From a virus, in the IMG/VR virus record IMGVR_UViG_3300021600_000009, positions 1 through 48,156 of that record: a stretch of 48,156 nt of DNA; one strand, given 5' to 3'. The position numbers and the translations under genes were made by a program. A model generated the notes under the pieces. The model searched no databases. It was not told the origin of the DNA and saw nothing but the letters and a program-made list of their open reading frames with translations. Of the stretch, positions 1 through 48,156 are shown piece by piece (within the stretch, counting starts at the first letter, position 1; each line of letters begins with the position of its first letter).

Positions 1-42
1 TCACTTGCTACACATACGCTACACATTTTACCTTAAAACCAG

Positions 43-80
43 AACAGGGACTCAACCAAATTGGCTAAGTCCCTGTTTTT
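43..80 (-). terminator. host terminator, originally downstream of tRNA-Pro
   Basis: A 10-bp inverted repeat (43-52 with 68-77, AACAGGGACT / AGTCCCTGTT) encloses a small inner palindrome. Before integration this hairpin would have followed the tRNA-Pro gene directly on the minus strand. The T-rich tract is better on the plus strand (TTTTTATT at 76-83), so it may work in both directions. It lies in the host part of the window. Confidence 0.6.
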
Positions 81-82
81 AT

Positions 83-127
83 TGGTCGGTGCGACAAGAT
101 TTGAACTTGCGACCACTAGACCCCCAG
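83..127. repeat. attL, 45-bp copy of the tRNA-Pro 3' half
   Basis: All 45 bases are identical to 48030-48074. The repeat starts at the base encoding the final A of the tRNA CCA end and runs into the anticodon loop. Here it is an orphan 3' half without the 5' part of the tRNA, so it is the left attachment junction. The integrase gene starts 20 bp inside it, as usual for tRNA-integrated phages. Confidence 0.93.
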
Positions 128-147
128 AACTGCGGTTAATGCTGTAA

Positions 148-1278
148 CTATTTGTTTCCATGTTTAGTTTTCGCTTTTTTGGCCTCTTGGTTGCAGAGGC
201 GGGTTTTTTCTTCAGTCAGGTATTCACCCAGACGATTTACGCTTTTGAGGCGTTTTCCCAGGGTGGTTGTGATGTATTTTCGGGTGGTACTGATTTCCTC
301 GTGGCCAAGTTGTTCTTGAATGTCGGCAATCGGTACGCCGGCATCGTGGAGCCGTGAAGCGTGGACACCTCGAAATAGATGGTTGAAGACATTCTTGCTT
401 ATTCCGGCGCGATCGGCGGCGCCTTTGATGCTTTTGGTCAGATCCCCGTAAGCCTCCCCGGTTCGACTGTTTTTCATCAGCAGGCCTTTTTTTCCTACCT
501 TTTCGATTCTTTTTTCAAGTTCTTCAGCCAGCCGTTCGGTTGCGATGCCGACATAACGCTCCTTGTCCCCCTTTCCAATGACCCGGATCTTTTCGTCATC
601 CAGAAAAACATCTTCAGCCGTGACGTTCAGACCCTCTTTTCTTCGTAGTCCGGCATCATGGTAGAGCAGCACAGCGAATCTGGCGTCATCGTGACATTTA
701 CTGAGAAGTTGATCTACCTCATTTATGTTCGGTAGATTTATCGTGCGCTTTGGAAACCGCTTGAACTTCGGTATGTCAAACGGCAGCTTGAGCATGTATT
801 TCTTTTTGACACAATAGGCCAGGAACATTCCAATATATTTCATCTCTGTGTTGATCCGCCGCTTACCGATAGGCTTGGGTATGGCTTTGCTCTTTGGCGG
901 ACTCCACCGTGCAGCCTTGCGCTTGTCCAGGTACTGCTCAAATAGTGGCAGAGTGAGCCGTGACAAATGCCACTGCCCGAAATGTTCCAGCAGCTTCAGG
1001 GCGGCATAGCCGATATCGTCAACCGTTCCCTGGGCATGGTCTCGCGCGTAGTCCTTGATCCAGTCGTTCCAGACATCAACCACTTTGGGGTCGTGTGGAA
1101 TAACATCGTGAGCATGTTCTCTGCGTAATGCCAGCTCGATCCGCTTGGCAAATGCAGCCGTGGTGTCGAATACGACCTTTTTGACCTGTTTTCCTTTTCG
1201 GCCTTGTGGGTAGCAGTCGATTTCGTAGGCTTTTGGAACTATTTCGCCCTTCTTATTTTTGTACGGACGAACGGACAT
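148..1278 (-). CDS. int: phage integrase, tyrosine recombinase
   Basis: This 376-aa site-specific recombinase should catalyse integration into, and excision from, the tRNA-Pro site. It has an N-terminal arm-binding-like part, a SAM-like core-binding part (about residues 65-170) and a C-terminal catalytic domain. Visible catalytic residues are R212 (LRRKE), a Lys in GKGDKER near 236, H300 and R303 (HLFRG), H326 (LGHEE) and the nucleophile Y335. The gene reads toward attL and ends 20 bp from it. Its ATG overlaps the stop codon of the small exported protein upstream, so it is probably co-expressed with the lysogeny genes at 1278-2719. It is the most likely functional integrase of the three tyrosine recombinases in the element because of its position and full length. 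Confidence 0.93.
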   Translation of the reverse strand: MSVRPYKNKKGEIVPKAYEIDCYPQGRKGKQVKKVVFDTTAAFAKRIELALRREHAHDVIPHDPKVVDVWNDWIKDYARDHAQGTVDDIGYAALKLLEHFGQWHLSRLTLPLFEQYLDKRKAARWSPPKSKAIPKPIGKRRINTEMKYIGMFLAYCVKKKYMLKLPFDIPKFKRFPKRTINLPNINEVDQLLSKCHDDARFAVLLYHDAGLRRKEGLNVTAEDVFLDDEKIRVIGKGDKERYVGIATERLAEELEKRIEKVGKKGLLMKNSRTGEAYGDLTKSIKGAADRAGISKNVFNHLFRGVHASRLHDAGVPIADIQEQLGHEEISTTRKYITTTLGKRLKSVNRLGEYLTEEKTRLCNQEAKKAKTKHGNK

Positions 1279-1559
1279 TATTTCTTCTTCAATGCCTGGT
1301 TAAGTTTTTCTGCCTGTTCTTCACATTCACGGGAAATCAAGTTTTGGCGCTCATAATCACGTCTAGACCCATTTTCCAGAAATTTATTCCCCCATTTCAG
1401 GGCCTCAAGGTTTTCATCTCGGTTAATTTTGATTGCCGCCTCCAGCTCCTTTTTGTCCATATCCTTGATTTCTGCGTACTCGTATTTCACGCAACCAGCT
1501 CGCACAGCTAAAGGCATCAGTAAAAACCCCACCAAAAGTGCTGTTACTATGGGTTTCAT
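1278..1559 (-). CDS. small exported protein of the lysogeny operon
   Basis: The predicted 93-aa protein starts at the ATG at 1559, which overlaps the stop codon of the upstream nuclease gene (ATGA). A longer in-frame start at 1601 is less likely. The N-terminus is a clear signal peptide: Lys at position 2, a hydrophobic core of about 15 residues and a cleavage-like site before a Cys near residue 21. The Cys could carry a lipid, but the lipobox is poor. The mature part is charged and helical (coiled-coil-like, rich in E, K and R). The family was not recognised. An envelope protein expressed from the lysogeny side could act in superinfection exclusion, but that is inference from position only. 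Confidence 0.65.
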   Translation of the reverse strand: MKPIVTALLVGFLLMPLAVRAGCVKYEYAEIKDMDKKELEAAIKINRDENLEALKWGNKFLENGSRRDYERQNLISRECEEQAEKLNQALKKK

Positions 1560-2719
1560 GCTTCTGCCTTTTTCATCTTGTAATTTTCGTTGTCCTGGCA
1601 ATAGTTCAGGGCGTCCATAATAATTGAAGAGAGTTTAACCAGGTTCTCGGGCTTGCCTAATTGGATATTCCCGCTGGCAGCTATTTCCATTCCGGATCTT
1701 GAAATTATGGCTTTGTGTTGATCCGTAAGCGGGAACTGGAGTGCGATCTGTGATTTTCCTCGCTCACCCCAGTATCTGAGAATCCATCGGTTTGTTTTTC
1801 CCTGGAATAGCACGGTGTAGTAACTTTCGGTGTCCTTTCCGATAATCTCGTTTTCGGGTACTTGTCCGTCAAGGATCATGTTGGTGATACTGAGGATCTT
1901 GCGCTCTGCAGGCGTGGTGACAATCTTTGGATTCTTCAGATCTATCCAGTCGTTGTCAGTTGTCTCCGGAAGAGCAGCAGGTTGTTCCGGTGCTTGGATT
2001 GGTGGTGCTTGCGCCGAAAGACCACTGACGACCATACCACTCAGGGCCTCAGCCACGGCTTGCTTAATAACAGGTGCCAGGGCCTCCAGATATTTTGATG
2101 TGAGCTGGCGAGGAAGAGATGCGCGGGCGGCAATAAATTTTACAAATTCCGCGTCAACGTCGCGGAGACAGGTTCCGATGATGTTGGTGAACAGGTCGAG
2201 ATATACCCGTTGTTCCGCAAAAGTCTTGAGTTTATCGGTCTGAAAATAATCATAGCGGAAGTTGGCGAGCTGTTCGGCATCGTTTTCCCCAAGGGCCTCA
2301 AAATTTACTGTTAGAAACGGCGTAGAATCCATGACATTTGTGTCGGTAAGATCCGTGAAGAAGCGCCATTCCTTCCCGTTGGTTATGGCGGACATCTTTA
2401 TCCCTGTAGTGGCGTTGAAGTAACGTGCGATCTGGCCGGTATGATTGGTGAGCTTTGCAGAATAGCCTTTGGCCTCAATAAACATTACCGGTTGGCCGTT
2501 TGAAAACAAGGCGTAATCGACTTTTTCACCGACCTTTATCCCTGGGAGATCGGCACAATATTCACCCTTGACCTTTTGGGGATCGAAAGGACTGAACCCG
2601 AGAATATCCAGCAGCGGGAGTATCAAAGCTTGTTTTGTGGTTTCTTCGGTGGTGCAGTGGATACCATTAACCTTGATGTGTTCAGCGTGACGCTTCAACC
2701 GTTCTCGGAATTCTTGCAT
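1556..2719 (-). CDS. orphan type I restriction HsdR N-terminal-like nuclease
   Basis: The 387-aa protein has an N-terminal HSDR_N-type PD-(D/E)XK nuclease domain (about residues 1-160). The motif is readable as an Asp in KVDYAL followed by FIEAKG, and it is preceded by the typical 'TEE.TKQALILPLL..LG' start of this family. No helicase, HsdM or HsdS gene lies nearby, so it is not part of a type I restriction system. The C-terminal half (residues 230-387) is not recognised. Such stand-alone HSDR_N proteins are common in prophages and plasmids and their role is unsettled. Its place between integrase and repressor is where temperate phages often carry defence or superinfection-exclusion genes. 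Confidence 0.75.
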   Translation of the reverse strand: MQEFRERLKRHAEHIKVNGIHCTTEETTKQALILPLLDILGFSPFDPQKVKGEYCADLPGIKVGEKVDYALFSNGQPVMFIEAKGYSAKLTNHTGQIARYFNATTGIKMSAITNGKEWRFFTDLTDTNVMDSTPFLTVNFEALGENDAEQLANFRYDYFQTDKLKTFAEQRVYLDLFTNIIGTCLRDVDAEFVKFIAARASLPRQLTSKYLEALAPVIKQAVAEALSGMVVSGLSAQAPPIQAPEQPAALPETTDNDWIDLKNPKIVTTPAERKILSITNMILDGQVPENEIIGKDTESYYTVLFQGKTNRWILRYWGERGKSQIALQFPLTDQHKAIISRSGMEIAASGNIQLGKPENLVKLSSIIMDALNYCQDNENYKMKKAEA

Positions 2720-2791
2720 GGACTTCTACCCTCCCACTCATAATTAAATATATCTTCACAACTCGGCAGCCATATTGTATATACACCTGTA

Positions 2792-2947
2792 ATGACAAAC
2801 GCCGAACGGTTGAAATCGCTAAAGATTCAACTCCGGCTGACACCCTTGGAAAGAGAGTACCTTCAAACGCTTGCGGGTAAAAATCAGATGACACTATCCG
2901 AATATCTCAGGTGGTTGATTCACCGAGAAGCCCAGAAGCTCAAGTAA
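2792..2947 (+). CDS. small ribbon-helix-helix-like DNA-binding protein
   Basis: A 51-aa ORF divergent from the HsdR-like gene. The sequence pattern (alternating hydrophobic strand KIQLRLTP, then two helices around EREYLQTLAGKNQ and LSEYLRWLIHREA) fits a CopG/Arc-type ribbon-helix-helix domain. It could autoregulate the 72-bp divergent promoter region shared with the nuclease gene, but this is inferred. The ribosome binding site is weak. It is too short for many gene finders, and it could be one half of an addiction pair although no partner is evident. Confidence 0.55.
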   Translation: MTNAERLKSLKIQLRLTPLEREYLQTLAGKNQMTLSEYLRWLIHREAQKLK

Positions 2948-3090
2948 TCCCTCCACTACGCTGTCCGCTCATCAAAACACACCCTATTTTGTCAGTACAT
3001 ACGAACGTACAAAAAACTATTATTTTGCTTGTTTATTAAAGACAAAAATGCCTATGCCCTCCACATGCAGTTAAATTTAAGGAGGATGTA

Positions 3091-3240
3091 ATGCAAGATT
3101 ATGCACGGCTTTACAGGAAACAACACGCACGTAACACGAATGACAAAACAGTAGAGGAGATTAACACTATACTCAAATCAAGGGTGAAACCGTTGGCCAT
3201 GCTGGCTGCAATCATTCTGGTGGTAAACCCTCGCTCCTAG
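3091..3240 (+). CDS. 49-aa hydrophobic-tailed small protein
   Basis: A short ORF behind a very strong ribosome binding site (AAGGAGG, 8 nt before the ATG). The N-terminal 30 residues are charged and the C-terminal segment (PLAMLAAIILVV) is hydrophobic, possibly membrane-inserting. Its last 29 bp overlap the 3' end of the repressor gene tail-to-tail. Function is not recognised. A small membrane peptide next to a repressor could be a superinfection-exclusion or toxin-like protein, but nothing in the sequence proves this. Confidence 0.5.
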   Translation: MQDYARLYRKQHARNTNDKTVEEINTILKSRVKPLAMLAAIILVVNPRS

Positions 3241-3580
3241 TTTTCTTCTTCTGCAAGAGCTTGAAGATAAGGTCTTCAAGCTCTTCGTCGCTTTCTTCGT
3301 TCAACAATTCATAAGCCATTTTCAGACGGGCATTCTTTTCATTTTCTATGTTGATTGTGTTGACCGGCTCCATTATTTCCCCGGTGCCATGCTCCAGCCA
3401 TTCGGGGTTGACGTGGTAAAAACCGGCGATTGCTCTGATTGTTGGAGTTGTCGAATTGTTCCTTCCCTTCACCATTTCGGTAATTGATGAAGCTGACATA
3501 CCTATAGCTGCAGCAAGAACCTTTTTCTTGGTCTTGTTCTCTTTTATCAACATTTCCAGCCTGTTAGCAAAATTATTCAT
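3212..3580 (-). CDS. CI-like phage repressor (XRE family, no peptidase domain)
   Basis: A 122-aa protein with an N-terminal helix-turn-helix of the Cro/CI (XRE) type (residues about 5-60; VLAAAIGMSASSITEMVKGR is the HTH core) and a helical C-terminus for oligomerisation. There is no S24/LexA-like peptidase domain, so induction by RecA-stimulated self-cleavage is not expected. Induction by an antirepressor or another signal would be needed. I chose the internal ATG at 3580 over 3610 because the conserved family start (NNFANRLEMLIKE) follows it directly. It is transcribed divergently from the early genes. Confidence 0.82.
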   Translation of the reverse strand: MNNFANRLEMLIKENKTKKKVLAAAIGMSASSITEMVKGRNNSTTPTIRAIAGFYHVNPEWLEHGTGEIMEPVNTINIENEKNARLKMAYELLNEESDEELEDLIFKLLQKKKTRSEGLPPE

Positions 3581-3669
3581 TATCTGTATTTTCCAGTTGA
3601 CAAAATCCAATATCTGTATTATTTCTTATACAAGATTATTTTATACAAAATACAAGAAGGACACCAGCC
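3581..3669. promoter_or_regulatory. lysogeny switch operator/promoter region
   Basis: The 89-bp AT-rich gap between the divergent repressor and early genes carries five TGTAT/ATACA half-sites: TATCTGTATT at 3581-3590 and again at 3611-3620 (exactly 30 bp apart), then ATACA at 3628, 3643 and 3650. The pair 3615-3619 / 3628-3632 forms an inverted repeat with an 8-bp spacer. These are the natural candidates for repressor and Cro-like operator sites overlapping both promoters. No single sigma-70 promoter could be fixed with certainty by eye. Confidence 0.6.
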
Positions 3670-3915
3670 ATGCAAGATATTAAAGCGCCATCTGATTACG
3701 ACTGGAGCGGTTTCAGAACCCAGAAGCACGGTTTTGTCAGCGATTGGAGCAGAGAGCATCTTCATTCAAACGGCGATCATTTTAACATCAACACCGTTTG
3801 GGCTCTCGTAAATGGCAACTACAGCAGCGGAGCCGGTCCAAAAATCAAGGAAATCATTAGTGCGGCCCTTTCGGATGGCCTCATTCATGATGTAGAAACC
3901 CGCGAAGCCGCGTAG
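3670..3915 (+). CDS. Cro-position small regulator (putative)
   Basis: An 81-aa protein, the first gene transcribed away from the repressor, behind an AAGAAGGACACC leader. The middle segment (INTVWALVNGNYSSGAGPKIKEII) has the spacing of a helix-turn-helix recognition region, and the position is that of cro. I did not recognise a named family. By context it is probably the early regulator that competes with the repressor at 3581-3669. Confidence 0.6.
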   Translation: MQDIKAPSDYDWSGFRTQKHGFVSDWSREHLHSNGDHFNINTVWALVNGNYSSGAGPKIKEIISAALSDGLIHDVETREAA

Positions 3916-3973
3916 TTGGACACTAGACCTTTTTGATGCTGCATATCCATTAGAAGTTACGAGGCTTTTTCTT

Positions 3974-4420
3974 ATGACCACGCTTAAAGACACCCTGCAT
4001 GAAAACATCCACGAAAGCGGCGTACCGATCAAACAGCTCTGTGACATTTTGGGCATTTCATATTCGTACCTGGCAAATGCAGGGAATCCGAACCTGGAAG
4101 ATTTCAATTTCCAACTGAAACATCTTATACCGCTGACAAAGGCCACTGACTGCTTTGCAACGCTTGATTATATCGAGCGGGCATTGGGGCGGGTGGCCTT
4201 TGTTGTTCCGGTGATAGGCGCGAATGTTTCAGAGGTAACAGCGGAACTGGCGGCAGTAACGCGGGAATTCAGTCACCTGATGAAAGAGTTGTCAGCGGCG
4301 CTTGCTGATGGTCGGGTGCAATCGCAAGAGTGGCCTTCGATTGCTCTTGAGTGTGACCACCTGATTTCCAGGGTAGCCCGATTGAGTGAGGCGGCCAAGA
4401 ATGAAGCCGCTTCGCTGTGA
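3974..4420 (+). CDS. phage regulatory protein CII-like (CP76 family)
   Basis: A 148-aa protein that matches the pattern of the Phage_CP76/CII family of P2/186-like phages. It has an N-terminal helix-turn-helix (IKQLCDILGISYSYLAN), a following segment with conserved 'LIPLTKATDCFATLDYIERALGR', and a helical C-terminus. Members of this family act as transcription activators in the lysis-lysogeny decision. It follows the Cro-position gene in the early operon, and its TGA overlaps a downstream ATG (TGATG). Confidence 0.75.
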   Translation: MTTLKDTLHENIHESGVPIKQLCDILGISYSYLANAGNPNLEDFNFQLKHLIPLTKATDCFATLDYIERALGRVAFVVPVIGANVSEVTAELAAVTREFSHLMKELSAALADGRVQSQEWPSIALECDHLISRVARLSEAAKNEAASL

Positions 4421-4632
4421 TGACCGAATATGACGCACAGTTGATCTGTGCGTCTGACGACATTTTGACGGCCATTGACCGGTGGAACGAAAGCCGGGGC
4501 CATGGCCCACGAGGAAGAGGGAGGAGTAAGAGCCATGAAAAAACAACAGTACAAACGGTGGCAAGTGATTTTGGGGTTTATCGGTTTCCTGGTTATTTAT
4601 GGCCTTGTCGGGACACTGGAACGGCAATCTGA
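4420..4632 (+). CDS. possible short protein translationally coupled to the CII-like gene
   Basis: The ATG lies in a TGATG overlap with the preceding stop, which suggests coupling. The first 25 residues look coding (TEYDAQLICASDDILTAIDR), but the C-terminal half lies in the shadow of the next small membrane gene and has unlikely composition. It could be a real short gene or a degenerate remnant. No family is recognised. Confidence 0.3.
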   Translation: MTEYDAQLICASDDILTAIDRWNESRGHGPRGRGRSKSHEKTTVQTVASDFGVYRFPGYLWPCRDTGTAI

Positions 4633-4678
4633 AAAAGTTGTCGAGCGAAACACTTATTACGCTGAGGTGTCGAAATGA
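4535..4678 (+). CDS. small single-pass membrane protein
   Basis: A 47-aa protein with one strongly hydrophobic helix (residues about 9-28, VILGFIGFLVIYGLVG) between basic ends. I chose the ATG at 4535, behind GAGGGAGGAGTAAGAGCC, over the in-frame start at 4475. Its stop overlaps the next start (ATGA). Function is unknown. It belongs to a run of tiny early genes between the CII-like gene and the small recombinase. Confidence 0.55.
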   Translation: MKKQQYKRWQVILGFIGFLVIYGLVGTLERQSEKVVERNTYYAEVSK

Positions 4679-4869
4679 GTCCGGTGTGGGTGGCCTTTGT
4701 TTGCGGTCTCTTCCTTGGCGGTATGGGGGGGGTATTCACCATTGCACTCTGCATGGCGGCCAAGAGTGGCGACGCCATCCCCCATTGCTACTGCGACGAT
4801 GCAGAACAGGGCCGAGCATGTAGGTCTTGTGAGGAACCGAGTCAGGTTGGGGGTGCAAGCCATGCCTGA
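4675..4869 (+). CDS. small membrane protein, DUF3789-like
   Basis: A 64-aa protein whose N-terminal 28 residues form a glycine-rich transmembrane helix (WVAFVCGLFLGGMGGVFTIA), followed by a short Cys-containing tail (HCYCDD, CRSC). The arrangement resembles the small DUF3789 phage membrane proteins. It overlaps both neighbours by a few bases, consistent with a coupled early operon. Confidence 0.5.
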   Translation: MSPVWVAFVCGLFLGGMGGVFTIALCMAAKSGDAIPHCYCDDAEQGRACRSCEEPSQVGGASHA

Positions 4870-5026
4870 GATCCCGTGCAAATCGTGTCGTGGTGTTTGC
4901 GGCTTCCTCTGTCATAGCCAGTTTTGCATGTCCTTTATGATTGCCTGGGCGAATGACGAGACTCTTCCAGTTTGTGATTCATGGCAAGAATCTGCGTTTC
5001 ATGGTCTTGAAGGAGTGAGACCATGA
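4862..5026 (+). CDS. 54-aa cysteine-rich protein
   Basis: Starts inside the preceding gene and ends in an ATGA overlap with the next. It has six cysteines, including C-K-S-C and CGFLC, so a metal-binding fold is plausible. No family recognised. Confidence 0.5.
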   Translation: MPEIPCKSCRGVCGFLCHSQFCMSFMIAWANDETLPVCDSWQESAFHGLEGVRP

Positions 5027-5208
5027 GGTGTCCGCACTGTAAAGGATTAGTGGAACAGCAGCATGATCGCAAGAAGTGTCTGATTTGCGGCCGGAGCGTC
5101 TGGCGGGAGTTTTCGGTAAGACGTCCATTGAAAAAAGATATGGATCCAGTCGGCAGGCCAACAGGCTCGACAATAAAAGGATCTGACAATATTGGAGCAC
5201 GTATCTGA
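5023..5208 (+). CDS. small zinc-ribbon protein
   Basis: A 61-aa protein with two CxxC knuckles (CPHC at residues 3-6 and CLIC near 19-22), a classic treble-clef or zinc-ribbon pattern, followed by a basic tail. It is probably a nucleic-acid or protein-binding accessory factor of the early operon. Function unknown. Confidence 0.6.
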   Translation: MRCPHCKGLVEQQHDRKKCLICGRSVWREFSVRRPLKKDMDPVGRPTGSTIKGSDNIGARI

Positions 5209-5305
5209 CAGTTTCCGGGGATAGGCCCGCTACCGAACGGAGGGACGCCTCACCCTCCCCTCCCCGGATTATCTCACCATGAGGCGCAATGACAAGGGGG
5301 CAGTC

Positions 5306-5887
5306 ATGAAGTATCTCACCGAAAAAGAAGAGAAGATCCTGCTGAAAACCGTGCATGAGATTAAAGGGAAAAAGGCCGAGCGTGACGCGGTGGTTGTTGA
5401 ATTCTTGCTTTCTACCGGATTACGAGCGGCAGAGCTGGTCGGCCTGAATGTTGGTGATGTGCGGGGCAAAGAAAAGCTTCATGTCCGGCCTGAAATTGCC
5501 AAGCGGAGCAAAGAGCGGTTCGTTCCGATCTGTGTTGACACTCAGCGGATGATGAAGCGGTTCATTTCCGGCAAGCTGACACGGAAAGAAAGTATCAGGG
5601 ATGACGCGCCGCTGTTTGTTTCCCGCCTTGGTGAACGTCTGGCGAAGCGGAGCCTGCAACTGTTGGTTGAAACGTGGATGATTAAGGCCGGTTTGAATGC
5701 CAGTACCGGAGAGGCAATCTACAGCGCACACAGCCTGCGCCATACCTGTTTCAAGCGGATGCAGGAACGGGGTGTAGCGCTGACAACGATTCAGAAAATC
5801 GCCGGTCATGCATCCCTTGCCAGTACCGGGATCTACACAGAGGCGACCTGGGATGAAATGGTGGAAGCGGTTGAGGCCAGAGGATGA
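5306..5887 (+). CDS. minimal tyrosine recombinase, catalytic domain only
   Basis: A 193-aa protein consisting almost entirely of a tyrosine recombinase catalytic domain. Visible are R in TGLRAAEL, the H-x-x-R of HSLRHT, H in IAGHAS and the nucleophile Y in TGIYTEA. The N-terminal core-binding domain present in full integrases (300-400 aa) is absent. I prefer the ATG at 5306 behind a GGGGGCAG leader, although an in-frame ATG at 5279 exists. It sits in the early operon, far from an attachment site, so it may act in DNA inversion, resolution or as an excision partner. Its complete active site argues against simple decay. Confidence 0.8.
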   Translation: MKYLTEKEEKILLKTVHEIKGKKAERDAVVVEFLLSTGLRAAELVGLNVGDVRGKEKLHVRPEIAKRSKERFVPICVDTQRMMKRFISGKLTRKESIRDDAPLFVSRLGERLAKRSLQLLVETWMIKAGLNASTGEAIYSAHSLRHTCFKRMQERGVALTTIQKIAGHASLASTGIYTEATWDEMVEAVEARG

Positions 5888-6042
5888 AAAACAACCACCT
5901 GGTATATGACGGCCATCGCTCCATGTGCCTGATGTGCGGGGCAACCCAAGAAATACAGTTACCAGTTTCAGTCAAAATATTCTGTGAACAGTCGAAAGCG
6001 TTCATCAAGGAACATATCCGCTGCAAAAAGGAGAAGTCATGA
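5884..6042 (+). CDS. 52-aa zinc-ribbon-like protein
   Basis: A short gene overlapping the recombinase stop (GGATGA) and the next start (ATGA). It has a CLMC knuckle near residues 15-18 and later cysteines (FCEQ, IRCKK), so it may bind zinc. Translational coupling on both sides supports it being real. Confidence 0.55.
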   Translation: MKNNHLVYDGHRSMCLMCGATQEIQLPVSVKIFCEQSKAFIKEHIRCKKEKS

Positions 6043-6662
6043 GCAAGCATTTTAACGCCGGCAACGTGTTTGGAAAAGTTACCGAGGTGAAGGAAGAGAA
6101 GAGCGACAAGGGCAAGCCGTATCTGCAAATCAGCGTGGACACGTCAGGCGACAAGTCCGGGCGCGTGACGGCCTATTGCCGCATGTGGGGCGAGCAACGG
6201 ATTAACGAGTTCATGAACGAATGGAAACGGTTCCCGACCGAGGCGTACTGGTTCCGTGGTTTTCTGGGACAGTACACCAGCAAAAGCGGTGACATCCTTT
6301 CCAATTTTACTGTGTTCAATTTCGAGCGAAAGCCGGCAGAGAAACGGGCGGTTTTTGTCCTCAAAGGGATAGTTTCCCATCAGCCAAGCGCGACGGTTGA
6401 CGGTGGCCAGCGGTTTTTGATGGAGGTCACACGGGATAATGGCCAGGGAGAAGACAATACCGAGAGTTTCGAGTTGTGGTCTCCCGGTGAAAAACTTCTG
6501 GATCCAGTGAGTCACGGCGACCTGGTCGAGGTTAAGGGTTTGATTCGTCAAAAGGATGTTGATGGTTTCTATGGCGGCAGCGAGGGGCCGGTTCGGGCGT
6601 ATGTGGATGTGCTGAAGGTGATCCCGCAAGAAGCGATTTCTGATGAAGATATTCCCTACTGA
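6039..6662 (+). CDS. phage single-stranded DNA-binding protein-like (OB-fold)
   Basis: A 207-aa protein with an OB-fold-like beta-rich N-terminal half (VFGKVTEVKEEKSDKGKPYLQISV, then a region around residues 60-95) and probably a second OB-like half from about residue 105. The strongest clue is the acidic C-terminus ending SDEDIPY, which mimics the DDDIPF tip by which bacterial SSB recruits replication proteins. It probably coats phage single-stranded DNA and interacts with host or phage replication factors. Its position upstream of the primase-helicase fits. Confidence 0.65.
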   Translation: MSKHFNAGNVFGKVTEVKEEKSDKGKPYLQISVDTSGDKSGRVTAYCRMWGEQRINEFMNEWKRFPTEAYWFRGFLGQYTSKSGDILSNFTVFNFERKPAEKRAVFVLKGIVSHQPSATVDGGQRFLMEVTRDNGQGEDNTESFELWSPGEKLLDPVSHGDLVEVKGLIRQKDVDGFYGGSEGPVRAYVDVLKVIPQEAISDEDIPY

Positions 6663-6664
6663 TT

Positions 6665-6973
6665 ATGACCAGCGAGGAGACCATCATGCTTGAACAGTGC
6701 AAGGCTGAATTCCAGTCGATCATGACGCGGATCGAGTCGGTTATAAAGGATAAGTGGCCGGAGACCCTTCAGGGTGACGGTGGTGTCTGGCAATGGGCGG
6801 ACGAGCATAACCCGAGTTTGCGCGTCAAGCACAGAGATTTGTGCAAGCGCCTGAATGAGGCCTGGCAGAATGGCATGTTGGCAGAGGTGAAGAAGCTTTC
6901 AACTGAGTGGGGCCGTCACCAGTTGGAGATTTTCAAGGGGTATGCGGCACATCTAAAACAGGGGGCAGTATGA
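6665..6973 (+). CDS. early phage protein of unknown function
   Basis: A 102-aa soluble, helical protein (two or three helices, rich in W, K and E). An internal ATG at 6686 is an alternative start. Its stop overlaps the ATG of the Nmad5-like gene (ATGA). No domain recognised. Confidence 0.6.
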   Translation: MTSEETIMLEQCKAEFQSIMTRIESVIKDKWPETLQGDGGVWQWADEHNPSLRVKHRDLCKRLNEAWQNGMLAEVKKLSTEWGRHQLEIFKGYAAHLKQGAV

Positions 6974-7512
6974 GACTTACAGAGGGAATGAGAAGCAAGA
7001 TCCAGAAAGCATTTATTGACGCAATTTTTAATCCGAAATTTGAGGCACTGACGGCTGAAGAGCGGCAGATCGGGGATGAAATTTTCAAAACCGCTACCGC
7101 AGAAAAAGACCGCAAAAGATGGGATGCGGCGCCTCAAGGTGATTTTCCTGAGATCAGCTCATGCAGGGCTCAATTTGAGCATGGTCACTACTCATATATA
7201 TACTTCTCGCGTTCAGTCCGAGTAGGTCACAGCTTTAACAACAAGTCAACGATCCTTGTAGAGGATCAAGCACTGAAAATCCGTCATCAGGACTGGCAGT
7301 TGAAGAAAGAAAAGTGCGAGTCAGAGAAAAAAGAGTTATCGAGAAAAATAACCTCCGCACTGAACAGCGTAAACACCGACAAACAGTTGCTCGACGTTTG
7401 GCCGGAATGCGCCCCGTACATCCCCGCCAGCATGGTCAACCTTCCCGCTGTAGTCGTGACTGAAATCCGTAATGAGATCAACAACGCGATGTTGGGAGGA
7501 GCTGAAGCATGA
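6970..7512 (+). CDS. Nmad5-like nucleotide-modification-associated protein
   Basis: A 180-aa protein. The C-terminal half has the signature I associate with the Nmad5 family (nucleotide modification associated domain 5), with 'TDKQLLDVWPE.APYIP' followed by 'NLPAVVVTEIRNEIN'. The N-terminal half is a basic helical region. Nmad proteins occur in phages beside DNA modification genes, but their biochemical role is not established. The gene is coupled to both neighbours (ATGA overlaps) and lies just upstream of a MazG-like gene and a cytosine methyltransferase, which fits a modification context. Confidence 0.6.
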   Translation: MRLTEGMRSKIQKAFIDAIFNPKFEALTAEERQIGDEIFKTATAEKDRKRWDAAPQGDFPEISSCRAQFEHGHYSYIYFSRSVRVGHSFNNKSTILVEDQALKIRHQDWQLKKEKCESEKKELSRKITSALNSVNTDKQLLDVWPECAPYIPASMVNLPAVVVTEIRNEINNAMLGGAEA

Positions 7513-7772
7513 TGCAGTTCAATTTTCCCCGTACCATCTTTGTCGATAAGAACGGCGTTGTCGGTCAGACGTTTCACATTGAAACGGAAGTTGAGGAGAT
7601 GAAAGAAGCTCTCCAACAGCCTGACATCATGTTAGACGCCATGGAGACGATGGACGCCTACCACTCATGTGAAACGAAGTTACGTATCCTTCAGGAGAAG
7701 CACCTTGTTGATCTGGACGCGCTACAGACAGCGTGTGAGGCCAAGAACCGAACGAGAGGTTATTACTCGTGA
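7509..7772 (+). CDS. MazG-like nucleoside triphosphate pyrophosphohydrolase
   Basis: An 87-aa all-helical protein with acidic motifs of the MazG/dUTPase-like superfamily (ETEVEEMKEAL and ETMDAYH) and the typical phage C-terminal stretch ending in KNRTRGYY. These enzymes hydrolyse (d)NTPs to monophosphates, and phages use them to shape nucleotide pools. The small size is normal for phage members. It overlaps its neighbours by 4 bp on both sides. Confidence 0.65.
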   Translation: MMQFNFPRTIFVDKNGVVGQTFHIETEVEEMKEALQQPDIMLDAMETMDAYHSCETKLRILQEKHLVDLDALQTACEAKNRTRGYYS

Positions 7773-7933
7773 ATTGCCCACAATGCGGAGGCCAGACGCG
7801 AGTTGCTGACTCACGGCATAAAGAGTGGGGTATCAAGCGGAAGCGAGAGTGCCTGAAGAAGGCTTGTGGGAAGTCTTTTAATACGTGGGAATACATATCA
7901 ACGGATTCAGTGACAAAGGGAGGTTCGGCATGA
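7769..7933 (+). CDS. NrdR-like zinc-ribbon protein without ATP cone
   Basis: A 54-aa protein starting with GTG (GTGA overlap with the previous stop). The pattern CPQCGG..TRVADSR...G.KRKREC...CGKSFNTWE closely resembles the N-terminal zinc ribbon of NrdR or the Ogr/Delta proteins, but the ATP-cone of NrdR is absent. It is therefore probably a DNA-binding transcription factor of the phage rather than a nucleotide sensor. Confidence 0.6.
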   Translation: MNCPQCGGQTRVADSRHKEWGIKRKRECLKKACGKSFNTWEYISTDSVTKGGSA

Positions 7934-8070
7934 ATGTTCTGATTATGGCAGTTGTTTTGAGCATGGGATTGATGGGTGAGCCTAGCTGCACGCTTGACGA
8001 GACATTGAATTTGCTTGAGGCCTTCCAGAACGCTTGCCCGACCTCATCTATCTATCATGTGGAGCAATAA
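7930..8070 (+). CDS. 46-aa small protein with hydrophobic N-terminus
   Basis: Begins in an ATGA overlap with the zinc-ribbon gene. The first 17 residues are hydrophobic (VLIMAVVLSMGLMG), so it could be exported or membrane-anchored, followed by a short acidic helical tail with two cysteines. Function unknown. Confidence 0.45.
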   Translation: MNVLIMAVVLSMGLMGEPSCTLDETLNLLEAFQNACPTSSIYHVEQ

Positions 8071-8073
8071 AAT

Positions 8074-9762
8074 ATGACTCCTGTAATTCTGAAATACCGT
8101 GACCGCTTCCGCAAATTCCCTCAGCTTGATATGAATTTCGGTGAGCTGGTGATTGATAACTTTGCTGGCGGGGGTGGAGCCAGCACCGGGATAGAGGCTG
8201 CGATTGGCAGGCCGGTTGATATTGCCATCAATCACGATCCCAGTGCCGTAGCCATGCACGAGGTCAACCATCCACAGACCCGGCACTATTGTGAATCGGT
8301 TTGGGACATCGATCCGCGCAAAGTATGTGAAGGCCGTCCGGTCGGACTGGCGTGGTTTAGCCCTGACTGCAAACACTTCTCTAAGGCGAAAGGTTGCAAG
8401 CCCGTTGAAAAGAAGATACGCGGCCTGGCGTGGGTTGTCTTGAGATGGGCGGCAACAGTCCGGCCACGGATTATCATGCTGGAGAATGTTGAAGAGTTCG
8501 TTACCTGGGGGCCGCTGACTACTGACGTGCATGGTAATTGCTATCCATGCAAGAAAAACAAGGGGCGTACATTCAATTCGTTCGTCAATGCATTGCGCCG
8601 GCAGGGGTACGATGTTGAGTGGCAAGAGATGCGGGCGTGTAATTATGGTGCTCCAACAATACGCAAGCGCCTGTTTCTGGTTGCCCGTTGCGACGGCCAA
8701 CAGATTGTCTGGCCGGAACCGACTCACGCCGAGTCGAACAGTGAGGCAGTGAAAAAAGGCCGCTTGAGGCCGTGGCGTACAGCCGCCGAGTGTATTGATT
8801 GGAATGTTCCGGCACCGTCGATATTTGAAAGAAAGAAGCCATTGGCTGAGGCCACGTTACGCCGGATCGCCAAGGGCATCATGCGTTATGTGATAAATAA
8901 TCCTGATCCCTTCATTGTTACCTACTACGGGTCAAAAGGCCCTGACTTTCGCGGGCAACCTACCAGTGAACCCCTTAAAACTCAGACTACAGAGAACCGT
9001 CATGCTTTGGTTGTTCCTTCTATAGTTCCGATTGCAAATTACAATGGCAGCGACAACGTACATCCTGCGCACGAACCGCTGCGGACTGTTACCGCATGGC
9101 CGAGAGGCGGACACTTCGCTCTTTGTTCCGCCTTCCTTGCAAAGCATTACGGTGGCGTAGTGGGCCATGGAGTTGAGCAGCCGACAGGCACTGTAACTAC
9201 AGCTGACCACCATTCCCTTGTTACAGCTTCAATAATTCGTCAATTCGGAGAAAGCGTAGGCAGCAAAACTGATGAACCTGTCGGCACCATCACAGCCGGT
9301 GGTATGGGAAAGACCGGTGTTATCGCCTCCCACCTGGTCAAGTTGCGCGGCACATGCAAAGACGGACAGCCAGTTACAAAACCATCACCAACAGTTACTG
9401 CATCCGGCACCCATATTGGCGAAGTAAGAACCTTCCTGCTGAAATATTATGGAAGCGAGCAAGATCCCAACATCAAAGAACCGCTGCACACTGTCACCAC
9501 GCGGGATAGGTTCGGACTGGTGACGGTGCATGGCGAAGAATACCAGATAGCGGATATCGGTATGCGCATGTTGTCCCCTCGTGAACTGTTTCGCGCTCAG
9601 GGATTTCCTGAAAACTACATTATCGACCGAGACAGCCATGGCAAAGCAATTACAAAAACTGATCAGGTTGCGCGCTGCGGTAATTCAGTATGTCCACCAA
9701 TGTCAGAAGTTCTGGTGAAGGCAAACATGACGAAAGTTGAATATTTGAGGAAAACAGCATGA
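8074..9762 (+). CDS. C5 cytosine DNA methyltransferase with internal repeats
   Basis: A 562-aa enzyme predicted to transfer methyl groups from S-adenosylmethionine to C5 of cytosine in DNA. Motif I is FAGGGGAS (residues 30-37), the catalytic motif IV is SPDCKHFS with C99, motif VI is ENVE (137-140), motif VIII includes TIRKRLF, and motifs IX-X are RELFRAQGFPENY and ARCGNSVCPP near the C-terminus. The catalytic motif has PDC instead of the usual PCQ, but the Cys is present. Between motifs VIII and IX lie about six degenerate repeats of roughly 35 residues, each with P-x-x-T-V-T-like cores, in the place of the target recognition domain. It probably protects phage DNA from host restriction. It is followed, with a 4-bp overlap, by a PnuC-like gene. 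Confidence 0.88.
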   Translation: MTPVILKYRDRFRKFPQLDMNFGELVIDNFAGGGGASTGIEAAIGRPVDIAINHDPSAVAMHEVNHPQTRHYCESVWDIDPRKVCEGRPVGLAWFSPDCKHFSKAKGCKPVEKKIRGLAWVVLRWAATVRPRIIMLENVEEFVTWGPLTTDVHGNCYPCKKNKGRTFNSFVNALRRQGYDVEWQEMRACNYGAPTIRKRLFLVARCDGQQIVWPEPTHAESNSEAVKKGRLRPWRTAAECIDWNVPAPSIFERKKPLAEATLRRIAKGIMRYVINNPDPFIVTYYGSKGPDFRGQPTSEPLKTQTTENRHALVVPSIVPIANYNGSDNVHPAHEPLRTVTAWPRGGHFALCSAFLAKHYGGVVGHGVEQPTGTVTTADHHSLVTASIIRQFGESVGSKTDEPVGTITAGGMGKTGVIASHLVKLRGTCKDGQPVTKPSPTVTASGTHIGEVRTFLLKYYGSEQDPNIKEPLHTVTTRDRFGLVTVHGEEYQIADIGMRMLSPRELFRAQGFPENYIIDRDSHGKAITKTDQVARCGNSVCPPMSEVLVKANMTKVEYLRKTA

Positions 9763-9998
9763 CCACCCTGACCTGGCTCCTGACCATTCTTTCCATCATC
9801 GGTGTAATCCTCAATACCCATCAAGACCGCCGTTGTTTCTATATCTGGATTGTAACCAATACATCTTGGGCCGCTGTTGACTTCTACAAGGGGATATATG
9901 CCCAGGGGACTATGTTCATCCTTTACCTCTGCCTATCGGTCTGGGGTCTCTATAAGTGGCGGCACAAGGCAATACATAAATCTGAGTCAACTAACTAG
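9759..9998 (+). CDS. small PnuC-like membrane protein
   Basis: A 79-aa protein with about three transmembrane helices (residues 3-20, 27-45 and 48-68) and a C-terminal LSVWGLYKWR motif resembling the end of nicotinamide riboside/mononucleotide transporters of the PnuC family. It is about one third of a full PnuC, as in other phage-encoded short versions. It might influence NAD precursor uptake, but transport by so short a protein is unproven. Confidence 0.5.
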   Translation: MTTLTWLLTILSIIGVILNTHQDRRCFYIWIVTNTSWAAVDFYKGIYAQGTMFILYLCLSVWGLYKWRHKAIHKSESTN

Positions 9999-10006
9999 AG
10001 GCCACC

Positions 10007-13000
10007 ATGTCTGATTTTGAAAAAGTCAAGAGCGAGCTACCTCTGCGGACTATTATCCCCGATCTAACCGGGTTTACTTTGCACGAATTGAGCGGACATA
10101 TGTCGCAGTGTCCGTTCTGTAGTCATAAAGATTGTTTCAGTATCCCGAAGGGCAAGGCTCTTTACAAATGCCACTCGTGCGAGAAGTCCGGAGACATATT
10201 CACGTTTCTGGAAGAGTTTGAAGGTCTGGACAAACGGGGCGCTCTGGAACGGGCGGCGAAGTTGGCCGGCGTTACCCTGGAAGAGAAGAAACGTAAACCC
10301 CTTTCCAAGCCGGAACAGATCCGCATTGAAGTTGCAGAATATTATCATGCCCGGATGATTGAAAACGGCGGCAAGGAATATTTCATTGAGCGGCGCCAGC
10401 ACAAAATTGAGACGCTGCAGGCGGAAAAATGCGGCTGGTCTGACGGGCGGCTGCTGGACCATCTGCGCTCGAAAGGTTTCAGCAATGTCGAGTGCGTAGA
10501 AAGCGGCCTGATCAAGGAGATATCTGCTGAAGGCGGCAATTATTTTGTTGATACCTTCCAGAAAGGGCTCGCCATATTCCCGCACTGGTCACACCGTAAA
10601 GTGCTGCATTTTACCCAGAAAGACCCTCGGGACATCCCGGCAAAGGATAAATACAAGGGGCAGCTCGAAGGGAAATTCCGTGACAGCAAGTGGTGCTTTT
10701 ACGGCCAGGACGTGCTGGACAATTACGAAGAGATAATTCTGGTCGAAGGCGAAAACGACCGCCTGCAAGTGTTGAACAGCGGGAACTCGAACTGTATGGC
10801 GATGATCGGCCAGATCAGTGATGATCAGATCAAGGTTCTGCACAATCGCTGCAAGTCGAAGCACCTGTTTTTGTGGACTGATAACGACGATGCGGGCCGC
10901 AAGTATATCCGCAAGATTTGCAAAGCCCTGCCTGACGCTCATGTCAGGGTTATTGTGTACGGCAAAGAGGGTGATGATCCGGACGGATATTTAAAGCTGG
11001 TTGAAGGCGACCGCAGAAAGCATGTGCGGCAGTTGCAGCTTGACGCGGCCAACATGGATTACATCACCTGGGAGATCATGCAGGCGTCGGTTCTCGGTAC
11101 ACTGGAAGCAAAACTCGGGCATTTGAAGGCTCCGGCCGGAGACGAGAAGGCGAATGTTTTCCGCATGATCGGGCGTCATCAACTGACACAGCAGCAAGTG
11201 TATACAGAAAAACTGATTTCTTTAGGGTTTACTGAAAAGGCTATTGAGCAACAACTTGATTTTTCTAACGATTTGTATAACCAGATTCAAATGTATTACG
11301 AGCAGGTAGGCGGACAGCGTGGCGCTGATCCGATTGTCCTTGCAGAAATTATTTACCGCTTTTTTGCCCACCATGGCCGCTTTTATTACGACGCCCTCAA
11401 TCAAGTTTGGTTGATCTACCAAAATCGAACATACGAAGTCAGCAAAAATACCGCTTTCAACTCAATCATGTTGAAGCTCACCAGATTGATTGTCAGTCAG
11501 GCTCCGGGGACTCAGGTCTGGGATGCTCTGTTACATACTGCGTATTTAAACGGGAGGAGAATAGATATGGGGCGCTGGATACTCACTGATACCGATAAAG
11601 ACACGATTTTTTACAACCTCAACAGCCCAAACAACGTGATTTTGAAGCTTTCCAAGGATCGTATAGACGAGATCCAGAACGGCATGAATGATGATCATGT
11701 GCTGCTGGCATCGTCACACAAGATCATGCCGTTCAATTTCCTTCCGGATGCAGAGATTCAAGAAGGGATGACGCTCCTGAAAGAACTGATCTTCGACAAT
11801 CTGGCAGTGAAGCGGGAACAACGGTTTTTGATTCTTCCATGGCTGATTTCCGGCTTTTGCCCTGATTTTTCCCCGTATCAGTTCTTGATGAAGTTTGAAG
11901 GGTACGCTTCCAGCGGCAAGTCCACGGCAGCCAAGCTGATTACAGCTCTGGCATACAAGACCGAGGACTTGTCTGACAACTCGGCTGCAGCTGCTTTTTC
12001 TTCAGCGGCCAAGAACCCGCTCGTGGTTATCGATAACCTTGAGCACAAGGACTTGAATCGTGGTTTGCAGAAGTTCCTGTTGTTGGCGGCAACCCGAGGC
12101 CAGAAGGAAAAGCGCAAGGGTGGATCTGATACCGACACAGTAGAGGAAAGCCCCAGGGCGTTGATCTGTATTACGGCGATTGAACCCTTCACACTATCTG
12201 AGTTGATCTCGCGTACGTTCGTCCTGGCATTCGACCGACGTGTATACGGTTCTGACAATTTCCACGAATCAGAGGTTGTTGAACAGATCAAGAAGAAACG
12301 GGATCTGATGCTGTCATCAATCCTGCGTTTCATCCAGGTTGAAATCCTCCCGCACCTTGACCAGCGTAAAGAGTTCATGACCATCCTCAATAAACAATTC
12401 AAGGGCCACGCGAAAGACCGTACCAACGCATATCTCGCGCTTCTGATGCTGATTCTGGAGAAGATGTTGAAGTACATCCCATTCTATGAGGGCGATCAGG
12501 CAAAACTGATGGATGGTTTCGATACGGGCGAGAAGGACATCTACACCGCATGGATCGAAGAGCAGAACAACTCCAGCAGAGAAACAGAGATCGGCAGCAA
12601 CAACATTCTTCAGATGCTCGATTCATTGGTCAGAGAGTACACCCAGTTCTTCAAGGGCAGGCAGGACTTCAAGACCACAATCTTTGAGCATGGCTACGAT
12701 GGCCAAGAGGTGTTTGTCATGGAACATCCTGACTACGGTATCAAGATGATCAAGACTGTGCCTGAGACGTTATGCTCAGTATGCGGCAAGCATGTTTCTG
12801 ATTGTGTCTGTAAGGGCGATAGCTACAGCAGATCAATAATTGAGTTTGTGGCGACGTCCGGCGAGATAGTAGATGCCTTTGACAGGTTGGCCAAGAACAC
12901 CGGCAAGCGGAACAGCTATGATTCAGCCAGTATATTCACAGCCAGGTTACGCAATGACAGAAGCTTGCTGAAGAAGAGTGGTTGGGATCTGGTCGAGACA

Positions 13001-13075
13001 CAGGACAAAGAACCGTACTTCAAGATCATCAGTGGCAAACGGTTCCTCAAGTTCAAACATACGCTGGTCAGGTAG
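10007..13075 (+). CDS. replicative primase-helicase (CHC2, Toprim, AAA+ domains)
   Basis: A 1022-aa multidomain replication protein. A CHC2 zinc finger (CPFC at about 35-38, CHSC near 55-58) is followed by a Toprim primase core with IILVEGEND (about 244-252) and WTDNDDAG (about 289-296). A C-terminal AAA+/SF3-like helicase domain has Walker A GYASSGKST near 631-639 and Walker B LVVIDN near 670. A further CxxC cluster (CSVCGKHVSDCVC) near residue 925 may bind zinc. It should prime and unwind phage DNA. The repeat array immediately after its stop codon suggests that it, or a partner, recognises an origin there, as P4 alpha protein does at its own iterons. Confidence 0.88.
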   Translation: MSDFEKVKSELPLRTIIPDLTGFTLHELSGHMSQCPFCSHKDCFSIPKGKALYKCHSCEKSGDIFTFLEEFEGLDKRGALERAAKLAGVTLEEKKRKPLSKPEQIRIEVAEYYHARMIENGGKEYFIERRQHKIETLQAEKCGWSDGRLLDHLRSKGFSNVECVESGLIKEISAEGGNYFVDTFQKGLAIFPHWSHRKVLHFTQKDPRDIPAKDKYKGQLEGKFRDSKWCFYGQDVLDNYEEIILVEGENDRLQVLNSGNSNCMAMIGQISDDQIKVLHNRCKSKHLFLWTDNDDAGRKYIRKICKALPDAHVRVIVYGKEGDDPDGYLKLVEGDRRKHVRQLQLDAANMDYITWEIMQASVLGTLEAKLGHLKAPAGDEKANVFRMIGRHQLTQQQVYTEKLISLGFTEKAIEQQLDFSNDLYNQIQMYYEQVGGQRGADPIVLAEIIYRFFAHHGRFYYDALNQVWLIYQNRTYEVSKNTAFNSIMLKLTRLIVSQAPGTQVWDALLHTAYLNGRRIDMGRWILTDTDKDTIFYNLNSPNNVILKLSKDRIDEIQNGMNDDHVLLASSHKIMPFNFLPDAEIQEGMTLLKELIFDNLAVKREQRFLILPWLISGFCPDFSPYQFLMKFEGYASSGKSTAAKLITALAYKTEDLSDNSAAAAFSSAAKNPLVVIDNLEHKDLNRGLQKFLLLAATRGQKEKRKGGSDTDTVEESPRALICITAIEPFTLSELISRTFVLAFDRRVYGSDNFHESEVVEQIKKKRDLMLSSILRFIQVEILPHLDQRKEFMTILNKQFKGHAKDRTNAYLALLMLILEKMLKYIPFYEGDQAKLMDGFDTGEKDIYTAWIEEQNNSSRETEIGSNNILQMLDSLVREYTQFFKGRQDFKTTIFEHGYDGQEVFVMEHPDYGIKMIKTVPETLCSVCGKHVSDCVCKGDSYSRSIIEFVATSGEIVDAFDRLAKNTGKRNSYDSASIFTARLRNDRSLLKKSGWDLVETQDKEPYFKIISGKRFLKFKHTLVR

Positions 13076-13077
13076 TT

Positions 13078-13396
13078 GGTGCAGTCTCGAAAGTAGTGCA
13101 GTGCCGTGGTGCAATCCTCAGAAATAAGATGGTGACAGGGCAAAAAAGAACGTTTCTTTCATCAACACGTATGTTTTTCGCGCACACGGGGCGCATTTTT
13201 CAGAGACTGCACCACTGCACCATTTTTATATTAAAGTATTGATTTTATTATTAATTAGTGTGGTGCAGTTGGTGGTGCAGTCTTGGTGCAGTCTTGGTGC
13301 AGTTGTGGTGCAATTCTGGCGGGTTTTGGGGGACTGCACCACGTCCCAAATGTAGCACTGGTGCGGGTTTGCTGTCAAGTGGTGCAGTGGTGCAGT
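13078..13396. repeat. iteron array, candidate replication origin
   Basis: The 8-mer GGTGCAGT occurs seven times on the plus strand (13078, 13262, 13274, 13285, 13296, 13381, 13389) and three times inverted as ACTGCACC (13206, 13214, 13333). Variants lie at 13095, 13108 and 13307. The central cluster 13262-13307 is spaced 11-12 bp apart, one helical turn. The tandem pair at 13206-13221 is the exact inverse of the pair at 13381-13396. An AT-rich stretch (13222-13260) lies inside the array. Repeats phased on the helix, an AT-rich unwinding candidate and a position directly behind a primase-helicase gene are the features of an iteron origin. They could alternatively be operator or partition sites for one of the ParB-like proteins. 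Confidence 0.75.
13222..13260. other. AT-rich segment, candidate unwinding element
   Basis: A 39-bp tract composed almost wholly of A and T (tattaaagtattgatttta and similar), flanked on the left by two inverted iterons and on the right by five direct ones. This is the expected place for strand opening in an iteron origin. Confidence 0.55.
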
Positions 13397-13937
13397 CAAT
13401 AAAACGCTCCAGGCCACTCCTGAAATGCCGGCACGGAAGAAGGGTTTTATACTTCAAAGTACAGGTTTGAGCGCCGCAGGCTTTGAAAGACCATGTAAAA
13501 AAAGTATTTGATGTCACCTTTAAAAAGGTATTCCAAAGCGTCTCTAGGCCAGTAATGACAGGCTTCTCAATCAACCCTGTGTTGTGTCAAGTCGCTGTTT
13601 TTGACAAAAACCCCAAATTCTGGACCGGAAAAGCCGGAATGGTCTTATGCACCTTATTACAAAATGTGCAGTTCAGAGAGTTTCACGAACCTGTAATCAA
13701 TATCTTAGGAGTTGGTGAGTGTATGAAAAGTGCAGTTCAATTCAGAAGTGTCACGGAAACAGTCGGTAGGTGGACCACCCCCCCTCGAAAAATCAGACCG
13801 TGTGGGTATTTCCACCCCCCTATTGCCCTCTCTTATCGCTACCACCCTCTAAAACCCCTTTCAAAAGCGGGGCGCACGGGGATTTTTCAAAAGATAAAGC
13901 ACGGATTTCTTCCAAAAGCGGGGGCGCGGGGGAATTT
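13397..13937. other. intergenic stretch without a convincing gene
   Basis: The 541 bp between the iteron array and the third recombinase have no ORF I believe in. A 152-aa frame at 13483-13941 has unlikely composition and starts with TTG. Degenerate iteron-like sites occur at about 13665 (TGTGCAGT) and 13728 (AGTGCAGT). At 13840-13937 two related G/C-rich units (CCCCTTTCAAAAGCGGGG and TCCAAAAGCGGGGG with trailing GCGCGGGG) look like a small dispersed repeat of the host type. Confidence 0.5.
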
Positions 13938-14909
13938 ATGAGCGATATCGAAAAATTGATAGCCGATTGGATGGAGTGGTGTTTTATCCAGAAGGGCCAG
14001 CAGGTCAAAGGAGTTGAACAGTATGCCCGTATTGTGCGCTCGTTCGTCCTGTGGCTCTCTAAGAGCAGCGTTCAGGTCTCGGCTGAGGCAATCAACCGCA
14101 AGAACGTCGAAGAGTGGCAGAAGGCGTTATTTTTTGACCAGGGCAACGTCAGCAATCGTACCCGCGCCAGCAAGCTCTCCGCGCTCCGGTCGTTTTTCGG
14201 GTGGCTGAAGTACACCGGCTACCGTGACGAGGATCCTACCAAGGGCATCCCTACCCCTCGCATTCAGCAGAGTCTCCCGCAGAAGTTCAGCACAGAGGAT
14301 CTTCGTCTGCTCTTTGCCGCTCCCCGCCGTGACAAGAAATCCGGTTTGCGCGATCTGGCAATCCTGAAGACGCTCTATGCCTCCGGTGCTCGTGTCTCCG
14401 AGTTGTGCAACCTGGACATGAACCACCTGAGCGACACCGGCGGCTATATCCGGATCCGCTTTGTTGGTGGCAAAGGCAATAAAGACCGCACAATCACCCT
14501 GAGGAGGAACCCGTCAAAGACCTTGCGTGATTGGATTGCGGTTCGCCACGGTATTGAAATCAACCACAATGCTCTGTTTGTCCGGATGTCCGGAAAGAGC
14601 TACACCCGCCTGACGGCATCAAGCGCCCAGGGTCTCCTTAAAAAATACGCCCGGATCGTCGGCATTGATGACGCTGAGGTGTTTGTCCATAAAATGCGCG
14701 GCACATTTGCCAGTGATCTCTATGACAGCGGGGATGATTGTTGCCCGCGCTGCAAGGCTCAGATCAATCACATGGATTTGCTGCTTGTCCAGCTCGCCCT
14801 GGGGCATGAAGACCCGAAAACCACCATGCCGTACATTGCCATCAGCGATCGTCATTTGAAACGTACGGCAATACCGGACAGACGATTTAACGAAATCGAG
14901 GAAGGGTGA
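13938..14909 (+). CDS. XerC/D-like tyrosine recombinase (third recombinase)
   Basis: A 323-aa protein with an N-terminal SAM-like core-binding domain (residues about 5-100) and a catalytic domain with R152 (ASGARVSEL), K179 (GGKGNKDR), H251 and R254 (HKMRGT), H290 (LGHEDP) and Y299. The length and architecture match XerC/XerD. An unusual insert with a cysteine cluster (DDCCPRCK, about 266-273) lies between the HxxR and the second His. A longer in-frame start at 13770 is unlikely because that part reads through the G/C-rich repeat. It is directly downstream of the presumed origin and directly upstream of DGR target 1. It may resolve phage genome multimers or drive a local rearrangement. Confidence 0.82.
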   Translation: MSDIEKLIADWMEWCFIQKGQQVKGVEQYARIVRSFVLWLSKSSVQVSAEAINRKNVEEWQKALFFDQGNVSNRTRASKLSALRSFFGWLKYTGYRDEDPTKGIPTPRIQQSLPQKFSTEDLRLLFAAPRRDKKSGLRDLAILKTLYASGARVSELCNLDMNHLSDTGGYIRIRFVGGKGNKDRTITLRRNPSKTLRDWIAVRHGIEINHNALFVRMSGKSYTRLTASSAQGLLKKYARIVGIDDAEVFVHKMRGTFASDLYDSGDDCCPRCKAQINHMDLLLVQLALGHEDPKTTMPYIAISDRHLKRTAIPDRRFNEIEEG

Positions 14910-14948
14910 CATTTGCTCACCTTATTTAATGACAGAAAAGGAGAAGTT

Positions 14949-16340
14949 ATGAAGATCGAACGAACAAAAACCGGAGCAGAAATATCTTTGACGGCCAATG
15001 ATGTTGACAGTGCGGTAATGCAGTTTGTGTGCTCATGTCACCCTGAATTTGCCAGAGGGTACAGTATCAACACCTTGAACACGGGTCCGCTGACTGTTGA
15101 GGCACTTCTCGCTCAAGTCAGGACAACGGAAGAAATCAACGATATCGGCGTACCGGGTCGGCAAGGCTTTGGCGCCGGAGTTTGCCCAGGCCCGTTGCCG
15201 ACCGGGATGACTGGAATTGGTGATTTTACCGATCCTGCGAGTGACACCTACGGCAACTACATTTTTTCCGATGGATCAGTGATGGTGTGGATCCCGGCCT
15301 TCTACTACAAAATTTATAAAATCAGCATGGACTTTGACATCAAGCCGTTTGCTCACTTTGCAGATGTGGCAACCGCCAACGCTGCAGGGTATGCACTGCC
15401 AAGAGCGTTTTACGATGGCGGAACGGTTCAGACCGGCGTGTTTGTTGACAAATACATTTGCTCCAATAATTCCGGTGTCGCGTCAAGCCTCAAGAATGGC
15501 AATCCACTTTCCACCTACAGATCACACAATCCTATCAATGCCCTCAAAGGTAATCCGGATAATGCCTATTACGGCACTATCTCGGCTGCAAAGACCCGTG
15601 GTGATGACTTCTTTGTAAACAGCCGCTTCATTTTTGCCGCACTTGCTCTATTGTCTCTTGCCCATGCGGAGGCCGCTCTGGATGCAACCTGGTGTGGATG
15701 GCACCACCCGGAGCACAACTTTCCAAAAGGCTGCAACAACTGGAATCTTGGCGATCATTATGATTCTGATGTTCGCTACGGATCGGATGGTTACAGCAGT
15801 TGCGCCAAAACCGGCAGTGCCAATCACTTCAGCCGGACAACGCATAACGGCCAAAATTGCGGTGTAGCAGATTTGAATGGTTGCATGTGGGAGGTCACTC
15901 CCGGCGTAACTTCTGACGGCAAGGGTTTGTATTCACTCAAGCCAGAAACCCGAATGAAAGACGTCACAGGCGGGGTCTCAGCGCAAACCGATTTGTGGGG
16001 GCCAAAAGGTCTCAAGAAAAATTATGACCATGTGGCCGCGTCCGGTGATTTTGAAATACCCAAAGGATATTCCCGCTTCGGCGGCCAACTGAACACAATC
16101 TCAGGAGACACTGAGGGGACTGGCTGGCAGCTGACCGGTATGGGCATCGCCCTCCCTGGGGACAACAAGGACACCCGCCTCTCTGGTGCGTTATGGAACT
16201 ATCCAGAAAAAGGCATGTGTCCGATTTCGGGCGGCTATTGGGACTATGGTTCTGGCGCGGGTGTCTGGGCGTTCACTCTGAGCAATGTGCGAGGCTACTC
16301 CAGCAACGGTGTGGGGTTCCGCTCCGCCTTGTACTTGTAA
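14949..16340 (+). CDS. DGR target protein 1, C-type-lectin-like variable protein
   Basis: A 463-aa protein that ends in a DGR variable repeat. I chose the ATG at 14949 behind AAAGGAGAAGTT rather than the upstream alternative start at 14913. The core (from GQGFGAGVCPGPLP on) is colinear with target 2 at 29244-30590: shared motifs include DGSVMVWIPAFYYK, GVFVDKYICSNN and FSRTTHNGQNCG. The C-terminal half has the FGE-sulfatase/C-type-lectin pattern ending in VGFRSALYL, the fold that carries DGR diversity in known systems. The N-terminal 65 residues are unrelated to target 2, so the two proteins may attach to different partners. It is probably displayed for ligand or receptor binding. The gene lies about 15 kb from the reverse transcriptase. 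Confidence 0.85.
   Translation: MKIERTKTGAEISLTANDVDSAVMQFVCSCHPEFARGYSINTLNTGPLTVEALLAQVRTTEEINDIGVPGRQGFGAGVCPGPLPTGMTGIGDFTDPASDTYGNYIFSDGSVMVWIPAFYYKIYKISMDFDIKPFAHFADVATANAAGYALPRAFYDGGTVQTGVFVDKYICSNNSGVASSLKNGNPLSTYRSHNPINALKGNPDNAYYGTISAAKTRGDDFFVNSRFIFAALALLSLAHAEAALDATWCGWHHPEHNFPKGCNNWNLGDHYDSDVRYGSDGYSSCAKTGSANHFSRTTHNGQNCGVADLNGCMWEVTPGVTSDGKGLYSLKPETRMKDVTGGVSAQTDLWGPKGLKKNYDHVAASGDFEIPKGYSRFGGQLNTISGDTEGTGWQLTGMGIALPGDNKDTRLSGALWNYPEKGMCPISGGYWDYGSGAGVWAFTLSNVRGYSSNGVGFRSALYL
16215..16328 (+). repeat. DGR variable repeat 1 (VR1)
   Basis: 114 bp aligned without gaps to the template repeat at 31034-31147. It differs at 14 positions and all 14 are adenines in the template. The AAY codons of the template are replaced here by TAT, GAC, TAT, GGC, ACT, AGC, TAC, AGC and GGT. 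The following sequence up to the stop codon (GGGGTTCCGCTCCGCCTTG and beyond) is nearly identical to VR2 and diverges from the template, as expected for the initiation-of-mutagenic-homing region. Confidence 0.95.
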
Positions 16341-16348
16341 ATATGTGC

Positions 16349-16370
16349 GGGCGGTGCGATAGCGCCGCCC
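16349..16370 (+). other. hairpin with GATA tetraloop behind VR1
   Basis: A 9-bp stem (GGGCGGTGC / GCGCCGCCC, one G-T pair) closes a GATA loop at 16358-16361. It begins 8 nt after the target stop codon. The same loop and the same 8-nt spacing occur behind VR2. Hairpin or cruciform structures at this place are known to be needed for target recognition in the Bordetella phage DGR. No T-run follows, so it is not an ordinary terminator. Confidence 0.8.
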
Positions 16371-16405
16371 TTGCTTAACCACATTCAATGAAATGAGGGG
16401 GGACA

Positions 16406-16696
16406 ATGACCAGATCAGGCAACCAGGAAGCTGTAGAGGAACTGTTTATCTGCCTGCAACGGGAGTTCGGCAACATGGCGCCGCAGATTGTGCAAACTCT
16501 CGTTCGGTGTGTCGGAGGCCTGCGCCTGACTTTTCCAGATTTACAGGATCTTTACCGTGCAGAGAGAAACCGGCGCATCAGAAACGAGTTCACCGGGTTC
16601 AATTATGAAGAATTGGCGATCAAGTACCGGCTGAAACGGTTGCAGGTCAGAAGGATAATTCAGGGGGTGAAGAATGGGGTTCATCGGGTCGATTAA
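16406..16696 (+). CDS. Mor-like transcription activator
   Basis: A 96-aa protein with the C-terminal helix-turn-helix of the Mor/C family of phage Mu activators ('RNRRIRNEFTGFNYEELAIKYRL...RII') and an N-terminal helical dimerisation part. Mor-type proteins activate middle or late phage promoters through the host polymerase. It precedes the antirestriction gene with a 23-bp overlap, so it may control that operon or a late promoter. Confidence 0.72.
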   Translation: MTRSGNQEAVEELFICLQREFGNMAPQIVQTLVRCVGGLRLTFPDLQDLYRAERNRRIRNEFTGFNYEELAIKYRLKRLQVRRIIQGVKNGVHRVD

Positions 16697-18011
16697 CGAC
16701 AAATTACGCAAGTTTTTCCACACACACGCAGGACTGCTGGAGGGGAGAGATATTTGGATCGGTTGTTCCGGTAATTTCACCGTAGAGCAGATCATCAGTC
16801 GGAAATGTCAGAACGTTACGATCCACAGCAATGACGTCAGCATGTATACCAGTGTCCTCGGCCACTATGTCACCGGCCAAGAGTTGAAACTTCAAGTAGT
16901 CAATGAAGAACTGCTCTGGATGCAAGGATACATCGACAGGGGCGGCGATTATGCTGCTGCCTGCCTGTCGCTGGCTCTCTCCATGTTCAAATTTGAGAAG
17001 CGAAACAACAGCTTTTCGGAAAGGATGTGGCAAACGTACTTGATTAACTTTGAAACCATGCTTGAAAAGACCGTTGAAAAGGTACACAGAGCCGCCGAAA
17101 ACATACGCTGTGACGAATACACCATGATTGACGTACATGACTATTACCCGCAGGCGGATGGTGTCAGTATCGGCTTCCTGCCTACCTATGTCGGAGGCTA
17201 TGAGAAACTGTTCCAGCGTCTTGACGAATCAATCCTTTGGGATGCCCCCTCTTATGGAATGCTCACCACAGAGAGAAGAGAGGCTACAATTCAGAAAATG
17301 GCTGAAGGTGACTTCATTCTTTATGACGATCAGAAGCGTGATGATTTCCCGGTTATTGCAAAAGTCGAGTTACCCGGTAAGCATCCAGTCTGGATCTACA
17401 GCAACATGGATTTTGGTCGTGGTCTGTTCCGTACCAGAGTCAATGAACATGCCAGCAAATACCGGCTGCTCATGCCTGAAGAAGAGATCCCGGCCGGGGC
17501 AACGATCAGCATCAAATATACCGACCTCCCGACAATCAACCATTACCGCAGCATGTACCTCAGCAAGAAGATTGCTCCGGGATCAGGTGGCCCCTGTTAC
17601 CTGGCCTTTGTCGGTGAGCGCCTGTTCGGTTTCTTTATTTTCCAGACCTACAGCAAAAAAGGCGGAGACCCCGGCGAGATCTACATGCTTTCAGACTTCG
17701 TAGTCCCATCCACCCGCTACAAGCGGCTGGCCAAACTTTTGATAATGGCGAGCAAGAGCCGCGAAATGAAGCTGGCACTGGATGAAAAGAGCATCCGCCG
17801 TTATGACAGCATCATGACCACCGCCTTTACCGAAAACGCGGTCAGCATGAAGTACCGCGGCATTTACGATCTGATCAAGAGAGGCAAAACCACCGAAGGG
17901 AAACAGTTCCTCAATTACCGGGGAGAATTTGACGAGAACACCACTTTCAAGGAGGTAGTACAGACATGGATGAAAAAATTCAACAAGCCAGAGAAGCCGC
18001 CCAAAAACTGA
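16674..18011 (+). CDS. putative antirestriction adenine methyltransferase / Mom-like protein
   Basis: A 445-aa two-part protein. The N-terminal half resembles D12-type adenine methyltransferases: an AdoMet-binding-like loop (GCSGNFTVE), an acidic SNDVSMY strand end, and LPTYVGGYEKLF where active enzymes have DPPY-x-x-x-Y-x-x-LF. The catalytic DPPY is thus degenerate. The C-terminal half (from about residue 290, PCYLAFVGERLFGFFIF...VVPSTRYKRLAKLLIM) has a GNAT-like pattern reminiscent of Mom, the Mu enzyme that modifies adenines against restriction. I infer an anti-restriction role. The reaction cannot be deduced. It overlaps the Mor-like gene and the ParB-like gene, suggesting one operon. Confidence 0.6.
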   Translation: MGFIGSINDKLRKFFHTHAGLLEGRDIWIGCSGNFTVEQIISRKCQNVTIHSNDVSMYTSVLGHYVTGQELKLQVVNEELLWMQGYIDRGGDYAAACLSLALSMFKFEKRNNSFSERMWQTYLINFETMLEKTVEKVHRAAENIRCDEYTMIDVHDYYPQADGVSIGFLPTYVGGYEKLFQRLDESILWDAPSYGMLTTERREATIQKMAEGDFILYDDQKRDDFPVIAKVELPGKHPVWIYSNMDFGRGLFRTRVNEHASKYRLLMPEEEIPAGATISIKYTDLPTINHYRSMYLSKKIAPGSGGPCYLAFVGERLFGFFIFQTYSKKGGDPGEIYMLSDFVVPSTRYKRLAKLLIMASKSREMKLALDEKSIRRYDSIMTTAFTENAVSMKYRGIYDLIKRGKTTEGKQFLNYRGEFDENTTFKEVVQTWMKKFNKPEKPPKN

Positions 18012-18763
18012 ATGACATCATGGGGGATTCAGTCCCCTACAAGATCGACGTCGTAAATCCGAAAGATATTGAACTGCTCGACAAGAATGCCCGGTACATG
18101 AGTCATGATATGTTCCAGAACCTTGTCGGCAATATCAAGAAAGACGGCGCCTTGTCGAGTTTGCCGCTCTGCTGGAAGAAACCGGACGGCGGCATGGTTG
18201 TTCTTTCCGGAAACCATCGGGTTCAGGGTGCCACTCATGCCGGTCTTTCGTTCATCATGATTCTGGTGATCGAGAAGGATCTTTCCCGCTCCGAGCAAGT
18301 CGCCATCCAGCTCTCCCACAATGCCATCAGCGGCAAGGATGACCAGGCTATCCTGAAATCCTTGTGGGAAGAGATTGAGGACATCGATCTGAAACAGTAT
18401 GCCGGTCTTGATTCCGAACTGCTGAACGAGCTGGATAAGATGGAATTTTGCACAATCAGCGATGCACAGCCGGACTTCAAGCAGATCATCCTGGCCTTTC
18501 TGCCGGAAGAGACCGAACAACTCAAGATGTGTCTGCAGGAAATGGACACTCTGTTTTCCGATGACGAGACATTCATTGCATCGCGCCGGCACTTTGATCT
18601 TGTTTTTGAGTCCCTGGTAGAGGTCAAGGAGAAGTTCAATATCGTGAATAATCCTACTGCGCTGCTCAAAATATTCGAGTTGGCCGCTGAAAAATTGTCA
18701 GAAACACCTTTCCCGGAGAAAAAGACGAAAAAACAGAAAGAAGAGGAAAAACAGCCAGAATAG
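17966..18763 (+). CDS. ParB/Srx-fold nuclease-like protein
   Basis: A 265-aa protein with an N-terminal ParB-like domain (NPKDIELLDKNARYM..., then LSGNHRVQGATHAG in place of the usual GERR motif) and a C-terminal Lys/Glu-rich tail. The start lies 46 bp inside the preceding gene. ParB/Srx-fold proteins next to phage methyltransferases are usually linked to DNA modification rather than chromosome partition. There is no ParA partner here. Confidence 0.68.
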   Translation: MDEKIQQAREAAQKLNDIMGDSVPYKIDVVNPKDIELLDKNARYMSHDMFQNLVGNIKKDGALSSLPLCWKKPDGGMVVLSGNHRVQGATHAGLSFIMILVIEKDLSRSEQVAIQLSHNAISGKDDQAILKSLWEEIEDIDLKQYAGLDSELLNELDKMEFCTISDAQPDFKQIILAFLPEETEQLKMCLQEMDTLFSDDETFIASRRHFDLVFESLVEVKEKFNIVNNPTALLKIFELAAEKLSETPFPEKKTKKQKEEEKQPE

Positions 18764-18977
18764 ACTTATCCACAACTTTTCAACAGTCGAAGGGCTGTAA
18801 ACCCCCATAAAACCTACGTTAGAAGACCCTTTGCGTATTCTTTGCGCACGGGGTTTTCTCCCGAACCTCCATATCTCTCTATACCCATTTTTAGAGCGTC
18901 CGCAAACCCTTATCAATACTACGTTTGCCAATATTAGAAAATATTAACCAAATGATACAGGGCGAATACGACGTTTT
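18764..18977. other. intergenic region with one DnaA-box match
   Basis: The 317 bp between the ParB-like gene and the next small gene hold no ORF. A perfect DnaA-box consensus TTATCCACA lies at 18766-18774. The second half is AT-rich (TTGCCAATATTAGAAAATAT) and leads into the promoter at 18978-19060. A single DnaA box is not enough to call an origin. Confidence 0.4.
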
Positions 18978-19060
18978 TAAAAATAATGCAAGTACCTGTT
19001 TTTATTTATTTATTTTCTTTACATAGGTAGTCAATATGCTAGGATTACTTATAAGTTAAT
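18978..19060 (+). promoter_or_regulatory. promoter P1 of a duplicated pair
   Basis: TTTACA (19018-19023), a 16-bp spacer and TAGGAT (19040-19045) form a sigma-70-like promoter. The surrounding 80 bp, from the A-run and TAATG through TTATAAG, are nearly identical to 20798-20882. It precedes the AGGAGG-led gene at 19081. Confidence 0.65.
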
Positions 19061-19080
19061 GAAATCAGGAGGTTAAGGCC

Positions 19081-19260
19081 ATGGGATACCAAGTCATCAA
19101 TGAGTTTCACCAGGTTCTGTTTGAGAGCAACGAAATCGAAGAAGCAAGAGAAGTGGCTCAAGAGATGTCGCTGGAACTGAACACCACGATCTATCTCTAT
19201 GACACGGCCACCGACGAAACTTTCGGCGTCTACCTTCCGACATTCAGAAAGGCGGCATAG
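19081..19260 (+). CDS. 59-aa small acidic protein
   Basis: First gene behind promoter P1 with a strong ribosome binding site (CAGGAGG). It has an alpha/beta pattern (YQVINEFHQVLFES, EAREVAQEMSLEL, TTIYLYD). No family recognised. It starts an accessory operon running to about 20807. Confidence 0.6.
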   Translation: MGYQVINEFHQVLFESNEIEEAREVAQEMSLELNTTIYLYDTATDETFGVYLPTFRKAA

Positions 19261-19262
19261 CC

Positions 19263-19442
19263 ATGAAAAAGAATATTCTGAAACTCGAAGATGTCACGCT
19301 GGAAGCCGTAAAGAATTCAAAGTTCGGCTGTAGAAATTGCCTGTACCAGTCCTGTGAGTGTTCACCGATCGGCGTCAACTTCGTTCCCCAGATCGCCCTT
19401 GACAAATACGCATCCTGCGCAAATTACGCATATTACGATTAA
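19263..19442 (+). CDS. 59-aa cysteine-containing protein
   Basis: Starts 2 bp after the previous stop. It has five cysteines, including CRNC and SCEC, that could form a metal site. Function unknown. Confidence 0.55.
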   Translation: MKKNILKLEDVTLEAVKNSKFGCRNCLYQSCECSPIGVNFVPQIALDKYASCANYAYYD

Positions 19443-19453
19443 AGGAGAGAGTC

Positions 19454-19732
19454 ATGGAACAGTTGCTTGAGAGAAGATATGAAGTTGCCTGGTTAGTTTT
19501 GGGATGGAATCCATCAGCAGTTCACTCCTGTGAGATGTCGATGGTTTACGACAACTGGATTAAGGATGGTGCCGACCGCTATCCCAAATCCTTTAAGTTC
19601 GACGGAATGACCGGGTGGGTGGATTTTGAGAGTGACTGCGCCTATGTGACCTGGGGCGGCATGGGGGTTCATCTTGAAAGCCTTGGCAGTTCCAAACTGC
19701 GCGAAGCAATCCGTCAACAGATTGGCTACTGA
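19454..19732 (+). CDS. 92-aa hypothetical protein
   Basis: Preceded by AAAGGAGAGAGTC. It is Trp- and Tyr-rich (GMTGWVDFESDCAYVTWGGM) with a beta-rich middle and a C-terminal helix. It belongs to the P1 operon. Family not recognised. Confidence 0.6.
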   Translation: MEQLLERRYEVAWLVLGWNPSAVHSCEMSMVYDNWIKDGADRYPKSFKFDGMTGWVDFESDCAYVTWGGMGVHLESLGSSKLREAIRQQIGY

Positions 19733-19744
19733 AAGGAGTTCGTC

Positions 19745-20242
19745 ATGAATGCAGCATATTCACTTTTTCCAGAGTACGAAACACCACCCAAGCCGGAAAG
19801 TCCAACCCGGCACCTGTCCGTTGTCAGGATCGCTCTCATCAAAGAACGCCCGGTAATCTACAACGGGGCCAAATTGATCCAGCCCGAGCAAGCCGCCGAA
19901 GCATTCCGGGCAATCTTGCCAGATATTGACCGTGAGTATTTTGTGGTTTTCATCTTGGATGTAAAAAACAGAATTGTTTCCTGCAACATTGTAAGCGTTG
20001 GTTCGCTCAATCAGTCCATCGTCCATCCGCGAGAGGTGTTCAAGGCTGCAATCCTTGCAAACGGCGCTTGCATCCTCCTCGCGCATAATCATCCTTCAGG
20101 AGACTGCACCCCGTCATCAGAGGATATTGCCATCACCAGACGGCTTAAAGAAGCGGGAGATGTTCTTGGTATCAAGGTGCTGGATCATATAATTGTCGGA
20201 GATGGCTGTCATCTTTCATTCACAGAAAGGGGGTTGCTATGA
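19745..20242 (+). CDS. radC: RadC-like JAB-domain protein
   Basis: A 165-aa protein with the RadC/JAB (MPN+) domain: the metal motif HNHPSGDCTPSSED near residues 117-130 and the upstream ILLAHNH strand are intact. It lacks the N-terminal helix-hairpin-helix part of chromosomal RadC, which is usual for mobile-element copies. Despite the historical name, a DNA repair role is doubtful and the substrate is unknown. RadC-like genes are frequent in accessory regions of phages, plasmids and islands. Confidence 0.85.
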   Translation: MNAAYSLFPEYETPPKPESPTRHLSVVRIALIKERPVIYNGAKLIQPEQAAEAFRAILPDIDREYFVVFILDVKNRIVSCNIVSVGSLNQSIVHPREVFKAAILANGACILLAHNHPSGDCTPSSEDIAITRRLKEAGDVLGIKVLDHIIVGDGCHLSFTERGLL

Positions 20243-20529
20243 GTCACACACCAGGGCCATGGAGAGCCAGAATTTTAGAAGTTGGCCGGCCTGATTCGTC
20301 GGTTGCAACTATTCACAATCACGGCAAGTCAGCAACCCGCAAGCCAACAGAAGAGGATTTGTCGAATGCTCGCTTGATCGCAGCGGCCCCGGAACTGTTA
20401 AGGGTATTGGAGTGGTTATATACGGACGCCTGTGATCGTGGCGAGACCGAGGATGACAACGGCAAGGAATATGAGGATTGGAAGGCAACGAGAAAGATTA
20501 TCGCTGCAGCAAAAGGAGAGCAACCATGA
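20239..20529 (+). CDS. phage HTPGPW-family hypothetical protein
   Basis: A 96-aa protein starting SHTPGPWRA and containing ARLIAAAPELLRVLEWL, the two hallmarks of a widespread phage early-gene family without known function. It overlaps RadC by 4 bp (ATGA). Confidence 0.7.
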   Translation: MSHTPGPWRARILEVGRPDSSVATIHNHGKSATRKPTEEDLSNARLIAAAPELLRVLEWLYTDACDRGETEDDNGKEYEDWKATRKIIAAAKGEQP

Positions 20530-20807
20530 TCGAAGTCACGCACAACGGCGAAACAGAAACCCTCGACGGTTTCAACGGCATGGAGGTCAACGGCTGTATT
20601 CTTCTTCAAGGCGGAGTTTGCGAGGTCTGCCTTGACGAAGATCCGGCAGAATTCTGGACGGTCTATGGCCACTGGCGCACAGGGGGAGTCCGGGCATTAT
20701 GGGATTGCCCGACTAAGCAGGAAGCTCATGATCTCGCGCGGAAATGTGAAGAAGAATTGCGTCAGGCCGGCATCCTTGAATTTCTGTTTGATTGGCGTAA
20801 AAAATAA
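20526..20807 (+). CDS. 93-aa hypothetical protein
   Basis: I chose the ATG at 20526, overlapping the previous stop, over the in-frame start at 20478. A CxxC pair with acidic surroundings (CEVCLDEDP) and a C-terminal helix are visible. Its stop codon lies inside the duplicated promoter segment P2. Last gene of the P1 operon. Confidence 0.6.
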   Translation: MIEVTHNGETETLDGFNGMEVNGCILLQGGVCEVCLDEDPAEFWTVYGHWRTGGVRALWDCPTKQEAHDLARKCEEELRQAGILEFLFDWRKK

Positions 20808-20882
20808 TGGAAGTAGCTGTTTTTGTTGCATTATTTTCTTTACATAGGTAGTCATTATGCTAGGATTATTTATAAGCTAATT
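20798..20882 (+). promoter_or_regulatory. promoter P2 of a duplicated pair
   Basis: TTTACA (20839-20844), a 16-bp spacer and TAGGAT (20861-20866). The segment matches P1 (18978-19060) almost base for base, including the A-run/TAATG upstream part. It starts in the last codons of the gene at 20526 and drives the operon from 20899 on. Confidence 0.65.
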
Positions 20883-20898
20883 TTAACAGGAGGCGAAA

Positions 20899-21054
20899 AT
20901 GAGAAATTACATCAGCATTCAAAAGCAGTACCACAATGGGAAAATGTTGGAGTGTTTTATAGTCGTTATCGACAACCCAATGTATATGCGCCAGTACGTA
21001 TGTGAGTCGCTGGAAGGGACTAGCAGGACTTGTCCAATAATATCCGCAGAATAG
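20899..21054 (+). CDS. 51-aa hypothetical protein
   Basis: First gene behind promoter P2 with an ACAGGAGG ribosome binding site, parallel to the gene behind P1. The protein has an amphipathic strand-helix pattern (MLECFIVVIDNPMYMRQYV). Family not recognised. Confidence 0.5.
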   Translation: MRNYISIQKQYHNGKMLECFIVVIDNPMYMRQYVCESLEGTSRTCPIISAE

Positions 21055-21065
21055 GAGTCGTGAAC

Positions 21066-21515
21066 ATGGAATTCTTCGTCGGCATAGTCAATCTGGAAGG
21101 TCTGAAATCTGAATACAAGCGGCTCTGTAAAATTCACCACCCTGACCTGGGTGGTGACACCGCCACCATGCAGCGGATCAATGCAGAATACGCCAAGATG
21201 TTGATGAGCATGGATCTCGGCAAGTCCACCATGGAAATTGAAGAGTCCATCATGAATATCATCCAGGCAACAACGGTTTTTGCAGGCTTGAAGGTGGAGC
21301 TGTGCGGGAATTGGGTTTGGTTCACCGGAGAAACGAGGACCTGGAAGGATCAGCTCAAAGCGCTTGGCTGTTTCTTTTCCTCGAAAAAATCCGCTTGGTA
21401 CTGGCGACCAGCAGAGTATAAACACCACGGAAAATCAATGTCATCGCTCGAACAAGTGCGAGAAAAATACGGAAGTCGGATCTTTGCGAATCAGGAAAGG
21501 GAGGCACTGGCATGA
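21066..21515 (+). CDS. J-domain protein
   Basis: A 149-aa protein with an N-terminal DnaJ-type J domain. The invariant HPD motif sits in LCKIHHPDLGGD near residue 26, and a helix III (MQRINAEYAKM) follows. The C-terminal part (residues about 75-149) contains WFTGETRTWKDQLKALG and FSSKKSAWYWRP, a pattern often seen fused to short J domains in mobile elements. It probably recruits host DnaK to an unknown client. I chose the ATG at 21066 over 21030. Confidence 0.75.
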   Translation: MEFFVGIVNLEGLKSEYKRLCKIHHPDLGGDTATMQRINAEYAKMLMSMDLGKSTMEIEESIMNIIQATTVFAGLKVELCGNWVWFTGETRTWKDQLKALGCFFSSKKSAWYWRPAEYKHHGKSMSSLEQVREKYGSRIFANQEREALA

Positions 21516-22015
21516 AATTAAACCTCAAACAGTTTGTAAATCGTAGTCAGCTGCAGGTCATGCGAGACCTGTGCAAGGGAGAAGAGGGTGAACACTTCGT
21601 CAGTACCATAGAAGCCCTCAAAAACACAATAGCAACCATGCCGGCAACGTATGACACCGATGGCCAGGGTGATGATGCGATTGTCCACCTCCACTACTTC
21701 ACCGGAGCAAGTGACTGGTGGATCACCGAACGCGACTGCGAACAGGAGCAGCTGCAGGCATTCGGCTTTGTGTGCCTGAATGGATGGGTGGATGATGCAG
21801 AGTTGGGTTACATCAGCATTGACGAACTTATCAAGCATGGCGCGGAACTTGATTTGTATTGGAGAACCAAAACAGTTGGAGAGATCAAGTCAAAGCTGAA
21901 ACCGCAACAAAAATGTAACATGACCGAAAGCGAGTTGACCCTTGCTTTTGCTGAAGGGCTTTTCACGGATGACGAGTACATCACCATCCTGGGAGATATA
22001 AGGGGAGCCGCATGA
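21512..22015 (+). CDS. DUF2958-like protein
   Basis: A 167-aa protein. The middle (residues about 60-115: LHYFTGASDWWITERD, GFVCLNGW, ELGYISIDEL) has the DUF2958 pattern found in plasmid and phage accessory regions. The N-terminal and C-terminal parts are not assigned. It overlaps the J-domain gene by 4 bp. Confidence 0.6.
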   Translation: MKLNLKQFVNRSQLQVMRDLCKGEEGEHFVSTIEALKNTIATMPATYDTDGQGDDAIVHLHYFTGASDWWITERDCEQEQLQAFGFVCLNGWVDDAELGYISIDELIKHGAELDLYWRTKTVGEIKSKLKPQQKCNMTESELTLAFAEGLFTDDEYITILGDIRGAA

Positions 22016-22233
22016 GTGAGCCAACCAACGAAGAGCGAGCAGATAGAATCGATTCCGTCATGCAGGCGTACTGCAATAACCTCAACAGTCGGGATTGGGA
22101 GGGAGACGAGGACGATGTGAAAGACATGCTCGCAGATTTGATGCACTTCTGCGAGCGGATGGAAATTAACTTTGAAGAAAATCTCCGCATTGCGAGGGAT
22201 AACTACGAGCACGAAAAGGAGAAACACCCATGA
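22012..22233 (+). CDS. 73-aa acidic hypothetical protein
   Basis: A highly acidic, helical protein (RDWEGDEDDVKDMLADLM) coupled by ATGA overlaps on both sides. No family recognised. The acidity would allow DNA mimicry, but there is no further evidence. Confidence 0.55.
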   Translation: MSEPTNEERADRIDSVMQAYCNNLNSRDWEGDEDDVKDMLADLMHFCERMEINFEENLRIARDNYEHEKEKHP

Positions 22234-22697
22234 TTTACAGCATCGGATACCAGGGGCTTCAATTCCCCCGCTTCAAAGAAATTCTGGTCGAGAAGGACAT
22301 CAGTATCCTTGTGGATGTGAGAAGTAAACCCTACGGCCGCGCCTTCCAGTACAACCGTAAAGCGCTGGAATTCATGACCAAGGCCACCGCGCCTACACTG
22401 CTCTACTGGTACAAAGGTGACGTTTTGGGCGGCTTCAACCCGGTTAAGCCTGAAGCTCTGAAATGGTTGGAAGGTCTCGGAGCACCGAACGGAAAGGAGT
22501 TCGGCCCTGCCTTCAAGGTTCCAGACGTCAACATCAATTACCTCATGCTCTGTTTCGAGGCGGATCCCCGGCAATGTCACCGTCACTACATCCTGGCGAA
22601 ACATCTGATGAGCAAGGGAATCAACGTGATTCACCTGGACAAGAATGGTGATGAAACCCGCGCGATTGATCTGGATCCGCAACCGACATTATTGTAA
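22230..22697 (+). CDS. DUF488 family protein
   Basis: A 155-aa protein with the DUF488 signatures: YSIGYQG at the N-terminus, LVDVRSKPYGR near residue 30 and the terminal LMLCFEADPRQCHRHYIL motif with a conserved Cys-His cluster. The biochemical role of the family is unknown. Its appearance beside DNA-modification and ParB genes in phages is suggestive. Confidence 0.8.
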   Translation: MIYSIGYQGLQFPRFKEILVEKDISILVDVRSKPYGRAFQYNRKALEFMTKATAPTLLYWYKGDVLGGFNPVKPEALKWLEGLGAPNGKEFGPAFKVPDVNINYLMLCFEADPRQCHRHYILAKHLMSKGINVIHLDKNGDETRAIDLDPQPTLL

Positions 22698-22708
22698 GGA
22701 GAACTCCG

Positions 22709-23614
22709 ATGAAAGAGGCGATTACCAAACCCGTAGAAATCGAAGCACAAGAGACTAGCCTTGCAATCAGCCTGATTTTTCCGAACCCGGATCAGCCGCG
22801 CAAAATGTTCGACCAGAAGGCGCTGGAAGAGTTGGCCGGTAATATCAAGCAGTATGGCATCCTGCAGCCATTGGTTGTCACCCGGCGCGGCAAGAAGTTT
22901 CTGCTTATTGCCGGAGAGCGAAGGTGGAGAGCGTCACAGCTGGCCGGTAGAAAATATGTCCCGGTGCGCGTCATCAATGCCGATGACAGCTTGGTCGAAG
23001 AATTGGCTTTGCTCGAAAACATCATGCGTCGTGACTTGAATCTGATTGAAGAGGCCCGAGGGTATCAGGCGCTTCTGGATCGCGGCTACACCGTAGAGAC
23101 CTTGGCCGCAAAGCTCGGCTTCAAACAGCCGTACCGCGTTACCGACCGGACACAGCTCCTCAGTTTGGCCGGTGAATATCAGGATGCTGTCATAAAGGGA
23201 ATCCTTACACCTTCCCAGGGATTCGAGCTTTCCCGCCTCCCCCGCGATCAGCAGCAAGTGGTATTCCGTAAAATCCGTGATGGACAGTTGAACAGCTATG
23301 ACAAGTTGAGGGCGTTTGTCTCGGCACTGGTTCACATTGATCAGACCATGGCCCTGTTTGACGTGCCGGAGATAACAGCAGCCGAGAAGAAGGCCCTCAC
23401 CAGCTATGAAAAGATGATCGAGAAATGCATGGAAGTTGTCCGCAAGGCATACGATGATAATGATCTGGTCGTGTTGAAGAAAGTCACGCGTGGGAATATT
23501 CAGATAAATCTTGACCGGCTGGATCTGATTACCAAGGGCTTGGCAAAGATCCGCAAGGCCTTGACTGAAAACATCATGCAGCAGGCGGTTCTTGAGATGG
23601 CAAAGACCGCGTAA
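22709..23614 (+). CDS. ParB/RepB/Spo0J family protein
   Basis: A 301-aa protein with a canonical ParB N-domain (PNPDQPRKMFD, LAGNIKQYGILQPL, LIAGERRWRASQLAG with the GERR CTPase motif, ALLENIMRRDLN), followed by a helix-turn-helix region (YTVETLAAKLGF) and a unique C-terminal region. A ParA gene is absent, so a plasmid-like partition system is not evident. It may bind specific phage sites or regulate transcription. The iteron array at 13078-13396 is one possible target, untested. Confidence 0.82.
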   Translation: MKEAITKPVEIEAQETSLAISLIFPNPDQPRKMFDQKALEELAGNIKQYGILQPLVVTRRGKKFLLIAGERRWRASQLAGRKYVPVRVINADDSLVEELALLENIMRRDLNLIEEARGYQALLDRGYTVETLAAKLGFKQPYRVTDRTQLLSLAGEYQDAVIKGILTPSQGFELSRLPRDQQQVVFRKIRDGQLNSYDKLRAFVSALVHIDQTMALFDVPEITAAEKKALTSYEKMIEKCMEVVRKAYDDNDLVVLKKVTRGNIQINLDRLDLITKGLAKIRKALTENIMQQAVLEMAKTA

Positions 23615-23643
23615 TTTCATACCCATGCCCAAGGAGGACAGTC

Positions 23644-24081
23644 ATGTCAGAGAAAGTTACAAGACAACAATATACCGTCGCGGTTATCGCACTGATTCAT
23701 CTTGCACAACAAAGCACATCCGGGGGCCGGTGTGCCGCCCAGGTTCTTTTGAGCGCCTACAACGGAGATGCCTTTCAGTTGGACGTTGCCAGCCTCGGCA
23801 ACATGGACCGCAATAATCATGAGTTGGCAATGACGGTTATTCGCGGCCGCTACGATACCGCTTCCGAGCCGCACAGCATGGTAAAAGGCGGAGATAAAAT
23901 CTTTCAGGCGTTATGGGACCAGTGGAGCAGGCTGCATGTCGAAGAGCGCGGCAAGCGAGTATGCCCGGAATGTGATGGCAGAGGTAAGATGTTTATCAAC
24001 CCTGATGATGAAGACGATATGACAACCAAACCCTGCCTTCGTTGTTCCGGTAAAGGCCGGGTGTGCGGGTGCTCTCCGTGA
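23644..24081 (+). CDS. DUF7673-like protein with DnaJ-type zinc finger
   Basis: A 145-aa protein. The N-terminal 85 residues (AQQSTSGGRCAAQVLLSAYN, LDVASLGNMD, HELAMTVIRGR) fit the DUF7673 phage family. The C-terminus has two CxxCxGxG knuckles (CPECDGRG and CLRCSGKG). It is the last gene before the leader terminator of the late operon, the position where lambdoid phages place antiterminator Q, and zinc-finger Q types also carry CxxCxGxG. An antitermination role is my inference. Confidence 0.6.
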   Translation: MSEKVTRQQYTVAVIALIHLAQQSTSGGRCAAQVLLSAYNGDAFQLDVASLGNMDRNNHELAMTVIRGRYDTASEPHSMVKGGDKIFQALWDQWSRLHVEERGKRVCPECDGRGKMFINPDDEDDMTTKPCLRCSGKGRVCGCSP

Positions 24082-24257
24082 ATAAATATCCTCTTCTGCC
24101 AGCACCGGACAAGGAGGCAGTGCTACAACCCCTCTCATAAGCGGGTAAGTACGCGACAGCGTCCCTCCAAGGATGCCGCCCTGGTGGAACGCCAGGAACC
24201 CGCTCCATAATAAAAATATCACACATTGCCTAAATAAGACTTTGAAGCATGATAGAC
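24082..24257. other. late operon leader region
   Basis: No convincing gene. A 20-codon frame starting with GTG at 24079 exists. The stretch contains a small inverted repeat (CCTGG/CCAGG near 24180-24200) and an AT-rich part (CATAATAAAAATATCACAC) that may hold the late promoter. The terminator at 24258 follows. Confidence 0.4.
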
Positions 24258-24301
24258 AGCCCTTCATGAGGTGGAAAAGATTCCACCCGGAGGGCTTTTT
24301 T
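24258..24301 (+). terminator. intrinsic terminator just upstream of terminase
   Basis: An outer stem AGCCCT (24258-24263) / AGGGCT (24291-24296), an inner stem GGTGGAA (24270-24276) / TTCCACC (24281-24287) with an AAGA loop, and a run of six T at 24296-24301. The small terminase ATG follows directly at 24303. A terminator here would block late transcription unless it is bypassed, so it fits antitermination control. Confidence 0.75.
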
Positions 24302-24302
24302 C

Positions 24303-25145
24303 ATGGCTGAAGAACCTACCCCAAACAATGAACTGACCCCCGCGAAGCTTGCCAAGGCTCTCAAGCAGAATATAGCCCGTAGACTGGCCGCCGGTGAAGC
24401 AGCCGGTCTCGCCAAAGATATCCGAGAGCTGAACGAGCTGGAAAAGACCCTTGCCGCTGATGCCGGCTTGACGCTCTCTATCCGCGAAGGCGATCCAATC
24501 CGCGTCAAACGCTCCTACACCATGACCGAGGCCGCAAGGTCTCAGCGTCTGGCCGCCTCTGCCAGATCCACCGGCCCTATTACCCCAGAAGGAAAAGCGG
24601 CCTGCTCCAAGAACAACTGGAAGCACGGCAAATATGCGCAATCCCGAGTTTTGGGACTCGGCAAACCGTGCAAATCCACCTGCGCGGATTACCCCTGCAG
24701 CCTGGTTGAAGAGGGCAAATGCAAGCCCGGAGCGGACTGTCTCGATAAAGAACATCTGCTTGAGGCCTGCCTTGCCATTGAACGCGCCCTGAAGGAACAG
24801 GATTACACTGATTTCCATAGTCTGATGGTTATGGAACTTGGTGAAACACTCCAGGTTGTGCGTGAACTTCGTGGCGCCATCTTGGAGCATGGCACCGTTG
24901 TCGAATCAGCCCGCGTGGACAAGAACGGCAATGTCATCGGTTACGACCTGAAACCGCACCCCGCGCTGCTTGCCCTGCCAAACCTCATGAAGAATCTCGG
25001 TATCAGTTTCACTGATTTCATGATGACCCCCGCAGCGATCGAGCGGAAGAAAACCGACGAGGGCGCCGTGGCAACCATTGCCGACATCTTCAAAAGCGCC
25101 GGCAATGCCCTGGCAATGGCGAAGAAGAAGGAACCCGCTGAATGA
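24303..25145 (+). CDS. terS: terminase small subunit-like protein
   Basis: A 280-aa protein preceding the large terminase with a 4-bp overlap. The C-terminal part (HPALLALPNLMKNLG...DFMMTPAAIERKK) resembles the end of P27-like small terminases. The middle carries STGPITPEGKAACSKNN then KHGK, a motif frequent in phage and transposon proteins that may bind DNA, and a cluster of five cysteines (PCKSTCADYPC...CKPGADC) that may bind metal. The N-terminal helices are typical DNA-recognition candidates. It should recognise the packaging site and load the large subunit. The length is above average for TerS. Confidence 0.62.
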   Translation: MAEEPTPNNELTPAKLAKALKQNIARRLAAGEAAGLAKDIRELNELEKTLAADAGLTLSIREGDPIRVKRSYTMTEAARSQRLAASARSTGPITPEGKAACSKNNWKHGKYAQSRVLGLGKPCKSTCADYPCSLVEEGKCKPGADCLDKEHLLEACLAIERALKEQDYTDFHSLMVMELGETLQVVRELRGAILEHGTVVESARVDKNGNVIGYDLKPHPALLALPNLMKNLGISFTDFMMTPAAIERKKTDEGAVATIADIFKSAGNALAMAKKKEPAE

Positions 25146-26923
25146 TGCAGCCACTCGATCATATTGCCGACCTCGGCAAAACGATCATCGTCCCTAACGA
25201 GATTTTTGAGAAGACTCTCAAGGATCTTGACTGGACGTGGCATCAAGCGGCCCGTGGTGAATTTCCGCCCCCGTTTACTTCCCTGGAACAGTTCCAAATG
25301 GCGATCATCTGCGCTGATCCTGTTTTGTGGTGCGCTGCTTTCCTGCGCAACCCGGATGATCCAGACCGTCCCTGGACGTATTGGGATTATCAGGAAGAAA
25401 GCATTCGGCACAACGGTAATACCCTGCACGAGTGCGGTGCCGAGGTAGGAAAAACCCGCGAGATTATCGGCTTCATCCTTTACAAGGTTTTTAACGTCTC
25501 GAACGGCTCCGGCCTGGTTACGGCACCAATGACCATTCATCTTATGGAGATAATAGACGCCATTGACGAGCAATTGAACCACAACGCTCTTCTAGGCAAG
25601 TCCCTTATCCTACACCGCAAACAGCCACACCATCACCTGAAGTTCAGTAACGGCTTCAAGGTTGATTTCCGGCCTACTGGACATGACGGCGAAGCACTGC
25701 GCGGTGTCCATGTTTCCACTTTTGCCATGTTTGACGAATCCGCCAAAGCCAAGAATCCGGATATCTTCAAGGAGTTTTGGCGAGCGTCCAAACCTGGTTG
25801 TGTCCACAAGCTCTACAGCACTCCGGATGGTGATAGATCCACGGTCTTTTACCGCCTCTGTCAGAAGGCCGAGGGAAAACTTAAAGCGGTGGATGAGGAA
25901 ATTTCCGCTGATGTTGGCCTGAAAAACCTTGAATTCCGCAAGTTCCAGTGGAGCAAAGAGTTAATGCCGGCTCCATTTTGGACACCGGAGCGGCGCCGCT
26001 TCTATATCGACCAGTACGGCGGCGAGGATTCACCCGGTTATCAGCAGAACGTCCTGGGAAATTGGGGCGATCCTGAAAACAGCGTCTTTCCCTGGTATCA
26101 GTTTCAGCGCCTGCTGCACGATATTCCTGAGTATCGCTGCCTCAAGATCCTGGTTGATGAGAGCCATGCCGAAGTCAGCTTGTATGGTTACGAGTTGGTT
26201 GCTCCTGTTGTGGACGGACAGAAGGGCAAGCCGGAGCCGGTGACGCTGATCGACAAGCGGGTAAGCAAGCACGGTTTCGACATCAAGGCCGAAATCAAGC
26301 AGTTTTTTGAAGGTATTCCCGGCCTCTGTTTCGGCGGTGGTGACTTGGGTTTCTCTCAGGATCCAACCGAGTTCTACGTCAAGCAGATTTACGGTCGTAT
26401 TCACCGCCTCATTGCCAGAGTTCAGCTGAAGGGCGTCACTTACGACCAACAGGCTGAAGCGATTGACGCGCTTGATGACGTCTACGATTCCGGCAAATGC
26501 AAGATGGGATGGGGTCTTGACTTTGGTAACGCCGGATCAGCAGTTGTCCACATTCTTCAGGGCCAAGAGATCTATTCCGGCAAGGAATACGAAGGCCGGT
26601 TGACCGGCTACCAGTTCGGCGCCGCTTACGATGCCGTCAGTGAAGACGGTGAAGCGATCATCGACAAGAAGAGCAACAAGCCGGTGCGCCTCTCCGCCAA
26701 GGAGCTGTCTACCGACCTCCTGACAACCAAGATGCAGCGGCAAGAGCTGCACTATCCGTATGATCCGGACATTATGCTGTACTACCCCAACCACACCTTC
26801 AGGAACGGCAGCACCCGCAGGATTTTCAAAGATCTTGACGATCACGTCATTGATGCCGACCGCGTACTGACGTTGCGGGTAGTGCTGCCCGGTGAAGGAC
26901 AAGAGGATCTTTGGTCATGCTGA
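25142..26923 (+). CDS. terL: terminase large subunit
   Basis: A 593-aa packaging motor. The N-terminal ATPase has a Walker A-like CGAEVGKTRE (about residue 100), the segment LRGVHVSTFAMFDESAKA with Walker B (about 193-205), and the coupling motif region LYSTPDGD. The C-terminal RNase H-like nuclease contains GGGDLGFSQDPTE (about 397-409) and GWGLDFGNAG (about 457), with acidic residues typical of the metal site. It translocates DNA into proheads and cuts concatemers. Whether packaging is cos or headful cannot be read from the window. Confidence 0.88.
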   Translation: MMQPLDHIADLGKTIIVPNEIFEKTLKDLDWTWHQAARGEFPPPFTSLEQFQMAIICADPVLWCAAFLRNPDDPDRPWTYWDYQEESIRHNGNTLHECGAEVGKTREIIGFILYKVFNVSNGSGLVTAPMTIHLMEIIDAIDEQLNHNALLGKSLILHRKQPHHHLKFSNGFKVDFRPTGHDGEALRGVHVSTFAMFDESAKAKNPDIFKEFWRASKPGCVHKLYSTPDGDRSTVFYRLCQKAEGKLKAVDEEISADVGLKNLEFRKFQWSKELMPAPFWTPERRRFYIDQYGGEDSPGYQQNVLGNWGDPENSVFPWYQFQRLLHDIPEYRCLKILVDESHAEVSLYGYELVAPVVDGQKGKPEPVTLIDKRVSKHGFDIKAEIKQFFEGIPGLCFGGGDLGFSQDPTEFYVKQIYGRIHRLIARVQLKGVTYDQQAEAIDALDDVYDSGKCKMGWGLDFGNAGSAVVHILQGQEIYSGKEYEGRLTGYQFGAAYDAVSEDGEAIIDKKSNKPVRLSAKELSTDLLTTKMQRQELHYPYDPDIMLYYPNHTFRNGSTRRIFKDLDDHVIDADRVLTLRVVLPGEGQEDLWSC

Positions 26924-27042
26924 AATTTGTTGCGTTGGGAGGTTTCAACAACCTTGTGCTGATATCAACAACCCGCCCGCCGGTCAATCGCCATGAACGT
27001 CGTATGGCTGCATCAACCGCAGGAAAGAAGGTTAAAAAATGA
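26917..27042 (+). CDS. 41-aa small protein between terminase and portal
   Basis: The ATG lies within the terminase end, and the TGA overlaps the portal ATG (ATGA). The first half is hydrophobic, and the end is basic (NRHERRMAASTAGKKVKK). The position is that of small head-tail joining proteins such as gpW, but no homology is recognised. Confidence 0.5.
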   Translation: MLKFVALGGFNNLVLISTTRPPVNRHERRMAASTAGKKVKK

Positions 27043-29219
27043 GTGATTTCAATTGCCGTGTCCGCGAGAAGGCCCCCGCCGGAGATACCTCGCTTTCCTC
27101 TTCCGCTCAGTTCAGCGGTGCATCGCCCCAGGGTGTTCTGACATCCACTTTCCGGGACATGATGTTGATGCGCAAAGTCAGCGGAGAGTTTTACGAGACG
27201 CTGCGCGAGAAGATTCCGATCTATGACACGGCCATCAATAAACTGGTGTCCATGAACGGGACGCTCAAGATCATCGGTGACAACGGCCCGCTCGTGGCCG
27301 AGTTGGAAGATTTTCTTATCAATGCCCCGGTAAATGATCATCAGAAGGGTTTGAATGCTGCTCAGGCGAACGCCAGTAACGAGGCATTTGAACAGGGCTT
27401 TGCCTATCTGGAGATGATAGCTACCCCGGACTTGAAGGATATGGCAGAGATCCGCGTGGCAGATAGCAAGTACATCACTTTCCGGCTTGACGACAATGGC
27501 CGCTCGGAACCTTGGTATAACCCGTACCGGCAGGGCCTTGACCGTTCCCGCTCATTGTACCGTGGTGTTCAGAGTAACATTATGCAGGCCGTCAATCGTT
27601 CCGCTCATGGTTTGTATTCTGCTGGTTCTGCTATCCCGCTCATTGGGGAGACAAAGCTGAACACCGCCAACAAGCTCTATTTCAGCTTTAACAACGAGAA
27701 CACCGACCCGCACGGCACCAGTATTATCCGCTCCACAGAGTTCTGCGCAAGCGTTCTTGCTACCATTCAGACCAGTTTTTTGAATGTTTTCAGACGGTGG
27801 GGAGATCCTTCTTTCCACGTCGATTACAAGACCTCCAAGAAGAGTTTAGGGACCGATACGCTTGAATCACGGCGGCAGGATCTGGAACAGAAATTCCACA
27901 CCATTGCCCGTGCCAAGGCTGGCGGCTACAGTGCCGATCTGGTGACAGCTCACGGCCCGGAAGATGAGGTCAAGGTCACGGTCATCGGCTCAGACGGTAA
28001 AATGGTTATGGCCGAGGTTCCTCTCCGACACGTCCTGGAGCAGATAGTTGGCCGCACCGGTCTCCCTGCTTGGATGTTGGGCATCTACTGGAGCACCACT
28101 GAGCGTATGGCCTCATTGGAAGTGGAGGGAATCCTCCAGGACGCCAAAATCAGACAGTTCGCCATGCTACCGGAATATCTCAGGCTGTGCGAAACCTTCC
28201 TGAAACTTCGTGGCCGTACCTGGAAAACGATCAATACCACCCAGAACGAGGACAAGCCCGGTGACTGGGGACTTAAGTTCGAGATTCCAAACCTGAGAGA
28301 TCAGGTTGCGCTTGCCGACGCCGAATTCAAGCGCGCTCAGGCTGCACAGATGCGGGCAGGCGCCGGGGTTCCTACTCCGATTGTGGTTGATACTCCGAAA
28401 CCGACTCCAGTCCCTCCTCCGAAAAAGTCAGTTTGTGACTGTGAGCACGATCATGTTGCCGATGCCGGCAAAGTGATCGGTTCCAAGGAAACCCGCCCGT
28501 TCCCTTGGCCGGAACTTGACCAGGTTGAGGCCCGTTATGAGACCCGCCTCAGATCGGACTGGCAAGAACTTGCAGTAAAACTCTTCACTATCTGCAAACT
28601 GGATCCCTCCGGCAAGGCCCCTGGTGACGAGGCATTTACTTTCTCGGAAGAACAGCGAGCGCAGATCCTCAAGGAGATGGAAAGCCTTATCGGGACATAT
28701 CATTTCGATGACCCTGATTCTCCTCTCCGGATGTATTACGGCGAATCATACAGCCTCGGTCTGATACAGGCCGCGCAGCTGGTCGGAGAAACCCGCCCGA
28801 TTCTGGACATCATCAAGAACCGGGAAATATATGACGAGCTGGTTTCCAACGGTTTCCAGTTGCTCAAGGACAACATAACCCGCGCCATTCAGGACAGAAT
28901 AGTCGCTGAAATGGAGGCGCACACAATCGCGGGAACAAACCCGCTGAACGTGGCGGAACGGCTTAACAAACTGTTTGGCGATCAGAATAGTAGTTGGGAG
29001 CGGTTGGCGCGAACAGAGATGGCCGATGCTGCTGAAAGAGCAAAAACAGATGAGTGGAAAGCCTGGAAAGTAAAAAAGGTGGATTTCGTACCTGCTCCGG
29101 ATGCCTGTCCGATCTGCACCGCCTTGAAGGGAGAATATAAAATTGAAGAGTGTCCGGTGATCCCGGTACACCCGCGTTGTAGGTGTTCAAAAAGACCAGC
29201 AAAGAGTGAGACGGCATAG
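27039..29219 (+). CDS. portal protein fused to a MuF-type head morphogenesis domain
   Basis: A 726-aa protein. Residues about 20-440 form a portal of the Mu gp29/DUF935 type (RTGLPAWMLGIYWSTTERMA is a portal-like landmark). A Pro-rich linker with a Cys/His patch (VCDCEHDH) near 470 follows. The C-terminal region ends in the SPP1 gp7/Mu gpF domain, seen as ARTEMADAAERAK...FVPAPDACPICTALKG...HPRCRC. These are usually separate neighbouring genes. The portal forms the DNA entry ring, and MuF proteins act in head assembly or are injected. Confidence 0.85.
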   Translation: MSDFNCRVREKAPAGDTSLSSSAQFSGASPQGVLTSTFRDMMLMRKVSGEFYETLREKIPIYDTAINKLVSMNGTLKIIGDNGPLVAELEDFLINAPVNDHQKGLNAAQANASNEAFEQGFAYLEMIATPDLKDMAEIRVADSKYITFRLDDNGRSEPWYNPYRQGLDRSRSLYRGVQSNIMQAVNRSAHGLYSAGSAIPLIGETKLNTANKLYFSFNNENTDPHGTSIIRSTEFCASVLATIQTSFLNVFRRWGDPSFHVDYKTSKKSLGTDTLESRRQDLEQKFHTIARAKAGGYSADLVTAHGPEDEVKVTVIGSDGKMVMAEVPLRHVLEQIVGRTGLPAWMLGIYWSTTERMASLEVEGILQDAKIRQFAMLPEYLRLCETFLKLRGRTWKTINTTQNEDKPGDWGLKFEIPNLRDQVALADAEFKRAQAAQMRAGAGVPTPIVVDTPKPTPVPPPKKSVCDCEHDHVADAGKVIGSKETRPFPWPELDQVEARYETRLRSDWQELAVKLFTICKLDPSGKAPGDEAFTFSEEQRAQILKEMESLIGTYHFDDPDSPLRMYYGESYSLGLIQAAQLVGETRPILDIIKNREIYDELVSNGFQLLKDNITRAIQDRIVAEMEAHTIAGTNPLNVAERLNKLFGDQNSSWERLARTEMADAAERAKTDEWKAWKVKKVDFVPAPDACPICTALKGEYKIEECPVIPVHPRCRCSKRPAKSETA

Positions 29220-29243
29220 CCTCACATCAAAAAGGAGGAGCAC

Positions 29244-30590
29244 ATGAGTAAAGCAATCTTTGACGATTTCCAAGGCCCGAATAACAGCCCGGCCAATTTC
29301 CCGTTCGGCTTTAAGACGGGGACAACCGGCAGCAACATCAACAACATCGGTATTGCCGGTGGTCAGGGCTTCGGTGTCGGAATATGCCCCGGTCCGCTTC
29401 CGGCTGGCATGGCAAAACTCGGAGGTACAGAAGACCCGGCATCTGACAATTACGGGAACTATCTGTTTTCCGATGGTTCAGTCATGGTCTGGATCCCTGC
29501 GTTTTATTACAAATGGGGTACAGGCGCCAATGGACTCGCAATAAATGCTCTCAGCATCAAAGCTTTTTCGGCGTATGCCGACGTGGCAACCGCCGCCGCT
29601 GCTGGTTATGCCCTGGACCGCGCTTTTTATGACAATAGTGCCATTCAACCCGGTGTGTTTGTCGATAAATATATTTGTTCAAACAACGTCGGGATTGCAT
29701 CAAGCATCAAGAACGGTATCGTGCTTACAAGCGCCCAGCGAGGATCGCTTACAACCGCTGTTTTTTCAGCATTGAACGGCGCCCCTGCCAATGCATACCA
29801 TGGTGCACTTCTCGCTGCCAAAACGCGCGGCGCGAACTTTTTCTGTAGCACAAGATTTATTTTTGCTGCTCTGGCTCGGCTAGCTTATGCCCACGGTCAA
29901 GCCAGCACCAATACAACTTTTTGTGGTTGGTATCACGCTACGTACAATTTCCCGAAGGGCAACAATAACAACGCTCTCGGAGATTCCAACGATGCCTCAT
30001 TACTGTACGTAAACGACGGTAACGGCACCTATAATTGTGGAAAAACCGGCAGTGCTAACTTTTTCTCGCGCACTACGCATAACGGCCAAAACTGCGGTAT
30101 AGCCGATCAGAACGGGCTTGTATATGAAATCAATCCCGGCCTTACCTCTAATGGGGTAAATATCTACATCCTCAAAACATCCGCACAAGCAAAGGCATTA
30201 ACCAACGGGAACACCCTGGCCACCGACCTTTGGGGCGCCGTTGGTATTGCCGCCCTCTACGATGATCTCGGCATAACGTATGGGGCTCTCTGGGCAACCG
30301 CTGCAAATCGCACAACCTATTTTGGCAGTGCCAACCAGGTTTTCAGCGAGGCAACGAGCGGTTTGCCGTGGAACACGGCAGGCTGTGGCATTCCGCTGGC
30401 GAATGGCGTTGGTGGAACAAACCCTTTCGGATCCGACTTTCTTTACGACTACAAACCAAACGAGATGTGTCCGATTTCGGGCGGCGGTTGGAGCTATGGT
30501 TCTTACGCGGGTGTCTGGGCGTTCGCTCTGAACAGTGTGCGGGGCAGCTCCGACAGCACTGTGGGGTTCCGCTCCGCCTTGTATTTGTAA
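29244..30590 (+). CDS. DGR target protein 2, C-type-lectin-like variable protein
   Basis: A 448-aa protein behind AAAGGAGGAGCAC. The core, from GQGFGVGICPGPLP to the C-terminus, is colinear with target 1 (shared DGSVMVWIPAFYYK, GVFVDKYICSNN, FFSRTTHNGQNCG). The C-terminal FGE/C-type-lectin fold ends in VGFRSALYL and contains VR2. The N-terminal 40 residues (IFDDFQGPNNSPANFPFGF) differ from target 1 and may anchor the protein to the virion. The gene is the first of the DGR cassette and lies between portal and capsid protease, not among tail genes. It probably binds a ligand or host receptor. Confidence 0.88.
   Translation: MSKAIFDDFQGPNNSPANFPFGFKTGTTGSNINNIGIAGGQGFGVGICPGPLPAGMAKLGGTEDPASDNYGNYLFSDGSVMVWIPAFYYKWGTGANGLAINALSIKAFSAYADVATAAAAGYALDRAFYDNSAIQPGVFVDKYICSNNVGIASSIKNGIVLTSAQRGSLTTAVFSALNGAPANAYHGALLAAKTRGANFFCSTRFIFAALARLAYAHGQASTNTTFCGWYHATYNFPKGNNNNALGDSNDASLLYVNDGNGTYNCGKTGSANFFSRTTHNGQNCGIADQNGLVYEINPGLTSNGVNIYILKTSAQAKALTNGNTLATDLWGAVGIAALYDDLGITYGALWATAANRTTYFGSANQVFSEATSGLPWNTAGCGIPLANGVGGTNPFGSDFLYDYKPNEMCPISGGGWSYGSYAGVWAFALNSVRGSSDSTVGFRSALYL
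30465..30578 (+). repeat. DGR variable repeat 2 (VR2)
   Basis: 114 bp aligned without gaps to the template at 31034-31147 with 16 differences, all at template adenines. Template AAY codons appear here as GGT, AGC, TAT, TAC, GCT, AGT, AGC, GAC, AGC and ACT. VR1 and VR2 differ from each other at most of these sites but share their downstream initiation region. Confidence 0.95.
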
Positions 30591-30598
30591 AAACGTCA

Positions 30599-30621
30599 GG
30601 GTGACGCGATAGCGCTCACCC
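30599..30621 (+). other. hairpin with GATA tetraloop behind VR2
   Basis: The stem GGGTGACGC (30599-30607) pairs with GCGCTCACCC (30612-30621) with one bulged C, closing a GATA loop at 30608-30611. It begins 8 nt after the stop codon, exactly as behind VR1. There is no T-run, so a role in DGR target recognition is more likely than termination. Confidence 0.8.
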
Positions 30622-30636
30622 CTTCAGGGAGACACT

Positions 30637-31032
30637 GTGGGTTTTCATTCGGAAGCGGAACTTAATAGAAAATTCGTTGAAATGGCAAAATTGATGAACG
30701 TGTATCTCAATCATTTTCCGAAATATGAGAAATACGCTCTTTGTCAATCTATTCGTTCCGCCATGTATGAGGTTTACGGACTCATTGTAGAAACCCAGAA
30801 ACGGTATCACAAGAAAACATCCTTGAGTCTGCTGGATATCAGGCACGAGCAGTTGCGGATGTTCGTAAATCTTGCTCACAGCTTGGGATATTTCGGTTTC
30901 AAGGATGGTAAAGGAAATGCCGGGGAGTCCACAGCCGAACATAGATTTTTGGCTATAAGTAGGCTTGTGGACGAACTCGGCAGAATGATAGGCGGTTGGG
31001 TCGTATTTGACCGCCAACGGGAGACGTCTTGA
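30637..31032 (+). CDS. avd: Avd-type accessory variability determinant
   Basis: A 131-aa helical protein starting with GTG behind TCAGGGAGACACT. The pattern FPKYEKYALCQSIRSAMYEVYGLI...LLDIRHEQLRMFVNLAHSLGY fits the four-helix-bundle Avd family, whose pentamer binds the DGR reverse transcriptase and template RNA and is required for mutagenic homing. It is basic overall, as expected for RNA binding. Its stop is one base before the template repeat. Confidence 0.85.
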   Translation: MGFHSEAELNRKFVEMAKLMNVYLNHFPKYEKYALCQSIRSAMYEVYGLIVETQKRYHKKTSLSLLDIRHEQLRMFVNLAHSLGYFGFKDGKGNAGESTAEHRFLAISRLVDELGRMIGGWVVFDRQRETS

Positions 31033-31033
31033 C

Positions 31034-31147
31034 ATGTGTCCGATTTCAGGCGGCAATTGGAACAATGGTTCTAACGCAGGTGTCTGGGCGTTCAATCTGA
31101 ACAATGTGCGAGGCAACTCCAACAACAATGTGGGGTTCCGCTCCGAC
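31034..31147 (+). repeat. DGR template repeat (TR)
   Basis: The 114-bp template contains 28 adenines and eleven AAT/AAC codons in the frame of the variable repeats. AAY codons are the hallmark of DGR templates because adenine mutagenesis gives NNY, up to 15 amino acids and no stop codons. The similarity to both variable repeats ends at ATGTGTCC on the left and CTCCGAC on the right. The downstream sequence differs from the variable repeats and no hairpin follows, which makes the transfer one-way. It would be transcribed as part of the template RNA reaching toward the reverse transcriptase start. The open 93-codon frame over this region is a by-product, not a gene. Confidence 0.95.
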
Positions 31148-31284
31148 TCTGTTTCACCTCATATCGGGCAACCGAATAGTGGAACAAAGGGAGGCGCTTT
31201 CCGGCAGTCTTTGGCTGCGAAATCGGTGTGCCGCTTCGTTTCTGGTAGGGCTGGTAACGGTCTCGAACGTCAAGGAGTGGAGTT
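31148..31284 (+). ncRNA. 3' part of the DGR template RNA (putative)
   Basis: The 137 bp between template and reverse transcriptase have no gene and correspond to the spacer that, in the Bordetella phage DGR, forms the structured RNA that primes cDNA synthesis. G-rich and C-rich stretches could pair, but I did not derive a reliable fold. Confidence 0.5.
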
Positions 31285-32280
31285 ATGAAACGAGTGGGGT
31301 TTCTTTTCGATAAAGCATTTACTCATGAAAATCTGCACCAGGCATATATCGACGCGAGTAAAAACAAACATGGCAAACGTGCCTGTTTCCAGTTTGGCCG
31401 CAGATTGGGGCGCAATCTGGAGCGGATGCATACGGCTCTGCATAACGGGTCATATCGGCCACAGCCATATTACACCTTCATGGTTTACGAACCAAAGCCC
31501 CGGAGAATATTTGCCCCATCCTTTGCCGATCTGGTTGTGCAACATGCCATTTATCGCGTGATATATCCCATATTCAACAAGACGTTCATAGATCAGTCGT
31601 ATGCGTGTCGGAAGGGCAAAGGCACCCATGCCGCAGCCGATTACGCTCAGGCGGCATTACAGGCATCACCTCCCGATAGTTACACGCTGAAAATGGATAT
31701 TCGCAAGTTTTTCTACCGGATTGACCGCGATATCCTGAGAACGATGATTGAACGAAAAATCAAGGACAAGCGTTTTGTAGACGTGATGATGCTTTTTGCT
31801 GATCACGGCGAACCGGTCGGCATTCCTATCGGCAATCTGCTTTCACAGGTGTACGCCCTCATCTATATGAACGGGGTTGATCACTTCATCAAGCGCGAGT
31901 TGAAAGCAAAACGGTATTGCCGCTATGTCGATGATTTTGTCATTTTTGGTATCAGCAAAGAACTGGCAACCGAATCGTTGAACCGGGTCGTGGAATACAT
32001 CAAAACCCTCCGCCTTGAACTTTCCAAGTACACCATTGCCGCCATCAAGCGCGGCATCAACTTTGTCGGCTACCGTGCCTGGGTTAGTAAGCGTTTCATC
32101 CGCAAGCGTAGTCTATTTGTGTTCACACGGGCATTACGCCTCGGTCAGATTGAAAGCGCTCTCTCTATCCTCGGCCATGCCAGAAAAACTCACAGTTTAA
32201 AGTATCTCATCACAACCATAAAGGAGAAATACCATGATTTACAGCTACCGAAAGCATATCGACGTCCTGCGTACAGTTGA
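31285..32280 (+). CDS. DGR reverse transcriptase
   Basis: A 331-aa reverse transcriptase behind CAAGGAGTGGAG. Readable motifs are MDIRKFFYRID (about 137-147, catalytic Asp), IPIGNLLSQ (190-198), YCRYVDDFVIFG with the YVDD box at 214-217, and GINFVGYR of the thumb-proximal motif. The small size without additional domains and the xGNLLSQ form are typical of DGR enzymes. It copies the template RNA with adenine-specific errors. Its end overlaps the next gene by 47 bp. Confidence 0.95.
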   Translation: MKRVGFLFDKAFTHENLHQAYIDASKNKHGKRACFQFGRRLGRNLERMHTALHNGSYRPQPYYTFMVYEPKPRRIFAPSFADLVVQHAIYRVIYPIFNKTFIDQSYACRKGKGTHAAADYAQAALQASPPDSYTLKMDIRKFFYRIDRDILRTMIERKIKDKRFVDVMMLFADHGEPVGIPIGNLLSQVYALIYMNGVDHFIKRELKAKRYCRYVDDFVIFGISKELATESLNRVVEYIKTLRLELSKYTIAAIKRGINFVGYRAWVSKRFIRKRSLFVFTRALRLGQIESALSILGHARKTHSLKYLITTIKEKYHDLQLPKAYRRPAYS

Positions 32281-32674
32281 AATTGCTCTACCTACCGGCG
32301 ATAACCACCAGCGTATCGGCGTAGAGTTGGCAACGGTGAACGGCATAACATACGTTTACCTTCCAGACGGCACGGCACTCCCTCCGCAACCTCCGGAAAT
32401 AACCGTTGAGGCGGTTGTTTTAACCCCGGAACTGGCGACTGAAATCAAGGATGCAAGCCCTCACGTCTGGCTGATCAGCGAGCAGATCAAAGAGAAGATT
32501 CGGGAGAAGTTCAGCTCTGAAGACGAAATGTATTATGCCCGGATCTCAATCGGCGTTGTGATGGGTGCGTACACGTTCCTTCCCGGCGAGCAGGATGCAG
32601 TCCTTGCTTATGGTGCGTACGTAGAGAGCGTCCGGCAGTGGGGCAGAGACCAGCGGGCAGCATTGGGCTTGTAA
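32234..32674 (+). CDS. DGR-linked protein, tail-assembly-like
   Basis: A 146-aa protein whose start lies inside the reverse transcriptase end behind AAGGAGAAATACC. Its C-terminal half (IREKFSSEDEMYYAR... YGAYVESVRQWGRDQRAALGL) resembles the protein at 32963-33157, so the two are partial paralogues. The Y-V-x-x-x-R-x-W-G-R ending is seen in phage tail-fibre assembly-like small proteins. It may be a chaperone or partner for the variable protein. Confidence 0.55.
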   Translation: MIYSYRKHIDVLRTVEIALPTGDNHQRIGVELATVNGITYVYLPDGTALPPQPPEITVEAVVLTPELATEIKDASPHVWLISEQIKEKIREKFSSEDEMYYARISIGVVMGAYTFLPGEQDAVLAYGAYVESVRQWGRDQRAALGL

Positions 32675-32675
32675 T

Positions 32676-32966
32676 ATGAAAGTACGCATTGTTCTTCTGT
32701 TGGCATGGCTGTTTATCGGCATCCTCAACACGGCGGTATGGCTTTGGATGGGAGTGTCAATCCTGTTCGACACTCCCCGCGCTATCGACATTGCTATTGC
32801 CTATGACCGCCTTGGTAACGCCGCGATGGGCCAGGGGGATCGAGAAACAATAAGTAGCTGGTCGGGTCGTCAAAACGGTTGGCAGGAAAAATTCATCAAC
32901 TGGATATTTTTTCACTTGATGGGTGAAGAGAACCACTGCGACCGATATAGAGAGGAGTGGAAATGA
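32676..32966 (+). CDS. small membrane protein downstream of the DGR
   Basis: A 96-aa protein with an N-terminal transmembrane helix (IVLLLAWLFIGILNTAVWLW) and a soluble polar remainder. It could also be a signal anchor. The ATGA overlap with the next gene indicates coupling. Function not recognised. Confidence 0.55.
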   Translation: MKVRIVLLLAWLFIGILNTAVWLWMGVSILFDTPRAIDIAIAYDRLGNAAMGQGDRETISSWSGRQNGWQEKFINWIFFHLMGEENHCDRYREEWK

Positions 32967-33157
32967 AAGCTAACTTTGTAACGATGATAAACAGCCGGGT
33001 GATTGAGATGATTCGTTCCCGGTACAGCATCGAAGATGAGATAGGTTTGTTACGCACCGGTCCATCAGATGAATCCGAAACGTACAATGCCTTTGTTGAA
33101 GAATGCCGCGCGTGGGGTCGTGGGGAAAAAGCAAAGTTGGATTTAGTTCCGGCGTGA
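32963..33157 (+). CDS. short paralogue of the DGR-linked protein
   Basis: A 64-aa protein (ATG at 32963 behind GAGAGGAGTGG; a GTG at 32957 is an alternative start). RYSIEDEIGLLRTG and YNAFVEECRAWGRGEKAKLDL align with the C-terminal half of the protein at 32234. This suggests a duplicated, truncated copy or a separate small subunit. Confidence 0.6.
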   Translation: MKANFVTMINSRVIEMIRSRYSIEDEIGLLRTGPSDESETYNAFVEECRAWGRGEKAKLDLVPA

Positions 33158-33240
33158 TTACAAAAAGTATACTCATTTGCCGGAATAGGATGTTGCAACC
33201 ATGGTATCGGGGAGCCTACAAGCGAAAAAACGAGGGCCAC

Positions 33241-33342
33241 ATGGCACAGGATGGGAAAGAAACCAGTATAACCACCAAGCGACCCGCCCCAAACGATCAG
33301 GGTTGCGAAGGCACCAAGTCCGGAGGCAAGTGTGAAAAATAA
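33241..33342 (+). CDS. possible 33-aa peptide before the capsid operon
   Basis: A short polar ORF (ATG at 33241) ending 11 bp inside the next gene. It has no strong ribosome binding site. The 33158-33240 stretch before it contains no other gene. Confidence 0.25.
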   Translation: MAQDGKETSITTKRPAPNDQGCEGTKSGGKCEK

Positions 33343-34447
33343 AGGCGCATTTACAATCTCGGACAAGTCCTGTCAGTTCGGTATTAAATCAGCTCCAAGT
33401 GCTCCAACCGATCAGCAGCTCGCCGAAATAAACCGTTATACCAAGCGTCCGCATACCGCTGATGAACTGTATGTCGGTGAAATGCGACTTGCAAACAACT
33501 GTATCGACCGCGACAACGAGCGGTTCAGTGAATTTACTCTTCAAGGTTTCTCCGCCACCGCTCCCCGTAAATCCCTACTGCTGGATCACGACCGTTCCGT
33601 CCGGAGCGCAGTCGGAAAAATATTCAACTCTACTATCGAAAAAATGCCGCTTGCTCAGGCCATAACCGAGACAGGTGCAGACCTCAAGCTTCCGGCCGGA
33701 ATGGATGAAGTTCAGTTTCTGTCATGCTCATTCTTTATTCCCAAGGCCGCAGTAACCACACAGGATCTCTCAAAATTAGAGGCCGGTATTTATGACTGGG
33801 TTTCTATCGGTTTCAAGACGAAGTGGGCTATCCCGGTCAACGACAGCGTAGGTAACACGCTCTATTATGAATACCAAGGCCCTGGCGAAACCAGAGAGGG
33901 TTCACTAGTCTACCTTGGCGCACAGCACGGCGCATCAGTTAAATCAGCTGACAGTGATTCAGCACATAAAACCGTAGACGAGGAAGGAGAACAGAGCATG
34001 AAAATTTTATTTGCAGGACTGTCCGCCCTGTTGGGCAAAAGCTTTGGTGACGCAACCGCAGAACAGACGGTGCTTGATGAAGTCAAAACCGCGCTTTCCG
34101 GTAAAGACGCCAAGATCACCGAACTGGAAACCGAGGTCAAGGCACTGAAACCTCTGGCAGAAGATGGCAAAGGCTACCGCGAGGGGATGGTCAGTGACAC
34201 CGTCAAATTTCTCACCCTGGCCGGAGATGTGAAGTCCGATGCCGATAGCCAGAAGAAAGAAGTAGATTTCCTTTCCACTCTGCCACTGGACCGGCTCAAG
34301 GCCATGAAAGACAAGGCAGAAGGTCAGGCTCGTATCAAGAACCCCGCTCATGCCGATTTCAAGGGCAAGGAGACCGGCAAGCAGACGGACGAATCTGAAT
34401 CCAGAAAGTCCACAGTCAATCTGATCGCCGCCGGGATGAACAAATAA
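33332..34447 (+). CDS. prohead protease with C-terminal scaffold
   Basis: A 371-aa protein starting with GTG behind CCGGAGGCAA. The N-terminal 200 residues fit a capsid maturation protease of the XkdF/Mu GpI-like type (VGEMRLANNCIDRDNERFSEFTL, LLLDHDRS with a likely catalytic His, SCSFFIPKAA with a likely Ser). The C-terminal part from residue 223 is an acidic, coiled-coil scaffold domain. An internal start at 33998 can produce the scaffold alone. Confidence 0.72.
   Translation: MKNKGAFTISDKSCQFGIKSAPSAPTDQQLAEINRYTKRPHTADELYVGEMRLANNCIDRDNERFSEFTLQGFSATAPRKSLLLDHDRSVRSAVGKIFNSTIEKMPLAQAITETGADLKLPAGMDEVQFLSCSFFIPKAAVTTQDLSKLEAGIYDWVSIGFKTKWAIPVNDSVGNTLYYEYQGPGETREGSLVYLGAQHGASVKSADSDSAHKTVDEEGEQSMKILFAGLSALLGKSFGDATAEQTVLDEVKTALSGKDAKITELETEVKALKPLAEDGKGYREGMVSDTVKFLTLAGDVKSDADSQKKEVDFLSTLPLDRLKAMKDKAEGQARIKNPAHADFKGKETGKQTDESESRKSTVNLIAAGMNK
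33998..34447 (+). CDS. internal in-frame scaffold protein
   Basis: Within the protease gene, AAGGAG is followed 9 nt later by an in-frame ATG (33998). Translation from it gives a 149-aa protein rich in coiled coil (DAKITELETEVKALK), like the lambda C/Nu3 nested arrangement. The position of the ribosome binding site is the direct evidence. Use of the start is inferred. Confidence 0.55.
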   Translation: MKILFAGLSALLGKSFGDATAEQTVLDEVKTALSGKDAKITELETEVKALKPLAEDGKGYREGMVSDTVKFLTLAGDVKSDADSQKKEVDFLSTLPLDRLKAMKDKAEGQARIKNPAHADFKGKETGKQTDESESRKSTVNLIAAGMNK

Positions 34448-34501
34448 CCACGTAGCGGCGCGTAATTATGTGCATCTACCAACTATTTCAGGAGGAACAA
34501 C

Positions 34502-34858
34502 ATGGCATCTCAAGATTTCACCCCTAAAAGCCTGATTATCGGCTCTCACCCCACCGTTACCGGCGCAGTGACCCTGCTTACTGGCACGTCTTATAAAAAA
34601 GGCGCAGTCCTTGGCAAAATTACCGCGTCCGGCAAATACAAGCTGGTAGACAGCGCCGCCGTTGATGGCTCGCAAACCCCTAAATACGTTCTTTCAGCCG
34701 ATGTGGATGCCACAGCTGCAGACAGACCCGGCATTGCTTATAAGACCGGCCAGTTCAACGAGACGCTGCTTACGTTCGGAGGCGTGGACACAGCAGCCAC
34801 CCACCGTGACGCACTTGAGGCGCGCGGAATCTTCATGGACGTTCTGCTCCCGGCGTAA
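34502..34858 (+). CDS. head decoration protein (lambda gpD-like)
   Basis: A 118-aa, beta-rich protein matching the head decoration protein D family: conserved stretch TLLTGTSYKKGAVLGKIT, middle YVLSADVDATAAD and C-terminal HRDALEARGIFM. It trims and stabilises the expanded capsid. It lies directly upstream of the major capsid gene behind CAGGAGGAACA. Confidence 0.82.
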   Translation: MASQDFTPKSLIIGSHPTVTGAVTLLTGTSYKKGAVLGKITASGKYKLVDSAAVDGSQTPKYVLSADVDATAADRPGIAYKTGQFNETLLTFGGVDTAATHRDALEARGIFMDVLLPA

Positions 34859-34874
34859 TTGACAATCACAAACC

Positions 34875-34893
34875 GGGCGGCTCACCACCGCCC
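34875..34893 (+). other. hairpin between decoration and capsid genes
   Basis: GGGCGG (34875-34880) pairs with CCGCCC (34888-34893) around a 7-nt loop. No T-run follows, so it may stabilise or process the mRNA rather than terminate it. Confidence 0.45.
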
Positions 34894-34922
34894 CTACAAA
34901 TCGATGTAACGGAGGAAACAAC

Positions 34923-36092
34923 ATGAGAAAGTTGAACTGGTCACTTTTGGGTTTGATCGCCGTGCTTACGGCGGCATTCCTGCTTATCCCTGATGCTCAT
35001 CAGGCTACCGCTGCACTCCCCTTGTTAGCATTCGGTACAATCGGAATTGATCTATACGAACCGATTACCATGCTGGAGGCGCTGGAAGTTCGCAAGGCCC
35101 CCAAAACGTTTTTTAAGGATACCTTTTTTTCCGGTGCTCCTGACAAAACCCACAGCACCAAAACAGTATTGGTGGACAAGATCCGTTTTGGTGAAGAGAT
35201 CGAGGTCTATGTTGCACCAACGCATAAAGGTAAAGCCGTTGGCCGTGAAGGATACAAAACCAACCAGGTCGAAACAGCATATGTGAAGCCCTTTCGTCCG
35301 CTTACCTTTCAAGACCTTGTGCCTCGTTCTCCGGGCGAAAGCCTTGATGTTTCCGGCCAGACAGACCGCCTGCGATCCAAGGCAGCAGCCGCACTCGGGC
35401 AGGATCTGCAATATCTGGATGATCGCATTGTCCGTCGTGAAGAAGCAATGTGCGCCGAAGTGCTCCAGGGAGGGACGATCAACGTTGTCGGTGAAGGTGT
35501 TAATTTCACCGTTGACTTCCTGATGCCTGCTGAGAACAAGGGTACGCTGGTTGGCGCTGCGCTCTGGACTGACGCTGCATCTAACCCGTACACATGGATG
35601 TACGGCTTGTTCCGGGGCATGAATGTCCGTGGTTGGAGAACCCCGAAAAAAATGGTTCTGGGCGGCAACGTTATTGACCCGTTCCTCAATAATGCAGCGG
35701 TTAAGGATCGTCTTTCTACCCAACGTGCTATTGATTCCGGTCGCATCAACCCACAGCAACTCCCGGACGGGACAACGTACTTGGGAACCATCAACGTCAA
35801 TGGCTTCATGATCGATGTATACGGTTATGACTTCAGCTACACCGAAAATGGTGTACGCACCTACGCCATGCCACAGGACAAGATCATTGTTGGCCCCGGT
35901 GAAACCACTAACCACTTCTGTTATGGCGCCATTCAGGACATCCAGGCAGTGAGACAGGGCCTCGCAGAAAGCAAGCGTTTCCCCAAGGTTTATGAGGAAG
36001 AGAACCCATCTGCTCTCTTTACCATGATCCAGTCGGCTCCAATGCCGAACTTCCGTGAAGCCGATAACTTCGCCTGTTTCAAGGTAGTGTAA
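34923..36092 (+). CDS. major capsid protein (lambda gpE/cap_E family)
   Basis: A 389-aa protein with the E-type capsid pattern: IDLYEPITMLEALE near residue 40, RSPGESLD in the middle and the C-terminal DNFACFKVV. The gene has a strong ribosome binding site (CGGAGGAAAC). Oddly, the first 40 residues (LLGLIAVLTAAFLLIPDAHQ...) look like a signal or anchor segment preceding the usual capsid start, and no alternative ATG lies closer to IDLYEP. It forms the icosahedral shell together with the decoration protein. Confidence 0.9.
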   Translation: MRKLNWSLLGLIAVLTAAFLLIPDAHQATAALPLLAFGTIGIDLYEPITMLEALEVRKAPKTFFKDTFFSGAPDKTHSTKTVLVDKIRFGEEIEVYVAPTHKGKAVGREGYKTNQVETAYVKPFRPLTFQDLVPRSPGESLDVSGQTDRLRSKAAAALGQDLQYLDDRIVRREEAMCAEVLQGGTINVVGEGVNFTVDFLMPAENKGTLVGAALWTDAASNPYTWMYGLFRGMNVRGWRTPKKMVLGGNVIDPFLNNAAVKDRLSTQRAIDSGRINPQQLPDGTTYLGTINVNGFMIDVYGYDFSYTENGVRTYAMPQDKIIVGPGETTNHFCYGAIQDIQAVRQGLAESKRFPKVYEEENPSALFTMIQSAPMPNFREADNFACFKVV

Positions 36093-36098
36093 TCATTG

Positions 36099-36129
36099 CC
36101 GGCACCAGGGTGTGAAACTCTGGTGCCGG
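36099..36129 (+). other. strong hairpin behind the capsid gene
   Basis: CCGGCACCAG (36099-36108) pairs perfectly with CTGGTGCCGG (36120-36129), and two further pairs extend it inward. The following bases (GCTTAAATAAAG) hold no T-run. Probably an attenuator or mRNA-stabilising hairpin that keeps capsid mRNA abundant relative to downstream genes. Confidence 0.6.
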
Positions 36130-36149
36130 GCTTAAATAAAGGAGCCGCC

Positions 36150-36470
36150 ATGTCAAAGTACATTGCAAATAGAACCATCGGCTACACCTCTCAGGATTCC
36201 ATCGCCCCAGGCGAAACATTTGACCCCTCTGAAAAAGGAATTTCTCCCGCTGATATCAAAGAACTCTTGAAACGCGACGAGATTAAACCCGCCGCAGAGG
36301 AATCCGAGGCGGCCACCAGTAAGAGCAACCCCAGACCGAACGTTGCGGATACTCTTGTTTTGATCGCTTCTGCTCAAACAGTGGAAGAACTCGATAATCT
36401 TGCCGCCGGTGAAGAGCGTAAGTCAGTGCTTCCTGCTCTTGAAAATCGCCGCTTGGAGCTGTCGGAGTAA
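36150..36470 (+). CDS. head-region protein, DUF7210-like (putative)
   Basis: A 106-aa protein started at the ATG at 36150 behind AAAGGAGCCGCC. The first 55 residues (YIANRTIGY...GETFDPSEKGISPADIKELLKRDEI) have the pattern of small beta-rich phage proteins located after the capsid gene. The C-terminal third is a helical, charged segment. Probably a head-tail connector accessory protein. Confidence 0.55.
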   Translation: MSKYIANRTIGYTSQDSIAPGETFDPSEKGISPADIKELLKRDEIKPAAEESEAATSKSNPRPNVADTLVLIASAQTVEELDNLAAGEERKSVLPALENRRLELSE

Positions 36471-36473
36471 TCT

Positions 36474-36908
36474 ATGTCCAAAGTCACCCCCCAGGATATG
36501 AAAGACCTGCAGTTCGTTGTCGAACAGTTCAACGCACCGGCGGACTTCGACGCATTCCTGCAGGGGGTGATTGACTTTCAGGAGAAACTGCTACTCGGCA
36601 AAGTTGGCGGATCGCTTTTCAACTCTGCAACGTCTGCAATTTCTGATCAGATTAAGCAGGCGGCAATCAATCTTACCGCCTCTGACTTGTCTCAGCGTCG
36701 CCTTGTGCGGGCTTCCGGTAACATCAACGAGGATACGGCAAGGATCATTGACGCCATTACCAAGATCAAAAAAGGCTTTGATGAAGCTGCAGCTCAAGCG
36801 ATTAGCCGGATCCTTGGAGCTGGTGCTTCTGCTGACTCTAGCGGTTATTCAGGCGGCGTTGTTGTTTCCGGCGGTGGCTGTCATGAAGAAGGTCGGGGGA
36901 TGTTCTGA
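36474..36908 (+). CDS. head-tail connector-region protein
   Basis: A 144-aa, mostly helical protein with a Gly/Ser-rich C-terminus (DSSGYSGGVVVSGGGC). Position after the capsid gene and overlap with the next gene suggest a head completion or adaptor protein. No family is recognised with confidence. Confidence 0.55.
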   Translation: MSKVTPQDMKDLQFVVEQFNAPADFDAFLQGVIDFQEKLLLGKVGGSLFNSATSAISDQIKQAAINLTASDLSQRRLVRASGNINEDTARIIDAITKIKKGFDEAAAQAISRILGAGASADSSGYSGGVVVSGGGCHEEGRGMF

Positions 36909-37486
36909 TGCTGGCGATCAACGTAACCGTTACTGGTGACAAGATCGTCATAGAAGGCCTTCAGCAATTAGCATCCGAAATGCCGAGGGTGGTACAGCGC
37001 GGCCTTCGCCGGATAACAAAGGGTGTGCATCGTGAAGCGATGGACTTCCTGAACGGCAAAGGCGGCATGAACAGTTACGAACCCCGTACCAGCAAGAACG
37101 GTAAGCAGTATCAGAAAAAGACCGGCTCGAAGCTGGAAATGTATGACGGTTTCACTCGGGCGTCCGGGGCAGTACAGCAGTTCAAGCGATATTCAGACTC
37201 AGGCGGGTATCCAGTCCCGGTCCGCACTGGCAACTTGAAGAGACTGCTTGATTTCGTAAACCCTGGACAGAGTAAGGATAGTTTTTCAGCAGGCCCTATG
37301 GAGGCGGTTGTTTATGACTCCGCAGAATATGCCCGCACGATCCACGAAGGCACCGGCAGCAGCGCCAAGTTCGGCAAGAGATCATTCCTCACCGATGCGC
37401 TGAATCGCTTCAACCAGGGAGACCAGATTGCGGCTACCCTGGAAGATGAAATCAGAACTGAAATTAAAAAGAGGGGGTTGGCGTAA
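36908..37486 (+). CDS. HK97 gp10-like neck or tail-completion protein
   Basis: A 192-aa protein with the gp10 pattern PVRTGNLKRLLDF...AVVYDSAEYARTIHEGT...KRSFLTDAL. Such proteins form the neck ring between connector and tail terminator. Its ATG overlaps the previous stop (TGATG). Confidence 0.72.
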   Translation: MLAINVTVTGDKIVIEGLQQLASEMPRVVQRGLRRITKGVHREAMDFLNGKGGMNSYEPRTSKNGKQYQKKTGSKLEMYDGFTRASGAVQQFKRYSDSGGYPVPVRTGNLKRLLDFVNPGQSKDSFSAGPMEAVVYDSAEYARTIHEGTGSSAKFGKRSFLTDALNRFNQGDQIAATLEDEIRTEIKKRGLA

Positions 37487-37776
37487 TGGACAAAGAAAAA
37501 GACGCTGACTACCAGCCGCCACGTAGACGCCGCAACCTCACAGATGATGATATTGCTGCAATGGCTGACGCGCTAAAAGCTCATACAGCCTGCAACATGG
37601 GGCTTACCCCTGATGAGGTATCAACGCTGAAACGCTTTCTAACCGCTTTCGACAAGGCCGCCGGCATAGTTGGAAAAATGGTTCTGACCGCTGTTGTAGC
37701 CGCCGGAATAGCAATGTTTACAAAAGGATTCTGGATATCGCTTGCGACCGGAGTCAAGCAAGGAGTTGGGAAATGA
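37486..37776 (+). CDS. small membrane protein, candidate holin
   Basis: A 96-aa protein with a polar, Arg-rich N-terminus (PPRRRR), a helix at about 43-60 and one or two transmembrane segments (VGKMVLTAVVAAGIAMFTKGFW) near the C-terminus. It overlaps the endolysin gene by 4 bp (ATGA), which fits a lysis cassette, so it may be the holin or antiholin. Confidence 0.55.
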   Translation: MDKEKDADYQPPRRRRNLTDDDIAAMADALKAHTACNMGLTPDEVSTLKRFLTAFDKAAGIVGKMVLTAVVAAGIAMFTKGFWISLATGVKQGVGK

Positions 37777-38420
37777 GTGAGTTTCAGCCGGCACATGACG
37801 AGGTAATGGGAAACGAGGGCGGGGTGAATTATGACCCGAATGATCGCGGCAACGTGGTTGTCAACGGCATAGTCACGGTTCCTACTTACAAGGGCGTTGC
37901 GCCTAGGCCATGGCCGAAGTGGGCCGGGTGGAAATATATCACCGACTGCGCCGGACAACTGGTGAAGATGCCGCTGCATGGAACCCGTGAATACTATAAT
38001 TGGGCAAAACACCTGAATAGCAAGCTGGCGGAGATTAAGGCCCTGCAGCAGATGGTGCTTGATTTCTATAAGGCGAACTTTTGGAAACGCCTTGGTGAAA
38101 TTAACGATCAGGCCCTTGCGACATGGGTATACGACAAAGACGTCAACACCGGCAGTATGGGAAGCCGGTGGCTTCAGGATTCACTCGGGGTTGTCGTAGA
38201 CGGCATGATCGGGTCAAAAACCATTGCAGCAGCGAACCAGGCCGATCCGGTAGCACTGCTGGAAGAGATGAAAGGCCACGCAACCGTTTATTACATCACG
38301 ATAGCCCAGAAACCGGGACAGAAGGGTTTCTTTAAATCATGGATAGGACGAGTCGGACTGTCCCCTGAAAAGCTCGCACAAGCCAATTCTGAAGCCCGTC
38401 ATTTGGGCATAATCGCATAA
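37773..38420 (+). CDS. endolysin, glycoside hydrolase family 108
   Basis: A 215-aa N-acetylmuramidase-like protein. The GH108 catalytic Glu is in MGNEGGVNYDPNDRGN near residue 15. The C-terminal peptidoglycan-binding-like part contains WLQDSLGVVVDGMIGSKTIAA. No signal peptide, so it depends on a holin to reach the cell wall. It degrades peptidoglycan for lysis. Confidence 0.88.
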   Translation: MSEFQPAHDEVMGNEGGVNYDPNDRGNVVVNGIVTVPTYKGVAPRPWPKWAGWKYITDCAGQLVKMPLHGTREYYNWAKHLNSKLAEIKALQQMVLDFYKANFWKRLGEINDQALATWVYDKDVNTGSMGSRWLQDSLGVVVDGMIGSKTIAAANQADPVALLEEMKGHATVYYITIAQKPGQKGFFKSWIGRVGLSPEKLAQANSEARHLGIIA

Positions 38421-38430
38421 GGAGAAGATC

Positions 38431-38919
38431 ATGGCATTCTGGGACGATTTACTGGCTGGTGGTATCAAAGGAATGGCTGAAGGTGTCGGAAGTCTCGCCA
38501 AAGATATCCGCACTGCCATCACCGGGGATGAACCGCTAACTGCTGACCAGAAGACAAAACTTCAGGAGCAGTTATCCGCCATGGAAGCGGTCGCACAGAA
38601 AGCCGCTGCAGACTACGATACAACCCAGATGACAGGACAAGTCGAGCTGATGACGATTGATGCCCAGTCAGGTGATCGCTTTAGGGCATGGGGGCGTCCC
38701 GCCGCGATATGGATCTGTGTTTCCGGGCTTGCTTACACCTTCCTTGTCCAACCGCTTCTCCCCTGGTGTGTCGATACACTTTGCACGCTACTCGGGAATA
38801 CCAACGTCATTAAACCGCTGCCAAACCTGGACGGTGCAGCACTCATGACAATGGCGGGTTCACTGCTCGGTATTGGAGGAATGCGCAGTTTCGACAAGGC
38901 CAAAGTGGGCAACAAATGA
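38431..38919 (+). CDS. three-transmembrane holin family protein (GTA-holin-like)
   Basis: A 162-aa protein with a polar helical N-terminus (residues 1-85), the RFRAWGRPAAIWICVSGLAYTF motif and two or three transmembrane helices, then GSLLGIGGMRSFDK. This is the pattern of the 3TM holin family associated with gene transfer agents. It is probably the main holin. Confidence 0.78.
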   Translation: MAFWDDLLAGGIKGMAEGVGSLAKDIRTAITGDEPLTADQKTKLQEQLSAMEAVAQKAAADYDTTQMTGQVELMTIDAQSGDRFRAWGRPAAIWICVSGLAYTFLVQPLLPWCVDTLCTLLGNTNVIKPLPNLDGAALMTMAGSLLGIGGMRSFDKAKVGNK

Positions 38920-39368
38920 GCCTCAAACCTGTCACCGACAACATCAAGGCGACTCTACTGGCCGATACCGCTCTTGCAGACTGGATCACCACAACCTTCC
39001 CCGGCAAGGCGCTCAAGGTCATCAAGGCTTACAAGAAGCGCCAAGAGATCAATCCGGCGGATCTTCCCTTGATTATGATCACGGCGCCCAAGCGTACCAG
39101 GGCAGAAGGGCCAATCGGTAGCAGGCGTTACGACTCCACGCTGATGATCTATGCCGGGTTTCATTTTGACGGCAACCGGGAAACCGCGCCGGACATGGTG
39201 GAAGAGTTTGAAAGCCTGATCGAGGATGCATTGTTAAAAGATTTCCGGCGGGGTGGTACGGCAATCGATACCGACTTTGAAGACAGCGCCAACGATGAGG
39301 GTGCCGCTCACCCCGATTACTTCAGCGTACTGCAGTTCACTATATCAACACAGAGAGGTAAGCCATGA
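38916..39368 (+). CDS. tail terminator/completion-like protein
   Basis: A 150-aa alpha/beta protein between the lysis and tail-tube genes. The pattern LPLIMITAPKRTRAEGPIGSRRYDSTLMIYAGF...FSVLQFTI fits small tail-terminator (gpU-like) proteins in this position. It overlaps neighbours by 4 bp. Confidence 0.58.
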   Translation: MSLKPVTDNIKATLLADTALADWITTTFPGKALKVIKAYKKRQEINPADLPLIMITAPKRTRAEGPIGSRRYDSTLMIYAGFHFDGNRETAPDMVEEFESLIEDALLKDFRRGGTAIDTDFEDSANDEGAAHPDYFSVLQFTISTQRGKP

Positions 39369-39568
39369 AACGAATCACAATGACCACTGTCACAGAAGAA
39401 ACGGTAAAAATGGGTGCTTTTGAATTCAAAACAGGGGAAGTCACAGAAGTCGATGACGACGCTGCAGAATCGCTGCTGAAACGCGATTATCCCAAATTTA
39501 AAGAAGCTCACCCCGAAGAGGCGCAGATCGACGCGGCCCCAAAAGCAGATAAGAAAATCACCAAGTAA
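39365..39568 (+). CDS. 67-aa small tail-region protein
   Basis: A small protein with an N-terminal beta hairpin (VKMGAFEFKTGEVTEVDD) and a charged tail ending in KADKKITK. It resembles the short proteins often found just before tail-tube genes. Function unknown. Confidence 0.55.
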   Translation: MKRITMTTVTEETVKMGAFEFKTGEVTEVDDDAAESLLKRDYPKFKEAHPEEAQIDAAPKADKKITK

Positions 39569-39598
39569 GCAACATATCAATAAATCCGGAGGTACATT

Positions 39599-40600
39599 AT
39601 GTCTCAGGCAGTTGGAAGTAACAGCCGCATTATTTACGGCTTGGAAGATTCACTCGGCGCAGGCGCTGCAGCTCCAAACGCACTGCTTTTGTACCTCAAA
39701 GGCGGGGAAAGCTTCGCATCAGATACCGCTGAAAACAACTCTGATACCCTGCGAGGCAATCCGAACCCCACGGAAAGTGCTGTTGGCGATACGACAGTCA
39801 AAGGCGGTTTTCAATTCGAGTTGTCGTGGCAGTATGCCCTGTTGATGGCCTTGCATTTCGGTTCAGTTACCAGTGGCCCCGCCGTCGGTGGTGTATTTAC
39901 CGAGGTGCTTAAAATCGCAAAAGTTTCAAAATCGGCCTGGTTTGAAAAAGGCTTTACTGATCTAGCGGTTCCTCAGTATTTCGGTTATCGCGGCCATCGG
40001 ATTGCCAAGTATGGTTACGAGAAAAAAGGCACCGGATTTATCGGCTGCAGCTTCGATATCCCCGGCATCAAAATAGTTGCCCCGGCAGGGGTAAGTACTG
40101 ATACCACCCCAATTGATCTGGGCCACCACCCGTTCAACGCCAAGGGCGGCTCGATTTTAATTGACGGCGCCGATGTAGGCGTCATTACCAGCGCCAAATT
40201 TGACAGTGAGCGCAACGCAAAACCGACTGATCCGGTTATCGGCAGCGGCGGATATTCCACTCAGCTTCCAGTCGGCAAGGCAACCGTCAAGGGTAGCATC
40301 ACCACCCTCTTTGATAGCATGGTGCTGTACAACAAGGCACTTGCCCGGAGTGTTGTTGCAATCAAGCTGGTTGACCAAAACGGCACAGGCGCAGGGACAG
40401 CAGGGAACGAGTACATTGAGCACTACTTCCCCGAAACATACTTGACCCGGACAGACCCGAGCATCAAGGGCGATGACGGCGTAATGGTTGACTTCCCGTT
40501 TACCGCCTTCAACAAAAGCGATGTAGGTGGATCCGCAATGATCGTAACCATCAAGCACGCATCGACTGTGCTGCATGATCTGATCGCCCTCGCGGTGTAG
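39599..40600 (+). CDS. major tail tube protein
   Basis: A 333-aa beta-rich protein (GFQFELSWQYALLMALHFGSV, GTGFIGCSFDIPGI, KATVKGSITTLF) typical of phage tail tube proteins. Position directly before the chaperone pair and tape measure supports it. Led by CCGGAGGTAC. Confidence 0.75.
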   Translation: MSQAVGSNSRIIYGLEDSLGAGAAAPNALLLYLKGGESFASDTAENNSDTLRGNPNPTESAVGDTTVKGGFQFELSWQYALLMALHFGSVTSGPAVGGVFTEVLKIAKVSKSAWFEKGFTDLAVPQYFGYRGHRIAKYGYEKKGTGFIGCSFDIPGIKIVAPAGVSTDTTPIDLGHHPFNAKGGSILIDGADVGVITSAKFDSERNAKPTDPVIGSGGYSTQLPVGKATVKGSITTLFDSMVLYNKALARSVVAIKLVDQNGTGAGTAGNEYIEHYFPETYLTRTDPSIKGDDGVMVDFPFTAFNKSDVGGSAMIVTIKHASTVLHDLIALAV

Positions 40601-40637
40601 TAAAAGTTGGCGGGGCCTCTTACCTCCTTTAGGGGTC

Positions 40638-40677
40638 GGGGGCCTTGTCAACCCCCTTACCGCTCTTTTTATTTTTT
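40638..40677 (+). terminator. weak terminator-like hairpin behind tail tube gene
   Basis: GGGGG (40638-40642) pairs with CCCCC (40652-40656), with a T-rich tract (CTCTTTTTATTTTTT) beginning 7 nt later. The distance is long for a standard terminator, so it may only attenuate transcription. Confidence 0.35.
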
Positions 40678-40719
40678 ACCGCCGCTGTGCGGATATTATC
40701 GGACAAAAGGAGTAGCATC

Positions 40720-41124
40720 ATGGCATTAAAAGACGCGTACAAACTGGATCCATCCCTTGCTTTTGACAAAGGTTTTAAGGTCGATTTTTATGATGATCTT
40801 GGCGAAGAGGTCGGCTTTGTGGCTGTTCGTTACGCCGGTCCATCCAACAAGAAGTTTACCGCATTTCGCAGCGCCTTCATGAAACCGTATGAGCGCAAGG
40901 TGGCAAGCGGAGTTATGTCTGAAGCCGAGTCTGACAAACTGACTCAGGAGGTTTTTGTAAAAGGCGGTATTATTGCGGGTTGGTCGGAAGATCAGGAAAT
41001 TACCGTTGAGAACTTCCGTGAAGTGATGAAGGACAATCCTGAGATGTGGCGAGATATCTACACCACAGCGTATAACGCCAAGTTTTATGCAGTTGTCAGT
41101 AGAGAGGTTGAAACGGGAAACTGA
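40720..41124 (+). CDS. tail assembly chaperone, upstream part (gpG-like)
   Basis: A 134-aa protein started at the ATG at 40720 behind AAAAGGAGTAGCATC. Position between tail tube and tape measure, and the slippery sequence at its very end, identify it as the G-like component of a G/GT pair. It probably chaperones the tape measure during tail assembly. Ends ETGN followed by TGA. Confidence 0.78.
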   Translation: MALKDAYKLDPSLAFDKGFKVDFYDDLGEEVGFVAVRYAGPSNKKFTAFRSAFMKPYERKVASGVMSEAESDKLTQEVFVKGGIIAGWSEDQEITVENFREVMKDNPEMWRDIYTTAYNAKFYAVVSREVETGN

Positions 41125-41153
41125 TAAGTACCCTGCTCCACCGCCTGGAGTGG
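41115..41153 (+). promoter_or_regulatory. programmed -1 frameshift site (GGGAAAC plus hairpin)
   Basis: GGGAAAC at 41115-41121 is a canonical X-XXY-YYZ heptamer in the correct phase of the G-like frame (ac-G GGA AAC TGA). A hairpin follows 9 nt downstream: CCC and CTCCA (41131-41140) pair with TGGAG and GGG (41146-41154) around CCGCC. Slipping back one base avoids the TGA and continues in the frame of the 41121-41519 segment, giving a 266-aa fusion. This matches the lambda G-GT device. Confidence 0.85.
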
Positions 41154-41519
41154 GGGACTAAACAAAAACGGAAGATGTTGGACGATTGGAAGGCGGCGAA
41201 GGGTGAATACCCCGCCGCCTTTCGTAATAAGCCTGACGTTTTCCCCTGGCTGTTGTGGTATTTGGACGCATGGGATGACTTGGACCATTCCAGAAAATAT
41301 GACCAAGGCTATCCGCTCCACATTCCGGCCAGTGAAATTCTGGCGTATTGCACTCTGTTCAGGATTGAATACGACGATGTAAGGGCGGATCTGCTTTATT
41401 TTTGTGCCAGACTGGACGAAGTGTATTGCGGATACATTGGAAGTAAGGAAGAAGAGAAGGTAGAGTTTATCCGTGAGACACGGGAACGATTGAGCGAGGC
41501 TACTGATGGCGACTGTTGA
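41121..41519 (+). CDS. tail assembly chaperone, frameshift extension (gpT-like)
   Basis: The -1 frame is open from just before the slippery site to 41519 and adds 132 residues. A start at 41175 (ATG) exists but has no good ribosome binding site, so the segment is likely made only as part of the GT fusion. Content is acidic and aromatic (DDWKAAKGEYPAAFRNK, FPWLLWYLDAWDDL). It overlaps the tape measure start by 14 bp. Confidence 0.78.
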   Translation: MISTLLHRLEWGTKQKRKMLDDWKAAKGEYPAAFRNKPDVFPWLLWYLDAWDDLDHSRKYDQGYPLHIPASEILAYCTLFRIEYDDVRADLLYFCARLDEVYCGYIGSKEEEKVEFIRETRERLSEATDGDC

Positions 41520-44500
41520 GACCAGATTTACCACAGCTGGAGTACCCGAAACACAGGCCGCATTCGGCAATGTTGCGCGGGGAATGAGCAGCGTATCGGA
41601 CGCATCCGGTGTCATGGCATCGTCTCTTGATTTTTTGAAGACGTCTGTTGTCACCGCAATATCGGCGTTTGCGGCCTGGACCTTCACAAAATATATCGAA
41701 GGAGCTGCCATGCTCGCTGCGAAGGTTGAAACCCTTGGTGCGGTCATGAAAGTTGTTGGAAATAATGCGGGATATACTGGCTCTCAGATGGATCTGTACT
41801 CCAAACAAATACAGAAAATGGGGATCACCACCAACGAATCATTGAACAGTGCCGTCAAAATGGCAAGCGCTCAGATGGATCTATCAAAAGCGTCACAACT
41901 CGCGCGCGTTGCCCAGGACGCGGCCACAATTGGAGGCATCAACTCTTCCGAGGCATTTGGCCGCATGATCGACGGCATCAGATCCGGTGAAGTAGATATC
42001 CTCAAAACCCTGGGGATCAACATCCAGTTGGAGCAAGCCCACAAAAAATATGCAGAAAGCTTGGGGCGAACAAAAGAGTCTCTGTCAGCTACCGAAAAAA
42101 CCCAGGCCAACATGAATGCAGTACTGGAGTACGGTAAAAATATTGCCGGAGCCTATGAAGCGGCAATGGGGACAGCAGGGAAACAGATGTCTTCACTTGT
42201 GCGCCCGGCAGAAGAGATCAAGCTTTCGCTCGGAACAACATTCACGCCAGCATTAAATGATGCGGTAAGGGATTTGTATGGAGTGCTCACATACGTGTCC
42301 GAAGCCCTAAAAAACAATAAGGATGTGCTGCAGGATGTTGGTTTTTGGTTCAAATACGCTTATTTTGTGGCGAAAACCGCAGTTCTTGAACTTGTAAACA
42401 CTTTTTATGTCGCAGCAATTGCGGCCAACAAATTAGGTGGCGCGATTGCCAGTGCACTATATCTTCTCCAGGGAGGCTCCCTAAATGGCAATAACCCATT
42501 CGCCGGGACCGTGAAGTGGTTTGAAGATAACATCAATGGATTACAGAAGAAGGTAACTGACATAAACACCTCTATCAGCAAATCATGGGACGGCCTGGGT
42601 AATTTTGGAACCAACGAGCGAACAGCCGCACAGGAACAGGCCTCTATTGATGCAGCTGCAGCCAGAAAAGCAAAAGAAGCGGCTGATGCTCGCAAAGCAG
42701 CACAAGAAGCGGGAGCAAAAGCGGCTGAAGATTGGCGAAAAACATATGCGGATCTCCGTAAATCCATAGAAGAACTCAATCCGGCAATGGATGTATATTC
42801 AAGAAAAATTCTGGACACTAACAACAAATACACAGACTTAATGCATAAAAAAGGCGCAAATATTACGCTGTTGAAACAATTGCGGGATGAGCACCTGGCA
42901 GGTATCCAAGTCCGGAAACAGATGGATAAGGCTATTGCTCAAAATAAAATTGAATTAGATGAATACAAGGCCATTCTGGAAGCCAATGCAGCGGCTGACA
43001 AGGCTTATTGGTTGGACATTGCCAGCACCATTAAAACGATACAGTCAATGCAGCCAGGAGCCGCGTTTGATGCTTTGACAGAGCAGATAGAAAAATTTCA
43101 AGATATTGCGCGGCGGTTTCCGGATATGGCCGCGCAGGTTTCTGTGGCTGTTCTCAAGCTCAAATCCGACTTTTCATCTTCTTCGGGGCTTGACGCTCTT
43201 TTGCAGGGTAACACCGCTATCAATACGTCTCTGATCGAGGATCCGCACGAAAGGCAAAAACAACAGATAACTGACCGGTACGAGTTCGAAAAGAGCCAAC
43301 AGGATAAGGCCCTAAAACTCGCTGAAAAAGATGCGGACAAGCGGGCGGCTATTGAAAAAAGATTATCTCTATTGAAACAGCAGTACACGGCTGATATCAC
43401 CAAAAACACCGATCATTCCTTTAGGTCTCAGCTCTCCATGGCATCTCAATACACCGGCATGGCGGGACAGTTCTTTTCCACCCTGGCCTCCACACAGGAT
43501 CAATCCAGCCGGTCAGGGTTTGAATCTGCAAAGGCGTTCAGTATTGCTGCTGCAACCATGTCCACAGCTGCCGCCGTGATGAATGCTCTCGCCACAGTGC
43601 AACCTTACCCGATGGCCCTTGCTGCAGCCGCTCTCGCAGCGGCAACCGGTGTCATTCAGATAGCACAGATAGCCTCTACCACTTTTGGGGGAGGCGGTGG
43701 TGTAGTTGCCCCACCTAGTGGGTCGTTCAGTTCTTCCGGAGGGGGTGCCACAGGTTCAGGGGCTGGAAGTTCTGTGTCAGCTCCCTTGCAGTCGGTCCAT
43801 GACCAACAAACTGCAGCGCAGCTGGACAGGGTGGCCGCCAGCATGGACAACGCAGCAGTCGCTATGGGCAAGGCGTCCAAGACGTTTCTGGACATCGGTG
43901 AGCTTTTTAAAACCGGTGCCATGGCTATGTTGATGAACATCGTACCGGGTAAGTACACAAATACCACTGACAATAGCACGTCTTTCGTCAAGGACTACTA
44001 TCTGGGGACTGGCCTTAAAACGCAGTTAGGAATCGCTTTGGCGCCGCTTAAGCTGCTCAAGGGAGACTTTAAGGGTTTTCTTGACGCCCTCAATCCCGTC
44101 AATTGGGTAAGTGATATTGGTAAGGGACTATTTGGTGGAAGCTGGGCGCTCTCCGGGGCAGGCATAACGAGCCAGTTGGTTAATGGACAGTATCGTGTGG
44201 GTTCTTACACCACAGAACATAAAGACGGCGGTTTATTCGGTAGTGACAAGGACCGGACTAACTATGGAAACAATGTGGATCCTGCTTTTTCTAAAGGAAT
44301 GACTCAGTTTTTCGATGGGCTCAAGCTTAACCTCTTGCGCGGAGCTGCCTCCTTTGGGCTGAATGCAGTGACTACCGAGGCAGGGTTCGCTAAAGCAAAT
44401 ACGAATATGGGTACAGTAGCAACCGCTGGGCGTTCCTCAGAAGACATTCAAAAAGACTGGGAAGCACAGGTGCAGGCCGCTTCTGACGCATTAACAAAAA

Positions 44501-46596
44501 CCATTCCGGGGCTTGCAGAGCTTTCGCTCGGAGGGGAGAATGCAACGGATACACTAGCAAGGCTCTCTACGGCCATGATGAACGTTAATGATGCTCTTGC
44601 GCTGGTTGGCGCCGCTTTGATTCCGAGTGCTGGCGTAATCACGGATACTGCTTACCAATTACAACAATTGTTCGGTGGTGCAGAAGAAATGGCAACCGCA
44701 ATGGATGATTATTTCAGTGCCATGTACACCGACTCTGAGCAATCAGCAATGAAGGCGGCGGCGGCACAGAGGACAGTAAATCTTGGTTTTTCCGAGATCA
44801 ATAACACCCTGGCGGGTGCCGCCATCCAAATTCCAAAAACCAACGCCGAATTCAACGCGCTGCGTAATAGCGTCACTGATCCTTCGCTGTTTGCGGCGCT
44901 TACCCTCCTTGGTCCAACGTTTGCTGAAATTACGAAACAAGCCGAGCAGCTTGTGGCGGGCGTGACTTCCTTCAGCGTTGATTTAATAAGCAGAGAACTA
45001 AAAGCCAGCGGTCAATCCGGACTTGCTGACCTTTACGACTTGAAAAAACAGCAAGAACTCGAAATGAAGGATGCCATCACAAACGGTATGGACACACAGT
45101 GGCTCGCTATTGTTCAACAGAAAGAACTTGATGCCGTCATGAAAAATTCTCTTGATGAGGCAGTCAAGAATGTTGCCAACGCCCAGAAAACGCTTGATGA
45201 CTTAGCTGCAAAAGCACATATGGACGTGATGCAGACCACGTCGAATGCATTACTTAAAGCAGCAGCGGATTTGAAAAGCAGACTGGTTTCCATCCTGGAC
45301 ATCCGCACGAGTGCTACGCAAACACTTATCACTTTATTGGGTGGAAATTTGTCGTTATCGACACTCTACACACAGAAAAAAGCGGAATTTGAAAGGACGC
45401 GGTTATTGTCGGAAAGCGGTGATACTGCAGCCATGAAAGCGCTACCAGAGGTAGTGTCATCGTTCGTTGACGTGTCCAAACAATATGCATCGTCCAGATC
45501 AGTATTCGAGTCCGATTTAGCAAGCGGTAAACAGGCCTTGGCTGTCCTTGCCGGGATCCCTGCAACCGCTGACTTAACACTTGAGAATGCTCGGTTGCAG
45601 TTATTAAAGCTTGAGGAAATACGTGAAGCCACTTCCACGGGGACAGTAGAGCAAAGATCGTTATTATCGGATATGTCCGGCGGGTTAACTGGGATGCAGT
45701 CTCTTTTGTCCGACTTTTTAGCGGCAACCGTCTCGGCACAACAGTCTTCTGCTGCTCTAGCCGCTGCACAGGCGGCGGCAGCAGCGGCAGCAGCAGCAGA
45801 ATCATCTCGTCTGGCGGCTTTAAAGGCGGGGCAAGATGCCGCTGCTGCACTTCTCGCCCAACAACAAGAAACCGCGAAACTGACAAAAATTGAGGCATAT
45901 ACCACAGCCAAAGGCGCGTATGCCATCACTTCCGGAGGCCTTATTCAACAATACCGTAGCGGGACTCTGGATGAGACTAATTTCAACACCCAGAATACTT
46001 CTGCGTATGCGCCAGTACAGACAGCCTTTGATGCTACGGTAGCGGCAGGAATTACCGGTCTATCAGCGCCGTCAAAACTCGCTATAGCAGCGGTAGATAC
46101 TGCTGCAAGACTTCTTGACACATACCTGAAAGACAAGGCTGTGCTGGATGGTTATATAGCCCGTGGGGTGCAGGCAGTAAAATCAAATCCTTATGGAGTA
46201 TCCCCCATAATAATGCTGAATCAAACAAATACAGTTGCTGCTGATCTTGATGCTTACAGAACCGCGAGCAGAGCAGCGGGGCTTGTCCCAGCTTATGCCA
46301 CCGGGGGCGATCACTTCGGAGGTTGGCGTATAGTTGGTGAAAATGGCCCTGAATTAGAGGCAACCGGTCAGTCGAGAATATTTAACGCCGATCAGACACG
46401 CAAAATACTATCAAGCGGACAAGCTGATAACAGAGAAATGGTCGGGGAATTAAAAGCCCTGCGAGATGAAATTAAACAACTACGCAGCGAGCAAAAGGCC
46501 GGAAATATTGCTATTGCTGAAAATACCGGTAAAACCGCACGTCAACTCAGCAGGTGGGATGGTGACGGAACTCCACCAGTAAGGGATGCAGCATGA
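41506..46596 (+). CDS. tape measure protein
   Basis: A 1696-aa protein, by far the longest in the element, setting tail length. It has long coiled-coil and Ala-rich segments (for example residues 380-410 and 1415-1460), hydrophobic stretches near 290-325 and 680-730, a Gly-rich region around 725-760, and the C-terminal ATGGDHFGGWRIVGENGPE motif common in tape measures. At roughly 0.15 nm per residue, the tail would be about 250 nm, by family rule. Confidence 0.92.
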   Translation: MATVETRFTTAGVPETQAAFGNVARGMSSVSDASGVMASSLDFLKTSVVTAISAFAAWTFTKYIEGAAMLAAKVETLGAVMKVVGNNAGYTGSQMDLYSKQIQKMGITTNESLNSAVKMASAQMDLSKASQLARVAQDAATIGGINSSEAFGRMIDGIRSGEVDILKTLGINIQLEQAHKKYAESLGRTKESLSATEKTQANMNAVLEYGKNIAGAYEAAMGTAGKQMSSLVRPAEEIKLSLGTTFTPALNDAVRDLYGVLTYVSEALKNNKDVLQDVGFWFKYAYFVAKTAVLELVNTFYVAAIAANKLGGAIASALYLLQGGSLNGNNPFAGTVKWFEDNINGLQKKVTDINTSISKSWDGLGNFGTNERTAAQEQASIDAAAARKAKEAADARKAAQEAGAKAAEDWRKTYADLRKSIEELNPAMDVYSRKILDTNNKYTDLMHKKGANITLLKQLRDEHLAGIQVRKQMDKAIAQNKIELDEYKAILEANAAADKAYWLDIASTIKTIQSMQPGAAFDALTEQIEKFQDIARRFPDMAAQVSVAVLKLKSDFSSSSGLDALLQGNTAINTSLIEDPHERQKQQITDRYEFEKSQQDKALKLAEKDADKRAAIEKRLSLLKQQYTADITKNTDHSFRSQLSMASQYTGMAGQFFSTLASTQDQSSRSGFESAKAFSIAAATMSTAAAVMNALATVQPYPMALAAAALAAATGVIQIAQIASTTFGGGGGVVAPPSGSFSSSGGGATGSGAGSSVSAPLQSVHDQQTAAQLDRVAASMDNAAVAMGKASKTFLDIGELFKTGAMAMLMNIVPGKYTNTTDNSTSFVKDYYLGTGLKTQLGIALAPLKLLKGDFKGFLDALNPVNWVSDIGKGLFGGSWALSGAGITSQLVNGQYRVGSYTTEHKDGGLFGSDKDRTNYGNNVDPAFSKGMTQFFDGLKLNLLRGAASFGLNAVTTEAGFAKANTNMGTVATAGRSSEDIQKDWEAQVQAASDALTKTIPGLAELSLGGENATDTLARLSTAMMNVNDALALVGAALIPSAGVITDTAYQLQQLFGGAEEMATAMDDYFSAMYTDSEQSAMKAAAAQRTVNLGFSEINNTLAGAAIQIPKTNAEFNALRNSVTDPSLFAALTLLGPTFAEITKQAEQLVAGVTSFSVDLISRELKASGQSGLADLYDLKKQQELEMKDAITNGMDTQWLAIVQQKELDAVMKNSLDEAVKNVANAQKTLDDLAAKAHMDVMQTTSNALLKAAADLKSRLVSILDIRTSATQTLITLLGGNLSLSTLYTQKKAEFERTRLLSESGDTAAMKALPEVVSSFVDVSKQYASSRSVFESDLASGKQALAVLAGIPATADLTLENARLQLLKLEEIREATSTGTVEQRSLLSDMSGGLTGMQSLLSDFLAATVSAQQSSAALAAAQAAAAAAAAAESSRLAALKAGQDAAAALLAQQQETAKLTKIEAYTTAKGAYAITSGGLIQQYRSGTLDETNFNTQNTSAYAPVQTAFDATVAAGITGLSAPSKLAIAAVDTAARLLDTYLKDKAVLDGYIARGVQAVKSNPYGVSPIIMLNQTNTVAADLDAYRTASRAAGLVPAYATGGDHFGGWRIVGENGPELEATGQSRIFNADQTRKILSSGQADNREMVGELKALRDEIKQLRSEQKAGNIAIAENTGKTARQLSRWDGDGTPPVRDAA

Positions 46597-47492
46597 AAAT
46601 CATCCGGCCTTATGCCATAAATGACTTCACTTTGGGAAGCTGCAATGTCCCGGAAAACGACTACCCGGTTTATGTGGGCGCAACAACGTATGCTCTGGGC
46701 GCGATAGTCATAATCGTTGCTGATAACGTCCATACGATATTCGAGTCACTGCAGGCGGGTAATACCGGCCATGATCCTCTTGTATCTCCAGCATGGTGGC
46801 TGGACAGAGGCAAAACAAACAGATGGAGAATGTTTGATACTCTTGTCAACAGTCAGACTGAGCACAATGGAGACATCGAATTTACTCTATTGATATCCGG
46901 GCGTATCAACTCGATATCCCTGCTTAACATTTATGCGGCCTCAGTCAGAGTTGTGGCAACCGATGCAATTGACGGCGTTGTATTTGACCGTACTATTGAT
47001 ATGCGTTCTGACTTAGGCATAATCGACTGGTGGAATTATTTTTTTGAGCCTCCAGAGTGGGACAGCGACGCGGTTATCACTGATTTACCGATGTACGCCA
47101 ATATGACTATTTCCGTCACCCTGACTGGTATCAGTGGCATAGCAAAATGTGGCGCCTGCATTGCCGGACTGACAAAAATAATCGGAGAAACACAATTCGG
47201 TGCGAGCGTTGGAATTCAAGATTACAGCATGAAAACTCGTGACACATGGGGTAATGCTACAGTTCTCCCCCGCGCATACAACAAAAGAGCAAACTTTTCG
47301 GTAAACGTTGATAATTCGGGCGTAGACCGACTTCAAAACATCCTTGCGGGGTACAGATCGACACCAATTCTATACATCGGCACGAGTGAGTTTGGTTCAA
47401 CGGTAATTTTAGGATTTTACAAAGATTTCAGCATAAGCATCAGCTACTTTACCTATTCCGTCTGTACCATTGAAATTGAAGGGCTCATTTAG
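46593..47492 (+). CDS. distal tail protein with carbohydrate-binding-like part
   Basis: A 299-aa protein coupled to the tape measure gene. The N-terminal 80 residues (YPVYVGATTYALGAIVII, SPAWWLDRGKTNRWRMFD) resemble a small carbohydrate-binding module often found in tail tip proteins, while the remainder is beta-rich. Probably part of the tail tip. Precise role unknown. Confidence 0.62.
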   Translation: MKIIRPYAINDFTLGSCNVPENDYPVYVGATTYALGAIVIIVADNVHTIFESLQAGNTGHDPLVSPAWWLDRGKTNRWRMFDTLVNSQTEHNGDIEFTLLISGRINSISLLNIYAASVRVVATDAIDGVVFDRTIDMRSDLGIIDWWNYFFEPPEWDSDAVITDLPMYANMTISVTLTGISGIAKCGACIAGLTKIIGETQFGASVGIQDYSMKTRDTWGNATVLPRAYNKRANFSVNVDNSGVDRLQNILAGYRSTPILYIGTSEFGSTVILGFYKDFSISISYFTYSVCTIEIEGLI

Positions 47493-47504
47493 CGAGGTCA
47501 AAAC

Positions 47505-47960
47505 ATGACGACACCAACGATAACTCCATTTCCATCTACACCGTCGCGGAATATGACTCCGGACGAATTCATTGCGGCGGCAGATAGTTTTATTGCGGCG
47601 CTCCCTCTGTTCGTGGCACAGGCAAACGCCTTAGCAGCATTCGTGGTCAACACGGATATTGCTCAAGCACTATCGGCTGCAGCGTATGCCACAAGCGCGG
47701 AAACATCAAAAACACAGTCACAGCAAGGTGCAGCAACGGCAACCCAGAAAGCTATTGATGCATCGGCCAGCGCGGAAACAGCCAGGGCAATAGTTGGGAT
47801 ACCTCCAGCGTATGCTTCACTGATAATGCAACCGAATCGCTTTGACACGGATATGACCATACCGGACGGGCAGAATGCTGTGATCTCCGGAAACTTTGAG
47901 GTTGATCCGGATGTCATTGTGACTGGCCTTGGTAATTCGTGCTTTGTGGGAATGGGATAA
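47505..47960 (+). CDS. short tail-tip or fibre-like protein
   Basis: A 151-aa protein with an N-terminal helical, Ala-rich part (residues 20-95, many A/S/T) and a C-terminal beta segment (MTIPDGQNAVISGNFEVDPDV) typical of tail fibre ends. It is the last phage gene before attR. No further tail fibre genes follow, so this small protein and the two DGR targets may be the adsorption machinery. Confidence 0.6.
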   Translation: MTTPTITPFPSTPSRNMTPDEFIAAADSFIAALPLFVAQANALAAFVVNTDIAQALSAAAYATSAETSKTQSQQGAATATQKAIDASASAETARAIVGIPPAYASLIMQPNRFDTDMTIPDGQNAVISGNFEVDPDVIVTGLGNSCFVGMG

Positions 47961-47995
47961 AGTTGTAAGAGGCCGTAAGAGGCAGAAATAAAAAA

Positions 47996-48022
47996 GGGCT
48001 CTACAGAATCTCTGTAAAGCCC
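47996..48022 (-). terminator. phage-supplied terminator for the tRNA-Pro gene
   Basis: GGGCT-C-TACAG (47996-48006) pairs with CTGTA-A-AGCCC (48012-48022) around AATCT. On the minus strand it is followed by TTTTTTATT, a good terminator tail. It lies 7 bp beyond the tRNA CCA end, so it replaces the host terminator displaced to position 43-80. It may also stop phage tail transcription. Confidence 0.75.
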
Positions 48023-48029
48023 CTATTTA

Positions 48030-48074
48030 TGGTCGGTGCGACAAGATTTGAACTTGCGACCACTAGACCCCCAG
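48030..48074. repeat. attR, 45-bp repeat inside tRNA-Pro
   Basis: Identical over 45 bp to 83-127. It spans the anticodon loop through the CCA end of the tRNA gene, so integration leaves the tRNA sequence intact. Confidence 0.93.
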
Positions 48075-48106
48075 TCTAGTGCGCTACCAGGCTGCGCTAC
48101 GCACCG
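48030..48106 (-). tRNA. tRNA-Pro (anticodon GGG)
   Basis: A 77-nt tRNA read on the minus strand. The acceptor stem is CGGTGCG (48106-48100) / CGCACCG (48040-48034), discriminator A, and CCA is encoded. The anticodon stem-loop is CTAGA-CTGGGGG-TCTAG, giving anticodon GGG. The T-arm TTCAAAT loop is intact. It is a host gene used as attachment site. Confidence 0.95.
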
Positions 48107-48156
48107 AATTGAACCATTTCAGTAACTTACCTTCCTATTTTTTCAGTATCGCAAAA

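Follow-up and report, generated by a model that had tools for sequence, protein, structure and literature searches.

Prophage and cassette

The window analyzed here, the whole 48,156-bp stretch of DNA, is the entire virus record IMGVR_UViG_3300021600_000009 from IMG/VR. It carries identical 45-bp direct repeats (Table 1), the right-hand copy forming the 3' part of a tRNA-Pro gene (48030 to 48106, minus strand), and an integrase gene adjoins the left-hand copy; from these att repeats and the neighboring integrase, we infer a prophage with both ends present. Its genes include those for terminase, portal-MuF, major capsid protein E, tape measure, and lysis. The host is probably a Geobacteraceae (Geobacter-like) bacterium, as the closest cellular relatives of its reverse transcriptase (RT) are in a Geobacteraceae metagenome-assembled genome (MAG; 89%) and Geobacter MAGs (58%).

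The prophage also has three tyrosine recombinase genes (148 to 1278, 5279 to 5887, and 13770 to 14909), the middle one a short catalytic domain kept in relatives, and DNA-modification genes at 6907 to 7512, 8074 to 9762, and 16674 to 18011 (Nmad5; cytosine methyltransferase; fused adenine-methylase-like and GNAT-like). An intergenic 94-bp direct repeat (18979 to 19072 and 20800 to 20893, 86% identical) resembles duplicated promoter regions.

The original prediction, placed at an interval that spans the template repeat (TR) but not the variable repeats (VRs), was of an intact diversity-generating retroelement (DGR). The frames of this DGR are all open and intact. Related records that include flanks mostly show the order tail genes, variable protein (VP) gene, avd, TR, RT, and companion gene; in many relatives, g299 and g151 are the tail genes that precede the target. 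The cassette of the window, like that of Geobacteraceae contig L070, instead lies 3' of the portal-MuF gene; in the window, this places it in the head-gene module, and the VP genes are outside the tail module. No second distant VR was found in the related records scanned, each with a single VR in cis and several of them fragments. A second target ~14 kb away and a head-module position are thus the less usual traits, and two-target phage DGRs have already been published.

TABLE 1 Features of the DGR and its prophage (positions in the window)
Feature	Position	Strand	Basis or remark
attL, 45-bp repeat	83–127	+	Identical to attR
VP1, second target, about 463 aa	14949–16340	+	ATG at 14949 behind AAAGGAGAGGT; ~50–55% identical to VP2, unique N terminus
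VRa	16215–16328	+	At the 3' terminus of VP1; differs at 14 A sites, one being the fixed marker
Hairpin behind VRa	16349–16370, within a base or two	+	GGGCGGTGC, loop GATA, GCGCCGCCC
VP2, 448 aa, FGE-type C-type-lectin-like variable protein, predicted receptor-binding	29244–30590	+	TaqVP (5vf4) profile and fold; PHROG tail family
VRb	30465–30578	+	At the 3' terminus of VP2; differs at 16 A sites, one being the fixed marker
Hairpin behind VRb	30599–30621, within a base or two	+	GGGTGACGC, loop GATA, GCGCTCACCC
avd, accessory variability determinant, 131 aa	30637–31032	+	GTG start; PF22296 bAvd, NF033474, phrog_3206
TR	31034–31147	+	28 A, 11 AAY codons; 0 non-A mismatches to the two VRs
Fixed template marker codon GAC (VRs: GCC)	31145–31147	+	GAC/GCC in 24/25 relatives
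TR–RT spacer (Sp) RNA, presumed region of cDNA priming	31148–31284	+	Conserved blocks, covarying hairpins
DGR reverse transcriptase, 331 aa	31285–32280	+	Motifs IGNLLSQ and YVDD; PF00078, 8ub7, tree
Companion gene of target, 146 aa, not DGR core	32234–32674	+	Follows RT, or target directly where core lost
attR, 45-bp repeat	48030–48074	+	3' part of tRNA-Pro gene

Template and variable repeats

When both strands of the window were scanned without gaps, exactly two copies besides the TR were found, each aligned with it over 114 bp: VRa, starting ~14.8 kb upstream of the TR, and VRb, 569 bp upstream. The third-best match had 43 non-A mismatches. The counts first reported were reproduced exactly: VRa differs from the TR at 14 and VRb at 16 of the 28 template adenines, neither copy differs at any of the 86 other positions, and the TR holds 11 AAY codons when read in the frame of the VR and target. 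The hypergeometric chance that all mismatches would fall on A is 1.3e-10 for the 14 in VRa and 2.4e-12 for the 16 in VRb. The A-site changes are biased to G (9/14 in VRa, 11/16 in VRb), and those pooled over 25 relatives comprise 224 to G, 107 to C, and 61 to T; non-A mismatches pooled over the 25 relatives number 4 in 2,105 positions, a figure biased by a pair-choosing scan that favors A-only matches.

All 30 differences had been read as a record of mutagenesis, which holds for their location but overstates their number. TR position 113 lies in a codon that reads GAC in the template and GCC in both VRs, with the same pattern in 24 of 25 related DGRs, and this A-to-C difference is a fixed template/target marker and no mutagenesis event; the record therefore comprises at most 13 changes in VRa and 15 in VRb, 28 in total. 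It is possible that the GAC/GCC codon could serve as a one-letter marker separating template from target. At positions 15, 45, and 113, and also 62, the same new base occurs in VRa, VRb, and the VR of the sister phages described below, and some of these bases may be shared by descent.

Avd, reverse transcriptase, and target proteins

Avd and a YVDD RT lie on either side of the TR, as predicted. Avd matched PF22296 (bAvd) with 58.3 bits, above the cutoff of 40, and NF033474 with an E value of 1.3e-19 and 70.4 bits, under its cutoff of 80. The best PDB match of the RT was 8ub7 (E value, 9e-53), followed by a group II intron RT (1e-22); the search names 8ub7 merely “Reverse transcriptase,” and we take it to be the BPP-1 enzyme. 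In a tree of 22 RTs, the window RT fell with known DGR RTs, split 100/100 from a small outgroup of six group II-like RTs, and its nearest characterized relative was BPP-1 brt (84/86). Its IGNLLSQ conforms to the [IVL]GxxxSQ motif, whereas group II-like RTs have QGxxxSP. Measured against relative L027, dN/dS was 0.058 for the RT and 0.050 for Avd, and both genes are under strong purifying selection.

A target profile (28 homologues) matched one solved chain, 5vf4 (E value, 2.5e-7), which was also the top Foldseek match (probability, 0.97; E value, 4e-3) of a low-confidence VP2 model (mean pLDDT, 57.6; VR, <50). This chain is TaqVP, the C-type-lectin variable protein of a Thermus aquaticus prophage DGR, with nine variable residues (PMC6328139). 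By sequence and fold match, and with a VR that is C-terminal though poorly modeled, the target belongs with the FGE-type C-type-lectin variable proteins of DGRs. In a gap-free alignment mapped by hand, 8 of the 9 TaqVP variable residues coincide with AAY codons of the window TR, and the ninth (Ile, ATC) faces an ATT codon. This coincidence supports a placement of the AAY codons at ligand-facing positions by homology to TaqVP, so the earlier assignment of these codons to surface-type positions of the lectin fold gains support from the alignment; the model, with its VR at a pLDDT of <50, is not usable for that purpose.

VP1 and VP2 match the same PHROG families, one of them a tail family, and their homology extends beyond the VR, with about 50% identical residues before it. 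For the N-terminal ~45 residues of VP1, no relatives were found in the phage and viral collections searched. VP1 is an early-region gene whose neighbors are a primase-linked recombinase on one side and a Mor-like regulator on the other. Both proteins are most likely C-type-lectin-type receptor-binding proteins at the virion tail tip.

Two neighboring genes were considered for a part in the system and rejected. The recombinase at 13770 to 14909, a candidate shuffler of VP1, has relatives in L086 and L087, neither of which has a VP; the L087 copy is preceded by a primase-sized gene, just as the window one is, and the recombinase seems to be an ordinary neighbor within its module. The gene at 32234 to 32674, which overlaps the end of the RT gene and has relatives in about 30 loci, was considered as a DGR component, but loci that have lost avd-TR-RT retain it beside the target gene, which makes a companion of the target protein the likelier role, perhaps a tail-fiber assembly factor. 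Its confident model (pLDDT, 97) had no PDB match, and no Pfam family was found for it.

Target-site hairpins and spacer RNA

A GATA-loop hairpin stands 3' of both VRs, the two stems differing in sequence yet pairing, whereas none stands 3' of the TR. In phage DGRs, such hairpins have a 7- to 10-bp GC-rich stem and a GRNA loop, lie 4 to 34 bp behind the VR, and are required for homing in BPP-1 (PMC3240598); the window hairpins fit this rule. Close relatives keep a G[A/G]TA-loop core 3' of the VR, with stems altered but largely paired, L070 being the exception. Both VRs thus show the phage-type IMH arrangement, a GCC boundary that differs from GAC in the TR together with a GRNA-loop hairpin behind it.

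The 137-nt spacer has conserved blocks across 18 sequences. Its hairpin 1 covaries, with two-sided changes at five pairs of the RNAalifold consensus structure. The stem of hairpin 3 is kept in most relatives despite very different sequences; RNAalifold overlooks it owing to a register shift in the alignment, and its stems were therefore listed individually. Rfam model RF03022 (Phage_DGR) recognizes the BPP-1 spacer, but it detected nothing in eight relatives of the window and had no match in window positions 30400 to 31400 at E values up to 1. RF03068 (RT-3) gave a weak match at 31146 to 31280 (16.8 bits; cutoff, 40.5) that is full-length and lies exactly between TR and RT. This DGR group thus has a structured spacer RNA that appears to fall outside Rfam coverage at thresholds, and a new Rfam-type family model could be built for it.

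Past activity and loss of the core

At fourfold sites with a non-A template base, VP1 and VP2 differ at 0 of 17 in the VR versus 12 of 25 in the neighboring stretch (P about 1.5e-5), which is explained by the rewriting of both VRs from one template. Contigs L112 and L113 are 99.9% alike and 85 to 91% identical to the window from terminase to VP2; they are sister phages of the window phage. They keep VP behind the portal-MuF gene, and their VR represents a third state, with 14 A differences from the window TR and no others, but avd-TR-RT is deleted save for a short avd remnant. Separate deletions of avd-TR-RT with the target gene kept were located at L112:10780–11114, L095:1474–2000, L100:2696–3060, L104:6266–6800, and L106:6245–6700. 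The core is also gone in L106/L108, and some deletions leave avd fused to RT remnants. No near-identical prophage retaining the core was found, nor did a search of Geobacteraceae genome G014 recover the window TR or VR.

The third VR state and the repeated core deletions indicate a lineage that was active until fairly recently and that lost its core repeatedly. The original prediction that the system has been active is borne out in the sense of past activity, which is well supported by the concerted evolution of the two VRs and by the third VR state in the sister contigs; the window DGR, intact and formerly active, is possibly still active. Since a sister phage has lost the core, the core is dispensable at least for a time, and relatives with a target but without a core can be regarded as putatively frozen receptor genes.

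Interpretation

We consider it about 95% probable that the window holds a complete BPP-1-type DGR diversifying two receptor-binding targets, and that its carrier is a siphovirus-like prophage integrated at tRNA-Pro, probably in a Geobacteraceae host. By analogy with BPP-1, an RT-Avd complex would copy the transcript of TR and spacer with errors at adenines, cDNA priming being placed in the spacer, and the mutated cDNA would replace the VR at the 3' end of the adjacent VP2 and of VP1, ~14.8 kb upstream. Each target would be marked by its GCC-containing 3' boundary (IMH) and downstream GRNA-loop hairpin, both without counterpart in the TR. The re-randomized binding surface of tail-tip proteins could then follow changing host receptors.

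One alternative would see in the repeats nothing but duplicated gene ends homogenized by recombination, without retrohoming; it might be argued from VP1/VP2 homology reaching past the VR, but recombination offers no reason for differences to occur at template adenines only (P about 1e-10 and 2e-12), and we give this reading almost no credence. A DGR that was formerly active and is now silent, with frozen VRs, would be in keeping with the repeated losses of the core in L112/L113, L095, L100, L104, and L106/L108; it is quite unlikely given the intact open frames, hairpins, and spacer RNA, the RT and Avd dN/dS of about 0.05, the concerted evolution of the VRs, and the lack of non-A drift in either of them.

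The role of VP1 allows further readings. The same DGR could diversify VP1 as a lectin with a non-virion role (host surface, superinfection, or sensing), as its early-region location and unmatched first ~45 residues might suggest, yet the rest of the protein has ~50 to 55% identity to VP2 and hits the same PHROG families, the tail family among them, and we hold such a role to be unlikely. More doubtful still is that one template arms two functionally different lectins, VP2 for receptor binding by the virion and VP1, expressed from the early region, for action in or on the lysogen (e.g., against competing phages). A BPP-1-type DGR with two receptor-binding targets remains our preferred reading.

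The closest parallel is the DGR of Bordetella phage BPP-1 (mtd-avd-TR-brt), which shares the gene order, Avd, and RT clade and likewise has its VR in the 3' end of the target gene, a spacer RNA separating TR from RT, and a hairpin behind the VR. The two differ in RT sequence (38% identity), in loop (GAAA in BPP-1, GATA in the window), and in the recognition by RF03022 of the BPP-1 spacer only, and the window adds a second distant target and a cassette in the head-gene module. With the T. aquaticus prophage DGR, the window shares an FGE-type C-type-lectin target, the order vp-avd-TR, and 8/9 variable positions by alignment; VP2 is longer, with its own N terminus, and its fold match comes from a low-confidence model. 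Tentaclins also pair one DGR with two target genes, which differ in topology and in one of which the VR is near the 5' end (PMC10743442), whereas the window targets are paralogues, both with 3' VRs, 14 kb apart. Pseudomonas phage Bise has an RT of 58.8% identity, an A-only TR/VR pair, and a GGTA-loop hairpin, but a single target, behind tail genes; its DGR is annotated merely as reverse transcriptase, four helix bundle, and hypothetical proteins.

The DGR mechanism is already known, and the window system is no new kind, although two targets 14 kb apart are uncommon. What it adds is a clean, well-bounded DGR prophage in which two targets 14 kb apart are rewritten from one template, and, together with the sister phages that have the target without the machine, it would allow a live receptor gene to be compared with a frozen one.
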